DNA of 64,000 bases from assembly GCF_013394655.1 (NCBI RefSeq), contig NZ_CP053351.1, forward strand, positions 4,496,974-4,560,973, written 5' to 3'. The stretch is from Winogradskyella schleiferi (GTDB taxonomy: Bacteria > Bacteroidota > Bacteroidia > Flavobacteriales > Flavobacteriaceae). This document shows, piece by piece, positions 1 through 64,000 of the stretch. Below the pieces are notes generated by a model. It was not told where the DNA came from and did not search any database. It saw nothing but the letters and a program-made list of their open reading frames with translations. The translations under genes were made by a program, and so were the position numbers. The stretch's first letter is position 1. The number at the start of each line of letters is the position of its first letter.

Positions 1-3000
1 GTTGTCGTTTACTGTAGCAACTGTTGCTGCACAAGGTACGTCATTTAAAGGCGGACATATGACCAGGTCGAGTGGTTGACTGCTAATGGTACATAATGTT
101 TCTTGTTCATGAGCAACAAAAATATTTACAGCTTCAGTTCCAAAATCGAAAGGACCAGCTTGGAACGTACCTGTCGCTGTTACTGGTATAGTTGTAGCAT
201 CTAAACTATTAGATATTTCTAAAGAAGTAGCATCCCCTAAACTTGTTATCTCTACATCTACAAAGTATTGATAGTTTGGACAGTCATAAACAGGTGTATA
301 TGTTGCTTCAGGAAGTGTACACGGTAAGGTCTCAATATTTACCGTAAAATCTAAGGTTACACCAAAAGATCCATTATAACACGGGTTTGGTGTTGCTTGT
401 CCACTATCAGCAGTTCCTATTCGCATTCTGTGTTCTCCAGGAGTTGCCGTTACTGGCATAACAAAGGAGGCGTCTAAAGTTGTGGGATTATCACCTAAAG
501 ATACACCTTGATACACAAGTTCTGTGTCTTCAAATACAAGGTTATCATTAAAATCTATCCAAATATTTGTCCCATAGGTAAAACCTGTGGCAAATGTAAT
601 CTGCACATTGGTATTTATTGCTGGAAAAAGATTCACTACAGTTGCCGTATGGTTTTCATAAGTTTCGTCTGGTCCAAAACTTGGAAAATCTGTTGTATCA
701 ATAGTCACGTTAGTTACACCATCACCATCATTACTTGATGGAATGGACTCACAATAGCCTGTAAAGAATTGAAACGGGCCTGACCATGTACTTTCATCTC
801 CAGGACCACATACAGCCTGTACGTAAAATTCATAACTAGTGTCTGGCATTAAACCAGTAAGTACATAAGGGTTGGTTGTTACACCAGATTCAATGGTACC
901 AGCACCTTGGGTAAAACCAGTGATACCGTATTCTATGTTCCAAGAAGATTGTGGTACGGCCTCTGTCCATCCTATTTCGGTTGATGTTGTGCTTAAATTG
1001 TTTGCTGTTAGCATGGTTGGTGCAAAACAACTTGGAGCCTCATCAAAAGTAACATCATCGATTGCAATATCGTCAGTAAAATCACCAGGTACGGTTTCAG
1101 AGATTATAAAACGTGCTTGCACGTCTCCTGTTATGGTTAAGATACTTAAATCTAATATTATAAGTTCCCATCCATCAGTGTTAGTATTGAAAGTACCCAT
1201 AAGGTTCCAAGCTGCGCCATCCCATACCTCAACTTCTAATGTACTGTTGGCATCACCTTGATTATTGCTAATTTCATAGAATGAAAGTGCAGGTGCTGCC
1301 AAGCCACTAACATCTACGAAAGGACTCGTTAAAGTACTAGGACCATCATCTCCAGATGCATCTACCCAAGCAAAATAGTTATTGGTGGCAGTAGATCCGG
1401 TAATGACACCATCGTTACCAATATTATCAAAACCTGTATCATCAGCAAATTCCCATTCATTATCCATAGACCAACATAAAGGAATATCACCAGCATTTTC
1501 AAAACCTTCTGTATAAGGTGCTACAAAGGTGGTACATTCTGTAGCAAAAATCACCGGTCCTGTCCATGAACTAAGGTCGCCTGGGCCGCAATTAGCTTGG
1601 TAATAGACATAATAAGTAGTTGCCGGTGTAAGACCTGTTAGTGTGGTATTAGGCGTCGTGGTTACAGGTACCGAACCCTCTTCTTCCCCATTTCCAGGTG
1701 TAAAGTCAGCACCACCATTAAATTCAATGATCCAATCTGTTTCTACGTCACCTGCAAGCCAATCTAAAATAGCTGAATCTGCTGTAATACCAGAAACACT
1801 CATGTCTGAAGGTTCAGGACATGATGGTATATTTCTAACTTGAAAATTATCTACGAAGACATCTACATCTATACCAGTTGCAGCATTAGCAGTTCCTTCA
1901 GAAGCATAAATGGCAAACTGTACGGTTTGTCCAGAATATGCCGTCAAATCCACAACCGGATGAATGCCAGGAATTGGCACAACAGAAGTACTATCATATA
2001 ATAATAGCTCAGTCCAAGTAGTTCCGTTATCGGTAGTTATTAATAATTGAACAGTATCATCAGCGTCTAAAGCTTCGGTAGAATCACTTTGATTCCATTC
2101 GGTTATTGCAAAATCAAATTCTACTTGAAAAGGACCACCAGTTAAATCGAAAAGTGGTGAAATAATCCAATCATTTAAATTTGCTGTACCAAACATGTTT
2201 ATTTTATAGGCACCGTCGTCAGTTCCAATATTAAGAAACTCATCAGCTGTCCATGAACTAGCCCCTAAATCTGTTGGACCAGTTGTTATGTCTCCATTAT
2301 CTGCTTCTTCCCAGCAATCAGGCGCAACCGTAAAAGTAACAGTTGAGAAATCTTCCAAATAATCTGGAATAAACACATCACAAAGTGTTGTGAAGGTAAA
2401 AGGACCAGCCCATAGACTAAGACCATCAGTTCCACAATTAGCTTGGTAGTATATATAGTAAGTTGTCACCGGTGTTAAACCTGATAACATTGTATTTGGC
2501 GTTCCTGTTACAGAAAATGCATTTTCTTCTTCACCGTTCCCAGGTGTAAAATCGGCACCACCATTATATTCAATATTCCATTCTGTTTCAGAGTCACCAG
2601 CAGTCCAATCTAGAGTTGCAGAATTTGAAGTTACACTCGAAGAAGTAATTCCGGTTGGCTCAAGACAAGTTGGTGTTTCAAACAATGTCACAACAATATT
2701 AGACCAATCGGCATCCGATCCAGTCCAACTTTGATTCAATATAACCTCTAAGAAGCCATCCGTCGCCGGCACATAAAGATCTGCGAAATCGCCTTCAAAG
2801 GTAAGTGTAGTATCAGCACCACTAGTAAGTCCACCTGCGGTAGCTGGATCTATTACAATGGAACCGCTTGTAGTGTTTACTGTAATATCTGCCTCAGAAG
2901 AAAATGGATTTCCTCCTCCAGCAACCCAATCGGCCGATACGGAAAAGGATTCATATGAACCTGTTGAAGAAGCTGGAACACCCGCTCCATTCGCCACATC

Positions 3001-3129
3001 GTTGAGATTAATAGTAACTGGTGATCCTTGGGCCACATTTGTAGGGCCTGCAATCGTAGGAAAATTATACTGAGCACTAGCCGTTAGGAAAAACCCAAGC
3101 ATAATTAAAAATAGAGTAATCTTTTTCAT
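1..3129 (-). CDS. Large secreted multidomain (FN3 / choice-of-anchor J / GEVED) protein, C-terminus outside window
   Basis: The frame is open from the ATG at 3129 to the window edge (1043 residues seen); the C-terminal part is missing. It starts with a signal peptide (MKKITLFLIMLG..., cleavage near TASAQ). Visible order: an N-terminal beta-rich region (to about 150); three fibronectin type III-like modules beginning with C-x-x-P (about 153, 435 and 700) and carrying a WxxEY...LTGLTPxTxYYxYYQAxCG pattern; two choice-of-anchor J/MAM-like jellyroll regions (about 246-430 and 530-690) ending in IDDV-type strands; then a GEVED-like domain (about 790-930, IWIDFNDN). This architecture is typical of Flavobacteriia T9SS cargo. 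A C-terminal sorting domain is expected but lies beyond the edge, so the role (adhesin or degradative enzyme) is open. FN3 copies 1 and 2 share the stretch NGGADFTPGNGEEE, a recent internal duplication. Confidence 0.85.
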   Translation of the reverse strand, partial: MKKITLFLIMLGFFLTASAQYNFPTIAGPTNVAQGSPVTINLNDVANGAGVPASSTGSYESFSVSADWVAGGGNPFSSEADITVNTTSGSIVIDPATAGGLTSGADTTLTFEGDFADLYVPATDGFLEVILNQSWTGSDADWSNIVVTLFETPTCLEPTGITSSSVTSNSATLDWTAGDSETEWNIEYNGGADFTPGNGEEENAFSVTGTPNTMLSGLTPVTTYYIYYQANCGTDGLSLWAGPFTFTTLCDVFIPDYLEDFSTVTFTVAPDCWEEADNGDITTGPTDLGASSWTADEFLNIGTDDGAYKINMFGTANLNDWIISPLFDLTGGPFQVEFDFAITEWNQSDSTEALDADDTVQLLITTDNGTTWTELLLYDSTSVVPIPGIHPVVDLTAYSGQTVQFAIYASEGTANAATGIDVDVFVDNFQVRNIPSCPEPSDMSVSGITADSAILDWLAGDVETDWIIEFNGGADFTPGNGEEEGSVPVTTTPNTTLTGLTPATTYYVYYQANCGPGDLSSWTGPVIFATECTTFVAPYTEGFENAGDIPLCWSMDNEWEFADDTGFDNIGNDGVITGSTATNNYFAWVDASGDDGPSTLTSPFVDVSGLAAPALSFYEISNNQGDANSTLEVEVWDGAAWNLMGTFNTNTDGWELIILDLSILTITGDVQARFIISETVPGDFTDDIAIDDVTFDEAPSCFAPTMLTANNLSTTSTEIGWTEAVPQSSWNIEYGITGFTQGAGTIESGVTTNPYVLTGLMPDTSYEFYVQAVCGPGDESTWSGPFQFFTGYCESIPSSNDGDGVTNVTIDTTDFPSFGPDETYENHTATVVNLFPAINTNVQITFATGFTYGTNIWIDFNDNLVFEDTELVYQGVSLGDNPTTLDASFVMPVTATPGEHRMRIGTADSGQATPNPCYNGSFGVTLDFTVNIETLPCTLPEATYTPVYDCPNYQYFVDVEITSLGDATSLEISNSLDATTIPVTATGTFQAGPFDFGTEAVNIFVAHEQETLCTISSQPLDLVICPPLNDVPCAATVATVNDN

Positions 3130-3354
3130 TATTAATCGATTTGTTATAAATTATTTAATTCCCTTATAATCATTGGATTAAAAGGAGTTTTATAAGTGTT
3201 TTAATAAAAATGTGTTGTAATGTACATGGCTAGCGTTGGTTGGACGATTTGGCTATGCAAATTCGAATATATAAAAAATGCCTATTAACAAGAGCCTAAC
3301 AATGTTATAATAGATTAACTACCTTAATAATCGACAAATGGTACAGGTGGATTT
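3130..3354. other. Intergenic region, nothing recognised
   Basis: A+T-rich non-coding stretch between the adhesin-like gene (minus) and the 3' end of the pseudogene. It must hold the promoter of the minus-strand adhesin, but no clear TAnnTTTG box with a TTG partner was found. Confidence 0.4.
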
Positions 3355-3594
3355 TTAGGTTGACTTCAATTGAATATAAACGGGCAAATGGTCGCTATAT
3401 TCCCCTTTATATTTTTTACCGACATAGGTTCTAAAAGGCTGTCCTTTGTATCTACTGTGATACTGTTTTAGAGACTTGATATTAAATACTTTAGCCTTAC
3501 TAAATACTAAGTTGGTTGATTGTGTGTTAAAAAAATTTGTAGAGAATAGTATATGATCAAAAATATTCCATTGAAAATTATGATTTTTTAAAAT
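3355..3594 (-). pseudogene. 3' remnant of an endonuclease/exonuclease/phosphatase-family gene
   Basis: This 79-codon frame ends in TAA at 3355-3357 and is closed upstream by an in-frame stop at 3595-3597. It has no start codon. Its translation matches only the C-terminal end of the endonuclease/exonuclease/phosphatase fold: an FDHI motif, then SRYKGQPFR, then SDHLPVYIQL with the family's catalytic SDH. The intact paralogue at 52173-53237 has the same order (FDQI, GRYEGYPFR, SDHFPVYVYL). The N-terminal three quarters are absent; the remnant stops 47 bp before hflX. It is therefore a deletion remnant, not an active gene. Confidence 0.75.
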
Positions 3595-3618
3595 TTATAT
3601 GGACAGCCACTAATTGCT

Positions 3619-3626
3619 TAACTTTG
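3619..3626 (+). promoter_or_regulatory. Putative -7 box of hflX
   Basis: TAACTTTG matches the Bacteroidota -7 consensus TAnnTTTG and lies 15 nt before the chosen ATG of hflX. No TTG was found at the -33 position. It argues against starting the protein at the in-frame TTG at 3624, which lies inside the box. Confidence 0.45.
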
Positions 3627-3641
3627 TACTTTAATGTATTT

Positions 3642-4853
3642 ATGATAGAAAAAAAAGATATAGATTTAGAAAAAACAGTCTTAATAGGTATTATTACACA
3701 AGACCAAGATGAAGAAACATCAAAAGAATATTTAGATGAACTCGAATTCTTAACTTACACGGCTGGTGGTGAGGTCATAAAACGCTTTACTCAAAAAATG
3801 ACTATGCCAAACCCTAAAACCTTTATTGGTACAGGGAAAATGGAAACAGTTACCAAATTTGTAAAAGAAAATGACATTGGGACCGTAATTTTTGACGACG
3901 AGTTATCGCCAGCTCAAGAACGAAACATCAGTAAAATACTGAATTGTAAGATTCTGGATAGAACGAATCTTATTCTGGATATTTTCGCACAACGTGCCCA
4001 AACAAGCTATGCAAGAACCCAAGTAGAATTGGCACAATGCGAATATTTATTGCCAAGGCTTAAAGGGATGTGGACACACCTTGAGCGGCAAAAAGGTGGT
4101 ATTGGTATGCGTGGACCTGGAGAAACGGAGATTGAAACCGATCGACGTATTGTTCGTGATAAAATAGCTTTGCTAAAATCAAAGATCAAAACCATTGATA
4201 AGCAAATGGCTGTTCAGCGTGGCAATCGTGGAAAAATGGTACGTGTGGCGCTGGTCGGTTATACCAATGTTGGAAAATCAACATTGATGAATGTGATTAG
4301 TAAAAGTGATGTTTTTGCAGAAAACAAGTTATTCGCTACACTAGACACAACCGTGAGAAAAGTGGTTATTGGAAACTTGCCTTTTTTAGTTAGTGATACC
4401 GTGGGATTTATTAGAAAACTACCAACACAATTGGTAGAGTCTTTTAAAAGTACGCTAGATGAAGTTCGGGAAGCCGATTTATTGCTTCATGTCGTTGATA
4501 TTTCACATTCCAACTTTGAAGAACATATAGATTCCGTCAATCAGATCTTAGACGAAATTGATAGTAAGGATAAACCCACCATCATGGTGTTTAATAAGAT
4601 TGATGCCTATGAACCAGAACCTTTTGATGAGGATGATTTAGTTGAAGAACGTACCAAAGCCAATTTTACTATTGAGGAATGGAAAAAAACTTGGATGTCA
4701 CGGTTAGATGGCAATGCGTTGTTTATTTCGGCTTTGAACAAGGAAAATATGGATGAATTTAGAAAAAGGGTTTACGAAGAAGTCAGGGAAATCCATGTGA
4801 CTCGCTTTCCATACAATCATTTCTTGTATCCAGACGTTGAAGATATAGAATAG
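3642..4853 (+). CDS. hflX: GTPase HflX (ribosome-associated)
   Basis: 403 residues from ATG 3642; the frame also opens at a TTG at 3624, but that overlaps the likely promoter. HflX is a ribosome-binding GTPase that splits stalled or stressed 70S ribosomes. The N-terminal HflX domain includes the GTGK and ERQKGGIGMRGPGE signatures. The G domain shows G1 GYTNVGKS (about 206), G3 DTVG (about 252) and G4 NKID (about 316), followed by a C-terminal SALN (G5-like). Length is normal for the Bacteroidota form. It lies upstream of the PBP1A gene on the same strand with a 150-bp gap, so it is probably a separate unit. Confidence 0.96.
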   Translation: MIEKKDIDLEKTVLIGIITQDQDEETSKEYLDELEFLTYTAGGEVIKRFTQKMTMPNPKTFIGTGKMETVTKFVKENDIGTVIFDDELSPAQERNISKILNCKILDRTNLILDIFAQRAQTSYARTQVELAQCEYLLPRLKGMWTHLERQKGGIGMRGPGETEIETDRRIVRDKIALLKSKIKTIDKQMAVQRGNRGKMVRVALVGYTNVGKSTLMNVISKSDVFAENKLFATLDTTVRKVVIGNLPFLVSDTVGFIRKLPTQLVESFKSTLDEVREADLLLHVVDISHSNFEEHIDSVNQILDEIDSKDKPTIMVFNKIDAYEPEPFDEDDLVEERTKANFTIEEWKKTWMSRLDGNALFISALNKENMDEFRKRVYEEVREIHVTRFPYNHFLYPDVEDIE

Positions 4854-5003
4854 ATAAAAGATATCAGACCGCTTCGCTTTTAGATGTTAGAATTTAGACT
4901 TGGTTCTAACTAGCTGACAAAAATTTGTATTTAAATTGAAAAATAATTTTTTCTTTTAGAATGATTTTCGAAAAAGTATGATTGACATAGAAATAGCTTC
5001 AAT

Positions 5004-7277
5004 ATGAATTCTAATTCAAATCAGATTACATCTAGATTAAAAAAAGTGTTGCAGAATAAGTGGATAAAATGGTCGCTTATTCTAGCTAGTATTGTTGTAC
5101 TATTTCTTCTAGGGCTTTACATCAGCATTTATCTTGGGGTATTTGGAAAGCTTCCTACTTTAGAAGCTATCGGTTCCATAAAGCAAGAGCAGGCCACACA
5201 GTTGTTAGATAAGGATGAAAAATTAATTGGCAAATATTATATCTACGATAGACAACCCGTAAAATTTGAAGATTTCCCAAAACACCTTATTGATGCGCTC
5301 GTTGCTACAGAAGATTCAAGATTTTATAAACACGATGGTATTGATAATATCAGTTTGATGCGCGTGTTTGTCAAAAATTTAATTCTTCAGGATAAGTCAG
5401 CAGGAGGCGGAAGCACTATAACACTTCAATTGGCTAAAAATCTTTATGGTAGGAAGAATTATGCTCTATTCAGCATGCTCATCAATAAATTTAAAGAATC
5501 TATTGTTGCCAAACGTATCGAATCGGTTTATTCCAAAGAAGAGATTTTAACCCTGTACCTTAATACCGTTCCTTTTTCCGATAATACCTATGGTATAGAA
5601 AGTGCCTCCCGTAAACTCTTTAATAAATCGGTAACAGATATTTCATTGAATGAAGCTGCCACTTTAGTTGGCACCTTAAAAGCCAATACATATTACAATC
5701 CAAGAGTACATTTGGAGCGTAGTAAAGACCGAAGGAATGTGGTTTTAAGTCAGATGGTAAATTACAATTATTTGGCACAAGATTCATTAGACCATTATTC
5801 AAATCAAGATTTAAAATTAGAATACCGGTCGTTTAAGCATGATTTAGGTTTGGCACCTTATTTTAGGGCTGAAGTCAAAAAACAATTGGAATCGATTTTA
5901 GATACCTTAAAAACTCCTGAAGGAGAGCGATATAATTTATACAAAGATGGCTTAATCGTCCACACGACACTTGATTATAAAATGCAGGAATTGGCAGAAG
6001 AAGCCATGAAAGAACACATCAGCAAACTTCAAACTGATTTTGAGAATTCATATGGTAAAAGCGCACCTTGGGAAACCAACAAGAAACTACTCGAAAATGT
6101 CATTAATAATCTACCCAAAGTCAAATTATATAAAGAACAAGGTTTATCCGAAAGTCAAATCAACGACTCTTTGAGTCTTAAAAAATTGACTGATGTATTT
6201 AGTTGGAAAGGTGATACCATCAAAAATATATCGACTATAGATAGTTTAAAACATTATCTCAAATTTTTAAACACAGGAATGCTTTCAATAGAACCTGCAA
6301 CAGGCGCTGTGAGAACTTATGTTGGAGGTATAGACTACAGGTATTTTAAATACGACCATATTTCACAAAGTGAACGGCAAGTTGGCTCTACCTTTAAACC
6401 TTTTGTTTATACAGCGGCTATCGAGAATGGCTTGGATCCGTGTACTTATTTTTCGCTAAACAAGGTGACTTACACCGATTATGATGATTGGACACCAAGC
6501 AATTCTGGTAGTGATGAAGACGAAGATCCTTACATCAATTATACATTGGAAAATGCATTAAGCAATTCGATAAACACCATATCTGTTAAGGTTATGGAAA
6601 GGGTTGGAATTCCAAAGGTTTTAGAACAGGTTGAAAAATTAGGCATCTCAAAAAAATTACCAAATGAACCGTCCTTAGCTTTAGGTGTTGCAGAAATCAA
6701 TTTGAAGGATTTAACAGGTGCATATGCCAGTTATTTAAATAACAACAAATCCGTAAAACCCTATTACATCACTAAAATTGAAGATAAATCTGGAAACGTC
6801 ATCGCTACGTTTCAACCTGAAATTTCAGAAAAAGAAGCTTATAATGACTATACAAGACAGGTGCTTTTAGAAATGATGAAATCTACAGTCAATAAAGGAA
6901 CTGCTTCAAGATTACGAAGCACCTATGGTCTAAAAAATCAAATTGCTGGTAAAACAGGAACGACACAGAACAATAAAGACGGTTGGTTTGTGGGTTTAAC
7001 GCCAAAATTAGTAACCATTACTTGGGTAGGAAATGATAATCATTCCATAGGATTCAAATCTACTGGAATGGGACAAGGCGCCAACTCGGCCTTACCTATT
7101 TTTGCTAAGTTTTTTCAAAAATTGAATACAGACAATGATTTTAATTCAATTACCAGAGCTCAATTTGAAAACCCTTCACAGCAAGTCTTAGAGGATCTGG
7201 ATTGCGAGCCCACTAAACGTGATGGATTTATTAAGCGCTTATTCAAGAAAAAGAATAAGAAGAAAACATTTAATTGA
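5004..7277 (+). CDS. Penicillin-binding protein 1A-type (bifunctional transglycosylase/transpeptidase)
   Basis: 757 residues; class A PBP that polymerises lipid II and cross-links peptidoglycan on the outer face of the inner membrane. A short cytoplasmic N-terminus is followed by one transmembrane helix (about 19-43). The GT51 domain has the catalytic-Glu motif EDSRFYKHDG (about 102) and GGSTITLQLAKN. The transpeptidase domain has SxxK (STFK, about 461), SxN (SNS) and KTGT (about 649). It ends in a Lys-rich tail (KKKNKKK). A strong bidirectional terminator lies just downstream. A second class A enzyme (pbpC) is at 56114-58465. Confidence 0.95.
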   Translation: MNSNSNQITSRLKKVLQNKWIKWSLILASIVVLFLLGLYISIYLGVFGKLPTLEAIGSIKQEQATQLLDKDEKLIGKYYIYDRQPVKFEDFPKHLIDALVATEDSRFYKHDGIDNISLMRVFVKNLILQDKSAGGGSTITLQLAKNLYGRKNYALFSMLINKFKESIVAKRIESVYSKEEILTLYLNTVPFSDNTYGIESASRKLFNKSVTDISLNEAATLVGTLKANTYYNPRVHLERSKDRRNVVLSQMVNYNYLAQDSLDHYSNQDLKLEYRSFKHDLGLAPYFRAEVKKQLESILDTLKTPEGERYNLYKDGLIVHTTLDYKMQELAEEAMKEHISKLQTDFENSYGKSAPWETNKKLLENVINNLPKVKLYKEQGLSESQINDSLSLKKLTDVFSWKGDTIKNISTIDSLKHYLKFLNTGMLSIEPATGAVRTYVGGIDYRYFKYDHISQSERQVGSTFKPFVYTAAIENGLDPCTYFSLNKVTYTDYDDWTPSNSGSDEDEDPYINYTLENALSNSINTISVKVMERVGIPKVLEQVEKLGISKKLPNEPSLALGVAEINLKDLTGAYASYLNNNKSVKPYYITKIEDKSGNVIATFQPEISEKEAYNDYTRQVLLEMMKSTVNKGTASRLRSTYGLKNQIAGKTGTTQNNKDGWFVGLTPKLVTITWVGNDNHSIGFKSTGMGQGANSALPIFAKFFQKLNTDNDFNSITRAQFENPSQQVLEDLDCEPTKRDGFIKRLFKKKNKKKTFN

Positions 7278-7291
7278 GTGTTAGATATAAA

Positions 7292-7327
7292 AAAAACCTA
7301 TCTAAATTTGAATTTAGATAGGTTTTT
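7292..7327. terminator. Bidirectional Rho-independent terminator
   Basis: Near-perfect hairpin with arms CCTATCTAAATT / AATTTAGATAGG, preceded by an A run and followed by a T run. It sits between the convergent PBP1A (plus, ends 7277) and DUF3078 (minus, ends 7350) genes and can serve both. Confidence 0.9.
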
Positions 7328-7349
7328 ATTTTAAAACTATTAAGTATGA

Positions 7350-8279
7350 TTAGAACTTGTAGCTCAAGCCAATAGTGTAATAGGATTGTAATTTGTTGTC
7401 TAAATCTTCAAAAGAAGTTGCTGCAGGAGGATCTTGAGCCAACGCATAGCTTAATGCTTCTTGCTTGTTATTTCTTAAAGCAAAATCGAAACCAACACCA
7501 ATCATTTTCCAAAGCGTGTAGCTAAAAGAGTTGGTCCATGTCCAGTTAGATAAATCGCTAGATTCGTAGCTTTGAAAGGTTGAGAAGTTGGATTTAAAAG
7601 CAATTGCACCAATTTGTCGTGTATAATCTGCAACAATTTTTGCACCTAATGAAGATTCAAAAACGGCATCGTTATCGGCAAATACAAAGTTATAGTTCAA
7701 TGGGTGAATTACCACGATAAGATTTTCTAATGGCGTCCATGTAGCACCAACACCAAGATCTAAATAACCTGGATCGTTAAAGTTATCCAAAAGCGTAGTT
7801 CTGTATTCCATTAAACCAGATACTGCCCAAGTTTTGCTTATGTTTCTACCGTAAAGGGAGGATAAGTTAAAAACATCAGTCGTTGGTTCAAAATTATCAC
7901 TGTCTGTATCAGTATCTTTATTATCTAATTTTACCCATGAAAGGTTTGTGTTTAAAGAGTTTCTCCAAAAATATTTGTCTTCGATTTTATTGGCAAAAGC
8001 ATTAAAGGTAATCCCAATATTTCCAGAACTATTATTAGGTACTCCTTGTGCATACCAATTGTTGAAGTTAGATAAGCTACCACCAATAGTACCGAATGCA
8101 CCTACTCTCCAACCTGGTAAGGCATCAATTTGTTTTTGCAAAGCATCAGCTTCTGCTTGAAACTTGTTTGCTTCAGCTTGTTTTTCCGCTTTTTGGGCTT
8201 GAAGTTCTTCTTTTGTTTGAGAAAAACCAATTGTAATGGCAAACATTAAGAATGTTGATAAAAGTAATTTTTTATTCAT
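7350..8279 (-). CDS. DUF3078 domain-containing outer-membrane protein
   Basis: 309 residues with a signal peptide (MNKKLLLSTFLMFAITIGFSQ). A short coiled-coil segment follows (about 22-52, rich in K, E, A, Q), then GWRVGAFGTIGGSLSNFNNW. The rest alternates amphipathic strands and ends in an aromatic residue (YKF), as in outer-membrane beta-barrels. It matches the Bacteroidota DUF3078 family, whose function is unknown. It is the last gene of the minus-strand block that begins with the SUF genes; DUF3078 and DUF2480 genes commonly follow suf genes in Flavobacteriia. It has its own putative -7 box. Confidence 0.85.
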   Translation of the reverse strand: MNKKLLLSTFLMFAITIGFSQTKEELQAQKAEKQAEANKFQAEADALQKQIDALPGWRVGAFGTIGGSLSNFNNWYAQGVPNNSSGNIGITFNAFANKIEDKYFWRNSLNTNLSWVKLDNKDTDTDSDNFEPTTDVFNLSSLYGRNISKTWAVSGLMEYRTTLLDNFNDPGYLDLGVGATWTPLENLIVVIHPLNYNFVFADNDAVFESSLGAKIVADYTRQIGAIAFKSNFSTFQSYESSDLSNWTWTNSFSYTLWKMIGVGFDFALRNNKQEALSYALAQDPPAATSFEDLDNKLQSYYTIGLSYKF

Positions 8280-8320
8280 AAGAGATTAATTTTAAATAAA
8301 TTATAGTTGTTAAAAGTTCG

Positions 8321-8328
8321 CAAATATA
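8321..8328 (-). promoter_or_regulatory. Putative -7 box of the DUF3078 gene
   Basis: The minus strand reads TATATTTG (TAnnTTTG), 41 nt upstream of the ATG at 8279. No TTG is seen at the expected upstream spacing. Confidence 0.45.
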
Positions 8329-8409
8329 AATGTTTTCTGATTTTTGTTAAATTAAAAAAATCATAATATCATTATCTTTAAGACACCAATACTTCGCTAA
8401 GGTCACATT

Positions 8410-8922
8410 TTAATTCTTTGGTTTTTTATAAAGTGGCACCGAAGAACAAGCTTCTCCAAACATAATGGATTTAGCTAAGGGCTTTAATTTTTGGGATAAT
8501 AACACTAAAGCATTTGACGGCACGGGTTTATGGGAACAACCTTTTATAATGACAGGAAAATCTTCAAATTCTGAAACATCTAATTTTGAAATAATATCAG
8601 CATATAAAATAGACTCTAAATCGCCTAAAGAACCAATAATGGCTACTTTTGAAAACGGCTGTAGTGCAATCGAAATTAGCATGTAAGCCCAATCTGGTAC
8701 AATGGCATCCGTGGAGCAATGCAACGCCACATAAGTATCTTGGTATTGCGACCAGTCATGTGCCGAAACATGAGCTCTAAACTCTTTTTCCCGCAACACT
8801 AAACCTTCAAGCAACCAATCTTTAATATCAAAAAGAATACGATCGCCTTTTGGATAGTAGTCTTCTAAATCTATAACTTTGAGTTTGCTAATTGCGACTC
8901 TATTAATAATCTCTTCTGCCAT
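8410..8922 (-). CDS. DUF2480 family protein
   Basis: 170 residues, soluble, no signal peptide. The sequence (MAEEIINRV start, FDIKDWLLEGLVLREKEFR, VALHCSTDAIVPDWAYML, CSHKPVP) matches the Bacteroidota DUF2480 family, which is uncharacterised. Three Cys and several His residues could bind metal, which would fit the SUF neighbourhood, but that is inference. The ATG lies only 4 nt after a TATCTTTG -7 box, so the mRNA may be leaderless. Confidence 0.85.
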   Translation of the reverse strand: MAEEIINRVAISKLKVIDLEDYYPKGDRILFDIKDWLLEGLVLREKEFRAHVSAHDWSQYQDTYVALHCSTDAIVPDWAYMLISIALQPFSKVAIIGSLGDLESILYADIISKLDVSEFEDFPVIIKGCSHKPVPSNALVLLSQKLKPLAKSIMFGEACSSVPLYKKPKN

Positions 8923-8926
8923 AATA

Positions 8927-8934
8927 CAAAGATA
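8927..8934 (-). promoter_or_regulatory. Putative -7 box of the DUF2480 gene
   Basis: Minus strand TATCTTTG followed by TATT and the ATG at 8922. The expected transcription start falls at or next to the start codon. Confidence 0.5.
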
Positions 8935-8939
8935 CTATT

Positions 8940-10775
8940 TTACTGATAGCCTTCGGCTTGTAACGTAAACAATTCGGAATACAAATCTTGGTTTTTTATA
9001 AGTTCTTGATGCGTACCAATTTCTAAAACTTTCCCATGTTCTAAGACTAAAATTCTATCAGCTTGGCGAACCGTACTAAATCTGTGCGAAATAATAATAC
9101 TTGTTTTACCTTCTGTTAAGCCAATAAACCGACCAAATACTTCACTTTCGGCACGTGCATCCAGTGCTGATGTGGGTTCATCCAGTATCATTACTTCGGC
9201 ATTTTTCATATAGGCTCTTGCCAAAGCCACTTTTTGCCATTGACCGCCTGATAATTCTTGGCCGTTAGAAAACCGTTTTCCCAGTTGCTGATTATAACCG
9301 TGTTTCAATTCAGATATAACATCATTGGCTAAACTTAGTTCCGCGGCATTTTCAATTTTAGCTTGGTTCTCTAATTCCTCTATGTTTCCAATGGCAATAT
9401 TTTCCTTTACCGTAAATTCATATTTAAAGAAATCTTGAAAAATAACGCCAAAGAATTCTTGATACTCAGCGATATTAAAACGGTTAATGTTGATGCCATC
9501 TAATAATATTTCGCCTGAAGTAGGTTCGTAAAATCGTAATAACAATTTAATTAAAGTGGTTTTTCCGGCGCCATTCTGACCGACGAAAGCTAATTTTTCC
9601 CCTGCTTTAAGATGGAATGTAATGCCCTTTAAAATTTCAACTTCGGAATTCGGATAAGCAAATCGAACGTCTTTAAATTCAAAACCTTTTATAATTTTTT
9701 TCGGTAGCGGAACATCTTCCTTGACTTTTGAAATAATTGAAATATCAATAAAGTCGAAATAATCATTTAAATACAGCGCACTTTCTGAAATACGTGTGAA
9801 TTTTGAAAAGAAATCCTGAAGGTTTCGCATTAAGCGATTAAATGAACCCGATAAAAAGGTCAATTCCCCAAGTGTAATGGCACCTGAAAGCACATGGTAA
9901 ATAATAAACACATAAGCGCCATAATAACTGAAAGAGCCTAAAACATTAAATAAAAACCCTAAAGCCGAACGCTTAATGGAAAGGGATTTGTTGAGTTGGT
10001 AATATTCTTCAGATAAGTTTTTAAAACGGTCCACTACAAAATCAGTTAAGCCAAAAAGCTTGATTTCTTTTGCAGTATTATCGTTTGCTCCTATAAAGCG
10101 CAAATAATCCAATTCACGTCGTTCAGAGGTCCAGCTTCGTGCTAAAGAATATTGGCGTTGACTAAAACGGACTTCATTTATAAATGATGGAATAATACTT
10201 AATACTAAAAGAATAATTAGATACGGTTCAAAATAAATTAAACCAGCAACAAGCGTAGCAATGGAAATAGTACTCTGGGCTTGCCCTAGTACATTAGACA
10301 TGAGTCCAACTCGACCAGTCGTTTGGGTTCTTGCGCGTTCTAGTTTATCGTAAAATTCAGAATCCTCTAATAAACTAATATTAATCTGATTGGTTTTTTT
10401 GATAATAGTGACCGAAGTGGCAATATTATATTCGTCGCCAAGTAAACCATCTGTTAAAGAAATAGCTCTGCTAATTAAATCGGAAAGTACAATTAAGCCA
10501 AACTCGTAGGCCACATAAGTCCAAAGGGTATAATAATCAGGATTATCCAATGAGATTTGTAGAATGATTTCATCGATAATCAATTTTCCTACCCATAAAA
10601 TGATTACAGGAAGCACTGCGCCAATTAGTCTGCAAAAAGCGGATAATAAAAAGAGGCTTTTGTTAACGTTCCAGATTTCTTTAAAGAATCTAGGAATATA
10701 AACTAAGGCATTAAAGGACGATTTTAAATTTGTTTTTTTGCCGTCCTTTAGGGAAGTGGGTTGGCGTCTTGGCAT
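8940..10775 (-). CDS. ABC transporter, fused permease/ATP-binding (exporter type)
   Basis: 611 residues: an N-terminal six-helix exporter-type membrane domain (about 35-320) and a C-terminal nucleotide-binding domain. Walker A is GQNGAGKTT, the signature is LSGGQWQKVALARA, Walker B is VMILDEPTSALD and the switch is IISHR. This is a half-transporter that would act as a dimer in the inner membrane. The substrate cannot be read from sequence; the family includes lipid, peptide and drug exporters. It is in line with the SUF genes but separated by 306 bp, so cotranscription is uncertain. Confidence 0.92.
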   Translation of the reverse strand: MPRRQPTSLKDGKKTNLKSSFNALVYIPRFFKEIWNVNKSLFLLSAFCRLIGAVLPVIILWVGKLIIDEIILQISLDNPDYYTLWTYVAYEFGLIVLSDLISRAISLTDGLLGDEYNIATSVTIIKKTNQINISLLEDSEFYDKLERARTQTTGRVGLMSNVLGQAQSTISIATLVAGLIYFEPYLIILLVLSIIPSFINEVRFSQRQYSLARSWTSERRELDYLRFIGANDNTAKEIKLFGLTDFVVDRFKNLSEEYYQLNKSLSIKRSALGFLFNVLGSFSYYGAYVFIIYHVLSGAITLGELTFLSGSFNRLMRNLQDFFSKFTRISESALYLNDYFDFIDISIISKVKEDVPLPKKIIKGFEFKDVRFAYPNSEVEILKGITFHLKAGEKLAFVGQNGAGKTTLIKLLLRFYEPTSGEILLDGININRFNIAEYQEFFGVIFQDFFKYEFTVKENIAIGNIEELENQAKIENAAELSLANDVISELKHGYNQQLGKRFSNGQELSGGQWQKVALARAYMKNAEVMILDEPTSALDARAESEVFGRFIGLTEGKTSIIISHRFSTVRQADRILVLEHGKVLEIGTHQELIKNQDLYSELFTLQAEGYQ

Positions 10776-11081
10776 TTATTTTTTTAATAAACTAAGTCCG
10801 ATTCATACTAAATTATGATTAACTGAATTACTACGTTAATCTAATTGTTTTGTATCCTGAAAGGTCTTTTTTAGACCTTGTTGGTGTTGTAACTGAACAA
10901 AAACATACCTACAAAGTCCCGATAGCTATCGGGATTAAATCCTTGCAGGATTATTACGCTTCGCCAATAATCACAGAATTAATAATCTGACTTAAGTCTC
11001 TAGTTTTAGAGCTAGTAAGAGATTGAAAATTAATACAAGTTTTTAGAGTTCACGCAAGCACTGCATACTGCCAACTTATTC
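10776..11081. other. 306-bp intergenic region with hairpins
   Basis: Gap between the DUF59 gene and the ABC exporter (both minus). It holds a hairpin with arms AAGGTCT / AGACCTT (10861-10879) and the palindrome CCCGATAGCTATCGGG at 10918-10933. No coding potential was recognised. Confidence 0.5.
10918..10933. repeat. Perfect 16-bp palindrome CCCGATAGCTATCGGG
   Basis: Self-complementary over all 16 bases. A diverged relative (TTCCGATA-AC-TATCGGAA) is at 30792-30809, also intergenic, which suggests a dispersed extragenic repeat. Confidence 0.6.
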
Positions 11082-11408
11082 TTATAGCATACCAAGCTCC
11101 AACTTGGCTTCTTCGCTCATTAAATCTTGCGACCAAGGTGGATCGAATGTAATTTCTACTTCAGCATCTTTAACTTCGTTGATGGATTTTACTTTTTCCT
11201 CAACCTCTAAAGGCAAGGTTTCTGCCACAGGACAGTTTGGTGTTGTTAAAGTCATTAAGATTTTTACTTCGAAATCCTCGTTTACAAAAACATCGTAGAT
11301 TAACCCTAATTCGTAGATATCTACAGGAATTTCAGGATCGTATATGGTTTTTATGACTCTTAGGATTTTTTCTCCCAGTACTGCGGTGTCTATAGTGGTA
11401 TCGCTCAT
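11082..11408 (-). CDS. DUF59/MIP18-family SUF-associated Fe-S assembly protein
   Basis: 108 residues spanning a DUF59 domain: IYDPEIPVDIYELGLIYDV, then LMTLTTPNCPVAETLP with the conserved Cys, then VEITFDPPWSQDLMSEEAK. This is the SUF-linked (SufT/PaaD-like) family that helps mature Fe-S proteins in the cytoplasm. It lies downstream of sufE in the usual Flavobacteriia order, which supports the call. Confidence 0.9.
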   Translation of the reverse strand: MSDTTIDTAVLGEKILRVIKTIYDPEIPVDIYELGLIYDVFVNEDFEVKILMTLTTPNCPVAETLPLEVEEKVKSINEVKDAEVEITFDPPWSQDLMSEEAKLELGML

Positions 11409-11500
11409 CGTAAAATTTATTTTTTAGTTCCCATGTAAATGGGAATCTGTTTAGTTGTTAGTCGTTTAGTTGTCGCCTTAACAATGAATGACTATACAAT

Positions 11501-11923
11501 TTAACTCAATTGTGTTTGGTACGCAATAGCGTACATTTTTAGTTGTTTTATCATACTCACTAAGCCATTGGCTCTAGTTGGTGATAAATGTTCTTTTAAT
11601 CCTATTTTGTCAATAAAATCGGTATTCGCATCAAGAATGTCCTTTGGATGTTGATTTGAAAACACGCGAATCAATATAGCTATAATACCTTTGGTAATTA
11701 TGGCATCGCTATCTGCCGTAAAGTTTACCTTATCGTCTTGCATATTGGCATGAACCCAAACTTTACTTTGGCAACCTTTAATGATATTATCTTCAGTTTT
11801 ATATTTTTCGTCTATTAGAGGTAAGTCTTTCCCTAAATCTATCATATACTGGTAGCGTTCCTCCCAATCTTCGAACATGGAAAACTCATCAATAATTTCG
11901 TTTTGTACTTCTTCAATGGTCAT
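11501..11923 (-). CDS. sufE: SufE, sulfur acceptor/activator of SufS
   Basis: 140 residues covering the full SufE fold. SufE takes persulfide sulfur from the SufS cysteine desulfurase and passes it to SufBCD. The acceptor Cys is seen in IIKGCQSKVW (about 51), and SPTRANGLVSMI is typical of the C-terminal helix region. It is separated from sufS by a META-domain lipoprotein gene and has its own -7 box, so it may be transcribed independently as well. Confidence 0.95.
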   Translation of the reverse strand: MTIEEVQNEIIDEFSMFEDWEERYQYMIDLGKDLPLIDEKYKTEDNIIKGCQSKVWVHANMQDDKVNFTADSDAIITKGIIAILIRVFSNQHPKDILDANTDFIDKIGLKEHLSPTRANGLVSMIKQLKMYAIAYQTQLS

Positions 11924-11940
11924 AGTCTCAATCTTTTGTG

Positions 11941-11948
11941 CAAAATTA
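11941..11948 (-). promoter_or_regulatory. Putative -7 box upstream of sufE
   Basis: Minus strand TAATTTTG (TAnnTTTG), 17 nt before the sufE ATG at 11923 and just after the stop of the META-domain gene. Confidence 0.4.
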
Positions 11949-11956
11949 CAAAATCG

Positions 11957-12778
11957 CTATTGTTTTAACGTGTTTTCTTTAATTGATAACACTTTATTAA
12001 CTAAAGCTTCGATGGCTTCTGGTGGATTGCCATGGTCAAAAGCAGGTGTCATATATTCCACATCGCCAACTATTATAGCTAAAGTGGCAAGAGCTGCGCC
12101 ATCATATTGATGTTTTTTTGAAGGTGGCGTTAAATTTTGAATGGATTCTACATCGATAGCTTCAATCAATGCATTTACAGCGTCCCAATCGTTGGCTTCC
12201 ATTTGATATTTATCAATAGTCTTAAGACTACTATCTTCGGAAATCATTAATTGTGTTTTGGAAACCATTATAAAATCAAAAGAGGCTCTTGAGACGGTCT
12301 GGTATTTCACAGCTGTATTATCTGTATAGTTTACAATTGAACTTTTTTCAGAGGCGACAGCGGTTTCTGTTCCACTTATTATAATGTCATCTTCTGCCGA
12401 AAAAAATATAGTATCACCACGCTTTGAAAATGTATCTACCGCTCTCAGAGATTCTAAAAACTGATTTTCAAATTTCAAGATATCATTTGAGCAGAATTTT
12501 TTTGAAGCAGCCAAATTACTGAACGCTACCTTATTGTTTTCCAGGGTATAACTACCGAAGAAACTATTACAACCTGCAAAACCTGTGACCTTATTTGATG
12601 TGTCGTCAAAAGAAATAGTGATTTTGTTAGAAAGCACATCTTCCTTTTTTAGTTGGTTTATTTGATACGTTCCTGAAAGTTTTTCTTGTATTGTTTCTTT
12701 AAGTTCAATGGCTCTTTTAGACGAATCACAAGAGTTTGCTGTCGCTAAAAGCATAAAAAAAGGAAGTAAAATTTTCAT
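11957..12778 (-). CDS. META-domain (HslJ-like) lipoprotein
   Basis: 273 residues with a lipoprotein signal (MKILLPFFMLLATANSC, Cys 17). Residues about 35-130 form a META/HslJ-like domain: GTYQINQL, ITISFDDTSNKVTGFAGCNSF, then FLESLRAVDTFSKRGDTIFF. The C-terminal half has the short pattern NALIEAIDVESIQNLTPPSKK, typical of a second Bacteroidota periplasmic domain. Function unknown; HslJ homologues are linked to envelope stress. It lies between sufS and sufE, 44 bp after sufS, so it is probably cotranscribed with the SUF genes. Confidence 0.82.
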   Translation of the reverse strand: MKILLPFFMLLATANSCDSSKRAIELKETIQEKLSGTYQINQLKKEDVLSNKITISFDDTSNKVTGFAGCNSFFGSYTLENNKVAFSNLAASKKFCSNDILKFENQFLESLRAVDTFSKRGDTIFFSAEDDIIISGTETAVASEKSSIVNYTDNTAVKYQTVSRASFDFIMVSKTQLMISEDSSLKTIDKYQMEANDWDAVNALIEAIDVESIQNLTPPSKKHQYDGAALATLAIIVGDVEYMTPAFDHGNPPEAIEALVNKVLSIKENTLKQ

Positions 12779-12822
12779 CTGTAAAGAGTTTAATGCTTTA
12801 AGTTACACTTTTAATGCCAAAG

Positions 12823-14037
12823 TTAAGACAACATCATTATCGCTTTTTTTAAGGCCATAATAAAAGCATCAATTTCTACCTTAGTATTATAAAACATAAA
12901 AGAAGCTCTTATGGTTCCTGGGATTTTATAAAAATCCATAATAGGTTGGGCACAATGATGACCTGTACGCACGGCAATTCCCATTTTATCCAAAATTGTG
13001 CCGATATCGTAAGGATGGATATTACCTACGTTAAATGAAATCACGGATGTTTTTTCTTTGGCAGTTCCATAAATTTTTAAGCCTTCAATTTTGAGTAGTT
13101 CTGCAGTGCCATAATCTAAAAGCTCATGTTCATATTTAGCAATATTGTCAAAGCCAATAGTATTCATATAATCTAAAGCCGCTCCAAATGCAATGCCTCC
13201 GCAGATGTTTGGTGTTCCAGCTTCGAATTTATGCGGTAAACCTGCATAGGTGGTCTTTTCAAATGAAACTTCCGCAATCATTTCGCCTCCTCCTTGGTAT
13301 GGCGGTAATTTATTTAACCATTCCTCTTTTCCATAGAGCATACCAACACCAGTAGGACCACATATTTTATGAGCCGAACAAACATAAAAATCAACATCCA
13401 AAGCTTGAACATCTGGTTTTATATGCGGACAAGATTGCGCGCCATCTACTAAAACGGCTGCTCCGACTTTATGCGCCTTTTCTATGATGTATTCAATAGG
13501 GTTGATTGTGCCTAATGCATTTGAAATATGATTTACAAATACCAACTTGGTGTTTTCATTCAGTAATTCGTCATATTCTGAAAGTATCAGTTCACCATTT
13601 TGATTCATAGGAATCACTTTCAGGGTTGCGCCTGTACGTTCACAGAGCATTTGCCAAGGCACAATATTACTATGGTGCTCTAAAGCCGATACCATAATTT
13701 CATCGCCTTTTTTCAAAATTGAAGAAAATCCGTTAGCCACTAAATTGATGCCATGCGTTGTGCCAGAAGTGAAAATAATCTCATAGCTATGTTTGGCATT
13801 GAAATGCGTTTGGATTTTTAATCGCGCTTGCTCATAAGCATCAGTCGCTTCCTGACTTAAACTATGGACGCCTCTGTGAATATTGGCGTTGTAATTACTG
13901 TAATAATCGACAATAACGTCAATGACCTGTTGAGGTGTTTGAGACGTTGCAGCATTATCGAAATAAATGAGTGGTTTCCCGTTAACTTCACGTTGAAGTA
14001 TTGGGAAGTCTTTTCTTATTTTCTGTACATCAAACAT
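12823..14037 (-). CDS. sufS: SufS cysteine desulfurase
   Basis: 404 residues from the ATG at 14037 (MFDVQKIRKDFP). A second in-frame ATG at 14052 (MELELMFDV) lies exactly 5 nt after a TATCTTTG box and could be the true, leaderless start. This is a group II PLP-dependent desulfurase that mobilises cysteine sulfur for Fe-S clusters. Visible are the PLP lysine in SAHKICGPTGVG (about 224) and the active-site loop RTGHHCAQP with catalytic Cys (about 362). In this genome sufS is split from sufD by the plus-strand PadR module at 14165-16761, so it uses its own promoter. Confidence 0.95.
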   Translation of the reverse strand: MFDVQKIRKDFPILQREVNGKPLIYFDNAATSQTPQQVIDVIVDYYSNYNANIHRGVHSLSQEATDAYEQARLKIQTHFNAKHSYEIIFTSGTTHGINLVANGFSSILKKGDEIMVSALEHHSNIVPWQMLCERTGATLKVIPMNQNGELILSEYDELLNENTKLVFVNHISNALGTINPIEYIIEKAHKVGAAVLVDGAQSCPHIKPDVQALDVDFYVCSAHKICGPTGVGMLYGKEEWLNKLPPYQGGGEMIAEVSFEKTTYAGLPHKFEAGTPNICGGIAFGAALDYMNTIGFDNIAKYEHELLDYGTAELLKIEGLKIYGTAKEKTSVISFNVGNIHPYDIGTILDKMGIAVRTGHHCAQPIMDFYKIPGTIRASFMFYNTKVEIDAFIMALKKAIMMLS

Positions 14038-14057
14038 AAGTTCTAATTCCATAAACA

Positions 14058-14065
14058 CAAAGATA
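14058..14065 (-). promoter_or_regulatory. Putative -7 box of sufS
   Basis: Minus strand TATCTTTG, then 5 nt (TGTTT), then the ATG at 14052. It places the transcription start at the first of two possible start codons. Confidence 0.5.
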
Positions 14066-14134
14066 CAAAGCATTGCTATGAAAGTAAAACTTATAACAAG
14101 GGTTTAATAATAACATTTTTTACATTTAATTAGG

Positions 14135-14155
14135 ATACATTTATATAAAATGTAT
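14135..14155. promoter_or_regulatory. Palindromic PadR-type operator ATACATTT-N5-AAATGTAT
   Basis: Perfect 8-bp inverted arms (14135-14142 and 14148-14155) with a 5-nt spacer. The right arm overlaps the -7 box TATATTTG at 14153-14160. PadR regulators typically bind ATGT/ACAT-containing dyads, so this is a likely autoregulatory site for the PadR gene starting at 14165. Confidence 0.65.
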
Positions 14156-14160
14156 ATTTG
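14153..14160 (+). promoter_or_regulatory. -7 box of the PadR module
   Basis: TATATTTG (TAnnTTTG) followed by 4 nt and the ATG at 14165. It overlaps the palindromic operator. Confidence 0.5.
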
Positions 14161-14164
14161 TACT

Positions 14165-14497
14165 ATGTATAGCAAAGAATTAACAAAAGGAACGTTGCAA
14201 CCAATCATTCTAGCGCTTATAAATACTAAGGGTAGAATGTATGGTTACGAGATTACGCAAGACGTTAAAAGAATGACTTCGGGAAAAATTGATATTTCAG
14301 AAGGTGCATTATATCCCATTCTACACAAGCTTGAAGCAAAAAAGGTGTTGGAAACCGAAAAGGTTTTTATTGGGAAGCGTGTTAGAAAATATTATAAAGT
14401 CACCAAAGAAGGGAAGAAAATGGTCGAGACGGTTACTGAAGAAATTAATGATTTTATTGAGACCTTGAGTTTAATTTTTAATCCTAAACCCATATAA
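14165..14497 (+). CDS. PadR-family transcriptional regulator
   Basis: 110 residues from ATG 14165 (MYSKELTKGTLQPIILALI). An upstream ATG at 14150 lies inside the operator/promoter and is rejected. PadR winged-helix signature: the GRMYGYEITQDVKRMT helices, then ISEGALYPILHKLEAKKVLETE (recognition helix) and the RKYYKVTKEGKKMVE wing. The family represses neighbouring membrane or stress genes and itself. It begins a four-gene plus-strand unit: a HAAS-like membrane protein follows after 2 bp, then a small membrane protein and a serine hydrolase. Confidence 0.93.
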   Translation: MYSKELTKGTLQPIILALINTKGRMYGYEITQDVKRMTSGKIDISEGALYPILHKLEAKKVLETEKVFIGKRVRKYYKVTKEGKKMVETVTEEINDFIETLSLIFNPKPI

Positions 14498-14499
14498 AT

Positions 14500-14928
14500 A
14501 TGGAATTGTCAGAAAAACATATCGCTTTTATAGAGAACAGTTTAGCGTTATATGGTGTTGAAAATAAAGACTTAAAAGAGGACTTGGTCGATCATATCTG
14601 TACCTATATTGAAAACCAGGATGCCGATGATTTTAACATGTTATATCAACAAGCTCTTCAGAAATTCGGTGGTTATACAAGTTTTCAGAATCTACAATTG
14701 GAGACTCATCATCAAAAACTTGCCAAACAAATTATTACGGTTAATAAGTTGAAGTTTTCAGCTGGTTTTATAGTTATTCTGCTTTTGGTTATGAGTTTGG
14801 TATTTCAAATGATGCAATGGCCTTATGCAAATGCCTGGATACTTGGTGCAATTTTAATTTCGGTTTTAATCATTCTTCCTGCTCACTTTTATGCGAACTA
14901 TAAAAAATCGATTCACAACTATTCTTAA
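14500..14928 (+). CDS. HAAS-like membrane protein partnered with PadR
   Basis: 142 residues. The N-terminal helical part (about 1-75) resembles the HAAS/DUF1700-type domain that accompanies PadR regulators: MELSEKHIAFIENSLALYGV, LKEDLVDHICTYIE, ALQKFGGY. Two transmembrane helices follow (about 88-108 and 112-132), with the motif QWPYANAW at the start of the second. It starts 2 bp after the PadR stop and is surely cotranscribed. Possible role: membrane sensor/partner of the regulator (inference). Confidence 0.75.
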   Translation: MELSEKHIAFIENSLALYGVENKDLKEDLVDHICTYIENQDADDFNMLYQQALQKFGGYTSFQNLQLETHHQKLAKQIITVNKLKFSAGFIVILLLVMSLVFQMMQWPYANAWILGAILISVLIILPAHFYANYKKSIHNYS

Positions 14929-14938
14929 ATCATTTATT

Positions 14939-15118
14939 ATGAGGAAATCATTTTATATTCTCGGATTTATGACGTTTTTTATTCTCGGAATAGGCGCCAT
15001 GTTTGAATTTTTAACGTGGCCTTATAGAGGTGTCATTGTTTTTATTGGGTTTCTGTTTCTCAATTTCGGACTTATTCCTACGTACTTCTACCAAAAATAT
15101 AAGCAATGTCAATCTTAA
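14939..15118 (+). CDS. Small two-helix membrane protein
   Basis: 59 residues from ATG 14939; an in-frame ATG at 14891 would overlap the previous gene by 38 bp and is less likely. Almost all of it is two transmembrane helices with a TWPYRG turn and an IPTYFYQKYK tail. This matches the second half of the preceding protein (QWPYAN, LPAHFYANYKK), so it is a truncated paralogue of that membrane hairpin. It overlaps the next gene by 13 bp. Function unknown. Confidence 0.65.
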   Translation: MRKSFYILGFMTFFILGIGAMFEFLTWPYRGVIVFIGFLFLNFGLIPTYFYQKYKQCQS

Positions 15119-16761
15119 GGCAAAGCTGCCTTTTGGTTTGCTTTTTCATCTGCTGGTTCACAACAGCTCAAGAAAAAATAGTTCAAAGGATTGATGCCTT
15201 ATTAGAAATTTATGATACCAACGATACGCCTGGATTAAGCGTAAAAGTTATCCATCAAGGAAAATCTATTTATGCTAAAGGTTTTGGACTTTCAAATTTA
15301 GATTACACTATTAAAAATTCGGATTCCACGATTTTTGATATAGCATCTCTAGCAAAACAATTTACGGCCTCAGTAATTTGGGCATTGTCAAAAGAGGGTA
15401 AAATTAGTTTAGACGATGACATCAGACTCTATTTGCCTGAATTTCCGGAGTACGAGGAGCAAGTAAAGATCAAACATTTACTAAATCATACTAGCGGAAT
15501 TCGAAATTATCATACATTGATGTATTTGGCTGGTTTTAATTATGATACGTCGTATTACGACAATAGCACGGTTTTAGGTTTAGCGGTTAGACAAAAATCT
15601 TTAAACCACTTACCTGGTGAAAAAGTAAGCTATTCCAATACCAATTATAATTTGTTAACAATTATTGTGGAACGTATTGTAGAACAAAATCTTAACACTT
15701 ATCTCAAGCGCAAAATTTTGGATCCGTTAGAAATGCATAGCACATTTGTAAGAGTTGAGCACGGCAATCCAATTAAAAATAAAGCTGTTGGCTATCAAAA
15801 ACAGAAAGACATCTTCAAGTATAATACAAAGGACCAGTTGAGTTATGGCGCAGGTAGCATGGGTTCTTCTACTAACGACATGGCTATTTGGATGCGCATG
15901 TTGAATGAGCAGAATGAAAAATTTAAATCATTGGCTCAATTTTTAAAAGAAATTGAAGTATTATCGTCTGGCGAAAAGGCAAAATATGCAAGAGGATTAA
16001 TGATAGATGACTACAAAGGTTTTACAGTTGCAAATCATAGCGGTTTTGGTTTTGGCGGACGCTCACAGTTAATTACAATTACCGAAAAACAAATAGGTAT
16101 CATTGTTTTAACCAATTTACAGTCGATTGATGCACCAAGAATTGGTTATCAGATTTTAGACATCCTGTTATCTACTTATGAAATGACTTCAGAAGAAAAT
16201 GTAGATATCAAACCATTTAACAAGCAAGATTTTAAGGGATTTATTGGTGAATACAAAGAAATTAACAGTGATATGACGATGAGGCTATTCGTTGAAAATG
16301 ACACTTTAAAATCTATGGGTTCTATGGGAAGACTAGCTTCGGCTTTAGTACAGTATGATCAGAATAAGTTTCATAGAGTACAAAGTGAACAAGTGAAATA
16401 TGATTTTTCGCCATCAGCAACTCATGATATGGTTATTTCTTTTGGCGGCACTCCATTTTACTTTGAGCGTGCAAATTTTATTGACGCAGATTCAGTAGTA
16501 CTCAATGCGTTTGAAGGTTCTTTTTCTTCAGAAGAATTAGATGTCAATTATCATTTTTTTGTTGAAAACGAGACGCTTAAATTATCGTACAAAGGGAATG
16601 ACAACGTCATCTTAAAGCCTGTTCAGTTAAATCAATTCGGAAATAATGATAGAACGCTTTATCACTTTATCAAAGATAAAAGTAATTCTGTTACCGGAAT
16701 GCTTTTATCCTGTGATGGTACTGTGAAAGAAATTGTATTTAAAAAAGAAAAGGATCGCTAA
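15106..16761 (+). CDS. Serine hydrolase (class C beta-lactamase/PBP-like fold)
   Basis: 551 residues with a signal peptide (cleavage near FTTAQ). Beta-lactamase-like domain (about 25-350): the SxxK nucleophile is SLAK (about 81), the Tyr motif is YSN (about 175), and HTSGI is conserved. The C-terminal 200 residues are beta-rich accessory domains (GEYKEINSDM...). Likely a periplasmic or exported esterase/peptidase; substrate unknown. It is the last gene of the PadR module (13-bp overlap with the gene before), which suggests its level is what PadR controls. Confidence 0.88.
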   Translation: MSILRQSCLLVCFFICWFTTAQEKIVQRIDALLEIYDTNDTPGLSVKVIHQGKSIYAKGFGLSNLDYTIKNSDSTIFDIASLAKQFTASVIWALSKEGKISLDDDIRLYLPEFPEYEEQVKIKHLLNHTSGIRNYHTLMYLAGFNYDTSYYDNSTVLGLAVRQKSLNHLPGEKVSYSNTNYNLLTIIVERIVEQNLNTYLKRKILDPLEMHSTFVRVEHGNPIKNKAVGYQKQKDIFKYNTKDQLSYGAGSMGSSTNDMAIWMRMLNEQNEKFKSLAQFLKEIEVLSSGEKAKYARGLMIDDYKGFTVANHSGFGFGGRSQLITITEKQIGIIVLTNLQSIDAPRIGYQILDILLSTYEMTSEENVDIKPFNKQDFKGFIGEYKEINSDMTMRLFVENDTLKSMGSMGRLASALVQYDQNKFHRVQSEQVKYDFSPSATHDMVISFGGTPFYFERANFIDADSVVLNAFEGSFSSEELDVNYHFFVENETLKLSYKGNDNVILKPVQLNQFGNNDRTLYHFIKDKSNSVTGMLLSCDGTVKEIVFKKEKDR

Positions 16762-16774
16762 ATAGCAATCCTTT
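16749..16774. terminator. Hairpin terminator overlapping a stop codon
   Basis: Arms AAAGGATCGCT / AGCAATCCTTT (one mismatch) span the stop of the serine hydrolase gene. It lies between convergent genes (sufD ends at 16798 on the minus strand), flanked by A- and T-rich sequence. Confidence 0.6.
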
Positions 16775-16797
16775 CAAAATTTTATAATTGATAAATT

Positions 16798-18114
16798 TCA
16801 CAAATCATCAAACCCAATATTAACGCCCAATTTCTTAGCAATAATCTTAGTAATCCTATTTTTTACCTCAGGGATTTTCACAGAGTCCATAACATTATTA
16901 CTAAATGCAAACATTAATAAAGCTCTAGCTTCTTTTTCAGGAATTCCTCTTGAACGTAAATAGAACATGGCGCTTTCATCTAATTGACCGATCGTACAAC
17001 CATGGGAACATTTGACGTCATCCGCAAAAATCTCAAGTTGAGGTTTGGTGTTGATGCTCGCTTTGTCACTTACTAAAATATTGTTGTTGGCCTGAAATGC
17101 ATTGGTCTTTTGCGCCAATTTTTCAACAATCACTTTACCATTAAAAACACCTGTGGCATTATCATCATAAATACCTTTGTAATCTTGATGGCTTTCGCAA
17201 TTCGGTTCAATATGATGTACCAATGTATTGTGGTCTACATGCTGTTTATCGCCAATAATTGTGATGCCTTTCATGGTAGAATCAATGCGCTCGCCGTTCT
17301 GGTAAAATTCGAGATTGTTTCTTATCAATTTTCCACCAAACGAAAAGGTATGCACTTTGGCTAAACTTTCCTGTTTTTGATTTACAAAAGTATTGTCAAT
17401 TAATGATGCTGTTTGCCTGTCATTCTGAATTTTATAATAATCTACAATGGCGCGTTTGTTAGTGAAAATTTCAGTCACCGAATTCGTTAAAACCGGATTG
17501 TCCGTTAAACTCTGATGACGCTCAATAATCTGAACATGTGCATTTTCATTGACCACAATTAAGTTACGAGGTTGTAACATCACGGCAGCTTCATTACCTG
17601 TTGAAAAATGTATAATTTGAATCGGTTTTTCAACCACTTTGTTCTTAGGAATATTGATGTAAGCACCTTCACAAGAAAATGCCGTGTTCAATGATGATAA
17701 ACCATTTTTTGCTGCAATCGTATTGAAATAATTATCAATTACCATCTTATATTTTGGCTTGGTCAATGCTGCGGACATAAGGCAAACATCCAAACCATCA
17801 TGCGTGGTTTGTGATAAATGTGACGCATATTTTCCATCTATAAAAATGATTTTATACGCATCAATCTCATGTATAAAATATTTCTTTACATCTTTAAATT
17901 CTATGTCATTTTCATGCTTTGGAAACACACTATAATCGTGCTTTAAAATAGAATTCAACGAGGTATATTTCCAATCTTCCAAACGCTTTGAAGGAAACCC
18001 TTCAGCTTCAAAAGTCTTTATAGCTTCAGTACGAATATCATGTATGGACGAGTGCACATCAACGGTGTCCTCAAAGGCCATAAATGACGATACTAATTTT
18101 TCTTTTAAACTCAT
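16798..18114 (-). CDS. sufD: SufD, SUF scaffold complex subunit
   Basis: 438 residues. SufD pairs with SufB and the ATPase SufC to form the cytoplasmic Fe-S scaffold. Visible features: N-terminal helical part with PSKRLEDWKYTSL; beta-helix core; C-terminal signature ADDVKCSHGCTIGQLDESAMFYLRSRGIP with the conserved His/Cys. It lies 158 bp after sufC, with a repeat-like spacer between them. Downstream, the unit is cut from sufS by the convergent PadR module. Confidence 0.95.
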   Translation of the reverse strand: MSLKEKLVSSFMAFEDTVDVHSSIHDIRTEAIKTFEAEGFPSKRLEDWKYTSLNSILKHDYSVFPKHENDIEFKDVKKYFIHEIDAYKIIFIDGKYASHLSQTTHDGLDVCLMSAALTKPKYKMVIDNYFNTIAAKNGLSSLNTAFSCEGAYINIPKNKVVEKPIQIIHFSTGNEAAVMLQPRNLIVVNENAHVQIIERHQSLTDNPVLTNSVTEIFTNKRAIVDYYKIQNDRQTASLIDNTFVNQKQESLAKVHTFSFGGKLIRNNLEFYQNGERIDSTMKGITIIGDKQHVDHNTLVHHIEPNCESHQDYKGIYDDNATGVFNGKVIVEKLAQKTNAFQANNNILVSDKASINTKPQLEIFADDVKCSHGCTIGQLDESAMFYLRSRGIPEKEARALLMFAFSNNVMDSVKIPEVKNRITKIIAKKLGVNIGFDDL

Positions 18115-18118
18115 TCTG

Positions 18119-18267
18119 TTTCAGTTTTCAGTTTTCAGTCGCAGTATTCAGTTGTGTAGTGCTGCGATAAAAATCTGTTTACTATTAAAATTTTTATAAT
18201 AAAGATATTGCGTTTGAGTAATCAGTTTAGAGTAAGCAACTGTCAACTGAGACTGCAAACTGCGACT
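18119..18267. repeat. Imperfect inverted repeat between sufC and sufD
   Basis: AGTCGCAGT (18137-18145) faces ACTGCGACT (18259-18267), each with nearby degenerate CAGTT(T)CAGT-type copies. It looks like a small extragenic repeat element that lengthens the sufC-sufD spacer. Confidence 0.4.
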
Positions 18268-18271
18268 AACG

Positions 18272-19024
18272 CTACGCGTTAACCTCTTCCTTAATCCAAT
18301 CGTAACCCTTGGCTTCTAGCTCGTGTGCTAATTCCTTGCCTCCTGTTTTTACAATTCTACCTTCGTGTAACACATGTACAAAATCTGGAACGATATGGTC
18401 TAGCAACCTTTGGTAGTGTGTTATGACAATAACTGCATTATCTTTGGATTTTAGTTTGTTTACACCATTGGCAACAATACGAAGCGCATCGATATCCAAT
18501 CCAGAATCGGTTTCATCTAAAATGGCCAATTTTGGTTCTAACATTGCCATTTGAAAGATTTCGTTACGTTTCTTTTCTCCACCAGAAAAACCTTCATTTA
18601 TGGAACGTGATAAAAATTTACGATCAATTTCCAATAGTTCCGATTTTTCACGAATCATTTTCAGCATGTCCTTTGCTGGCATGTCTTCCAAACCTTTTGC
18701 TTTTCGGGTTTCGTTAATCGCCGTTTTCATAAAGTTTGTCACACTTACTCCAGGAATCTCAACAGGATATTGAAATGACAGGAAAATACCTTTGTGCGCA
18801 CGTTCTTCTGCTGCTAATTCATCGATATCTTCGTCTTCCAATTCTATTGAACCTTCGGTAACTTCATATTCCTCTTTACCTGCAATTACGGCAGCCAAAG
18901 TACTTTTACCAGAACCGTTTGGTCCCATAATGGCATGAACTTCTCCTGCGTTTACTTCGAGATTAATGCCTTTTAATATGGCTTTATCTTCTATACTTGC
19001 GTGTAAGTTTTTTATTTTTAACAT
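18272..19024 (-). CDS. sufC: SufC, SUF ATPase
   Basis: 250 residues, soluble ABC-type ATPase that drives the SufBCD scaffold. Walker A GPNGSGKST (about 35), signature FSGGEKKRNEIFQMA, Walker B LAILDETDSGLD, switch VITHYQ. Full length for the family. Confidence 0.97.
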   Translation of the reverse strand: MLKIKNLHASIEDKAILKGINLEVNAGEVHAIMGPNGSGKSTLAAVIAGKEEYEVTEGSIELEDEDIDELAAEERAHKGIFLSFQYPVEIPGVSVTNFMKTAINETRKAKGLEDMPAKDMLKMIREKSELLEIDRKFLSRSINEGFSGGEKKRNEIFQMAMLEPKLAILDETDSGLDIDALRIVANGVNKLKSKDNAVIVITHYQRLLDHIVPDFVHVLHEGRIVKTGGKELAHELEAKGYDWIKEEVNA

Positions 19025-19028
19025 AATC

Positions 19029-19436
19029 TTAATTTGCTAATTTTATAACGTCTTTTGATTCTGGGTTGGGTGCTTCAACCTTTAAAATTTCTTTTATTTC
19101 TACGCGGTATTGCCAACCTTCTTCAAGCGAATCTTTTTCAAATTTTCGAACTCTTACAGTTACGGGAACCATATCGGTCGCTTCTTTTTTTAAAGGTTTT
19201 ACTTGTTCTTCCAAGAGGTGCATATTCTCATCGATGACCACACCATAGATTTCCTTTGGTGTTTGTAAAACGGCAGCATCCGCATAATAGACAAAGTCAC
19301 CTCTTAAAGTTATAAACCCATCGTTTTGGTCGAAGGATTTTGCGCGGTTTTCTTCAAGATTTACCTCTTGTTTTGGTTCGTTTTTACAAGTTAACAGGGT
19401 TAGTGCTAAAATGATAATAAGGTTGATTTTTTTCAT
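19029..19436 (-). CDS. Small lipoprotein between sufB and sufC
   Basis: 135 residues from ATG 19436; an upstream in-frame ATG at 19451 would disrupt the signal peptide. Lipoprotein signal MKKINLIIILALTLLTC with Cys 17. The rest (GDFVYYADAAVLQTPKEIYGVVIDENMHLLEEQVK, MVPVTVRVRKF) suggests a small beta-rich periplasmic domain. Family not recognised. The stop is 4 bp before the sufC start, so it is cotranscribed with SUF. An exported protein inside a cytoplasmic pathway operon is odd. Confidence 0.72.
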   Translation of the reverse strand: MKKINLIIILALTLLTCKNEPKQEVNLEENRAKSFDQNDGFITLRGDFVYYADAAVLQTPKEIYGVVIDENMHLLEEQVKPLKKEATDMVPVTVRVRKFEKDSLEEGWQYRVEIKEILKVEAPNPESKDVIKLAN

Positions 19437-19568
19437 TCTAAATGCCTGCATAAGCAGATATCTTATTTAATTATACTTACTTTTTAAAAACGCTCAAGGT
19501 TTTTGGTACTGAACCAAGTTAAGTACAAACCTTGTAGAATATGCGATTCCTGCTTTCGCAGGAATGTG

Positions 19569-21017
19569 TTATCCTACTGAGCCCTCAAGGCTAATTTCCA
19601 ATAATTTTTGTGCTTCCACAGCAAATTCCATTGGTAATTTATTAAGGACTTCCTTACTGAATCCATTCACGATTAGTGCAATAGCTTTTTCAGTGTCAAT
19701 ACCTCTTTGGTTACAATAGAAAATTTGATCTTCACCAATCTTACTTGTGGTTGCTTCGTGCTCAATCATAGCACTTTTATTTTTTGCTTCTATGTAAGGA
19801 AAGGTGTGTGCGCCACATTCATTGCCCATGAGTAAGCTATCACATTGCGAAAAATTACGTGCATTTTCTGCTCTGGAGTTGATTTGTACCAATCCGCGAT
19901 ATGAATTTTGGGAATGACCTGCAGAAATTCCTTTGGATATAATTGTTGACTTGGTGTTTTTACCCAAATGAACCATTTTGGTGCCTGTGTCTGCTTGCTG
20001 GTAATTATTAGTTACAGCAATAGAATAAAATTCGCCCACCGAATTGTCGCCTTTTAATATGCAAGAAGGGTATTTCCATGTGACTGCAGAACCAGTTTCC
20101 ACCTGTGTCCAAGAAATTTTCGCGTTTTTCTCACAAAGACCTCTTTTAGTAACGAAGTTGAAAACACCACCTTTTCCTTCGGCATTTCCTGGATACCAAT
20201 TCTGAACGGTTGAATATTTTATTTCCGCATCGTCAAGAGCAATTAATTCTACTACAGCTGCGTGTAATTGGTTTTCATCTCTACTTGGTGCAGTACAACC
20301 TTCTAGATAAGAGACATAACTGCCTTCGTCAGCGATAACAAGCGTTCTTTCAAACTGACCTGTTCCTGCTTGGTTGATTCTAAAATAGGTTGATAATTCC
20401 ATCGGACAACGAACGCCTTTTGGAATATAACAGAATGAACCATCACTAAATACGGCAGAATTCAATGCTGCGTAAAAATTATCTTTTTGTGGCACTACAG
20501 TTCCAAGATGTTTCCTAACCAATTCTGGATGTTCCTTTATAGCTTCAGAAATACTCATAAAGATAATTCCTTTTTCGCCTAAAGTCTTTTTGAAGGTTGT
20601 TGCTACTGAAACAGAATCAACAACGACATCCATGGCTACGCCAGCTAATTTCTTTTGCTCGTCTAATGAAATACCTAATTTTTCAAAAGTCGCCAATAAT
20701 TCTGGGTCCACTTCATCAATACTATCGTATTTTGGTTTACTGTTGGGTGCTGAATAATAGGAAATCGCTTGAAAATCTGGCTTTTCATAATGAACATTTG
20801 CCCAATCTGGCTCAGTCATTTCCTTCCAAACTTTAAACGCTTCCAATCGCCAAGCCGTCATCCATTCCGGTTCTTCTTTTTTCTTGGAAATGGCAATAAC
20901 AATCTCTTCATTCAAACCAATAGGAAAGGTGTCAGATTCAATATCTGTATAAAAACCGTATTCGTATTCTTTGGTTTTTAATTCTTCTCTAAGGTCGTCT
21001 TCAGTATATTTACTCAT
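19569..21017 (-). CDS. sufB: SufB, SUF scaffold complex subunit
   Basis: 482 residues from ATG 21017 ([14 protein letters not shown]). The frame opens two codons earlier at a TTG, which is not needed. SufB is the scaffold subunit on which the cluster is assembled. Visible: [15 protein letters not shown], the core [26 protein letters not shown] with conserved Cys, and C-terminal SQCDSLLMG and [21 protein letters not shown]. Full length. It lies downstream of an inserted four-helix-bundle gene. Confidence 0.97.
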
Positions 21018-21042
21018 ATTCAATTCCGAATTTTTAATTTAA

Positions 21043-21053
21043 AATTCAAAGTT
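21043..21053. repeat. Left arm of an inverted repeat flanking the four-helix-bundle gene
   Basis: AATTCAAAGTT; its reverse complement AACTTTGAATT is at 21453-21463. The two arms bracket the gene at 21057-21452 almost exactly. Confidence 0.45.
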
Positions 21054-21056
21054 GGG

Positions 21057-21452
21057 CTAGTCTGCTTTGTACTTGCTTCCCTTTAAATCACTTTTTTTTA
21101 GGTAGTTCATAAATCCTCCAATCATTCTGCTCAATACCATGGTTTGGTCCTTGAGCACCATGAACTCATCATTACTCACATAATTTCTATCTAAAACCCT
21201 GTACAATTGGGATCTTGTTTCTCCACATGATGCTTTTGCGATAGATAGAAATTGTATAAATTCTTTATTTCCGTTTCTTTCAAACCCCTCTGCAATATTA
21301 TCCATGACGGAACCTGATGAACCATCTATTTGGCTATATAGTTTGTAATCTGTTCTTAATCCTGTGGCATTTGCAATCTTATTTATTTCTTTGCAAAGAA
21401 CTCGAGCTAATTTCCATATTTCTAAATCTTCAAACTGCTTTACTGTTGCCAT
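21057..21452 (-). CDS. Four-helix-bundle protein (23S rRNA intervening-sequence family)
   Basis: 131 residues, all helical. The sequence FEDLEIWKLARVLCKEINKIA, QIDGSSGSVMDNIAEGFER, FIQFLSIAKASCGETRSQL is the signature of the four-helix-bundle/S23 family first seen in rRNA intervening sequences. Molecular role is unknown. It sits between sufA and sufB on the operon strand and is flanked by an 11-bp inverted repeat, so it is probably a small mobile cassette rather than a SUF component. Confidence 0.9.
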   Translation of the reverse strand: MATVKQFEDLEIWKLARVLCKEINKIANATGLRTDYKLYSQIDGSSGSVMDNIAEGFERNGNKEFIQFLSIAKASCGETRSQLYRVLDRNYVSNDEFMVLKDQTMVLSRMIGGFMNYLKKSDLKGSKYKAD

Positions 21453-21488
21453 AACTTTGAATTAACAATTTTAAATTTTGAACTTCAT

Positions 21489-21818
21489 TTACAGCGAAAA
21501 GCTCTCTCCGCAACCACAAGTGCGGTTCGCATTTGGGTTATTAAAGACAAAGCCGGCTCCGTTTAAGCCACCAGAATATTCTAAAGTGGTACCAATAAGG
21601 TATAGAAAGCTCTTTTTGTCCACAATGATTTTTACACCATTATCTTCAAAAACCTTATCGTCTTCGGCTCGTGAGTTATCAAACTTTAAATCGTAAGACA
21701 AACCAGAGCAACCACCACTTTTTACACCAACTCTAACAAAATCTGTAGTTGGGTTAAAGCCATCGTCATTCATCAGTTCTACGACTTTCTTTTTAGCTGT
21801 TTCAGAAACTTTTATCAT
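21489..21818 (-). CDS. sufA: SufA/IscA-type iron-sulfur carrier (HesB family)
   Basis: 109 residues. A-type carrier that transfers Fe-S clusters to apo-proteins. The three ligand cysteines are in VKSGGCSGLSY and in the C-terminal CGCGESFSL. First gene of the SUF unit, preceded by a TATATTTG -7 box. The symbol reflects context; IscA-type naming is equally possible. Confidence 0.93.
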   Translation of the reverse strand: MIKVSETAKKKVVELMNDDGFNPTTDFVRVGVKSGGCSGLSYDLKFDNSRAEDDKVFEDNGVKIIVDKKSFLYLIGTTLEYSGGLNGAGFVFNNPNANRTCGCGESFSL

Positions 21819-21849
21819 ATTCTTATATAGATTTACTCTAAATAGAATG

Positions 21850-21857
21850 CAAATATA
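21850..21857 (-). promoter_or_regulatory. Putative -7 box of the SUF operon
   Basis: Minus strand TATATTTG, 31 nt upstream of the sufA ATG (21818). No TTG at the expected spacing. Confidence 0.5.
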
Positions 21858-21964
21858 CGATATAACAAGGGTTAAACCATAGGTACTAACATTATATTAG
21901 CATATGATTTAATAAGATTTGGCTATGGAAGTTAAATTAAATAAAAGTCAATGTTGAATGGGGA

Positions 21965-22204
21965 CTATATAGCTACTTTTGTTTTAGAAATACGTTTTGT
22001 AAGCCTATATAATTCTTGTAAGGTATCGGTTATTTGGCTGTTGGGAACGGTATGATTTTCAAAATTTCCATGACGATCAGTAACCACAACGGTATCGCAA
22101 TGTGAACACGTCATTTCAATAGTATGGTCAATATTGGTTTTTGATCTTACGTAATTGTGCCCAAAAACGGCACAAGGGAGTGTTTCGGCAGAGGTAGGTT
22201 TCAT
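21965..22204 (-). CDS. Small zinc-ribbon-like protein (paralogue 1 of 3)
   Basis: 79 residues. Motif pattern C-A-V-FGHNY, then SKTNIDHTIEMTC-SHC: a Cys, a His and a CxxC pair that look like a compact zinc ribbon, followed by a charged helix (TLQELYRLTKRI). The same arrangement is in the proteins at 23465-23695 and 23777-24019. No named family assigned with confidence; the CxxFGHxY start resembles small DUF1660-like phage/bacterial proteins. Confidence 0.65.
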   Translation of the reverse strand: MKPTSAETLPCAVFGHNYVRSKTNIDHTIEMTCSHCDTVVVTDRHGNFENHTVPNSQITDTLQELYRLTKRISKTKVAI

Positions 22205-22416
22205 AGGTTAAAATTATTAGGGGATCACAATTTATATAAAACCAAGTCAATTTTTTGTCAAGATGCTCGATTTTTCGATGAAATACATAAAATATTTAGA
22301 TTCTAATCAAATAATTAACTGGAGATATTCGGGTTATGGATAAATTTCGATAATAGGAGATTGGATCTTTTTACAATAAATTACCATAGAAATAATTCTA
22401 TTCAAAAAAAGCACAA

Positions 22417-22424
22417 TATTTTTG
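22417..22424 (+). promoter_or_regulatory. Putative -7 box of thiL
   Basis: TATTTTTG followed by 4 nt and the thiL ATG (22429). Implies a leaderless or nearly leaderless transcript. No TPP-riboswitch-like leader is possible in this arrangement. Confidence 0.45.
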
Positions 22425-22428
22425 CATT

Positions 22429-23481
22429 ATGATAGAAGATAAAAATCCACAGCGAACCCCTTTAAGCGAATTAGGCGAATTTAAACTGATAGAACATTTG
22501 ACGGAACACTTTAAAGTGACCCAAAAATCTACCGTAAAAAGTATTGGCGACGATGCTGCTGTTTTAAATTTTGGTAAAAAACAAGTTGTTGTCTCTACAG
22601 ATCTATTAGTGGAAGGCGTGCATTTTGATTTGAGTTACGCACCTTTAAAACACTTGGGCTATAAGGCGATTGTAGTCAACCTTTCGGATATTTATGCCAT
22701 GAATGCTGTTGCCACGCAGGTTACGGTTTCAATAGCTGTTTCTAATCGTTTCCCTCTGGAGGCACTTGAAGAATTGTACGATGGAATTTCCACAGCAGCA
22801 GAAATTTACAATGTCGATGTAATCGGTGGCGATACTACGTCTTCAACTTCTGGATTGATAATTTCCGTGACAGCGATTGGTGAAGTTGACAAAGGCAACG
22901 AAGTGTTACGTTCTGGAGCAAAACCTAATGATTTAATCGTAGTGACAGGTGATGTTGGTGGTGCTTTTATGGGCTTACAGGTTTTGGAGCGCGAAAAGGA
23001 AGTCTTTAAAGTGAACCCAAATAACCAACCCGATTTATCCATGTACACTTATATTATTGAGCGACAACTTAAACCGGAAGCACGCAAGGATATTGTAGAA
23101 TTACTTAAGCAATTGGAAGTAAAACCGACTAGTATGATAGATGTTAGCGACGGCATTTCCTCTGAAATCATCCATTTATGTAAGCAAAGTAAGGTTGGTG
23201 CAGATATTTACGAAACTAAGATTCCTTTAGATCCGCAGGTGATTTCAACTTGTGAGGAATTTAATTTAGACAGTACTACAATTGCATTAAATGGTGGTGA
23301 GGATTACGAATTATTAATGACCATTGCCCAAGACGATTTTCCTAAAATAAAAGGCAACCCGAACTTAACGGTTATTGGCTATATAACGGAAGAAGACAGA
23401 GGTATGCATTTAGTAACAAGAGCGGAAGAAAAGATTCCGATTATAGCTAAAGGTTGGAATGCGCTTAAAAATCAAGCATAA
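22429..23481 (+). CDS. thiL: Thiamine-monophosphate kinase ThiL
   Basis: 350 residues. Phosphorylates thiamine monophosphate to the cofactor thiamine diphosphate using ATP. Motifs of the PurM-like fold are present: SIGDDAAVL near the N-terminus, VSTDLLVEGVHFDL, VVNLSDIYAMNA, IGGDTTSS, MIDVSDGISSEI and NGGEDYELL. Full length. No other thiamine genes are nearby. It is flanked by the three small zinc-ribbon paralogues, one of which converges on it with an overlap of 17 bp. Confidence 0.96.
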   Translation: MIEDKNPQRTPLSELGEFKLIEHLTEHFKVTQKSTVKSIGDDAAVLNFGKKQVVVSTDLLVEGVHFDLSYAPLKHLGYKAIVVNLSDIYAMNAVATQVTVSIAVSNRFPLEALEELYDGISTAAEIYNVDVIGGDTTSSTSGLIISVTAIGEVDKGNEVLRSGAKPNDLIVVTGDVGGAFMGLQVLEREKEVFKVNPNNQPDLSMYTYIIERQLKPEARKDIVELLKQLEVKPTSMIDVSDGISSEIIHLCKQSKVGADIYETKIPLDPQVISTCEEFNLDSTTIALNGGEDYELLMTIAQDDFPKIKGNPNLTVIGYITEEDRGMHLVTRAEEKIPIIAKGWNALKNQA

Positions 23482-23695
23482 CAAATCGCTGACTCTTTTC
23501 AAGTCGTTTGGTGTGCACACGATTCAATACAGAATTGATTTCTTTGAATTTTGGTGTTAAAGGAATAAATTTTCCATCGCCATCGATGGTCATTTCAGAT
23601 TTACAGTTTTTACACTTATATTCTTTAACGTGGTAAGTAACATTTTTGGAGACTTTATAGTCGTGACCAAACAATGAGCAATAAACATTTTTCAT
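23465..23695 (-). CDS. Small zinc-ribbon-like protein (paralogue 2 of 3)
   Basis: 76 residues: MKNVYCSLFGHDYKVSK, then YHVKEYKCKNCKSEM (CxxC) and a charged tail (INSVLNRVHTKRLEK). Closely similar to the next gene. Its 3' end overlaps the 3' end of thiL by 17 bp on the opposite strand. Confidence 0.65.
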   Translation of the reverse strand: MKNVYCSLFGHDYKVSKNVTYHVKEYKCKNCKSEMTIDGDGKFIPLTPKFKEINSVLNRVHTKRLEKSQRFVMLDF

Positions 23696-23776
23696 TTACT
23701 AGTTTTCTTAGAGGTATTAGGTTTTCAAGTAGGGTTTGAAATATAAGAAAAATAGTTACTAAAAAGTTGTTAACAA

Positions 23777-24019
23777 TTAACAAATCGACGAACTGAGCAT
23801 TTTTTGCTTTAAACGCATCGTTCGGTTGTTGTAAATACGTTCTAAAGCTGAATTTATTTCTTGACGTTTCTCCGTTAATTCGGTAAGACTTCCATTAGTG
23901 TTTGTCGTTAATTGTTTCTTGCAACACTTGCAGGTGTACTCTTTGACGTGATTGGTTACTTTTTTGCTTATTTGATAATTATGGCCAAATAAATCACAGT
24001 ATAGTTTTGTAGGTTTCAT
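23777..24019 (-). CDS. Small zinc-ribbon-like protein (paralogue 3 of 3)
   Basis: 80 residues: MKPTKLYCDLFGHNYQISK, then NHVKEYTCKCCKKQL (CxxC) and INSALERIYNNRTMRL. It is the nearest relative of paralogue 2 (shared FGHxYxxSKxVTxHVKEYxCKxCK). The conserved C, H and CxxC suggest one bound zinc ion. Function unknown. Confidence 0.65.
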   Translation of the reverse strand: MKPTKLYCDLFGHNYQISKKVTNHVKEYTCKCCKKQLTTNTNGSLTELTEKRQEINSALERIYNNRTMRLKQKMLSSSIC

Positions 24020-24096
24020 GATCGGTTTGTTTACAATTAATATTTTAATACTGAGGTAAACTTAGAAAAAAAGAACAAACAAAACGTTTAAAGGGA

Positions 24097-24873
24097 TTAA
24101 TTTTCGATGAAATGTAATAAATTGTAAGTTAATTCTGATTTATTCTCAATATGACTCATATGTCCTTCTGAAAACGCTACAAATTCAATTGCCGTATGTT
24201 CAATTTGATTGATAAGATTATTACCATCAATTAAACCATCTTTACTACCGATAATAATTAGCCGCTTAGTTTTCAAATTTTTTAAAATCTCAAAGCGATT
24301 GGGTCTTAATTTCATGCCTTCTGAAGCTGCGATGTAACCTTGTACTGGTGTTTGCAATGCAATTTGCAAAGCATCTATAACGTCATTTTTAAAAGTATCC
24401 TTACTTTCGGGTGCAAATAAATTTACGAAAGACATACGTACTAAATTTTGAAAATTTGTTTTGGCCATGGCATTGGCACGCGTACGCAGTTGTTTCTTTT
24501 CATCATCATCGGCTTCAAAAGTGGAGTTCATTAAACACAGACCTTTAAATAATTCAGGGTGCTTTTCGGCCAAAGCCAAGGTTACATAACCGCCCATGGA
24601 ATGCCCAACAAAATATGCAGTTTCAATATTTAGATGTTCCAAAACAGCAAAAACAGCTTCCGCCATAGCTTCCATTGTGTGCACATAACCCAAACAACCA
24701 GTTTTACCATGGCCCAACAAATCGATGCAAATCACTTGATGGGTTTGTGAAAATTCAGGAATAAAATCGTTCCACATCTCTAAGGTTTCAAGAAAACCGT
24801 GAAGTAAAACAAGAGCTTCTCCTTTACCTTCAGTGGTATAGTTAATTGTACTGTTTTTGTAATCTAAAGTCAT
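24097..24873 (-). CDS. Alpha/beta hydrolase
   Basis: 258 residues, cytoplasmic, no signal peptide. Oxyanion region VLLHGFLET, nucleophile elbow GHSMGG (Ser 92), acid in GSKDGLI and catalytic His in EGHMSHIE. Substrate unknown; MenH-like or generic esterase roles are both possible. A TATCTTTG box lies 5 nt before the ATG. It is divergent from the serine hydrolase at 24968. Confidence 0.9.
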   Translation of the reverse strand: MTLDYKNSTINYTTEGKGEALVLLHGFLETLEMWNDFIPEFSQTHQVICIDLLGHGKTGCLGYVHTMEAMAEAVFAVLEHLNIETAYFVGHSMGGYVTLALAEKHPELFKGLCLMNSTFEADDDEKKQLRTRANAMAKTNFQNLVRMSFVNLFAPESKDTFKNDVIDALQIALQTPVQGYIAASEGMKLRPNRFEILKNLKTKRLIIIGSKDGLIDGNNLINQIEHTAIEFVAFSEGHMSHIENKSELTYNLLHFIEN

Positions 24874-24878
24874 GTGGG

Positions 24879-24886
24879 CAAAGATA
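24879..24886 (-). promoter_or_regulatory. Putative -7 box of the alpha/beta hydrolase gene
   Basis: Minus strand TATCTTTG, then 5 nt (CCCAC), then ATG at 24873: a leaderless arrangement. Confidence 0.5.
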
Positions 24887-24930
24887 AATTTTGAAAATGT
24901 TTTACACCATTAATCATTATAACAATTTAG

Positions 24931-24938
24931 TATCTTTG
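24931..24938 (+). promoter_or_regulatory. Putative -7 box of the serine hydrolase at 24968
   Basis: TATCTTTG, 29 nt before the ATG. No TTG at the expected upstream spacing. Confidence 0.45.
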
Positions 24939-24967
24939 GAAGCATTCAAAACTAAATTCAATACCTA

Positions 24968-26521
24968 ATGTTTTTAAAACGACTATTTACTGCAGCACTT
25001 ATTGTTTCGGCTTTTCTATTAAACGCTCAAATTGAAGAACAACAACTTGATAATCTTATCAAGGAAACCCTAACCACTTTTGATGTGCCTGGCATTTCAG
25101 TTGGTATTTATAAGGATGGAGAAATTGTGTATGCCAAAGGTCATGGTGTACGATCCTTGACCAATAAAAAAGAGATGAATGCTGAAACCTTAGTCGGTGT
25201 TGCTTCAAACAGTAAAGGGTTTACTTGTTTTGCATTAGCGATGATGGTTGATGCTGGCAAATTAAATTGGGACGATAAAGTAAGGCAGCATATTCCGGAA
25301 TTTCAATTACACGATTCTTGGGTAACTGACAATTTCACGGTTCGGGATTTGGTAACGCACAGAAGTGGCATGGGTTTAGGCGCGGGCGATTTAATGTTTT
25401 TTCCTGAAGGCAGTGATTTTACGGTTGACGATGTTATTAAGAATGTAAAATATTTGGAACCAGAAACCTCATTCAGAAGTAAATTCGCTTACAATAATAA
25501 TATGTTCATTATTGCGGGTGAAGTTTTAAAACGGGTCAGCGGTCTGTCTTGGGAAGAATTTATTGAAACCAAAATTATGAAACCGGTTGGGATGACCAGT
25601 AGTAAAGCCGCTTACAACAGAGTTACCGATAAATCGAATATTATTGATGCGCATACCATGGCTGACGGAAAAGTCATCCAGATTCCACACGATTGGAGCG
25701 AACTGGCCAATCCTGCAGGAGGCATAATGAGCAACGTCCCAGATATGTTGACTTGGGCAGAATTTTTAATGAACGATGCGGTAACAAAAGATGGTGAACG
25801 TATATTAAGTGAAAAACAGTTTCATGAGCTTTGGCAATTACAGACCCCTTTAAAGGTTTATCCTAACGATTCGTATGACTCTAATTTTAAGGGATATGGT
25901 TTAGGTTGGTTTGTTGCAGACGTCAAAGGCGGCCATAAACAAGTGTATCACACAGGTGGTTTATTGGGTACGGTTACACAGTTTACCATGATTCCGGATT
26001 TGGATTTAGCCATTGTGGTGTTGACCAACCAAATGAACGGTTCAGCTTTTAACACCATTACCAACACTATTAAAGATTCGTATTTAGGATATGACAATAG
26101 AGATTGGATTGAAAAATATGGAAAGCGAAACGCAGATTACATTAAGTATAACGATAGTATAAAAGCAGAAGTGTACTCTAAAGTTGAAAAAGCCCAAAAA
26201 TTAAAAACCTTACCGAAACCAGAACATATTGTGGGCACGTACACCGACGATTGGTTTGGGGACGTGATTATTTCACACGATGCAAATAAAGGGTATGTGA
26301 TAAAGAGTAAACGTTCGTCCAGATTGTTTGGCGAGTTATTGCCCTTAAATGCGACCACTTTTGTTGCCAAATGGAACAATAGAAGTTATGACGCAGATGT
26401 CTATGTGCAATTTGCCTTTAATGAAAAGGAAGAAGCTGTTTCAGCCACCATGAAATATATTGCGCCAATTACCGATTTTAGTTTTGATTTTCATGATTTG
26501 GAACTTCAAAAAACTGAATAA
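24968..26521 (+). CDS. Serine hydrolase (class C beta-lactamase-like) with C-terminal DUF3471-like domain
   Basis: 517 residues with a signal peptide (MFLKRLFTAALIVSAFLLNAQ). Beta-lactamase-like domain: SxxK is SNSK (about 76), the Tyr motif is YNN (about 177), and HTGG is seen near the end of the domain. The C-terminal part (VGTYTDDWFGDVIISHDANKG) resembles DUF3471. Exported hydrolase of unknown substrate. It shares only the fold with the hydrolase at 15106 and differs in the C-terminal domain. Confidence 0.9.
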   Translation: MFLKRLFTAALIVSAFLLNAQIEEQQLDNLIKETLTTFDVPGISVGIYKDGEIVYAKGHGVRSLTNKKEMNAETLVGVASNSKGFTCFALAMMVDAGKLNWDDKVRQHIPEFQLHDSWVTDNFTVRDLVTHRSGMGLGAGDLMFFPEGSDFTVDDVIKNVKYLEPETSFRSKFAYNNNMFIIAGEVLKRVSGLSWEEFIETKIMKPVGMTSSKAAYNRVTDKSNIIDAHTMADGKVIQIPHDWSELANPAGGIMSNVPDMLTWAEFLMNDAVTKDGERILSEKQFHELWQLQTPLKVYPNDSYDSNFKGYGLGWFVADVKGGHKQVYHTGGLLGTVTQFTMIPDLDLAIVVLTNQMNGSAFNTITNTIKDSYLGYDNRDWIEKYGKRNADYIKYNDSIKAEVYSKVEKAQKLKTLPKPEHIVGTYTDDWFGDVIISHDANKGYVIKSKRSSRLFGELLPLNATTFVAKWNNRSYDADVYVQFAFNEKEEAVSATMKYIAPITDFSFDFHDLELQKTE

Positions 26522-27000
26522 GCCCTAAACAAATGAAAATCAAGATTTTAAGCCTACCAAGAACTCGAAAGTATTGTTGGGAGTTTTTGATAAAGCGTTA
26601 CTTATTAATCACTATATATTTTGCCACAAATACACGAATTCACTCGTTTTCTATATTATAAAATAATTGACTATTCATAAAACAAATGAAACAGACCTAA
26701 GGTTTGTTCCTAAGATTTATAGAACTTCATAAATAGCCTATATCAGATTCGTGTATTTGTGGCAAAAAAATCGATTACTTCTATTTTTGTCATGTACTAA
26801 ATTTTAAGACTAAAATTGTCTGAAAAATCTGATTTTATAACAAAGCAAAGGTAAATTTCTTCATTTCCAGTAACGAAGGAAGGGGAATTGATTATAGTTG
26901 TTATATAATTAACATTTTGTAAAAAGACATACAAATTTTTACATTTTTATGGTAAGCATTGCTATCGTATTTACATTTACAACCTAAAATTTGAATAGTT
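26522..27000. other. 479-bp intergenic region with a MITE-like element
   Basis: No coding frame recognised. Its main content is the inverted-repeat element at 26619-26767. The promoter of lysC must lie in its last 100 bp, but no clear TAnnTTTG box was found there. Confidence 0.5.
26619..26767. repeat. MITE-like element with perfect 21-bp terminal inverted repeats
   Basis: The left arm at 26619-26639 and right arm at 26747-26767 are perfect reverse complements over 21 bp (core GCCACAAATACACGAAT). The 107-bp interior is A+T-rich, non-coding and contains the small palindrome ACCTAAGGT. Short length, no ORF and terminal inverted repeats fit a non-autonomous mobile repeat; a giant stem-loop RNA is an alternative. 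Confidence 0.6.
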
Positions 27001-28329
27001 ATGTTAGTCTATAAATTTGGAGGCACTTCTGTAGGTTCTGTCATTAATATGAACCACGTAAAAGATATCATCAATACTAAAGGTAAAAAGATAGTCGTCC
27101 TTTCTGCCATGTCTGGAACCACCAATGCTTTGGTAGAGATTTCAGGATTGATAAAGGTCAAGGAAGTGTCGCAGGCGAAACATAAAATCAGTCAACTTCA
27201 CCATAGTTATAAGTCCACAGTAAACGATTTAATTACCGACAAAACCTTACGTAGCGAGGTCAGTTCCTATGTCACTTCGATTTTCGATGCGTTATTGGAT
27301 GCTGCCAGTCAGCCGCACTCTACATTATTGCACAATACTATTGTGGCCAATGGCGAGTTGTTGTCCACGTTTATGTTTAGCCGACTATTACAACAAGAAG
27401 GTTTAAAAGCCACCTTGCTGCCAGCTTTAGAATTTATGCGTATAGACCGCACCAACGAACCCGATAATTTCTACATCAAACAAAATTTAGAGCGTCTTAT
27501 TAATCAATCCCAAGACAGCGATATTTATATCACACAAGGGTTTATTTGTTTGGATGCCGAAGGGCAAATTACCAACTTACAACGTGGCGGAAGCGATTAC
27601 ACAGCTACCATCATTGGTGCAGCACTTGAAGTCGAAGAAGTCCAAATCTGGACCGACATCGACGGCTTCCATAACAACGATCCACGTTTTGTAAATAATA
27701 CCACAGCCTTATCGCATTTATCTTATGATGAAGCTGCGGAATTGGCCTATTTTGGTGCTAAAATTTTACATCCACAAACCGTAATGCCAGTACGTAGTTT
27801 AGACATTCCATTGCGACTTAAAAACACGATGGCGCCTAACGCACATGGGACTTTAATTACCAACCAAATTCATGGTGAAGGCATAAAAGCCATTGCCGCC
27901 AAAGATGGGATTACAGCCATAAAAATAAAGTCGGTACGTATGTTGTTGGCTCACGGTTTTTTAAAGAAAGTCTTTGAGGTCTTTGAAAAATACGAAACCT
28001 CCATTGATATGATTACCACGTCTGAAATCGCCGTTTCCCTAACCATTGACGACACCACACATTTAGAGTCCATCACAGAAGAACTCGAAAAATTCGCCAC
28101 CGTAGAGATTGACGATTATATGAGTATCGTTTGCTTGGTTGGTAATCAAATTATTTACCATCCAGATACACCACAGTTATTCCAAGTGCTACAAGATGTT
28201 AATGTCCGTATGATTGCCTATGGCGGCAGTAACAATAACATTTCACTTTTGGTAAATTCTAGTGATAAGTTGGAAACTTTGCAGAAGTTACAGCGTTATG
28301 TTTTTGAGGGTACGGTTGTGAGCGTTTAA
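27001..28329 (+). CDS. lysC: Aspartate kinase (monofunctional)
   Basis: 442 residues. First step of the aspartate family pathway (lysine, threonine, methionine). N-terminal KFGGTSVGSV is the aspartokinase signature; QRGGSDYTATIIGA and WTDIDGFHNNDPR mark the catalytic domain; tandem ACT-like regulatory segments follow (about 300-440). There is no homoserine dehydrogenase domain. The symbol lysC is chosen by default; which isoenzyme and which feedback inhibitor cannot be told from sequence. The stop codon lies 1 bp from the convergent small gene of the next island. Confidence 0.93.
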   Translation: MLVYKFGGTSVGSVINMNHVKDIINTKGKKIVVLSAMSGTTNALVEISGLIKVKEVSQAKHKISQLHHSYKSTVNDLITDKTLRSEVSSYVTSIFDALLDAASQPHSTLLHNTIVANGELLSTFMFSRLLQQEGLKATLLPALEFMRIDRTNEPDNFYIKQNLERLINQSQDSDIYITQGFICLDAEGQITNLQRGGSDYTATIIGAALEVEEVQIWTDIDGFHNNDPRFVNNTTALSHLSYDEAAELAYFGAKILHPQTVMPVRSLDIPLRLKNTMAPNAHGTLITNQIHGEGIKAIAAKDGITAIKIKSVRMLLAHGFLKKVFEVFEKYETSIDMITTSEIAVSLTIDDTTHLESITEELEKFATVEIDDYMSIVCLVGNQIIYHPDTPQLFQVLQDVNVRMIAYGGSNNNISLLVNSSDKLETLQKLQRYVFEGTVVSV

Positions 28330-28330
28330 A

Positions 28331-28645
28331 TTAAATTGCTGAAAAACATTTTTTACAAATTTTACTTTTTTGCTTTACAGGTTGATTACATCTTTTACAT
28401 GTTGTATATGAATTACCTTCACTATCAAAAAAATCTTCTGGGTCAATTTCTTCCCATTCTGTAAAATAGAACCATTCTTCTCTGGTGTTGAATTTACTTA
28501 GTTCATTTTTCCAATCTAATCCTAATGATTCTATATATTGTTTAGCTTGTTCTTCATTTTGGCAATAAAAATCTCCATTACCAAAACAATATCCACTGTT
28601 CATTCCGTTGCCATCAACATCACTTTTTCTTGCATATTTTTCCAT
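28331..28645 (-). CDS. Small protein with C-terminal zinc ribbon (YARKSD family)
   Basis: 104 residues from ATG 28645 (MEKYARKSDVDGNGMNSGYCFG). The frame runs back to a TTG at 28663 and an ATG at 28660, but those touch the -7 box. The body belongs to a Bacteroidota/phage hypothetical family (Y-A-R-K-x-D...GMNxGY) with acidic WEEIDPEDFFD. A C-terminal CKRCNQP...CKKC zinc ribbon has been added. Function unknown. It is divergent from the HTH/nuclease pair and shares the intergenic operator at 28677-28714. Much more A+T-rich than lysC. Confidence 0.7.
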   Translation of the reverse strand: MEKYARKSDVDGNGMNSGYCFGNGDFYCQNEEQAKQYIESLGLDWKNELSKFNTREEWFYFTEWEEIDPEDFFDSEGNSYTTCKRCNQPVKQKSKICKKCFSAI

Positions 28646-28660
28646 AATATCTTTTTTCAT

Positions 28661-28668
28661 CAAATATA
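28661..28668 (-). promoter_or_regulatory. Putative -7 box of the YARKSD-family gene
   Basis: Minus strand TATATTTG, directly touching the ATG at 28660 and 15 nt before the preferred ATG at 28645. The upstream promoter half would fall inside the 28677-28714 dyad. Confidence 0.45.
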
Positions 28669-28676
28669 AGGAAATG

Positions 28677-28714
28677 ATACTTATTGTATGTTGAATAACG
28701 CATACAATAAGTAT
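28677..28714. promoter_or_regulatory. Perfect 14-bp dyad operator of the HTH/nuclease island
   Basis: ATACTTATTGTATG (28677-28690) and CATACAATAAGTAT (28701-28714) are exact reverse complements separated by 10 nt. The dyad covers the -33 to -7 span of the forward promoter and lies just upstream of the reverse one. Likely the binding site of the HTH protein encoded 11 bp downstream. Confidence 0.75.
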
Positions 28715-28721
28715 AGTTTTG
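28691..28721 (+). promoter_or_regulatory. Promoter of the HTH/nuclease pair (TTG-N20-TAGTTTTG)
   Basis: TTG at 28691-28693, 20-nt spacer, -7 box TAGTTTTG at 28714-28721, then 4 nt and the ATG at 28726. Both elements match the Bacteroidota consensus. The predicted transcript is leaderless, as reported for many restriction-modification controller genes. Confidence 0.65.
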
Positions 28722-28725
28722 ATTA

Positions 28726-28995
28726 ATGGTAAATCAATTCATACTTATAGAATTTGGTAATCGAGTTCGACACTTAAGAACTCAAGCAGGACTAAGCCAA
28801 GAGAAATTATCTTTTTTAACAGGTTTTCATAGAACATATATTGGAATGATTGAACGTGGCGAGCGTAATATTTCACTTACTAATATTTTGGTATTTGCTA
28901 AAGCTTTTGAAATGGATGTATCTGAATTGATAGATTTCAAAAAACAAAATACTAAACTTAGTTTTAATGATTATGAATTAAAAGTTAATAAATAA
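28726..28995 (+). CDS. XRE-family HTH regulator, restriction-controller (C protein)-like
   Basis: 89 residues. HTH_3 domain (about 9-65): FGNRVRHLRTQAGLSQEKLSFLTGFHRTYIGMIERGERNISLTNI. The stretch HRTYIGMIERGERN is characteristic of C proteins that control type II restriction genes. Length is typical. It overlaps the next gene by 1 bp. A dyad operator and leaderless promoter sit immediately upstream, so autoregulation is likely. No methyltransferase gene is nearby, which is unusual for a C protein. Confidence 0.88.
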   Translation: MVNQFILIEFGNRVRHLRTQAGLSQEKLSFLTGFHRTYIGMIERGERNISLTNILVFAKAFEMDVSELIDFKKQNTKLSFNDYELKVNK

Positions 28996-29465
28996 TGTCA
29001 AGAAAACATTCGTTCAAACTGACATTATCTAACAATGTCACTGAAAAGCAAGGAATTAACTATCTAATCGAAGAACAAACTGGCTTTTTCAAAATAGATA
29101 AGGATATGAAAAAAGAACTCTTAGATAGAGTTAATATTCCACATAATTATTTACAGTCTTTTGATATGATATATATTCCAAAACTAAAAGGAATAAAATT
29201 TGAGAAAGACTTCATAGAAACTCATCTAGATGAAATACTTTTTGTTGAATTAAAAACAACAAAAAAATATCTTCCCGAAAATCCAAAAGGATTCTTTTTT
29301 GGTGCTACTGAAAATGAATTTAATTTCGGGAAATTATTAGGTTATAGGTTTAGATTTTGTTTTGTATGTTTAAACGTAAAGTCACCTTCTTACGCCATGT
29401 TGACAATAGAAGAACTTGAAAAAATTATAAGAAATAAAAGAATTCAGTTTCAAATAAACTTATAA
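28995..29465 (+). CDS. Putative PD-(D/E)XK nuclease-like protein (restriction endonuclease candidate)
   Basis: 156 residues, no signal peptide, very A+T-rich. A possible PD-(D/E)XK core is visible: Asp in LQSFDMIYIPK (about 57), then a hydrophobic strand ending in ILFVELKTTKK (E-x-K, about 84-86), then conserved-looking GFFFGATENEFNFGKLLG. Small size fits an orthodox type II enzyme or a nuclease toxin. No family was recognised with certainty. Its start overlaps the controller-like gene by 1 bp, the classic coupling of C and restriction genes. The cognate methylase is missing in this window. Confidence 0.55.
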   Translation: MSRKHSFKLTLSNNVTEKQGINYLIEEQTGFFKIDKDMKKELLDRVNIPHNYLQSFDMIYIPKLKGIKFEKDFIETHLDEILFVELKTTKKYLPENPKGFFFGATENEFNFGKLLGYRFRFCFVCLNVKSPSYAMLTIEELEKIIRNKRIQFQINL

Positions 29466-29468
29466 GGT

Positions 29469-30761
29469 TTAACCATTCATTATCTCCTCAATCTCATCAG
29501 CCTCAATAGGAATATGACGCATCAAATTAAACGGTTCGCCCTCTTCTTGTATCACCACGTCATCTTCCAAACGGATGCCAAAACCTTCATCCGGAATATA
29601 AATACCAGGTTCTACGGTAAAGACCATATTGGTTTTCATAGGTTCGTGAAGTATGCCGTAATCATGCGTATCTAATCCCATATGGTGCGAGGTGCCATGC
29701 ATAAAATATTTTTTGTAGGCCGGCCAATCTTTGTCTTCATTTTGCACATCGGCTTTGTCCAGTAAACCAAGGCCTATTAATTCTGAAGTCATTAATTTGC
29801 CAACTTCCACATGGTAATCGGCCCAAATAGCGCCTGGAACCAATAGTTTTGTGGCTTCGTTTTTTACACGATTCACGGCGTTATAAACCTCTTTTTGGCG
29901 TTTGGTAAATTGACCCGAAACAGGAATGGTTCTACTCATATCACTGGCATAGTTGGCGTATTCTGCACCAACATCCAATAGAATTAAATCACCAGCTTTA
30001 CATTGCTGGTTGTTTTCAATATAATGCAACACATTGGCATTGTTACCAGAAGCGACAATTGGTGTGTATGCAAATCCTCTTGAGCGGTTGTTTAAAAACT
30101 CGTGCATAAACTCGGCTTCAATATTATACTCCCAAATGCCTGGTTTTACAAAGTCCAAAATTCTCCGAAATCCTTTTTCCGTGATATTACAAGCTTCTTG
30201 TATAAGGTCGAGTTCCAAAGGATCTTTTACCGAACGTAAACGTTGCAAAATAGGATTGCTTTTTTCCACTTTATGCGCTGGGAACTCTGCCTTGATCTTT
30301 TTATTAAAACGTGCTTCACGGGTTTCCGTGGCAACATTGGCACGATAATGTTCATTGGTATTGATGTAAATGGTGTCTGCTTGTGACATAATTTCCTTCA
30401 TGATTTTGTCGAAATCATCAAGCCAATACACCGTTTTTATTCCCGCTGTTTCAAGTGCTTTTTCCTTGGTTAGTTTTTCACCTTCCCAAACTGCAATATG
30501 TGGGTTCGTTTCGGTTAAAAATAAAATTTCCCGGTGTTTTGGATTTGGACAATCTGGAAAAAGTACCAAGATGCTTTCTTCCTGGTCTACACCACTTAAG
30601 TAAAATATATTACGGTCTTGTTGAAAAGGTATCGTACTGTCGGCACCAATGGGATAAATATCGTTAGAATTAAATACGGCTAAACTATTTGGCACCATTT
30701 GAGCCATAAAATTTTTGCGGTTTTTTATAAAAAGTTGATTGTTTATGGGATTGTATTTCAT
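29469..30761 (-). CDS. pepP: Xaa-Pro aminopeptidase (aminopeptidase P, M24B)
   Basis: 430 residues. Removes N-terminal residues preceding proline; cytoplasmic dinuclear metal enzyme. N-terminal AMP_N domain (FLSGVDQEESILVL...), then the creatinase fold with metal ligands: two Asp in LLDVGAEYANYASDMSRT, His in GTSHHMGLDTHD, Glu in VEPGIY and Glu in RLEDDV. Full length. Confidence 0.95.
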   Translation of the reverse strand: MKYNPINNQLFIKNRKNFMAQMVPNSLAVFNSNDIYPIGADSTIPFQQDRNIFYLSGVDQEESILVLFPDCPNPKHREILFLTETNPHIAVWEGEKLTKEKALETAGIKTVYWLDDFDKIMKEIMSQADTIYINTNEHYRANVATETREARFNKKIKAEFPAHKVEKSNPILQRLRSVKDPLELDLIQEACNITEKGFRRILDFVKPGIWEYNIEAEFMHEFLNNRSRGFAYTPIVASGNNANVLHYIENNQQCKAGDLILLDVGAEYANYASDMSRTIPVSGQFTKRQKEVYNAVNRVKNEATKLLVPGAIWADYHVEVGKLMTSELIGLGLLDKADVQNEDKDWPAYKKYFMHGTSHHMGLDTHDYGILHEPMKTNMVFTVEPGIYIPDEGFGIRLEDDVVIQEEGEPFNLMRHIPIEADEIEEIMNG

Positions 30762-30791
30762 CAGAAAAATTTAGTTTTTAATTCCCGTGAA

Positions 30792-30809
30792 TTCCGATAA
30801 CTATCGGAA
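30792..30809. repeat. Palindrome TTCCGATA-AC-TATCGGAA
   Basis: Arms of 8 bp around a 2-nt centre; a relative of the palindrome at 10918-10933. Located upstream of pepP (minus). Confidence 0.5.
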
Positions 30810-30837
30810 AGGAATCTTATTAATATTAGATTGATTA

Positions 30838-30905
30838 TCAGCTTGAGCGCAGTCGAAGTGTCTTAAGTGGATAGATTTAATAGCTTTCGACTGCGCTCAA
30901 GCTGA
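30838..30905. repeat. Inverted-repeat element with 20-bp arms (CTTGAGCGCAGTCGAA type)
   Basis: The arms at 30838-30857 and 30886-30905 are perfect reverse complements over 20 bp, loop 28 nt. The core GAGCGCAGTCGAA is richer in G+C than its surroundings, as in dispersed REP-like elements of Flavobacteriia. It lies between divergent pepP and the BNR-repeat gene. Confidence 0.7.
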
Positions 30906-31055
30906 CATTTGTGTGCTTCCTATATGATAATCCCAAAAATAAACAAACAAAACCGCAAGCAAAAGCCAAAGCAAATAATCTCTTATAAATTAAGAGACTT
31001 TTATGAGGTTTTATTCTGAAATGTTTAAATTAACGGCATTAAAAATCCAGCAAAC

Positions 31056-33899
31056 ATGTTTAAATCAAAACTTTTATCACTCTTATTTTTTATAAGTTCA
31101 GTTGTTGCGTTTTCCCAACAACCTGCAACCTCAGCAGCAACGAATAAGCAGGCTTTGCAGCAGAAACAACAAATGACCGAAACGTCACTGGTCAAAAATG
31201 TACCTTTTGAGAGTATTGGGCCAACTGTTATGAGCGGTCGTGTAGTTGATGTGGATGTGAACCCGGAAACACCATCCGAATTTTATGTTGGATATGCGTC
31301 TGGAGGCGTATGGCATACCACCAATAACGGCACGACATTCACACCGATTTTAGATAATGCTCCAACTCAAAATGTTGGCGATATTGCTGTCGATTGGAAA
31401 AACAGAACCATTTGGGTTGGGACAGGCGAAAATAATAGCTCACGTTCCAGTTATGCAGGTATTGGCATTTTAAAATCCAATGATAACGGTAAAACTTGGG
31501 AGCATGTTGGTTTGCCAGACTCGCATCATATTGGTCGTATTCTTATCAATCCTAAAAATCCAGAAGAAGTGATTGTTGGAGTGACAGGTCACCTGTATTC
31601 ACCTAATGAAGAACGCGGCATTTACAAAACCACAGATGGCGGAAACACATGGAACAGAACCTTATTTGTGGATAATAAAAGTGGCATCATTGACGTGCAA
31701 CATGCGCCAGATAATTTTAATGTGATGTTCGCTTCGTCTTGGACAAGAGATCGAAAAGCATGGAATTTTACAGGAAACGGAACTAATTCAGCCATTTACA
31801 AAAGTACCGATGGCGGAGAAACATGGAAAAAGGTAACCACTGAGAAGAGCGGTTTCCCAACAGGCGAAGGTGTTGGTAGAATAGGAATTGCAGTTTTTGA
31901 TGAAAACACCATTTATGCTTTGCACGATAGTCATTTCCATAGAAAAAAGGAGCCTAAAAAAGGAGAAACTTCAGGATTAACAAAAGACGATTTTAAAACA
32001 ATGAGCGTTGATGCCTTTATGAATCTCGAAGATAACGCACTCAACGATTATCTTAAAACTAACGGGTTTCAAGAAAAATACAGAGCCTCTAACGTAAAGC
32101 AATTGGTGAGTAGTGGATCTGTAAAACCTATTGATTTGGCACATTACTTAGAAGATGCCAATGCTATGTTGTTTGATACGCCTGTTATTGGTGCTGAGGT
32201 TTATATAAGTACAGATGGAGGAAAATCTTGGGACAAAACACATGAGGATTATATCGATGGTTTGTATTACAGTTATGGCTATTATTTTGGGGAAATTAGA
32301 GTAGATCCACAAGATAAAAATGGCATTTATATTATGGGAGTGCCCATTTTAAAATCGAAAGATGCTGGCAAAACATTTACTTCTATCAGTCGTGAAAATG
32401 TTCATGCCGATCATCAGGCGCTTTGGGTAAATCCTAAAAAGCAAGGTCATTTAATCGATGGCAATGATGGTGGACTCAACATGAGCTACGACGACGGCGA
32501 AAGTTGGATAAAGCTGAATTCGCCAGCCGTTGGCCAATTTTATGCCATCAACGTCGATAATGAAAAACCATATAATGTTTATGGCGGATTACAAGATAAT
32601 GGCGTTTGGGTTGGTGCTAACAATGCCAGGGAAGATAAATCTTGGCACCAAAGCGGACAATACCCATGGGAAGAGCTAATGGGAGGCGATGGTATGCAAA
32701 TTCAGATTGATAGTCGTGATGCGAATATCGTTTATACGGGATTTCAGTTTGGGAATTACTATAGAATCAATCGTGAAACCAACGAGCTAAAATACATTCA
32801 ACCCAAACATACCTTGGGAGAAACACCATACCGTTTTAACTGGCAAACACCTATTTTGTTGTCGCCACACAATCAGGATATTCTGTATTTGGGTGGGAAT
32901 AAGTTGATGCGTTCCATGAATAAAGGTGATGATTTTGAAGCCATAAGCGATGATTTAACCAATGGTGGAAAAAAAGGAAATGTCGCTTATGGCACCTTGA
33001 CTTCTATTAGCGAAAGCCCCTTTCAATTCGGATTGATTTACACAGGAAGCGATGATGGTGTAGTAAGTATGACTAAAGATGCAGGAGGAAGCTGGACCAC
33101 AATTTCGAATGCATTGCCAAAAGATTTATGGGTAAGTAGAGTGATTGCCTCGCAACATAAAAAAGAACGTGTTTACGTAACCTTGAATGGGTATCGTTGG
33201 GATGATTTTAAAGTCTATGTTTATAGGAGCGACGATTACGGACAAACGTGGAAAGACATTAGTGCCAACATTCCTACGTCGCCAGTTAATGTAATAAAGG
33301 AAGACACGTTTAATGAAAATGTATTGTATTTAGGAACTGATAATGGTGCGTATGTCTCTTTTAATAAGGGAAAATTGTGGCATATATTTTCAAAAGGACT
33401 TCCAAATGTGGCTGTTCATGATATCGTGATTCAACCCGAAGCTAAAGATTTAGTATTAGGAACGCACGGCCGAAGTATTTATAAGGCTAATATTGAAGCC
33501 CTTCAAATTATAAACGCTGATGAGACTACGAATGATATTACCTTCATGGATATCCAACCGATAACACATTCTGCTCAATGGGGAAGTTCTTGGAGTCCTT
33601 GGTTTGATGCTTTTGAACCAGAAACCACGATTAGATTTTTTAGTAAATCTTCGAGAAATAAAACCTTGAAAATACAGTCTCAAGAGGGCTCCGAATTAGT
33701 GAAGCTGTCTGTAGCGGTTGAGAAAGGATTTAATTACGTGGATTATAATTTAGAACTTGATGAAAAAGGAAAGAAGGCTTTAATGAAAGAAGATGCGAGT
33801 ATTCATTTTAAAGAAACAGGCAATAAGAAATATTATTTACCAAAAGGCGTTTATACGATACAAATAGACAATTCCAAAACGACTTTTGAAATTAAATAA
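31056..33899 (+). CDS. Secreted BNR/VPS10-type beta-propeller protein
   Basis: 947 residues with a signal peptide (MFKSKLLSLLFFISSVVAFSQQ). Many BNR/Asp-box motifs (S-x-D-x-G-x-T-W: SNDNGKTW, TTDGGNTW, STDGGETW, STDGGKSW, YDDGESW, SDDYGQTW) form one or two beta-propellers of the sortilin/VPS10 type. It ends in a small beta domain without an obvious T9SS sorting domain. The family is annotated as glycosyl hydrolase-like, but catalytic activity is not shown. The next gene, a lipoprotein, starts 8 bp downstream and is probably cotranscribed. Confidence 0.9.
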   Translation: MFKSKLLSLLFFISSVVAFSQQPATSAATNKQALQQKQQMTETSLVKNVPFESIGPTVMSGRVVDVDVNPETPSEFYVGYASGGVWHTTNNGTTFTPILDNAPTQNVGDIAVDWKNRTIWVGTGENNSSRSSYAGIGILKSNDNGKTWEHVGLPDSHHIGRILINPKNPEEVIVGVTGHLYSPNEERGIYKTTDGGNTWNRTLFVDNKSGIIDVQHAPDNFNVMFASSWTRDRKAWNFTGNGTNSAIYKSTDGGETWKKVTTEKSGFPTGEGVGRIGIAVFDENTIYALHDSHFHRKKEPKKGETSGLTKDDFKTMSVDAFMNLEDNALNDYLKTNGFQEKYRASNVKQLVSSGSVKPIDLAHYLEDANAMLFDTPVIGAEVYISTDGGKSWDKTHEDYIDGLYYSYGYYFGEIRVDPQDKNGIYIMGVPILKSKDAGKTFTSISRENVHADHQALWVNPKKQGHLIDGNDGGLNMSYDDGESWIKLNSPAVGQFYAINVDNEKPYNVYGGLQDNGVWVGANNAREDKSWHQSGQYPWEELMGGDGMQIQIDSRDANIVYTGFQFGNYYRINRETNELKYIQPKHTLGETPYRFNWQTPILLSPHNQDILYLGGNKLMRSMNKGDDFEAISDDLTNGGKKGNVAYGTLTSISESPFQFGLIYTGSDDGVVSMTKDAGGSWTTISNALPKDLWVSRVIASQHKKERVYVTLNGYRWDDFKVYVYRSDDYGQTWKDISANIPTSPVNVIKEDTFNENVLYLGTDNGAYVSFNKGKLWHIFSKGLPNVAVHDIVIQPEAKDLVLGTHGRSIYKANIEALQIINADETTNDITFMDIQPITHSAQWGSSWSPWFDAFEPETTIRFFSKSSRNKTLKIQSQEGSELVKLSVAVEKGFNYVDYNLELDEKGKKALMKEDASIHFKETGNKKYYLPKGVYTIQIDNSKTTFEIK

Positions 33900-33907
33900 C
33901 TAGTAAA

Positions 33908-34780
33908 ATGAAACATCTTAAATCAGTATTAGTATTAGCAATCTTTGGAATGGTGTTCTCTTGTGGAACCGATAATGACGATTCGCAACAACCCTCAGCA
34001 GCTAACCTTATTATAAAGTTAAACTTTGATGCCAACCAACAACGCTTAAACAATTTAGGCCAACCCGCTACAATTCCAGATGGGAATGCAGCACAAACGC
34101 CAACCATTCAAAAAATGAGTGCCAATTATATTGAGTTTGCACCTACTGCCACGACCCAATTGGGACAAGGCGAGGTGGTTTTTGTAGGAGAGGAAACCGA
34201 TGCAGGTGGCGCCATGGCCATTGATTTTCAACAGGCTATTTTTGCTGGTGATGATGAGGTGTTTTTAAGTATGCCTTTGAGTGAAGTTGCTTCAGGTTCT
34301 TACGAATGGGTTAGAGTATCTTTGGCCTATCAGGAAGGCGATATTCAGCTCTTAAATAACGGTTCTGAAATTACCGGAACTTTAGCAAGCTTTGTTGGTT
34401 ATAACAATTACATCACCACATTTGATTTAAACGGAAGTGCAATTGCAGTAAACGATGATGTTCTGCAAGGGTTTTGGGCTTTTGAAGCTTTGGGTTTCAC
34501 CACTCAAGGGCAAGCACCTCCAGGCGCAACAACTGTTCCCAACCCGTTGTTTGCAACTTCGCCAGTACCTCAAGGGTCTTGTATTGTTACTGGTGAATTT
34601 TCCAACCCATTTACTATTACAGGAAATGAAACTGAAGATGTGACTGTAACGCTTTCGTTTTCAGTTAATGATAGTTTTGAATGGACGGAAGTGAATGCAG
34701 ATGGGCAATACGAACCTTCTGCTGGTGAACAAGTGGTTGATATGGGATTAAGAGGATTGATTCCTAGTGTTTCTAATTAA
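33908..34780 (+). CDS. Lipoprotein of unknown function
   Basis: 290 residues. Lipoprotein signal MKHLKSVLVLAIFGMVFSC with Cys 19, followed by an acidic linker (GTDNDDSQQ). The body is beta-rich (LIIKLNFDANQQRLNNLGQ..., YEWVRVSLAYQEGDIQLL, DVTVTLSFSVNDSFEW). Family not recognised. It follows the BNR-repeat gene by 8 bp and may act with it at the outer membrane. Confidence 0.75.
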   Translation: MKHLKSVLVLAIFGMVFSCGTDNDDSQQPSAANLIIKLNFDANQQRLNNLGQPATIPDGNAAQTPTIQKMSANYIEFAPTATTQLGQGEVVFVGEETDAGGAMAIDFQQAIFAGDDEVFLSMPLSEVASGSYEWVRVSLAYQEGDIQLLNNGSEITGTLASFVGYNNYITTFDLNGSAIAVNDDVLQGFWAFEALGFTTQGQAPPGATTVPNPLFATSPVPQGSCIVTGEFSNPFTITGNETEDVTVTLSFSVNDSFEWTEVNADGQYEPSAGEQVVDMGLRGLIPSVSN

Positions 34781-34815
34781 ATTCATTCTAAATAAATCTT
34801 TATGACAATTGTCAG

Positions 34816-34846
34816 TTGGGATTACGCCAATTGCGCTGTATCTTTG
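34816..34846 (+). promoter_or_regulatory. Promoter of the sdhCAB operon (TTG-N20-TATCTTTG)
   Basis: TTG at 34816-34818 and -7 box TATCTTTG at 34839-34846, with a 20-nt spacer. It lies 26 nt before the sdhC ATG. One of the clearest Bacteroidota-type promoters in the window. Confidence 0.75.
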
Positions 34847-34872
34847 CGAGACTAAAATAAATTAGATTAACA

Positions 34873-35559
34873 ATGAGCGGAATTCTAAATTCTTCGATTG
34901 GAAGAAAGTTTGCCATGGCACTTTCGGCACTCTTCCTAATGATTTTTGTATTACAACATTTTGCAATCAACTTTCTTTCTGTAGTAAGTCCAGATACTTT
35001 TAATGAAGTATCCCACTTTATGGGAACTTTTTGGGTTATTCAATTTGTGATTCAACCCATTTTAATTTTTGGGGTGATATTTCATTTTGTCATGGGATTC
35101 GTATTAGAAATCAGAAATAACAAGGCCAGAAAAATTAGCTATTCTAAAAATAATCCATCAGACAATTCTACTTGGATGAGTAGAAACATGATTTGGAGTG
35201 GAGGATTTATTCTTATATTCCTAATCATTCACATGATTGATTTTTGGGCGCCCGAAATTAATATCAAATATTTCAAAGGCGATATGACTGGATTGATCGA
35301 TCCCGATAATGTAAATAGTGGCTTTCGGTTTTATGAGGAACTCGTTCATAAATTTGAACCTATATGGCGTGTAGCCCTTTATTGCCTTGGCTTTGTATTC
35401 CTGTCACTTCACTTACTACATGGTTTTGACTCTGCATTCCAATCGGTTGGAGCAAATAATAAATACACAAAAGGATTACAGGGATTCGGAAAATTCTATG
35501 CAATTGTAATTCCAATAGGATTCATATTTATTGCATTATTCCATCATTTTAATCACTAA
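34873..35559 (+). CDS. sdhC: Succinate dehydrogenase cytochrome b subunit
   Basis: 228 residues, a five-helix membrane subunit of the b558 family (single-polypeptide anchor used by Bacteroidota). Conserved His residues lie in helices (QHFAINFL, IFHFVMGF, LIIHMIDFW, LSLHLLHGFDSAF) and can ligate two hemes. It anchors SdhAB and passes electrons to menaquinone. First gene of sdhCAB, 15 bp before sdhA. Confidence 0.95.
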   Translation: MSGILNSSIGRKFAMALSALFLMIFVLQHFAINFLSVVSPDTFNEVSHFMGTFWVIQFVIQPILIFGVIFHFVMGFVLEIRNNKARKISYSKNNPSDNSTWMSRNMIWSGGFILIFLIIHMIDFWAPEINIKYFKGDMTGLIDPDNVNSGFRFYEELVHKFEPIWRVALYCLGFVFLSLHLLHGFDSAFQSVGANNKYTKGLQGFGKFYAIVIPIGFIFIALFHHFNH

Positions 35560-35574
35560 TAATACACATCTAAT

Positions 35575-37572
35575 ATGGCTTTAGATTCTAAAATACCAAA
35601 AGGACCACTTGAAGATAAGTGGACTAATCATAAAAACGAAATTAACCTCGTTAATCCTGCTAATAAGCGTCTTATTGATGTTATTGTTGTTGGTACGGGT
35701 TTGGCTGGTGGTTCTGCTGCCGCAACTTTAGCCGAACTTGGCTATAACGTAAAGGCGTTTTGTTTTCAAGATTCGCCAAGACGTGCCCATTCAATTGCGG
35801 CACAAGGTGGAATCAATGCAGCAAAAAATTACCAAGGTGATGGTGACTCAACTTACCGTTTATTCTATGATACTGTAAAAGGTGGTGATTACCGCTCGCG
35901 CGAAGCTAATGTGCATCGTTTGGCCGAGGTATCCACTAATATTATTGACCAATGTGTGGCTCAGGGTGTGCCCTTTGCTCGTGATTATGGTGGTTTATTA
36001 GATAATCGTTCCTTTGGTGGCGTCTTGGTATCACGTACATTTTATGCTAAAGGTCAAACAGGTCAACAATTATTATTAGGAGCCTATTCAGCCATGAATC
36101 GTCAAATTGGTCGTGGTAAAATCAAGATGTTTACACGTCACGAAATGTTAGACGTTGTCGTTGTTGACGGAAAAGCTAGAGGTATTATAGCACGTAATTT
36201 GGTGACAGGCGAAATTGAACGTCATTCAGCACATGCTGTTGTATTGGGAACAGGAGGCTACGGAAATGCATTTTACCTTTCTACTTATGCTATGGGTAGT
36301 AATGTAACAGCAGCGTGGAAAGCACATAAACGTGGTGCCTATTTTGCAAATCCATGTTATACGCAAATTCACCCAACATGTATTCCAGTTTCTGGAGATC
36401 ATCAATCAAAATTAACCTTAATGTCTGAGTCGTTGAGAAATGATGGACGTATTTGGGTACCAAAACATAAAAAAGATGTTGAAGCTATTCGTGATGGCAG
36501 TTTAAAACCAACAGATTTAGCTGAAGAAGATAGAGATTATTACTTAGAGCGTCGTTATCCTGCGTTTGGTAACTTGGTTCCACGAGATGTAGCCTCTAGA
36601 GCTGCAAAAGAACGTTGCGATGCTGGTTACGGAGTGAATAAAACCGGTGAAGCAGTGTATTTGGATTTCGCCTCAGCCTTTATGCGTTATGGAAAAGAAC
36701 AAGCTCACGTTAAAGGATTAGACGAAAATGATGAGGCGCTAGTTAAAAAATTAGGTCAGGAAATCGTAAAAAATAAATACGGAAACTTATTTCAGATGTA
36801 CGAGAAAATTGTAGATCAGAATCCGTACGAAACACCAATGATGATTTATCCAGCGGTTCATTACACAATGGGAGGTATTTGGGTCGATTATAATTTAATG
36901 ACAACGGTGCCTGGTTTATACTGTATTGGAGAAGCTAATTTCTCAGATCATGGAGCTAACCGATTAGGTGCTTCTGCATTAATGCAAGGACTTGCTGATG
37001 GTTATTTCGTATTGCCTTATACAATAGGTGATTATTTAGCCCATGATATTAGAACAGGTCCAATCCCTACAGAAACAAAGGAATTTGATGATGCTGAAAA
37101 AAGTGTGACTGAAACACTCGACAAGTTAATTAATAATAACGGCACACATTCTGTTGACCATTTCCATAAGCGTTTAGGAAAAATTATGTGGAATAAATGC
37201 GGAATGGCTAGAAACGCTAAAGATCTTAAGGAAGCTATTACTGAAATTGCAGAATTAAGAGCGGAATTTTGGAAAGGTGTTAAAATTCCAGGAAGGGCAG
37301 ACGAATATAATGAAGAATTGGCCAAAGCTGGTCGTGTTGCGGATTTCTTGGAGTTAGGAGAGCTATTCGCTAAAGATGCTTTAGTAAGAGAGGAATCAGC
37401 AGGAGGACATTTTAGAGAAGAATATCAAACCCCAGAAGGTGAAGCCATGCGTCGCAAAGAGTTTCAGTTTGTTTCGGCTTGGGAATATAAAGGAGAACCT
37501 AAAGATGCTGTGCTTCATAAAGAAGATTTAGTATACGAAAATATTGAAGTGAAAGAGAGAAGTTACAAATAA
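35575..37572 (+). CDS. sdhA: Succinate dehydrogenase/fumarate reductase flavoprotein subunit
   Basis: 665 residues. FAD-binding [18 protein letters not shown] near the N-terminus and the flavinylation region [18 protein letters not shown] (covalent FAD His). The substrate region includes HPTCIP and [20 protein letters not shown]. It oxidises succinate to fumarate in the TCA cycle. Middle gene of sdhCAB. Confidence 0.97.
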
Positions 37573-37580
37573 AAAAAGCT

Positions 37581-38327
37581 ATGAATTTAACATTAAAAAT
37601 ATGGCGTCAAAAAGATGCCAATGATAAAGGAAAGATAGTCGATTATCCAATGAGCGATGTATCGCCAGATATGTCATTTCTAGAAATGCTTGATGTTTTA
37701 AATCAGGAGCTTATTGATAAAGGCGAGGAACCAGTTGCTTTTGATCATGATTGCCGAGAAGGAATTTGTGGATCATGTTCAATGTTTGTAAATGGGAGAG
37801 CGCATGGACCAGATACCATGGTTACTGTGTGCCAACTGCACATGAGAAGTTTCAAAGATGGTGATACAATCTACATAGAACCATGGAGAGCAACCGCATT
37901 TCCAGTTATTAAAGATTTAATCGTAGATAGAAGTTCCTTTGACCGTATTCAACATGCAGGAGGTTTTATTTCTGTAAATACTTCAGGAAACACACAAGAT
38001 GCAAATTCAATTCCGATTGAAAAGGAAAATGCAGATAAGTCTTTTGATGCAGCAACATGTATTGGTTGTGGTGCTTGTGTAGCAAGTTGTAAAAACTCTT
38101 CGGCAATGTTGTTTGTATCAGCTAAGGTGTCTCAGTTTGCATTATTACCACAAGGTCAAGTGGAAGCTACCGATCGTGTTTTAAATATGGTAAAGCAAAT
38201 GGATGAAGAAGGTTTTGGTAACTGTACAAATACTGGAGCTTGCGAAGTGGAATGCCCTAAAGGTATTTCTCTGGAGAATATTGCGCGTATGAATCGTGAA
38301 TATTTAGCTGCGACATTAAAAGGATAG
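37581..38327 (+). CDS. sdhB: Succinate dehydrogenase iron-sulfur subunit
   Basis: 248 residues. The [2Fe-2S] ligands lie in [15 protein letters not shown] plus a downstream Cys; [4Fe-4S] and [3Fe-4S] ligands lie in [11 protein letters not shown] and [14 protein letters not shown]. It connects SdhA to SdhC. These clusters make it a client of the SUF system earlier in the window. A hairpin terminator follows. Confidence 0.97.
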
Positions 38328-38328
38328 A

Positions 38329-38362
38329 CCCATCCCAACCCTTCCTTTAGGGAAGGACAAAA
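38329..38362. repeat. Extragenic hairpin repeat CCTTCC...GGAAGG
   Basis: A C-rich stretch (CCCATCCCAA) followed by the hairpin CCTTCC-tttag-GGAAGG directly after sdhB. It resembles the short G+C-rich extragenic repeats common in Flavobacteriaceae and precedes the true terminator. Confidence 0.45.
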
Positions 38363-38370
38363 AATAATAG

Positions 38371-38404
38371 AATCCCAAGGTAAAGTATTATCTTGGGATT
38401 TTTT
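38371..38404 (+). terminator. Rho-independent terminator of sdhCAB
   Basis: Arms AATCCCAAG / CTTGGGATT with a 12-nt loop, followed by a T run. It ends 12 bp before the MutS-like gene. Confidence 0.85.
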
Positions 38405-38415
38405 AATTCAGCATC

Positions 38416-40188
38416 ATGCAAAACCCAAATACTTTTTATAAAGAACAATTAGAGGTAAATCAAAAGGAATCTAAGCGTATATTCAAACAACTGAGTCTTT
38501 TCAGCGTACTTAGACTTTCCGTTTTTATACTTACAGGAATAGGCATTTATTTTACCTATAAAAACTGGCAAATTGCGGCAGGTATTGGTGTCGTTGGTAT
38601 GGCCATTTTCCTTTTTCTATTATCGCGATATACAGACTTAAAGTCGAAAAGAAACCTACACAAACGACTGATTGCTATTAACGAAAACGAATTAAACATA
38701 GCAAAAGGGAATTTTCATGAACGACCAGATGGCTCAGAATTCCAAAACCCAAAGCATTTTTTTAGTTTGGATATCGATTTATTTGGAAAAGGATCTTTCT
38801 TTCAATTTATCAATAGAACAGCAATAAAAGAAGGTACCGAAAAGTTAACCGAAAAATTGCTTTCGAATGATATTACAAATATTAAAGAGCGACAACAAGC
38901 GATACAGGAATTGGCTGCAATGCCCGAATGGCGACAAAACTATACCGCAGTGGCACAAGGTGTTGAAATAGAACATTCCGCAGCTTCAATTACTACATGG
39001 TTAAAAAATTACAAACCTTTTTTAGGAAAAGCACAGTATATTTTAACTATTGCGTTTAGTATAGCATCTTTAGTGATTCTTGGATTAGGAATTATGGAAA
39101 TTATTCCGATTTCCATGATTGGATATTGGTTATTGTTGGGACTCGGTATTACAGGCATATATTGGAAAAAAATTGATGTTCTCGCACAGCATACAGGAAG
39201 CGCAAAAGATACGTTTAAGCAATATGCATTACTTTTAGAGGTTATTGAAACGACAACGTTTCATTCTGAATTATTAAAGTCCAAGCAACAATTGATTCAA
39301 TCTGAAGACCAAAAAGCATCTGAAATATTTTCAAAATTTTCAAAAGCACTCGATGCTTTGGATAATAGAAATAATCTCATTTCATTGGTTCTAGGTAATG
39401 GCTACCTGCTTCTTGATATACGATACAGCTATGCTGTTGAAAAATGGATTTCTAAAAATGCCGATAAAGTGGCCGATTGGTTTGAGGTCGTAACCTTCTT
39501 TGATGCGTTTAATAGTTTTGGAAACTATGGCTTTAACCACCAAAGCTTTACATATCCAACTCTAACAGATGAACCAGTTACAATTTTGGCTAAAGGTTTA
39601 GGACATCCCTTATTACATCCTGAAAAACGAATAGATAGTGATTTAAAGCTGGAAGAAGAACAATTCTTTATTGTGACAGGCGCAAACATGGCTGGGAAAA
39701 GCACCTTTTTAAGAACGGTTGCACTTCATATTGTTATGGCCAATGTTGGATTGCCTGTGTGTGCAAAAGAGAGCAAGTATAAGCCCATTAAGTTAATTAC
39801 AAGCATGCGAACCACAGATTCGTTAACCGACGACAGCTCCTATTTCTTTAGTGAATTGACACGATTAAAATTTGTGGTGGATACCATTGAAAGCGACAAA
39901 AACTATTTCGTAATCCTCGATGAAATTTTAAAAGGGACTAACAGTACCGATAAAGCCATTGGCTCCAGAAAATTCGTAGAAAAGTTAGTGAAACAAAATG
40001 CCACAGGAATTATTGCTACGCACGATTTAAGCTTAACAGAAATAGAAACCGAATTAGGAGCAGTAAAAAACTATTATTTTGACGCAGAAATCATAAACGA
40101 TGAACTCTTTTTCGATTACAAATTAAAACAAGGCGTCTGCCAAAATATGAACGCTAGCTTTTTGTTGAAGAAGATGGAGATTGTGTAA
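38416..40188 (+). CDS. Membrane-anchored MutS-family ATPase
   Basis: 590 residues. The C-terminal MutS ATPase domain has Walker A TGANMAGKSTF (about 422), the SYFFSEL segment, Walker B FVILDEILKGTN and ATHDLSLTE. The N-terminal half lacks the mismatch-recognition domain of MutS1 and the Smr domain of MutS2. Instead it has two membrane hairpins (about 32-75 and 208-248). This is the Bacteroidota MutS-related membrane family. A role in DNA repair is not established; the membrane helices argue against classic mismatch repair. Confidence 0.88.
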   Translation: MQNPNTFYKEQLEVNQKESKRIFKQLSLFSVLRLSVFILTGIGIYFTYKNWQIAAGIGVVGMAIFLFLLSRYTDLKSKRNLHKRLIAINENELNIAKGNFHERPDGSEFQNPKHFFSLDIDLFGKGSFFQFINRTAIKEGTEKLTEKLLSNDITNIKERQQAIQELAAMPEWRQNYTAVAQGVEIEHSAASITTWLKNYKPFLGKAQYILTIAFSIASLVILGLGIMEIIPISMIGYWLLLGLGITGIYWKKIDVLAQHTGSAKDTFKQYALLLEVIETTTFHSELLKSKQQLIQSEDQKASEIFSKFSKALDALDNRNNLISLVLGNGYLLLDIRYSYAVEKWISKNADKVADWFEVVTFFDAFNSFGNYGFNHQSFTYPTLTDEPVTILAKGLGHPLLHPEKRIDSDLKLEEEQFFIVTGANMAGKSTFLRTVALHIVMANVGLPVCAKESKYKPIKLITSMRTTDSLTDDSSYFFSELTRLKFVVDTIESDKNYFVILDEILKGTNSTDKAIGSRKFVEKLVKQNATGIIATHDLSLTEIETELGAVKNYYFDAEIINDELFFDYKLKQGVCQNMNASFLLKKMEIV

Positions 40189-40191
40189 GGT

Positions 40192-40530
40192 TTATTCTTT
40201 GATTGTAATAGTTATGGGATGAACAGGTATATTATTTTTCACCTTAATGTTAAATATCGTTATTTTGTCACCAACTTTTGCATTAGAAATATAATCCGTT
40301 GCTTTGTCGTTAAGTAAATTTCCTTTTACAAATACTGTTTTTTGTTTTGGAACTTTAACTTTAAAACTAACAATAATTTTGTCCTTGAGGTTTTTGCAGT
40401 CTTTTTGAAATCCTTCTTTTAAAATGTCTTTTATAGACATATTTATATCACAACTTGTTTTCTTGAATTCATTTTGAGCTTTCACATTCAATGAAGACAA
40501 AACTAGAGTTAGTAATAATAGATATTTCAT
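40192..40530 (-). CDS. Secreted small protein resembling a GldM C-terminal domain
   Basis: 112 residues with a signal peptide (MKYLLLLTLVLSSLNVKAQ). The remaining 93 residues (VSFKVKVPKQKTVFVKGNLLNDKATDYISNAKVGDKITIFNIKV) look like one beta-sandwich domain of the periplasmic GldM (T9SS motor) protein. The similarity is judged by eye and is tentative. It converges on the MutS-like gene with a 3-bp gap. Confidence 0.6.
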   Translation of the reverse strand: MKYLLLLTLVLSSLNVKAQNEFKKTSCDINMSIKDILKEGFQKDCKNLKDKIIVSFKVKVPKQKTVFVKGNLLNDKATDYISNAKVGDKITIFNIKVKNNIPVHPITITIKE

Positions 40531-40558
40531 AATAACATATTTTGCTAAAGTCTAAAAT

Positions 40559-40591
40559 ACAAAAAAACCCTCTCTGTTTCCAGAAAGGGTT
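40559..40591 (-). terminator. Rho-independent terminator of rplU-rpmA
   Basis: Stem AACCCTCTCTG / CAGAAAGGGTT (one mismatch) with loop TTTC. On the minus strand it is followed by a T run (A run at 40559-40567). It lies just after rpmA. Confidence 0.85.
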
Positions 40592-40617
40592 CTTATAAAT
40601 TTTAAGAAAATAATTTC

Positions 40618-40878
40618 CTAAGCCTCAAAAGGCTCAATAGAAACGTAAGACTTGTTGTCTTTTTTCTTAGTAAATTTCACTAAACCATCAACTTTAGCGT
40701 GTAAAGTATGGTCTTTTCCTTGGTAAACGTTTTCACCTGGATGGTGCGTGTTACCACGTTGTCTTATGATAATGTTTCCAGCAATAGCAGCTTGTCCACC
40801 AAAAATCTTAACGCCTAAACGTTTCGATTCTGATTCTCTACCATTCTTCGAACTACCAACTCCTTTTTTATGAGCCAT
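40618..40878 (-). CDS. rpmA: 50S ribosomal protein L27
   Basis: 86 residues, full length: [50 protein letters not shown]-terminus of L27 reaches the peptidyl-transferase centre. Standard neighbour of rplU. Confidence 0.98.
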
Positions 40879-40943
40879 GATCTTAAGGTTTTTTATCCTA
40901 ACGTAAGGTCAGGAACTAGTTTATAATTTAATGCAATTGAAAA

Positions 40944-41645
40944 TTACTTTTCAATTCCACCGTCTAATCTTTCTTGTAATTCTTTTAATTCGTCCCACTT
41001 ACCATCTGCAGCTAATTTAGCTTGTTTTGGCCAAGTATCGGTAACGATGTGTGCTAATCTAGAGCTAGCTTCAGAAAGCACATTGCTTAATTCTTCTGCT
41101 TTTGCGTTAGCCACTTTCTCAAAAGTTTCGTATCCAGCGTTTACCAATGCTTCAGCAGCTTTTGGTCCAGCACCTTCAATTTTCTTTAAATCGTCAGCTT
41201 TTCCTGTTGCTTTTTTAGCAACTGGTTTTGCTTTAGGCGCTTCTTTTTTAGCTTCTGGCTTTGCATCAGCTTTCGCTTCTACTTTTGGTTCAGCTTTTTT
41301 AGTTTCCTTTTTCGGAGCAGCTTTCTTTGCTCCTGAAGCAACAATACTTTCGATTACGATTTCAGTTAAAGATTGTCTGTGTCCATTTTTTACACGGTAA
41401 CCTTTACGTCTTTTCTTTTTGAAAACTATTACTTTATCACCTTTAAGGTGCTTTAAGACTTTTGCACTTACTTGTGCTCCGTCTATAGCTGGGGCGCCTA
41501 AAGTTGTTTTGTCACCATCTCCTATTAAAAGAACGTTATCGAAAGAAACGTTTTTACCTTCTTCGGTAGATAAACGGTTAACAAAAACTTTTTGGTCTTT
41601 TGCAACTTTAAATTGCTGCCCTGCTATCTCTACAATTGCGTACAT
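40944..41645 (-). CDS. rplU: 50S ribosomal protein L21 with C-terminal extension
   Basis: 233 residues, about twice the usual L21. Residues 1-103 are canonical L21 (MYAIVEIAGQQFKVAKDQK, KKRRKGYRVKNGHRQSLTEI). A Lys/Ala/Glu/Pro-rich linker follows (about 108-150), then a helix-hairpin-helix-like domain (KADDLKKIEGAGPKAAEALVNAGYETFEKVANA). This extension is common in Bacteroidota L21; its function is unknown, though the HhH suggests extra nucleic-acid binding. It is cotranscribed with rpmA from a strong promoter. Confidence 0.95.
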   Translation of the reverse strand: MYAIVEIAGQQFKVAKDQKVFVNRLSTEEGKNVSFDNVLLIGDGDKTTLGAPAIDGAQVSAKVLKHLKGDKVIVFKKKRRKGYRVKNGHRQSLTEIVIESIVASGAKKAAPKKETKKAEPKVEAKADAKPEAKKEAPKAKPVAKKATGKADDLKKIEGAGPKAAEALVNAGYETFEKVANAKAEELSNVLSEASSRLAHIVTDTWPKQAKLAADGKWDELKELQERLDGGIEK

Positions 41646-41707
41646 AGCGTAACGTTTTTATTAATTTGATTATTAAATAATAATGCCTTCCTCTAAGAAA
41701 GCGGGTG

Positions 41708-41737
41708 CAAATATAATCCTAAATTCTTAATTGGCAA
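41708..41737 (-). promoter_or_regulatory. Promoter of rplU-rpmA (TTG-N19-TATATTTG)
   Basis: On the minus strand TTG (41735-41737), 19-nt spacer, TATATTTG (41708-41715). Both elements and the spacing match the Bacteroidota consensus, as expected for a ribosomal operon. The leader is about 55-60 nt. Confidence 0.8.
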
Positions 41738-41864
41738 ACGTTTTAAGTGTTTTAGACCTGTTTTGACCTTAATTATAAAACAGTTGAACAAAGAAAGGCA
41801 AAAATAGGGTCATACTAAAATAGAGTTTTCACATATAATTATGTTAAAAAGACAATTCATTGCT

Positions 41865-41872
41865 TATTTTTG
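41865..41872 (+). promoter_or_regulatory. Putative -7 box of the M16 peptidase pair
   Basis: TATTTTTG (TAnnTTTG) about 70 nt before the first M16 gene; no TTG at the expected spacing. Confidence 0.4.
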
Positions 41873-41943
41873 TGGGGTTCTGTAACAATTTTCATTGAGT
41901 ACAGACTAACATATAAAACAATTTGAAACTTAAAAAAACTACA

Positions 41944-43263
41944 ATGAAAAACTATTTACTGGCTTTGGCTTCTTTGTTGTTTATTGGTCATCAGGCAATA
42001 GCACAAAAGGTTGAATTTGAGGAATTTGATTTAGAAAATGGCTTGCATGTTATTATGCACCAAGACAACACGGCACCAGTTGTAATTACATCTGTGATGT
42101 ATGACGTTGGAGGGAAAGATGGCGATAGGGAACGTACAGGGTTTGCACACTTTTTTGAGCACCTGTTATTTGAAGGCTCAGAAAATATTGGTCGAGGCGA
42201 ATTCATGAAAATCATACCGGCAAATGGAGGTACTTTTAATGCAAACACATCTCAGGATAGAACGTATTATTATGAAATATTTCCTTCTAACAAATTAGAA
42301 CTAGGATTGTGGTTAGAATCTGAACGTATGCTGCATCCAGTTATTGACCAAGTTGGTGTAGATACGCAGAACGAAGTGGTTAAAGAAGAAAAACGTCAAA
42401 GTTATGATAACAGACCTTATGGAGGGCTGCTAAAAACTATTGGCGAAAGCTTATTTAATGTGCATCCTTACAAAGATCAGAATATTGGTCTTATGGAGCA
42501 TTTAGATGCGGCGACTTTAGAAGAATTCAATGCCTATTTTGATAAATATTATGTACCGAATAATGCGGTATTAGTCGTGGCAGGTGATATTGATTATGAC
42601 AAGACAAAAAAATTGGTAAAAGATTATTTCAGTGCTGTTGAAAAAGGACCAGAGGTCGTGCGCAACTTTCCAAAAGAGTCACCAATCACGGAAACGAAAA
42701 AAGTAGTGGCCTACGATAAGAATATTCAAATACCTGCAATTATAGCAGCCTATCGTTTACCTGGTCAATCGACTAGAGAAGCTTATGTATTGGATATGAT
42801 TTCCACTTATTTAAGTGGTGGAAAAAGTTCTGTGCTGTACAAGAAATTAATTGACGAACAAAAACAAGCGTTAACAGTACAAGCTGTTAATTTAGGTCAA
42901 GTAGATTATAATATTTTTGCCTTATTTGCTTTGCCATTAGGTGATGTAAGTTTAGACACCTTATTAGCAGAGATGGATGAAGAAATTGCTAAAATGCAAA
43001 ATGAATTAATTAGTGAGCGCGATTATCAAAAACTTTTAAATCAGTTTGAAAATGATTTCGTGAGCTCTAATTCTAGTGTAGCAGGAATTGCAGGTTCTTT
43101 GGCAACATACTACTTGCTATATGGTGATGTAAACATCATTAACAATCAGTTAGAGACCTACAGATCTATTACAAGAGAAGAAATTCAGGATGTGGCTAAA
43201 AAATATTTAAGCCCTAATCAACGTGTAGAAATAGAATATCTACCAAAAACAGAGGAACAATAA
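41944..43263 (+). CDS. M16 zinc peptidase, active subunit
   Basis: 439 residues from ATG 41944; the frame extends back to a TTG at 41923, which is not needed. Signal peptide MKNYLLALASLLFIGHQAIAQ. The inverted zinc motif HxxEH is intact (HFFEHLLFEG), with the distal Glu region VVKEEKRQ. Exported to the periplasm or outer membrane. It forms a pair with the next gene (1-bp gap); active/inactive M16 pairs form heterodimers in other bacteria. Confidence 0.92.
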   Translation: MKNYLLALASLLFIGHQAIAQKVEFEEFDLENGLHVIMHQDNTAPVVITSVMYDVGGKDGDRERTGFAHFFEHLLFEGSENIGRGEFMKIIPANGGTFNANTSQDRTYYYEIFPSNKLELGLWLESERMLHPVIDQVGVDTQNEVVKEEKRQSYDNRPYGGLLKTIGESLFNVHPYKDQNIGLMEHLDAATLEEFNAYFDKYYVPNNAVLVVAGDIDYDKTKKLVKDYFSAVEKGPEVVRNFPKESPITETKKVVAYDKNIQIPAIIAAYRLPGQSTREAYVLDMISTYLSGGKSSVLYKKLIDEQKQALTVQAVNLGQVDYNIFALFALPLGDVSLDTLLAEMDEEIAKMQNELISERDYQKLLNQFENDFVSSNSSVAGIAGSLATYYLLYGDVNIINNQLETYRSITREEIQDVAKKYLSPNQRVEIEYLPKTEEQ

Positions 43264-43264
43264 A

Positions 43265-45361
43265 ATGAAAACAGTATTAAATATGAACACCAAAATAGTA
43301 ACGTTTTTCACATTATTTATAATGGTTATTAGTGCAAACGCACAGATAGATAGATCCAAAATGCCTGTTGCTGGCCCAGAACCAGAAATCTCAATTGACA
43401 AACCACAAGAATTCGAATTAAAAAATGGCTTAAAAGTATTAGTGGTAGAAAACCATAAGTTACCAAGAGTTTCGTATTCATTGAGAATAGATAATCAACC
43501 TATTTCTACAGGTAAAAAAGCTGGGGTAGAAAGTTTATTAGGTAGTATGTTGGGTAACGGAACCACTACGATTTCTAAAGATGAATTTAATGAAGAAGTG
43601 GATTTTTTAGGCGCTAATTTAAATTTTGGTTTTAGCGGAGGTTTTGCAAGTTCTTTAACCAAATATTCTGAAAGAATTTTAGAATTATTAGCTGGTGCAG
43701 CTATTAATCCGTTATTAACTGAAGAAGAGTTTGAAAAAGAGAAAACGAAACTTATCGAGGGTTTAAAAGCCGAAGCCAAAAGTGCTGATGCTATAGCAGG
43801 AAGAGTTGGTTCAGCACTATCTTATGGTAAAAATCATCCATATGGAGAGTTTATAACCGAAGAAACGATTAATAACGTGTCATTTGGGGATGCACTTGCG
43901 TTTTACGAAAAATACTTTAATCCAAACAACGCCTATTTGGTAGTTGTTGGTGATGTAGATTTTAAAGACGTTAAGAAACAAGTGAAAACACATTTTGGTG
44001 AATGGACAAAGTCTGTTGGTGTAAATTCTACAGTACCAAAACCAAGTCCTAATGTACAATACACACAAATTAATTTTGTGGATGTGCCAGACGCTACACA
44101 ATCTAACCTTTCTATTACAAATAATGTAGATTTAAAGATGGGTGATGAAGATTATCATGCGGCTTTAATTACCAATAATATCTTAGGCGGTGGAGGTGAA
44201 GGTTACCTTTTTAAAAACCTTAGAGAAGATAAAGGTTACACTTATGGAGCCTATTCTAGCTTAGGTAATGATAGATACGGTGCATCTCGTTTCAATGCGA
44301 CTGCAAAAGTGAGAAATGCCGTAACTGATAGTGCTGTTGTTGAAGCTTTAAAAGAAATCAATAGAATTAGAACAGAACCAGTTGACCCTCAGCTTTTAAA
44401 AGATGCCAAGGCAAAATATGTTGGGAATTTTGTGATGGCTTTAGAAAGTCCACAAACTATTGCCAACTATGCGTTAAATATTGAATTGAACGATTTACCA
44501 GAAGATTTTTATACAACGTATTTACAAAAAATCAATGATGTAACTGTAGAGGATATTCAACGTGTGGCGAACACATATTTTAAATCGGATAACTTAAGAA
44601 TTATAGTTGTTGGAAACGGAGCAGAGGTGTTAGAGAACCTCGAAAAAACAGGAATTCCAATTATGTACTTTGACAAGTTTGCCAACCAAACTGAAAAGCC
44701 GGTTTTCTCTAAGCCATTACCAGAAGGTTTAACTGCAAAAGCAGTTGTTGACAATTATATAACAGCGGTTGGAGGCCAAGAAAATTTAAATAAGGTCAAT
44801 ACCATTTTGGTTAACTCTGAAGTAACCATTCAAGGTGCTCCATTTAAGCCTAAAGCTACCGTAAAACAAATGGCTCCCAACAAATCTAATATTGAAATAA
44901 TTGCTGAAGGCATGGGGACTTTAATGAAGCAAAGTTTTAATGGTGAGAGCGGATTTACTGAGCAGCAAGGCCAAAAAATTCCTATGGAAGGCAAAGAACT
45001 GGCTGCAAAAAAAGCTGAGAAGGGTTTATTTCCGGAATTATATATGGATGCGTCTAATTTAGAATTGGAAAGCTTAATGACTATTGATGGAAAGGATGTA
45101 TATAAGGTAAAAGTGACGAAAGGTGAAGATACTTCTTATCGCTATTATGATGTAGAAAATGGCTATTTAGTTAGAAAGGAAGAATCTGCCGAAATGCAAG
45201 GTCAAACTGTAACTACGGTTATAGATTACTCAAATTACAAAGAGAAAGATGGTATTATGTTTCCTAACACCATGAAAATTGCAACAGGACCTCAAGTGTT
45301 ATCTTTTGAAACTACTGAAGTTAAGATTAACGAAGGAGTTTCAGATGCAGATTTTAACTAG
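43265..45361 (+). CDS. M16-family protein without HxxEH, fused to a LolA-like C-terminal domain
   Basis: 698 residues with a signal peptide (cleavage near ISANAQ). The M16 part (about 40-470) lacks the HxxEH zinc motif: the corresponding segment is GVESLLGSMLGNGTTT. It should therefore be a non-catalytic partner of the preceding peptidase. The C-terminal 210 residues (NYITAVGGQENLNKVNTILVN, MKQSFNGESGF, YRYYDVENGYLVRKE) resemble LolA-like lipoprotein-binding beta sheets. Function of the fusion is unknown. Confidence 0.88.
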   Translation: MKTVLNMNTKIVTFFTLFIMVISANAQIDRSKMPVAGPEPEISIDKPQEFELKNGLKVLVVENHKLPRVSYSLRIDNQPISTGKKAGVESLLGSMLGNGTTTISKDEFNEEVDFLGANLNFGFSGGFASSLTKYSERILELLAGAAINPLLTEEEFEKEKTKLIEGLKAEAKSADAIAGRVGSALSYGKNHPYGEFITEETINNVSFGDALAFYEKYFNPNNAYLVVVGDVDFKDVKKQVKTHFGEWTKSVGVNSTVPKPSPNVQYTQINFVDVPDATQSNLSITNNVDLKMGDEDYHAALITNNILGGGGEGYLFKNLREDKGYTYGAYSSLGNDRYGASRFNATAKVRNAVTDSAVVEALKEINRIRTEPVDPQLLKDAKAKYVGNFVMALESPQTIANYALNIELNDLPEDFYTTYLQKINDVTVEDIQRVANTYFKSDNLRIIVVGNGAEVLENLEKTGIPIMYFDKFANQTEKPVFSKPLPEGLTAKAVVDNYITAVGGQENLNKVNTILVNSEVTIQGAPFKPKATVKQMAPNKSNIEIIAEGMGTLMKQSFNGESGFTEQQGQKIPMEGKELAAKKAEKGLFPELYMDASNLELESLMTIDGKDVYKVKVTKGEDTSYRYYDVENGYLVRKEESAEMQGQTVTTVIDYSNYKEKDGIMFPNTMKIATGPQVLSFETTEVKINEGVSDADFN

Positions 45362-45385
45362 TCACATCTAAAAATAGATAAAACT

Positions 45386-45413
45386 AAACCGAAGTGAAAG
45401 CTTCGGTTTTTTT
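45386..45413 (+). terminator. Rho-independent terminator after the M16 pair
   Basis: Arms AAACCGAAG / CTTCGGTTT, 6-nt loop, then a T run. Between convergent genes. Confidence 0.88.
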
Positions 45414-45493
45414 GTGAAAATTATTTTGAAAATAAACGCAGATTATTTTTAAAATTATTAGTTGAACTAATCCTGTTTTCGGAACGGGATCTT

Positions 45494-46369
45494 TTATTTA
45501 CGTTTATGGGATAAATAAACACCAACCAAAACTAATAAGGCTGCAAAACCTTGAATAAAACTAAAGGTTTCGTCATCTAAAATTCCCCAACCTAGTGCAA
45601 CAATAGGCATAATATAAGTTACTGAAGAGGCAAAAACAGGTGTTGAAATTTGCACCAACTTAAAAAATATAACTTTTGCTATAGCTGTACCAAAAATGGC
45701 TAGAATACTCACATACATAAGTGCTTTTGGTAAAGCAGGATTGTTAAATGTTTCGGCCGTAAAAAAATCACTAAACAAGAGCACAATTAGAGCAGGAACA
45801 ACAATAAACACATAATTACCAGCTGCAATAGCTAATGGTTTTACATCTTGTAAATAACGCTTAATGATGTTTACATTAGCAGCATACATAAACGTAGAAG
45901 CAATGACGAATCCAGCATATAGATAATTTTGACTTGGGTTTAATTCAGAACCTTTTAGGATTAAAATAGCGGTACCAATGAACCCAATAATAACACCTAT
46001 AACTTGGCGCTTGGTTGAGGTAATTCTAAAAATGGCAAAACCCAATAGAATGGTATTGAGTGGCACTAAAGAATTCAATATAGAAGCCACAGCACTATCT
46101 ATTTCAGTTTCTGCAATGGCAAAAAAGAAAGCAGGTATAAAAGAGCCTAAGAGCCCAGAAATGAAGAGCCATTTCCATTTTGATTTTGGAATGGCCTTAA
46201 GTTTATTAAAGCCAAAAGCTAAAAGCAGAATCCCAGTAATAATAGTTCTTAAAGCACCAAGTTGATAAGGCGTAAGTCCTAAAAGGGATTTTTTGATTAA
46301 AATAAATGAACTTCCCCAAATTACGGAGAGAATTAAAAGATAAATCCACTTAACATTAGGGTTTTTCAT
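45494..46369 (-). CDS. EamA/DMT-family transporter
   Basis: 291 residues with ten predicted transmembrane helices in two EamA repeats. N-terminal WGSSFILIKKSLLGLTPYQLGALR is typical of the drug/metabolite transporter superfamily. An inner-membrane carrier, probably a metabolite or amino-acid exporter; substrate unknown. Monocistronic by context. Confidence 0.92.
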   Translation of the reverse strand: MKNPNVKWIYLLILSVIWGSSFILIKKSLLGLTPYQLGALRTIITGILLLAFGFNKLKAIPKSKWKWLFISGLLGSFIPAFFFAIAETEIDSAVASILNSLVPLNTILLGFAIFRITSTKRQVIGVIIGFIGTAILILKGSELNPSQNYLYAGFVIASTFMYAANVNIIKRYLQDVKPLAIAAGNYVFIVVPALIVLLFSDFFTAETFNNPALPKALMYVSILAIFGTAIAKVIFFKLVQISTPVFASSVTYIMPIVALGWGILDDETFSFIQGFAALLVLVGVYLSHKRK

Positions 46370-46465
46370 ACAAAATCAATGTAAATCAATCACAAAATTC
46401 GTTAATTCTTTCGCAAGAAGCACTAATATTTATTAGATTTATCCAAAATATAATAGTTTGAATTT

Positions 46466-46981
46466 ATGAAGACCTTAAAGACATTAAGTATTGTTGCAAT
46501 TATGGCATTAGCTTTTACTTCTTGTAAAAATGAAACGACGCCAGAAGTTAAAACCGTAGATGTAGAAGTTTCTAAAAAAGATGTTGCTCAAACTTTAGAC
46601 CCAAATGCCACCTACGCGAAAGTTGAATTTGGTATAGATGGAATGACTTGTGCCATGGGTTGTGCCAAAACGATCGAAAAGAAAATGGCTAAAATGGAAG
46701 GTGTAAAATCGGCAAAAGTTGATTTTGACAAACGTTTAGCAATGGTTGAATATGATGAAGCTAAAGTAACTCCTAAATCTTTAGAAGAGGTAGTAAGTAA
46801 CGTTGCCGACATATATAAAGTGAAGGATATGCACAAGGTTGATGATTTCGGTGCTGAAAAGAAAGCCTGCAAAGCTGATTGCGATAAAGCATGTTGTGCA
46901 AACAAAACTGAAGCTGAAAAGAAAGCTTGTAAAGCCGATTGCGAGAAGGCATGTTGCAGTAAAGAGGAAAAAACAGAGTAA
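46466..46981 (+). CDS. Heavy-metal-associated (HMA) lipoprotein with Cys-rich tail
   Basis: 171 residues. Lipoprotein signal MKTLKTLSIVAIMALAFTSC with Cys 20. HMA domain (about 50-118): FGIDGMTCAMGCAKTIEKKM, a variant metal loop with C-x3-C (instead of CxxC), then VKSAKVDFDKRLAMVEYDEAKV. The C-terminal 40 residues are two tandem units of KKACKADC(D/E)KACC, giving eight Cys in all. Likely binds copper or another soft metal at the envelope (inference). The tail repeat is exact enough at the DNA level to be a recent duplication. Confidence 0.85.
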   Translation: MKTLKTLSIVAIMALAFTSCKNETTPEVKTVDVEVSKKDVAQTLDPNATYAKVEFGIDGMTCAMGCAKTIEKKMAKMEGVKSAKVDFDKRLAMVEYDEAKVTPKSLEEVVSNVADIYKVKDMHKVDDFGAEKKACKADCDKACCANKTEAEKKACKADCEKACCSKEEKTE

Positions 46982-47012
46982 ACCTATTATACTTGAAAAA
47001 TTATTAAAGATG

Positions 47013-47043
47013 AAACGCTAGCTGTAAAGTTAGCGTTTTTTTA
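47013..47043 (+). terminator. Rho-independent terminator after the HMA lipoprotein gene
   Basis: Arms AAACGCTA / TAGCGTTT with a 10-nt loop and a downstream T run. Confidence 0.82.
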
Positions 47044-47090
47044 TTGTTCTCACCTCGACTTTTGTTTTATATGTAAAAAAGGAGTTAAGC

Positions 47091-47453
47091 TTATTGAACC
47101 TGAAGAAGTATAAACGCCAGAGCAAAGCAACCTAAAGGGAGAAGCCATAATAATAAGACTGAAGTCTGCTTAGTCTTTAGTTTGGCGTTAAGAATAGTTC
47201 TTTTCTTTCCATTATAGCGCATCCAGTTTTTTGCAATTATAAAGAGTGCAATTAAAGTTAGCAACACCCAAAATTTTGTGGATGACATGACTTGAATTTT
47301 CATCTGCTTAGCGAATGCCATAAAAAATGCAGCTAATACAAAAGTAAATGACAGCTCTAAAAAGTTGATATAAAAAAGAGCAATGGTTAAACTACGCCTA
47401 CCAAAAGCTTTTTTATAATGGTTAAAAACAGAAATATAATAACGATCTAGCAT
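47091..47453 (-). CDS. Small membrane protein of unknown function
   Basis: 120 residues with three hydrophobic helices (about 23-45, 60-77 and 96-116) and basic loops (KNWMRYNGKKRTILNAKLKTK). No family recognised; short Flavobacteriia membrane proteins like this are common. It lies between two terminators and so is a single-gene unit. Confidence 0.7.
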   Translation of the reverse strand: MLDRYYISVFNHYKKAFGRRSLTIALFYINFLELSFTFVLAAFFMAFAKQMKIQVMSSTKFWVLLTLIALFIIAKNWMRYNGKKRTILNAKLKTKQTSVLLLWLLPLGCFALAFILLQVQ

Positions 47454-47466
47454 AAATTTTTAATAT

Positions 47467-47504
47467 CAAAAAAAAGCCACATATTTAAAAATAATGTGGC
47501 TTTT
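47467..47504 (-). terminator. Rho-independent terminator after the DUF5689 gene
   Basis: Arms AAAAGCCACAT / ATGTGGCTTTT (47472-47482, 47494-47504), with an A run on the left that is a T run on the minus strand. Confidence 0.85.
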
Positions 47505-47524
47505 GATTATATAATTAGATAATC

Positions 47525-48985
47525 TTAGTTACCTGTAATTTCTATGTTATCAACGTGATATCTTGTTGTTGCGCTAGGATCAGATCCTTCGTAAAAGAAG
47601 GCATAGTGCACAGTGCCATCAATACAAGAAACGTTTATTGGACCTACACCTTCAAAACTACCAAATCCTCCACTAGGTCCAGAAGGAATTGAAGCATCTA
47701 ATATGGACCAAGTTGCCGTTGTAGGGTCTCCTGTAAAATCAGTAGATACTAAAACAGTTAATATAGTACCATTATCAAAGTTAGATTGTATATCAAAAGA
47801 TAATTCTTCACCTTCTGTTGAATCCATATCTACAGGAGGAGTCACTAACCACACATTTATTTCGTCATCACCACTATTAAAACCAGAGATTTGAGCGTAA
47901 GTAGAACCACTAAAACTACCTGTAATCCATGTTGTGCTTCCACCACTTACATTAACATTAGTCCAACCTTCTGCAGCATAACCTGCAAAACCTTCAAAAT
48001 TCTCGGAGAAAAATGCAGCACCTCCACCAGAAGGACCTGTACAATCGAAGAAATCTGGATCGCAACGTTCCTCTTCAGGACCAAATTCTATATCTTCAGG
48101 TGTATTTATAGCTACAATATAATTATCGCCTTCAAAAGTTCTAGACAAAACAGCATTCACAGTACCTCTTCCTTTAGGTAAGGCCAAACCTTTAAAATCA
48201 GCAAATGTACTCGTACTAAATATAACATCATCACCTGATTCACAACTCTCAAGTGTTCGCTCGCCATCAAATTGATCTTGAGCAGATGAGGCATAAGTGT
48301 CAAAGTTATTGACAACATCAAAAACTTCATTTCTGTTAAATTGGACATTCGTTAATCCAATCATCAAATTTGTCTTATCACGAGCATCTTCATTCAAATC
48401 AGAAATATTAAATGGAAGCGGTATAATAGTTGCAACTTCAGTGGACCTTTCAATAAATTCATTTTCAAATTGTGAAGGTATCTTATCTACGCCACTTCCA
48501 GCTTGAGATCCTAGAACCAAAACGCCATTACTGATACCCACGGCTAACCCACTAATCTTTACATATATTTTTCTGCCTACTTCATATTTGGTAAATAATG
48601 GATTGACATCTATTAACACTTTAATACCGACGGTTGGGTTTTCTGGTTTGTCTTGAATAATTAATTCCTCAAAATAATTACCACCTTCATCAGATGATAC
48701 TACATATCCTGTTACATAAAAATCAGTATCACTAAACACATAAGCAACTGTATCAGATTCATTTGAGTAATCTAAGGGTTGTGGCTCAAATATATCATCA
48801 TTTGCACTTTGCTCTTGGGCTAAATCACCTGCCAAAGAACCTATAGTTCTTATTTGATTTTCTGGAATATTTGGTTCTTCAAATGAGAGGTTTGGTGTAC
48901 TAAAATCATCGTCTTGTACGCAACCGTTAAATACTACAAACCCTAAAAGTAAGAGTATGATTTTATTAATTTTTAAAGTTTTCAT
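47525..48985 (-). CDS. DUF5689 lipoprotein with choice-of-anchor J domain
   Basis: 486 residues from ATG 48985 (MKTLKINKIILLLLGFVVFNGC, lipid Cys 22). An in-frame ATG at 49012 would spoil the signal peptide. The DUF5689 region (about 80-300: YVTGYVVSSDEGGNYFEELIIQD, KYEVGRKIYVKISGLAVG) is followed by a MAM-like jellyroll (FSENFEGFAGYAAEGWTNVN ... YHVDNIEITGN). It directly follows the TonB-receptor gene (34 bp), the usual arrangement for a surface lipoprotein partner. Likely in outer-membrane uptake; ligand unknown. Confidence 0.88.
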   Translation of the reverse strand: MKTLKINKIILLLLGFVVFNGCVQDDDFSTPNLSFEEPNIPENQIRTIGSLAGDLAQEQSANDDIFEPQPLDYSNESDTVAYVFSDTDFYVTGYVVSSDEGGNYFEELIIQDKPENPTVGIKVLIDVNPLFTKYEVGRKIYVKISGLAVGISNGVLVLGSQAGSGVDKIPSQFENEFIERSTEVATIIPLPFNISDLNEDARDKTNLMIGLTNVQFNRNEVFDVVNNFDTYASSAQDQFDGERTLESCESGDDVIFSTSTFADFKGLALPKGRGTVNAVLSRTFEGDNYIVAINTPEDIEFGPEEERCDPDFFDCTGPSGGGAAFFSENFEGFAGYAAEGWTNVNVSGGSTTWITGSFSGSTYAQISGFNSGDDEINVWLVTPPVDMDSTEGEELSFDIQSNFDNGTILTVLVSTDFTGDPTTATWSILDASIPSGPSGGFGSFEGVGPINVSCIDGTVHYAFFYEGSDPSATTRYHVDNIEITGN

Positions 48986-49019
48986 TTTATTAAATTTATT
49001 TTGTTCTAACATAGCTTTT

Positions 49020-51947
49020 TTAAAATCTTACGTAAACGTTTAGGTAATAGGTGGTGCCGTTACCATAAAAATAACGATTACCAAATACAGGACCATTAGA
49101 ATTGTTTTGCTCATCTAACTGGCTTCTATAATCTACTCGTCTAGATTGTTCAAAACCTCCCGTTCTGTATTGTTTATTGAATATATTATTAATCGTAGCA
49201 AAGAAACCGACGAAATAGTCATCAATACGCCAAGATTTTCCTCCAATTACATTGACTAACATATAATCCTCAAATTGTTCTTGCTTTAGTAGGCTTCTGG
49301 CAACATCGTCATCGTAATCGTAAATTGTATTACCGCTAAAGTTCCCATCTTCTGGAATAATTAATCTTTCGCTTCCAGCTTGAATTGGTAATAAATCAAC
49401 GTCTTGAGAAAAATTAGCGGATCTTTTTAAAGCACTTGCATCTACATAAGCATTAGAAAAGAAATTACTGGTAACACCGATATTCCAAAATTCAGGATCC
49501 CTGTATTCAAAACCTATCTGAAATGCGCGCTCTGGGCCACCAGATACATGTAAATCTTTTAATGCAGTGGTTTGTTCGTCGCCGTAAGTTACAATTGTTT
49601 TTTTACCTCTTTCGTCATCAGGAAGACCAAGTTCTCTATATTCAAAGTCTGCTGCTGTATAGTACAAATTAGGATTGTTGGTAAAAATGTATTGACCAAC
49701 TGAAGCTGCAGCTTTTAGTTTAATCGTAGGTGTGACCTGGGCTTCAATGCCTAACTCACCACCAATATGGCGTCTATCGATGTTGGTCTGCACTTCCTGT
49801 ACAAAATTACTAGCGTTTTCTGTAAAGAAAAACCCGATATCTGTACCATCTTGAAACCCTGAGTAAAACCCAGTAAGTCTTGCTTTTACTTTTGGTGATC
49901 TAAATATGTAACTGGCATCAACAGACTGAATCGTTTCACTTTCTAAACCTAAAACTATTTGATTACTTTGTCTCGCATTTCCAAAAGAGTTTCTAATATT
50001 AGGTGCTTTTGTAAAATAACTTCCGTTCACATCAATTAAATGTTTTCCAGTAATCTTATAAGTAAATCCACCTTTAACACCATAATTAGAAAATTCTAAT
50101 TTTTCGCTTTTCCCGTAAGAACTAATATCTCCAAAACCGTTCACATTGCCACTACCAGGAAAAAAGCCGTTTTCATAAAGCCCATTTCTTTGATAATTGG
50201 TTTGTGAAACATTGGCACCAACATAAAAATCTATTTTATTGTATTTAAATTGGGCCTGTACAAAACCATTAATGACATCAGAATCTATTTCGTAGTTATA
50301 CTTGTAGCGATCTCCTTCTGTAACAATCCTGTTCGGGTTTCTTAGATCACTCTGCGCTTGACCAGAAGTCTGTTGTCCTGCTTGTTGGTCCGCAAAGGCA
50401 TCAACATCTAAATACCCTGAGCCTCCTAATAGATCTTCGATACGTGCAAAGTTTTCACTATTTAAGGTTCTGTAATTAATGCTTGCATTTAATCTAATTT
50501 TATCTGACAATTCTGCATCGAGAATAGTGTTTAATGATAATTGTTTATCCTTTATTACATCAGATTGAAGTGCGTAAACAGAGTAACCAGTTAGGCTGTT
50601 GGCATAATAAAGTTCATTCCAGTCTAACTGACCATCGTTAACAAACTCTTGTTGCGCAGCAAAGGCCAATTGATAATCATAAGGCGTTGGGTTGGGATCG
50701 TCTAGATGATAACTAGGTAAATTTTGGTAATACTCAGGTGTTGGGTTACGAGCACCACCGACAGTTCCACCTTCGCTTAAGCGGTTTCCATTGTTGTCTA
50801 TACGCGTATTCGCAATCTCACCAAACTGGTAAGCCGCATTGGTGTTTAACTTTACTTTAGATGAAATATCCCAATAATGATTTAACATCAAAATAGGTTC
50901 ATTGATTTCTCTTATTCTAGAATTTCTAATCTCACCATCTTGATAACCCCAAAACGGATTGTATGTTCTGCCTTTAAGATTGTAAACTTCTTCTGTTATT
51001 GCCGTAGAACGTCCACGTCTGTTTTGGGCATAAATGCTTGTGAAGTTTAAACTGTGTTTGTCATTAAATTGCTTTTCTAAAGCAAAAACGAATGAATTGG
51101 AGTCATATAATGTACCATCTACAAATCCTTCATCCCCAAACCGTCTAGAACCCAAAGCAGAAAAAGACCAGCCGCCTTTTAATAAACCAGAACTATAACT
51201 AGCCATTACTCTGCCAGTATAACTTCTATTCGCAGAGGCATAAGATATACGACCGCCTTCTCTGTATTTCGAAGCTCGCATAATTATATTATTGGTTCCG
51301 GCTAAATCTCCAAAGGTGTAGTCATTGGCAGATGTACCCATTGAGAATTCTTGGTTACGTTGCAAATCGTTAATACCGCCCCAATTTCCCCATTGTGGTC
51401 TTCCCGTAAACTGCTTGTTCATTTCAATACCGTTGATAAGTACTTTACCGTTGGCATTGTCCAAACCTCTTGGTCTAAAGAATGTTGCACTAAAATCGTA
51501 TGCAGCAGCACTTAAAAATACATCTCTAGAGGCTTGTAGTAAACCAGAAATGTTGTCGGTTAAACCATCGTCTTCGCTATTTAAATTATCATCAGAAATT
51601 GAAATAACAAATAGATCTTTTTTGTCACTTTGATCGTAGTCTAAGGTCATGCCGCTGATATCAACAGTTTGACCTTCGTTCACAATAATTGGGTAGCGTT
51701 TTGTATCGTATTCTATTTTTTCGACCTTCAAAACTTGTTCGCCAAGTGGAACGTTTTCAGTAAAACTGAATTCTCCTTTTGCGTCTGTGTTAACAGTCTG
51801 TCCGGTTTCTTCAATAGTAATAGTTACATCAGGAATTGGTTCTCCTGTAGTTCCATCCAAAACACTTCCTTTAATAACAGTTTGCTGTGCAAAACTTGTT
51901 AAAGAAAAGGCTATTCCGAATAGAAAGAGTAAAAAACTTTTTTTCAT
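49020..51947 (-). CDS. TonB-dependent receptor with carboxypeptidase-like regulatory domain
   Basis: 975 residues with a signal peptide (MKKSFLLFLFGIAFSLTSFAQ). An N-terminal CarboxypepD_reg-like domain (about 23-105, GSVLDGTTGEPIPDVTITIEETG) is followed by a plug domain with RPRGLDNANGKVLINGIEMN and a 22-strand-type barrel ending in Phe (YVRF). It imports a ligand using TonB/ExbBD energy. It forms a pair with the DUF5689 lipoprotein, and the divergent nuclease-fold gene at 52173 belongs to the same Flavobacteriia context. The substrate is not evident. Confidence 0.93.
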   Translation of the reverse strand: MKKSFLLFLFGIAFSLTSFAQQTVIKGSVLDGTTGEPIPDVTITIEETGQTVNTDAKGEFSFTENVPLGEQVLKVEKIEYDTKRYPIIVNEGQTVDISGMTLDYDQSDKKDLFVISISDDNLNSEDDGLTDNISGLLQASRDVFLSAAAYDFSATFFRPRGLDNANGKVLINGIEMNKQFTGRPQWGNWGGINDLQRNQEFSMGTSANDYTFGDLAGTNNIIMRASKYREGGRISYASANRSYTGRVMASYSSGLLKGGWSFSALGSRRFGDEGFVDGTLYDSNSFVFALEKQFNDKHSLNFTSIYAQNRRGRSTAITEEVYNLKGRTYNPFWGYQDGEIRNSRIREINEPILMLNHYWDISSKVKLNTNAAYQFGEIANTRIDNNGNRLSEGGTVGGARNPTPEYYQNLPSYHLDDPNPTPYDYQLAFAAQQEFVNDGQLDWNELYYANSLTGYSVYALQSDVIKDKQLSLNTILDAELSDKIRLNASINYRTLNSENFARIEDLLGGSGYLDVDAFADQQAGQQTSGQAQSDLRNPNRIVTEGDRYKYNYEIDSDVINGFVQAQFKYNKIDFYVGANVSQTNYQRNGLYENGFFPGSGNVNGFGDISSYGKSEKLEFSNYGVKGGFTYKITGKHLIDVNGSYFTKAPNIRNSFGNARQSNQIVLGLESETIQSVDASYIFRSPKVKARLTGFYSGFQDGTDIGFFFTENASNFVQEVQTNIDRRHIGGELGIEAQVTPTIKLKAAASVGQYIFTNNPNLYYTAADFEYRELGLPDDERGKKTIVTYGDEQTTALKDLHVSGGPERAFQIGFEYRDPEFWNIGVTSNFFSNAYVDASALKRSANFSQDVDLLPIQAGSERLIIPEDGNFSGNTIYDYDDDVARSLLKQEQFEDYMLVNVIGGKSWRIDDYFVGFFATINNIFNKQYRTGGFEQSRRVDYRSQLDEQNNSNGPVFGNRYFYGNGTTYYLNVYVRF

Positions 51948-52002
51948 GCCTAATTTTAAAATTGATAGTTATTGTAGATTAAATATTCGTATTTAGGGCT
52001 TG

Positions 52003-52010
52003 CAAATGTA
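52003..52010 (-). promoter_or_regulatory. Putative -7 box of the TonB-receptor operon
   Basis: Minus strand TACATTTG (TAnnTTTG), 55 nt before the ATG. A TTG lies 29 nt upstream, longer than consensus. Confidence 0.4.
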
Positions 52011-52172
52011 CATTATTTATAATAAATACATACTTTTGGCAAGCAATTTGCTTTGGATATAACAATAACATAATATTGAGTCACTAACTATCTTTACTAA
52101 AAACTATAATTTCGAAATTATATGTATGCTTAGATTTTTATTTGACCCATATAAAACTATAAAATTTTACCA

Positions 52173-53237
52173 ATGAAATCATTAAAATTACTAATTATTT
52201 TACTTGCCTTAATCAGTGTTTCAAACCTTTCGGCCCAAGAGGAAAAGCGCTATAAAATACATACCGTTGCATTCTACAATTTAGAGAATCTATTCGACAC
52301 CATTAACGATCCTTTAAAATATGATGAAGCCAGTCCAATAATGGAAATGAATGCAAATCGGAGTGAGGTTTATAAGAAAAAAATTAAAAACATGGCTCGG
52401 GTAATTGCCAATATCGGTAGCGATTATGCGAATAATTCTCCAGCCGTTATAGGTGTATGTGAAATTGAAAATAGACAAGTATTAGTGGATTTAGTCAATG
52501 ACCCTTTACTTTTAGGGAAGGATTACGGAATCATCCATTTTGATGGGCCAGACAAAAGAAGTATTGATGTGGCATTACTTTATCAAAAAGCACTGTTTAA
52601 GCCTATAGCAGAAAGTTCTCATGAATTGATGATTTATGACAATATTACTAGGAAAAGAGTTTTTACAAGAGATCAATTATTGGTAAGTGGTAAATTGGAT
52701 GGGGATCTTATTCATCTTTTAGTAAACCACTGGCCATCAAGAAGTGGAGGAGAAGCCAGAAGCAGGTCTAAAAGAGTTGGCGCTGCAAAATTGAACAAAC
52801 GCTTAATCGATTCGTTACAGTCCATAGATCCTTATGCTAAAATCTTTACCATGGGAGATTTGAATGATGATCCAACAAATGAAAGTGTTAAAGACGTTTT
52901 GAAGGCAAAAAAGGAAAAAGAAGATGTAGAATTAAAAGGTATTTACAATCCGTTTGAAAAGATGTTTACTGAAAAAGGTTATGGCACAACGGCATACAGA
53001 GATGCATGGAGTTTATTTGATCAAATTATGATGACACAACCACTTTTAGAGGATGATTATTCTTCATTTAGATTTTGGAAAGCCGGTATTTATAATAAGG
53101 CATACTTATCTAATAAACGCGGTCGCTATGAAGGTTACCCATTCAGAAGTTTTGCCGATGGTGGTTTTACGGATGGCTTTAGCGATCACTTCCCTGTATA
53201 TGTTTATCTCATAAAAGAGGTAAAAGAAGACGAATAA
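52173..53237 (+). CDS. Endonuclease/exonuclease/phosphatase-family protein, exported
   Basis: 354 residues with a signal peptide (MKSLKLLIILLALISVSNLSAQ). Family motifs: FYNLENLFDT, GVCEIENRQVL (catalytic Glu), VNHWPSRSGG, MGDLNDDPTN (catalytic Asp/Asn), FDQI and C-terminal SDHFPVYVY (catalytic His). Likely periplasmic or surface phosphodiesterase or nuclease; phosphate scavenging from DNA is plausible but inferred. A truncated paralogue is at 3355-3594. Terminated by the hairpin at 53269. Confidence 0.92.
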   Translation: MKSLKLLIILLALISVSNLSAQEEKRYKIHTVAFYNLENLFDTINDPLKYDEASPIMEMNANRSEVYKKKIKNMARVIANIGSDYANNSPAVIGVCEIENRQVLVDLVNDPLLLGKDYGIIHFDGPDKRSIDVALLYQKALFKPIAESSHELMIYDNITRKRVFTRDQLLVSGKLDGDLIHLLVNHWPSRSGGEARSRSKRVGAAKLNKRLIDSLQSIDPYAKIFTMGDLNDDPTNESVKDVLKAKKEKEDVELKGIYNPFEKMFTEKGYGTTAYRDAWSLFDQIMMTQPLLEDDYSSFRFWKAGIYNKAYLSNKRGRYEGYPFRSFADGGFTDGFSDHFPVYVYLIKEVKEDE

Positions 53238-53268
53238 AATTTCGACTTAGAAATCTGAGTTAAGACAT

Positions 53269-53306
53269 AAAAAAGCGTCCAATGAGTAATTTTGGACGCT
53301 TTTTTT
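53269..53306. terminator. Bidirectional Rho-independent terminator
   Basis: Arms AAAAAAGCGTCCAA / TTGGACGCTTTTTT with a 9-nt loop, A run on the left and T run on the right. Between convergent genes. Confidence 0.92.
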
Positions 53307-53325
53307 ATGTTTTATTACACTAAAT

Positions 53326-53763
53326 TTAAAACCAAAGATTCCAAGGAATTTTAGCTAAAACTAACACTAAAGCTAGGGTATAAAAAATAGCTAAAAGTTT
53401 AAATTTTGGCTTAGAGGTTAATTTCTTTTTGTGTTTAGAGTAGCCTATAGTCACTAGTGCAACTGCTATGATCATAGTAAGTGGATGTTCTACAATTAGA
53501 TTTCTTAAGGCTGAATTTTTCATTACTTCTCCCATACCACCAACTTGTTCTATGGTGGAAAAATAGTCCTTCATAAAAAACAAAATAATCCCAATTAATA
53601 ATTGAATATGCATTGTAATGAGTGCAAACAGCGATATTCTAAAATCCTTGGCATCAAACTCTTTATCGCCAAAAAATTTAATAAGGGCGTTAAAAGTGGC
53701 AAGTATTAATACTAAAAGCACTAAATAAGCCCATTTTGAATGTATAAACTGAACAATTTCCAT
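53326..53763 (-). CDS. Four-helix membrane protein (cytochrome b-like annotation family)
   Basis: 145 residues with four transmembrane helices. The helices carry His residues (FIHSKWAYL, TMHIQLLIG, VEHPLTMII) in a pattern seen in Bacteroidota proteins annotated as cytochrome b-like. Heme binding is not shown. Single gene with a terminator downstream. Confidence 0.68.
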   Translation of the reverse strand: MEIVQFIHSKWAYLVLLVLILATFNALIKFFGDKEFDAKDFRISLFALITMHIQLLIGIILFFMKDYFSTIEQVGGMGEVMKNSALRNLIVEHPLTMIIAVALVTIGYSKHKKKLTSKPKFKLLAIFYTLALVLVLAKIPWNLWF

Positions 53764-53958
53764 AATTAAAATTTATCTGTGGTTGTAAAAATACACATTA
53801 GAACTTTTATGGACCATTATATCTATTTAATTATTTTGTTAAACGAAATATTTTAAAGGAAAATACTTTATAGATAATAGGCCTCTTCAATATTTAAGGA
53901 ATATTGGCACAAATTTTATAGGTTATATATTAATTCTGTAAACCTCATGTCGGATTAA

Positions 53959-53976
53959 CTATACATAAACTATACA
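53959..53976 (+). promoter_or_regulatory. 18-bp element shared by both adhesin upstream regions (copy 1)
   Basis: CTATACA-TAAA-CTATACA: a 7-bp direct repeat with 11-bp period. An identical copy is at 58458-58475. Both lie 86-116 bp before the start of paralogous adhesin genes. Direct repeats one helical turn apart suggest a regulator site. Confidence 0.55.
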
Positions 53977-54023
53977 GTCCCTGTTTTTAAGCTATTTTCA
54001 CAATTATTGCTCATTCTTATTTC

Positions 54024-54031
54024 TATATTTG
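54024..54031 (+). promoter_or_regulatory. Putative -7 box of the adhesin at 54075
   Basis: TATATTTG (TAnnTTTG) 43 nt before the ATG. A TTG 14 nt upstream is closer than consensus. Confidence 0.4.
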
Positions 54032-54074
54032 AGGGAGTTCAACAATCTCTATACTAACTATTTAATATATTTTT

Positions 54075-56078
54075 ATGTGTTTACAATACAATAGCCTAAG
54101 TTTTAAAATAGTTCTCATATTTTGTATTTCTACCCTTTCAACGGCAGTACATGCCCAATTAGGTTTTTGTTCAGGAAATTCTGGCGATGCTATTTTTTCT
54201 GAAGATTTTGGAGCGGGAACGGAAAATTCAATGTTACCAGATGGAACAACAACGTATTCGTATGTAAATGGGTTTCCTGACGATGGTTTTTATACCCTTT
54301 CTAGCGGATCTTTTGGCAATCCTTTTGATTGGCATGCGGTAGAGGATCATACACCTAATGATACTGATGGAAGGTTCCTTATTGTAAATGCAGGTTTTAC
54401 GGCAGGTGAGTTTTATAGAACAACAGTGTCTGGACTATGCGAAACAACTACTTATGAGTTTTCTGCATGGTTATTTAATTTAATAAAAATTCCAGGGTTT
54501 TGCTCTAATCAAGGCATAGAAATCCCTTTAAACGTTAGCTTCCAAATATGGGATAGTACAGATACCAATTTATTAGCAAGTGGAACTACAGGCGACATTT
54601 TTGGCACAGTAGAGCCAACTTGGGGAGAATACGGTCTGGTATTTCAAACTTTGGCCAATCAAGATACAGTAATTCTTAAAATGATTAATAATGGACAAGG
54701 TGGCTGTGGTAATGATTTAGCTATTGATGACATTGAGTTTAAATCTTGTGGAGACACGGTTATAGTCACTGATGACATCGATAATACTGTTGTTACAATT
54801 TGTGAAAGTGATACACCTTATTCAACAACGTTAACAGCTACTCCAGATTTTGCAGTTTTCAGTTCTCATTTTTATCAATGGCAAGAAAGCGTAGATGGTG
54901 ATATCTGGACAGATATTACAGGCGAAACTAATCAAATACTTAATATTTCAGCTTCTAATTCAAAATTTTACAGAACAAAGGTCGCAGAAGTTGCGGTTAA
55001 TCTGACCAACGATCAATGTTTATTGTTATCTGACGAATTTCAAATTAATGTGAATGCTGATCCAAATGCACCTGTAAATAATGGAGATGTTCCTTTTAAT
55101 TGCAACTTTAATGAAGCGGTCTTGTCAGTAACTGTGCCAACAGGTGTTACTGTGAATTGGTATGATTCTTTAACAGGAGGAAACCTTTTACAAGCTAATG
55201 CCCTAACCTATATCGCTACTACAGCAGATGTATATTATGCTGAAGCTAGAACTAATACTACAGATTGTGTGTCTTCAACAAGAACTGCCATAAGTGCAAT
55301 TCCGTTATTTCCATTAGCACCTGTTAGTGATGGAGATGTGGATTTTAATTGTATCCTAAATCAAGCTATTTTATCTGTTACTGCTACCTCAGGTACAACG
55401 GTTAATTGGTACGATGCTGCCTCGGGAGGTAATCTCTTGCTTGCTAATAATCTTAGTTATACGGCTATAGAAGAAGGTACATTTTATGCCGAAACAGTTG
55501 ATACGAGTACGGGATGTATTTCTAATTCTAGAACAGCTGTTAGTACGAGTATCTTTGCACCAGACGCGCCAGTAAGCGATGGAGATGTAAGTTTTGATTG
55601 TGCCTTAAATGCGGCTGTTTTGACGGTTAGTGTTTCAATAGGAACAATTGTAAATTGGTACGACTCACAAATTGATGGCACTCTATTGCAAGCCGATAGT
55701 GAAAGCTATTCTGCGAACAATCAAGCGACGTATTATGCAGAAGCCATTGATGACATTACAGGATGTGCTTCATTGTCTAGAACCGCAGTTAGTGTATCAG
55801 GAAATTCAGGACTAGAAAATTGTTTTATACCTCAAGGCATATCTCCAGGAGTATCTCCTGGCCAGAATGATAATTTTGATTTAAGCAATTTTGCCGTTAC
55901 ACAATTACAAATTTATAATAGATATGGAACATTAATATATTCCAAAAATGATTATAGCGATGAGTGGGAAGGACAAACTAATGATGGAGCTGAAGTGCCA
56001 GTAGGTACTTATTTTTACACCATGATTTATGAAGGTGGTTCTAAAAATCGCAGTGGTTGGGTATACGTGAATAGATAG
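54075..56078 (+). CDS. T9SS type B-sorted Ig-like adhesin (gliding-motility-associated CTD)
   Basis: 667 residues with a signal peptide (cleavage near AVHAQ). N-terminal jellyroll-like domain (about 29-230, QLGFCSGNSGDAIFSEDFG ... GCGNDLAIDDIEF), a Cys-rich linker, then three Ig_7-type repeats (about 335-575) each with APVSDGDVxFxC ... VNWYDS ... YYAEA and a conserved Cys pair. The C-terminal domain (FIPQGISPGVSPGQNDNFDL ... QIYNRYGTLIYSK ... VPVGTYFYTMIYEGG) is the type B sorting domain for secretion to the cell surface. It is the complete short paralogue of the giant gene at 58544. Confidence 0.93.
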   Translation: MCLQYNSLSFKIVLIFCISTLSTAVHAQLGFCSGNSGDAIFSEDFGAGTENSMLPDGTTTYSYVNGFPDDGFYTLSSGSFGNPFDWHAVEDHTPNDTDGRFLIVNAGFTAGEFYRTTVSGLCETTTYEFSAWLFNLIKIPGFCSNQGIEIPLNVSFQIWDSTDTNLLASGTTGDIFGTVEPTWGEYGLVFQTLANQDTVILKMINNGQGGCGNDLAIDDIEFKSCGDTVIVTDDIDNTVVTICESDTPYSTTLTATPDFAVFSSHFYQWQESVDGDIWTDITGETNQILNISASNSKFYRTKVAEVAVNLTNDQCLLLSDEFQINVNADPNAPVNNGDVPFNCNFNEAVLSVTVPTGVTVNWYDSLTGGNLLQANALTYIATTADVYYAEARTNTTDCVSSTRTAISAIPLFPLAPVSDGDVDFNCILNQAILSVTATSGTTVNWYDAASGGNLLLANNLSYTAIEEGTFYAETVDTSTGCISNSRTAVSTSIFAPDAPVSDGDVSFDCALNAAVLTVSVSIGTIVNWYDSQIDGTLLQADSESYSANNQATYYAEAIDDITGCASLSRTAVSVSGNSGLENCFIPQGISPGVSPGQNDNFDLSNFAVTQLQIYNRYGTLIYSKNDYSDEWEGQTNDGAEVPVGTYFYTMIYEGGSKNRSGWVYVNR

Positions 56079-56113
56079 TAAATCAACTATTCCATAGATC
56101 TTTAAGCATCTAT

Positions 56114-58465
56114 TTATTCTGCGATCGTGATTCTATGTTTCAGCTCATTGCCAAGTTCATCCATCACTGTAATCAAGTGCTCTCCAGAAGATGGTAAAAC
56201 AGCTATATCATGAATGTCCCTTGTGCTACCAATAAACTGGCTATCAATGTACCAATAGAGTTCTAGTTCAGGTTTTGAATGTGCTACTTTTAAAATAAGA
56301 TCGTTGGTATTACCGTCAAAATCCTTGGGCAAGAAAATGGTGCTTTGCTGGTTAGGATAAATAAATTCCATCGAAATTCCCGATGATTCTGTGCAATCGT
56401 TTCGATAAGGTGGCAATGGTTTGTAAAACGGATTTTTATTTTTGAAATAGTACGCTTGCAAAGGCGGAAGTATAAACCAAGCCTTATTATTAATATTTGA
56501 AACGGGTTCGCAGGAAGAATTCACTTGAAACTGTTCTGATAAATCCAGATGCACCAATTTATGAAATGGACAAGGTTCGGTTTTCTTTCCACTTGCCTGA
56601 ATGAATCTCAATTCCGTAACATCGCAAATTGAAGACGCTCTATAGCCACTTTTTTTGCAAATATTCACTTCTAGCATTTCGTCATATGGTGGATTAAACC
56701 AGGTGCTTTTTGGTAGTAAATCGAACACATCAAATAGAATTGGTGCAGCAGTTTGCACACCGACTAAACCAGGTCGTCCTTCGCCATCAGCATTGCCGAC
56801 CCAAACACCAACCACATAATCTTTTGTAGTACCAATGGCCCAAGCATCCCTGAATCCAAAACTTGTACCTGTTTTCCATGCGATGTCTTGTGAAGAATCG
56901 TAATATTCCCAACTTTCGTCACTTTCTGGTCGGTTCACTTGCTTCATGCTTTCAAACGTGAGAAAGATGGAAGCCGCATCAAAAACTTCTTTTTCATTTT
57001 TAAGCTGTCCAAAGTCTACCGTATTTTCATAGATGAAGGTCGGTTGTAAGAATTCATCCGTATAATATTTACTGGAATTATCATTAAAATGATTTAAGGT
57101 CGAAGCCATGGCGGCATAACTCTTGCACAAATCCCAAAGGTTGCTTTCTGCGCCACCAAGCACCAACGACAAACCATAATGATTGGCATTGTATTTTAAA
57201 TCCTTAAGTTGAAGCTGTTTTAAATAATAATAAAAACGATCCAAACCAAACTCTTGAAGCATTCTTACGGCAGGCACATTTAATGAACGCGACAAAGCTT
57301 CATTCGCAAACACAGCGCCATCGTAGGTCTGATTATAGTTTCTAGGTTGGTAACTTCCAAATTGTGTAGGCACATCGACAACCAAAGTATTTGGTAGCAA
57401 ATCACCAGCATCGAGCATAGCGGCATATAAAAAAGGTTTTAAAATACTACCTGTACTTCTGGCTTTGTCGATAATATCTACGCTTTTTTGATGCGCATTA
57501 TCTGTAGGTGAATTGCCAATATAAGTTAGAACCTGTCTTGTTTTTACGTTTAAAACTAAAACAGAAAGATTATAGATTTCATTTTGTTTTAAGCGATTGT
57601 AATGTTGTTTAACAATGTGATTGGTTTGCTCCTGGAGTGCCATTTTAATGGTTGTTTTAATACGCTGTCCTCTATGGTTTTTCGCTACTTTTTGAAGTAA
57701 ATGTGGTGCGATTTGAGGTAATGGATAAGGTTTTTGTGGTAAACTTTCCGCAATGGATAACTCATAGGTTAAGTCGTCAATTGTACCATTTTCATAAAGC
57801 TTTTTTAGAAGCCTATTTCGTTTATCCAACAATCGTTTTTGATTTTTTCCAGGATAAATTAAACTTGGTGCATTTGGTAAAACGGCTAATGTGGCGCTTT
57901 CCGCCCAAGATAAATTAGAAGCATTTCTATTGAAATAGCGCCAAGATGCAGCATCAATGCCAACAACATTTCCTCCAAATGGCGCATGACTGGAATACAA
58001 GGTTAATATCTCGTCTTTGGACAACCTGAATTCTAAACGTGTCGCTAAAATCAGTTCTTTTACTTTCTCAACATAAGTTCGCGGTTGCCCTTTTCTGGAC
58101 AATCGAATCACTTGTTGTGTTAATGTACTTCCGCCTCGTTTTACAGTTCCAGAACTTAAATTATCTTTTACAGCTTTAAAGATTGAAACCGGATTAAAGC
58201 CTGGATGTTTGTAGAAATATTCATCTTCAAATTGAAGAATACAGGTTTTAAATTTTTTAGGCACACTGTCACTGACAGGAAACCGCCATTGCCCATCTTC
58301 TGCAATTAAAGCTCCTAATAATTCATCAGATTGACTAGTGATAACTGTTGCCGTGGGATCTTTGAATAAGTGTTGTGGTAAACAAAAATAATAAGCGATT
58401 AGTAGGATAAAAATCACTAAAGATTTTATCCTATTACGCTTAAAATATCCAATTAGCCTATACAT
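56114..58465 (-). CDS. pbpC: Penicillin-binding protein 1C
   Basis: 783 residues. One N-terminal transmembrane helix (about 13-31). GT51 transglycosylase: FEDEYFYKHPGFN (catalytic Glu) and RGGSTLTQQVIRL. Transpeptidase: SxxK SILK (about 339), KTGT (about 532). The C-terminal BiPBP_C domain (about 690-783, YPNQQSTIFLPKDFDG ... LYWYIDSQFIGST) is diagnostic for PbpC. The alpha-2-macroglobulin gene that often accompanies pbpC is not adjacent. It sits between two paralogous adhesin genes on the opposite strand. Confidence 0.94.
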   Translation of the reverse strand: MYRLIGYFKRNRIKSLVIFILLIAYYFCLPQHLFKDPTATVITSQSDELLGALIAEDGQWRFPVSDSVPKKFKTCILQFEDEYFYKHPGFNPVSIFKAVKDNLSSGTVKRGGSTLTQQVIRLSRKGQPRTYVEKVKELILATRLEFRLSKDEILTLYSSHAPFGGNVVGIDAASWRYFNRNASNLSWAESATLAVLPNAPSLIYPGKNQKRLLDKRNRLLKKLYENGTIDDLTYELSIAESLPQKPYPLPQIAPHLLQKVAKNHRGQRIKTTIKMALQEQTNHIVKQHYNRLKQNEIYNLSVLVLNVKTRQVLTYIGNSPTDNAHQKSVDIIDKARSTGSILKPFLYAAMLDAGDLLPNTLVVDVPTQFGSYQPRNYNQTYDGAVFANEALSRSLNVPAVRMLQEFGLDRFYYYLKQLQLKDLKYNANHYGLSLVLGGAESNLWDLCKSYAAMASTLNHFNDNSSKYYTDEFLQPTFIYENTVDFGQLKNEKEVFDAASIFLTFESMKQVNRPESDESWEYYDSSQDIAWKTGTSFGFRDAWAIGTTKDYVVGVWVGNADGEGRPGLVGVQTAAPILFDVFDLLPKSTWFNPPYDEMLEVNICKKSGYRASSICDVTELRFIQASGKKTEPCPFHKLVHLDLSEQFQVNSSCEPVSNINNKAWFILPPLQAYYFKNKNPFYKPLPPYRNDCTESSGISMEFIYPNQQSTIFLPKDFDGNTNDLILKVAHSKPELELYWYIDSQFIGSTRDIHDIAVLPSSGEHLITVMDELGNELKHRITIAE

Positions 58466-58475
58466 AAACTATACA
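58458..58475 (+). promoter_or_regulatory. 18-bp element shared by both adhesin upstream regions (copy 2)
   Basis: Identical to 53959-53976. Here it overlaps the start codon of pbpC (58463-58465), so it lies in the 78-bp divergent promoter region. Confidence 0.55.
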
Positions 58476-58543
58476 AAAGGGGTTTTTAACATTTTTTATG
58501 GAAAAGTAAATTTTATTACACAAAGTAATCTATATATTTATAC

Positions 58544-61500
58544 GTGAGAAAACCCTACTTAAATCTTAAAATAGTCATAATATTTTGCATTTTTTTGCTT
58601 TCAAAAGAGATGCATGCGCAATTAGGTTTCTGTCAAGGAAATTCTGGAGATCCAATATTTACAGAAACTTTTGGTACTGGAACGCAAAACACATCCTTGC
58701 CAGCCGGAACCACGACATACAATTACGCCAATAATCAAAATCCAGAAGATGGGTTTTATACAGTTTCAAGCACCTCCAACTATTTCGATTGGTTTAGTAT
58801 TAACGACCATACTCCAAATGATTCCAATGGTAGAATGCTTATCGTGAATTCTAGTTTTTCAGATGGAGAGTTTTATAAAACAACGATAAATGGCCTTTGC
58901 GAAAACACCACTTACGAATTTTCATCGTGGCTGATTAATTTAACACCGCCAAATGGGTTTTGTGGCGCTGGAGCCATTCCTATTAATGTCAGTTTCGAAA
59001 TTTGGGACAATACGGATACTATGCAGTTAGCTTCGGGTACAACAGGAAATATTTTTGGAACAACCGCCACAGCATGGAATCAATATGCTTTGGTATTTCA
59101 GACGGTCGGGCAAACCTCTGTGATCCTAAAAATGATTAACAATGCTCCTGGTGGTTGTGGTAATGATCTGGCTATCGATGATATTGTTTTTAAAACTTGC
59201 GGTGATTTAATTGGTACTGCAGACAGTAATACTAATGATTCAGTAGAGATATGTAGTACACAAACGCCATATTCAGATACCATTACAGCTATACCAGATT
59301 TTGCAGTATTTAGTAATCATTTTTATCAATGGCAAGAAAGCTCAGATGGCGTAAATTGGTCTGATGTTGCTGGTGAAAATAATGTCTCAATTTCGATTTC
59401 TGGAATTACAACCACAACATATTACAGAGCAAAAGTTGCTGAGTTTGCAGCCAACTTAGATAACTCGGATTGTCTAACATTTTCAGATACGTATCAAATT
59501 CTTGTTAGCCCAAGTCCTGTTGCACCTATTAGTGATGGTGACGTTAACTTTAATTGTAATACTAACCAAGCTATGTTATCTGTTACAGCTATGAGCGGAA
59601 CAACAGTTAATTGGTATGATGCAGCTGTTGGTGGCGTTTTATTACAATCCGATTCTGAAACTTATACGACAGCTACTACTGGAACCTTTTATGCCGAAGC
59701 TGTTGATGACGTTTCAGGATGTAGATCTACAACAAGAGTAGCGGTTAGTGCTTCTGCAGCTGCTTTTCCTGATGTTCCAATGAGCAATGGTGATGTCAAT
59801 TTTAATTGCACGACTTCGGAAGCAACTTTATCGGTCACAGTGCCAAATGGTATTACAGTGAATTGGTATGATATGGCTACAGGAGGAGTTTTGTTAGAAG
59901 CGGATAGTCCTTCATTTGTTGCAACAGCTGAAGGCGTTTATTACGCAGAGGCTGTCAATGCAACAACAGGATGTAGTTCGGTTACAAGAACCGCGCTTAC
60001 AACATCGATTGTTTTACCTGATGCACCTATTAGTGATGGAGATGTTAATTTAGATTGTGATACAAATGAAGCCACAGTTTCTGTAACGGTTCCTAATGGC
60101 ATTAGTGTAGATTGGTTTGATGCTATGAATGCAGGTGTTTTATTGTCTTCTAATAGCACTACATTAATCGTAAATTCGCCAGGGACGTATTATGCTGAAG
60201 CGAAAGATCCAATTACGGGTTGTATTTCTGCAACAAGAGTTGCCGTAAATGTAAATATTTTGACTCCAGATGATGCTTCTTTTATTGTAACACCTACTTG
60301 TGATGGAGCTAGTGTAAATATTACAGGAACTATAGGTGGTACTTTTACATTAAACCCTACTCCTACAGATGGAACAATCATAGATGCTACAACCGGAGAA
60401 GTAACAAACGGAACTAGTGGTGAGAGCTATACTATAGAATATTCAACAATAGGAACATGTTCTGCAACTAGTGAAGAAACATTTAGTGTTTTACTCGAAG
60501 ACGATGCGTCGTTTACTATATCGCCAACATGTGATGGTGCTGTATCAACAGTAACTGGATTAACTGGTGGAACGTTTTCATTTGATCCAGTTCCAACTGA
60601 TGGCGCTTTTATAGATGCAACCACAGGTCTTATAACTGGTGGTGTTCCAGATGCTATTTATACAGTTGTATATTCAACTAATGGTGATTGTCCATCAATA
60701 AGTACACAAACAATTACCATACCTTCAGAGTTTGAGTTAATTACACCCACACCCTTAGAAGTCTGTGACGACGGCACACCAGACGGTATAACAGAGCTGG
60801 ATTTAAGCCTAAAGAACGCCGAGATAACAGGAAGCAACCCAAACTATTCGGTCAGCTATTATGAATCCATGGCAGATCTGCAGTCCGGAGCAGATCCATT
60901 ACCAACTTTATATACCAATACCAGTAACGGCCAGGTCATCATTGCTTATGTCGAGGATATCAACACAGGCTGCTTTGATACCACGACCTTAGAGTTGCTC
61001 GTACAGCAAGCACCTGTGGCAAATACACCAACACCGTTAGACTTCTGCGATCCGGATAGTGATGGCTTTGGGACTTTTGACCTGACCAGTAAGGATGCCG
61101 AAATAACGGGAGGCGATACCACATTAACGGTAAGCTATCACGAAACGATGGCAGATGCGCAGAACAATGTCAATCCGGTATCCAGTCCTTACAATAATAT
61201 TGTTATGGGTTCGCAAACGCTCTATGCAAGGGTTGAAAGTTCCACGATAGCTACAGATTGCGATACCATAGTCACCTTACAGATCAATGTAAACCCAACG
61301 CCCCAGTTGGGCGCAGCGGCAGCAGAACCTTTGGCGATCTGCGATGATATCTCGGCAGATGGCTTTGGGCAATTCGACCTTACCAATAAAATACCGGAAA
61401 TTCTACAGAATCTTGCGGACCCAACATTATATACCGTAACATTTTATGTCAATGAAACCGATGCGGCAGACGCTTTAAGTCCCATAAACAATGCAACCAA

Positions 61501-64000
61501 TTATACCAATAGTGATGATTTCAACCAAGTTGTTTGGGTCCGGGTGGAAGATACGGTGAGTGGATGTTATAAGTTGACCACTTTAGAATTGATTGTTAAT
61601 CCAATACCTGTTTTGGTCCAGGCCGTGCCGTTGGAACTTTGTGACGATAATAATCCAGGTGACCAAGAGGAAGCCTTTACGCTCGAAGATGCGGCGGACG
61701 ACATATTGAACGGACAATCAGGAATCGGTTTAACGTTTTTTGAGACCCAAGCGGATCTGGACGCCAATACCGATCCAATTTCCAGTCCATATACCAATAT
61801 CGAAAACCCACAAACGGTATTTGTAAAAGCGACGAACAATGCCACTGGTTGTGTCAACACATCATTGTTAACATTGCGAGTACGTCCGATCCCATCGCCA
61901 TTGCCTCCAATGGATTTAGAGGTCTGTGATGATGATGCGGACGGATTTACAGAATTTGATTTAGAAGATAGGACCACCGAGATTATAGGTGGCGAACTGG
62001 ATGTTGACATAACCTATCATGAAACCTTGGAAGATGCCAATACAGGTAGTAATGCATTTGAAAGCCCATATACCAACATTGTTATCAATGAACAGACCAT
62101 ATATATCAGGGCGACCAATACGGTCACGGGCTGTTATGATATTTCCAGGACACTGACCATACGGGTTTTGGATATTCCACAAGTGCCAACAACCATAGAA
62201 CCGTTTATTATTTGTGATATGGACTCCAACGGTTTTACACAGTTTGATCTGACCACAAAAAATTCAGAGATCATAGGAACCCAGACCGACGTAACTATAA
62301 CCTATCATGTGTCCGAAGCGGACGCGTTATCAGGAAACGGTCCCATATCAACACCTGGAAGTTATACGAATTCCAGTAATCCACAGACTATTTTTGTACG
62401 GTTGGAAAATGATAATAATATTTGTTTCGATATAGGATCATTTGAAATTGGCGTAGCGCTTCCACCAGAAGCCATACAACCAGCTCCATTGGAAATATGT
62501 GATGACGAAATCGCAGATGAAATTACCGTTTTTGACCTGGCCATGAAGAACGATGAGATCACGGGAGGAGAAGCAAGCTGGACTGTTGCCTATTACGAAA
62601 CTTTGGCCAATGCACAAGATGAAGTTGATGCGGTCAATACAGAAGCCTACACCAATACGGCAATCGGTACTGCAGAAGCCAACCCTCAAACATTGGTAGC
62701 AGTCGTTACTGATACAGACACCGGTTGCACGGATATGGTAACCTTGACGATAAGAGTCTTACCGAACCCAACACCAACGGCCAGCGATTTGTTGCCCAAC
62801 ATAGAACGCTGTGACGATGACAACGCAGGAGATGGGACAGAGATGTTTGACCTCTCGGAAAACGAGACCCTGATCCGCAATGGCGAAAACGGGGTGACCA
62901 TTACCTATCACGAGACAGGGGACGCTGCCAACGCTGGCACGGACGAAATCCCAGACCCAACACAGTACACCAATACAGGGACACCAACGCAGGAGATCTA
63001 TGTAAGGATGACCAAGGATGCCACGGGCTGTTATGCCCTGGTGGACTTTACCATCGTGGTGAACCCTTTGCCAGAGGTGGTCGCGGTGACGGACTTCATC
63101 CAATGTGAGCTCTTTACCGACGGCACCGACACTTTTGACCTTAGCACCAAGGACGCTGAAGTATTGAACGGACAGGACGAGACCCAGTTTAACGTCAGCT
63201 ACCATGATAACCTAACGGATGCGGAAGAAGGGATGAACGGCCTTGTGAGCCCGTACACCAATACAGCGAACCCACAACAGATATTCGTGGCCATCACCAA
63301 CAATGAGACGGGCTGTTCGATCAGCACCCAGAGCTTCAACATCGAAGTGCAGGAAGCCTCACAGGCCAATCCGGATATGGACCCGATCGTTTTCGAGCTG
63401 TGTGACGATGAAATGGAGACCGATGGCAACCCGTTGGACGACAGCACCCAATTTGATTTAACGAACATGGACACAGAGGTATTGGACGGTCAGGACCCGT
63501 TGAACTACATCGTGAGCTACTATGCCACCCAAGAAGATGCGGACGACAAGGTGAACCCATTGCCGACCTTATACGAAAATGTAACAAACCCACAGGTGAT
63601 CTATGCAAGGGTGGACAACGATACGCCAGATGCGGTCACGGGCGCGGACACTTCAATCTGTTATGCCCTGGCAGCGCTCACGCTGCAGGTGAACCCGTTA
63701 CCGGAGTTCGACCTGGAGGACGGTTACACCCTGTGCGTCAACACGGACGGGAGCGAAGTGCTGGATCCATTGGTCATAGACACGGGCCTATCGGCAACGG
63801 ACTATGGTTTTGTGTGGAGTTATGAGGGCGTGGAAATAACGGGAGAGACAGGGCCGAGCATCATGCCGACCCAAGGCGGTAACTACCGTGTGGATGTTAT
63901 CGATATAAGTACCTCGACAGCGACCAGTTGCCCTAACTTCGATACGACTGTGGTGATGGAAAGCGAACCGCCGAGCATAACGGTCAACGTGCTGACACAG
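58544..64000 (+). CDS. Giant secreted repeat adhesin, 3' end outside window
   Basis: 1819 residues seen, open to the window edge. GTG start at 58544: an in-frame stop lies at 58526 with no ATG between. Signal peptide ends near KEMHAQ. The N-terminal 225 residues are paralogous to the adhesin at 54075 (QLGFCQGNSGDPIF ... GCGNDLAIDDIVF). Three Ig_7 repeats follow (about 325-570), then two SFxxxPTCDGA units (about 580-735). Next come ten tandem units of about 94-104 residues (first Cys near 60763, 61045, 61340, 61640, 61924, 62213, 62498, 62810, 63104 and 63401), each with C-D-D...FDL...EI...YHET...SPYTN...TGC. A different beta domain starts near 63720. Probably T9SS-exported; the sorting domain is beyond the edge. 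Base composition changes sharply at about 60725. Confidence 0.9.
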   Translation, partial: MRKPYLNLKIVIIFCIFLLSKEMHAQLGFCQGNSGDPIFTETFGTGTQNTSLPAGTTTYNYANNQNPEDGFYTVSSTSNYFDWFSINDHTPNDSNGRMLIVNSSFSDGEFYKTTINGLCENTTYEFSSWLINLTPPNGFCGAGAIPINVSFEIWDNTDTMQLASGTTGNIFGTTATAWNQYALVFQTVGQTSVILKMINNAPGGCGNDLAIDDIVFKTCGDLIGTADSNTNDSVEICSTQTPYSDTITAIPDFAVFSNHFYQWQESSDGVNWSDVAGENNVSISISGITTTTYYRAKVAEFAANLDNSDCLTFSDTYQILVSPSPVAPISDGDVNFNCNTNQAMLSVTAMSGTTVNWYDAAVGGVLLQSDSETYTTATTGTFYAEAVDDVSGCRSTTRVAVSASAAAFPDVPMSNGDVNFNCTTSEATLSVTVPNGITVNWYDMATGGVLLEADSPSFVATAEGVYYAEAVNATTGCSSVTRTALTTSIVLPDAPISDGDVNLDCDTNEATVSVTVPNGISVDWFDAMNAGVLLSSNSTTLIVNSPGTYYAEAKDPITGCISATRVAVNVNILTPDDASFIVTPTCDGASVNITGTIGGTFTLNPTPTDGTIIDATTGEVTNGTSGESYTIEYSTIGTCSATSEETFSVLLEDDASFTISPTCDGAVSTVTGLTGGTFSFDPVPTDGAFIDATTGLITGGVPDAIYTVVYSTNGDCPSISTQTITIPSEFELITPTPLEVCDDGTPDGITELDLSLKNAEITGSNPNYSVSYYESMADLQSGADPLPTLYTNTSNGQVIIAYVEDINTGCFDTTTLELLVQQAPVANTPTPLDFCDPDSDGFGTFDLTSKDAEITGGDTTLTVSYHETMADAQNNVNPVSSPYNNIVMGSQTLYARVESSTIATDCDTIVTLQINVNPTPQLGAAAAEPLAICDDISADGFGQFDLTNKIPEILQNLADPTLYTVTFYVNETDAADALSPINNATNYTNSDDFNQVVWVRVEDTVSGCYKLTTLELIVNPIPVLVQAVPLELCDDNNPGDQEEAFTLEDAADDILNGQSGIGLTFFETQADLDANTDPISSPYTNIENPQTVFVKATNNATGCVNTSLLTLRVRPIPSPLPPMDLEVCDDDADGFTEFDLEDRTTEIIGGELDVDITYHETLEDANTGSNAFESPYTNIVINEQTIYIRATNTVTGCYDISRTLTIRVLDIPQVPTTIEPFIICDMDSNGFTQFDLTTKNSEIIGTQTDVTITYHVSEADALSGNGPISTPGSYTNSSNPQTIFVRLENDNNICFDIGSFEIGVALPPEAIQPAPLEICDDEIADEITVFDLAMKNDEITGGEASWTVAYYETLANAQDEVDAVNTEAYTNTAIGTAEANPQTLVAVVTDTDTGCTDMVTLTIRVLPNPTPTASDLLPNIERCDDDNAGDGTEMFDLSENETLIRNGENGVTITYHETGDAANAGTDEIPDPTQYTNTGTPTQEIYVRMTKDATGCYALVDFTIVVNPLPEVVAVTDFIQCELFTDGTDTFDLSTKDAEVLNGQDETQFNVSYHDNLTDAEEGMNGLVSPYTNTANPQQIFVAITNNETGCSISTQSFNIEVQEASQANPDMDPIVFELCDDEMETDGNPLDDSTQFDLTNMDTEVLDGQDPLNYIVSYYATQEDADDKVNPLPTLYENVTNPQVIYARVDNDTPDAVTGADTSICYALAALTLQVNPLPEFDLEDGYTLCVNTDGSEVLDPLVIDTGLSATDYGFVWSYEGVEITGETGPSIMPTQGGNYRVDVIDISTSTATSCPNFDTTVVMESEPPSITVNVLTQ
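60763..63700 (+). repeat. Ten tandem ~290-bp coding repeats in the giant adhesin
   Basis: Unit spacing by the first Cys codon is 282, 295, 300, 284, 289, 285, 312, 294 and 297 bp. Units share an FDL motif, a YHET/YYET motif, SPYTN and a TGC near the end. The protein is conserved between units, but the DNA is not identical, so this is an old array with diverged copies. Confidence 0.8.

What the first reader, a model, noticed from the sequence alone, without database searches (positions are those of the whole stretch)
28330..29466. Controller-plus-nuclease island without a methyltransferase
Seen: an A+T-rich three-gene island fits tightly between the stop codons of lysC and pepP. One gene encodes a small HTH protein with the HRTYIGMIERGERN signature of restriction controller (C) proteins. 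It overlaps by 1 bp a 156-residue protein with a possible D...E-x-K core. A divergent gene encodes a YARKSD-family protein with an added zinc ribbon. Known: C proteins normally accompany a restriction enzyme and its methylase. Here no methylase is present, so an active orthodox enzyme would be lethal unless DNA is protected from elsewhere, the enzyme is modification-dependent, or the divergent gene gives immunity. The set could be a new compact defence or toxin-antitoxin-like system, or a decayed restriction-modification locus.
Basis: partly seen in the sequence, partly recalled or inferred. Interest (0 to 1): 0.75.

Follow-up and report, generated by a model that had tools for sequence, protein, structure and literature searches.

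The report
Controller–nuclease pair without a methylase
A restriction-type timing protein and a small DNA-cutting enzyme travel together between bacteria without the usual protective methylase, often sitting in the wreckage of an older restriction system, so they may be a defence that cuts methylated rather than bare DNA.

Summary
Window 28331-29465 is a 27% GC island between lysC and pepP: a divergent gene (YAR), a genuine C protein with a conserved C-box, and a 156-aa PD-(D/E)XK-type protein (R156), with no methylase.

It is not decayed. C-R156 is a horizontally spread two-gene unit: 49 non-redundant loci from five phyla (by record titles), C in 42. Catalytic residues are identical in 46 of 46 sequences, and dN/dS is 0.01-0.05 in the closest comparisons. 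YAR is optional (3 of 49); two other small gene families replace it in 25 loci and 21 have none of the three, so YAR is unlikely to be an obligatory antidote.

Unexpected: in 22 of 49 loci the unit is flanked by remains of a Sau3AI-family system (HTH, m5C methylase, Sau3AI enzyme). In all 14 that keep methylase sequence it is truncated, and no intact copy was found in those 45 host genomes; 64 of 388 family genomes without R156 have one.

Best reading (0.45): a C-timed, modification-dependent, DpnI-like nuclease, harmless to unmodified hosts, that displaced the methylase making its target. Specificity is untested; one old insertion followed by erosion is not excluded. Novelty: new variant of a known kind.

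The parts
28331..28645 (-). YAR: divergent 104-aa accessory protein, conserved YARK N-terminus and C-terminal CxxC...CxxC (zinc-ribbon-like); function unknown
   Evidence: Six aligned relatives share 41 invariant columns; found in 3 of 397 family genomes, each also an R156 host with YAR beside C-R156. DZR sub-threshold only. Model too poor for a fold (pLDDT 62).
28661..28668 (-). TATATTTG, possible -7 promoter element of YAR (Bacteroidota consensus TAnnTTTG, recalled)
   Evidence: Read from sequence; same octamer at the same place in L011, TATATTTA in L052. Not tested.
28677..28714 (.). C-box: two palindromic operators ATAC-N5-GTAT, themselves mirror-symmetric
   Evidence: Inverted repeat; motif upstream of C in 37 of 42 C-bearing loci, two more further upstream, no other match in 631 kb of loci; one site in the own genome.
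28714..28721 (+). TAGTTTTG, possible -7 promoter element of C-R156; four bases before the C start, so the message may be leaderless
   Evidence: Read from sequence; consensus recalled, not tested.
28726..28995 (+). C protein, 89 aa
28995..29465 (+). R156, PD-(D/E)XK-type nuclease (E17, D57, E85-x-K87), distantly NOV_C-like
   Evidence: purifying selection.

Best explanation
C-R156 is a compact, horizontally spread restriction unit without a methylase. The C protein binds the conserved double operator, activates and then limits the C-R156 promoter, and so delays the nuclease after the unit enters a cell (inferred from C-protein biology and the box). R156 is a PD-(D/E)XK nuclease (sequence motif and model) that most likely cuts DNA only where it carries a particular modification (inferred). 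An unmodified host is therefore safe without a methylase, while phages or mobile DNA carrying the mark are destroyed. The mark is most likely the cytosine methylation made by Sau3AI-family systems. In many genomes the unit sits where the end of that methylase gene and the start of the Sau3AI gene used to be, so both are gone. The delay would let old methyl marks dilute out before R156 appears. YAR and the other small genes are optional accessories of unknown action. Shown: the unit, its conservation and spread, the C-box, the truncated methylases. Inferred: the delay, modification dependence, the identity of the mark.
For: Active-site residues identical in 46 of 46; dN/dS 0.013-0.052 in the closest comparisons although no cognate methylase is linked. 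31 of 49 loci show no methylase motif in the flanks held, which run from under 1 kb to 8 kb a side. Three of nine hosts (G049, G209, G321) have no PF00145, PF02086 or PF01555 gene; no family of five is in all nine. 21 of 49 loci have none of YAR, X1, X2, and L006, L010, L023 and L038 show no obvious alternative small gene, so R156 seems harmless without a partner. 22 of 49 loci keep remains of a Sau3AI-family operon (family). In 66 of 397 family genomes with the methylase, 64 have open frames of 408-469 aa, and the two truncated ones are both R156 hosts (Fisher P 0.0005). In 45 host genomes 14 have it, all truncated at the R156 locus, none intact elsewhere. Precedents: DpnI and DpnII at a common chromosomal location (PMC3573125, passages); McrBC homologues inserted in R-M complexes (PMC2614495, section 12). 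Modification-dependent NhoI, Eco15I and DpnI are among the structural matches.
Confidence: 0.45

Rival explanations
1. R156 is an orthodox Type II enzyme for unmodified sites, and each host is protected by some methylase elsewhere in its genome, not necessarily the same family.
For: C proteins normally serve such enzymes; all nine hosts have at least one hit among five methylase families; separated and solitary restriction enzymes are known (PMC3488263).
Against: None of the five families is in all nine hosts; several PF02384 and PF07669 hits are short or weak. R156 is up to 96% identical between genera, so one site would need protection by different enzymes. Horizontal spread of an unprotected enzyme would be lethal.
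Confidence: 0.15
2. C-R156 with a small partner is a toxin-antitoxin-like or abortive system; YAR, X1 or X2 neutralises R156.
For: YAR is strictly linked to C-R156 in 397 genomes (P 8e-6) and diverges from the same operator; X1 and X2 overlap the 3' end of R156. Four Sulfurimonas loci share another small upstream ORF.
Against: The three families are unrelated, near-identical R156 proteins go with different ones or none, and 21 of 49 loci have none.
Confidence: 0.15
3. R156 is a homing-type endonuclease that targets Sau3AI-family operons and copies the unit into them.
Against: Break points vary widely (methylase residues 92-323), 27 loci show no such remains, and coding sequence is lost rather than a site precisely filled.
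Confidence: 0.08
4. The island is a decayed restriction-modification locus.
For: Truncated methylase and Sau3AI genes flank many relatives.
Against: dN/dS 0.01-0.05 in close pairs and third-position identity 59-65% against 92-97% at positions 1 and 2; invariant active site; conserved C-box. The neighbours decay, not C-R156.
Confidence: 0.03

Closest known systems
DpnI/DpnII alternative cassettes of Streptococcus pneumoniae
   Same: A methylation-dependent nuclease and a complete R-M system occupy a common location (PMC3573125, passages), as C-R156 does with the Sau3AI-family operon.
   Different: No C protein in that arrangement as I recall it; here the operon is broken rather than cleanly exchanged, R156 has no DpnI-like winged-helix domain (156 aa), and methylation dependence is unproven.
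C-protein-controlled Type II R-M systems (AhdI, BclI, PvuII and others)
   Same: C protein (best PDB match C.AhdI), double operator, C overlapping the nuclease gene, divergent gene in the usual methylase place.
   Different: No cognate methylase at the locus.
McrBC units inserted in R-M gene complexes
   Same: Methyl-specific nuclease genes found as inserts in R-M complexes (PMC2614495, section 12).
   Different: R156 is a single small nuclease without a GTPase partner and has C control.
Solitary restriction endonucleases (Ershova et al. 2012)
   Same: Restriction genes without a methylase or beside a truncated one (PMC3488263, abstract and section 19).
   Different: Those analysed belong to orthologous groups with complete R-M systems; no complete C-R156-methylase system was found here. 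'C protein' and 'control protein' do not occur in that text.
NOV_C (PF13020, Protein NO VEIN C-terminal)
   Same: Best profile similarity of the R156 family: 23 of 26 members, best E 2.2e-4.
   Different: Not listed for the window's own protein; here a stand-alone short protein under C control.

Membership tests
C (controller) proteins of R-M systems | C-protein-type HTH sequence | tested here: met
   PADLOC 3.1e-22; C.AhdI 1.2e-17
C (controller) proteins of R-M systems | C-box directly upstream | tested here: met
   37 of 42 C-bearing loci; window 28677-28714
C (controller) proteins of R-M systems | Autoregulation and delay of the nuclease | not testable with these tools
   needs transcription tests
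Type II R-M system | Linked cognate methylase | tested here: not met
   none in the window region; the 14 linked m5C genes are truncated; D12 or Eco47II-type methylases at 6 loci only
Type II R-M system | Cognate methylase elsewhere in the genome | tested here: inconclusive
   methylases exist, but no family of five in all nine hosts
PD-(D/E)XK nucleases | D and (D/E)xK active-site residues conserved | tested here: met
   46 of 46
PD-(D/E)XK nucleases | Fold | tested here: inconclusive
Type IV / modification-dependent nucleases | Cleaves only modified DNA | not testable with these tools
   needs biochemistry
Type IV / modification-dependent nucleases | Sequence relation to a known family | tested here: inconclusive
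   R156: no PADLOC match, no Pfam match over cut-off
Toxin-antitoxin system | Constant linked antitoxin | tested here: not met
   YAR 3, X1 14, X2 11, none of these 21 of 49
Homing endonuclease | One fixed insertion site | tested here: not met
   variable break points and other places

The most novel reading that the evidence does not exclude
C-R156 is an anti-restriction cassette: a C-timed, DpnI-like nuclease against Sau3AI-family methylation that establishes itself by replacing the methylase/Sau3AI junction, disarming both halves of the resident system in one step, and then guards against re-entry of that system and of phages carrying its mark, with interchangeable small accessory genes (YAR, X1, X2).
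Probability: 0.3. Interest if true: 0.85.

Novelty: new variant of a known kind. Interest (0 to 1): 0.7.

Why it matters
C proteins are understood as timers that let a methylase act before its nuclease. A large conserved family that keeps timer and nuclease but has no methylase needs another reason for the delay. If the favoured reading holds, the delay serves dilution of old methylation after a rival system is removed. That would be a new use of C control, and the truncated genes would record one restriction system displacing another. The family is also a source of small nucleases whose specificity can be tested directly.

Tried and rejected
Sequence searches with R156 gave nothing above cut-off in Pfam, NCBIfam, PHROGs or PADLOC and no credible PDB match. 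No relative was found in viral contigs, plasmids or phages, so no carrier element is known. YAR: three protein relatives; its model is too poor for a fold claim, so no fold search was made with it. My first gene clusters were over-merged (one search put X1 with HTH proteins); one search separated them by targeted tblastn. Inverted repeats bound the unit in L003, L004, L012 and L017, but a related core also occurs on one side only or away from the unit, and not in the window, so I do not count it as a part. Decay was rejected; in 6 of 23 codon comparisons there dS was saturated and no ratio was obtained, and more distant pairs gave 0.05-0.17.

Counts: 55 sequences were held; 49 remain after leaving out L001, L048, L049, L050, L051 and L053, which I took as repeats of the window, L004, L005, L007, L011 and L017. 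L032, L037, L044 and L046 are cut at or near R156. Flanks differ in length, so absences are within the flanks held. The 22 loci with Sau3AI-family remains include weak L045 (E 1e-2) and distant L027 (36-37%). X2 includes partial copies. Of the 21 loci without YAR, X1 or X2, four Sulfurimonas loci share another small ORF and L014 and L025 have other small ORFs. Motif hits in L011 and L043 and one in L026 look spurious and were not verified. The family count of 9 of 397 includes the own genome. 'Intact' for the 64 methylases means an open frame of 408-469 aa without stops; only four (L060, L061, L066, L070) were looked at, and three of these are followed by a Sau3AI gene. YAR search: at most 12 candidates per genome were scored.

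Literature: searches. No paper on a C protein with a methylase-free NOV_C-like nuclease appeared in these listings; many subscription papers are not held, and REBASE was not searched. Seen: PMC3488263 (outline with abstract, section 19, passages), PMC3573125 (passages), PMC2614495 (outline, section 12); other papers in listings only. Recalled, from no call: GATC as the Sau3AI site, m5C by its methylase, the Bacteroidota promoter consensus, C-gene leaderless transcripts.

Full report
1. The observation. The island lies at 28331-29465 between lysC and pepP, with stop codons almost touching on both sides. GC is 0.267 against 0.361 for the window, lower than each of 629 sliding windows of the same length. 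In the same genus the place is variable: of 30 pepP loci fetched (of 63 matching among 68 genomes), six had a lysC-pepP gap of only 18-105 bp, and others carried other genes there. The island is an insertion at a variable place.

3. Distribution. R156 has 1136 database relatives in one search and 2050 in another. The genome scan gave 45 loci in Bacteroidota, Sulfurimonas, Marinicella, Acidobacteria and Patescibacteria, by record titles, many of them MAGs. Within the window's family it is rare, 9 of 397 genomes including the own one, and yet up to 96% identical between genera, which means horizontal spread. In the closest codon comparisons dN/dS is 0.013-0.052; more distant pairs give 0.05-0.17, and 6 of 23 were saturated. 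C sits upstream in 42 of 49 loci. L010, L043 and L054 lack it with enough flank; L032, L037, L044 and L046 are cut. The window is mosaic: its R156 is 90-96% identical to those of L002-L009 but its C only 61-69%, while C and YAR are closer to L011 and L052 (C 74-76%, YAR 49-52%, R156 73-74%).

4. Accessory genes. YAR occurs in 3 of 49 loci. X1 (14) and X2 (11, some partial) are two unrelated small families convergent with the end of R156; 21 loci have none of the three, although some have other small ORFs. YAR was found in 3 of 397 family genomes, each time beside C-R156. It thus belongs to the system, but nearly identical R156 proteins do without it, so a dedicated, necessary antidote is unlikely.

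5. Methylases. By motif scan within the flanks held, 14 of 49 loci have a truncated m5C methylase, five an intact D12 methylase (two of them, L021 and L026, also among the 14), L037 an intact m5C methylase beside an Eco47II-family enzyme, and 31 none of these. In nine hosts genome-wide, PF00145 is present in 5, PF02086 in 4, PF01555 in 3, PF02384 in 7 and PF07669 in 8, the last two with many short or weak hits. No family is present in all nine, and G049, G209 and G321 lack the first three. The own genome has two PF00145 and two PF01555 genes, in regions away from the island.

6. The Sau3AI link. In 22 of 49 loci the unit is flanked by parts of one operon: HTH, m5C methylase, Sau3AI-family enzyme (family by NCBIfam NF040973 and the Sau3AI structure). 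Four R156-free loci were looked at: all four have a methylase of 408-415 aa, three the HTH, and three (L061, L066, L070) the Sau3AI gene next to it. C-R156 lies antisense in a gap where the 3' part of the methylase and the 5' part of the Sau3AI gene are missing. The retained methylase ends at residue 92 to 323 of 415; the retained Sau3AI begins at residue 29 to 380 of the reference, or only its last part or an inner piece is left. In 397 family genomes the methylase family occurs in 66: 64 with open frames of 408-469 aa, and two truncated ones, both R156 hosts (Fisher P 0.0005). In the 45 host genomes, 14 have it, all truncated at the R156 locus, none elsewhere. Incompatibility between R156 and the methylase predicts this. 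So does one old insertion followed by erosion, and in the family sample the lack of intact copies in nine hosts is by itself not significant (P 0.20).

7. Mechanism. A C-timed nuclease that tolerates hosts without a cognate methylase, spreads between phyla, and is found with a methylase only where that methylase is broken is best explained as modification-dependent, in the manner of DpnI beside DpnII (PMC3573125) and of McrBC inserts in R-M complexes (PMC2614495). The delay given by C would let existing methylation dilute. Modification dependence, the mark and the delay are inferences. R156 coexists with other intact methylases, so the dependence would have to be specific.

8. Verdict. The decayed-locus option is rejected, the immunity role of YAR weakened, and the modification-dependent option favoured (0.45). 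Novelty: a new variant of a known kind.

Noticed in passing
lysC-pepP junction (window 28330-29468) and genus loci L090-L119: The junction is a variable site: 6 of 30 fetched loci have gaps of 18-105 bp, others carry other genes, for example a transporter-like gene (L099) or an m5C-methylase-like ORF beside pepP (L107, not family-tested).
   Followed up: partly
L007, offsets -439..-352 and 761..848 from the R156 start; L021, offsets -1242..-1043 and 1663..1863: Direct repeats (88 bp at 92%, 201 bp at 85%) flank C-R156-X (L007) or the wider island (L021), like long target duplications at restriction-system insertions.
   Followed up: no
L007 offsets -1445..-435 and 747..1433; similar in L021, L026: An intact D12 methylase with an unnamed 203-229-aa protein on the other side of the unit, perhaps a separate R-M pair; the latter matched no family.
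   Followed up: partly
L003, L004, L012, L017 on both sides of C-R156-X: Inverted repeats (GGGCGTT...GGTCGGGCTTT-like, about 90-115 bp) bound the unit; the core is also seen singly elsewhere.
   Followed up: partly
L024 offsets 471-1046: X1 lies in one open frame with an HTH protein related to that of the Sau3AI-family operon.
   Followed up: no
L028, L030, L031, L033 upstream of C: Four Sulfurimonas loci share a 64-68-aa ORF upstream of C in otherwise partly different surroundings.
   Followed up: no
L019 offsets -908..-387: A Vsr mismatch endonuclease gene lies next to C-R156 (Pfam 2.5e-30).
   Followed up: no
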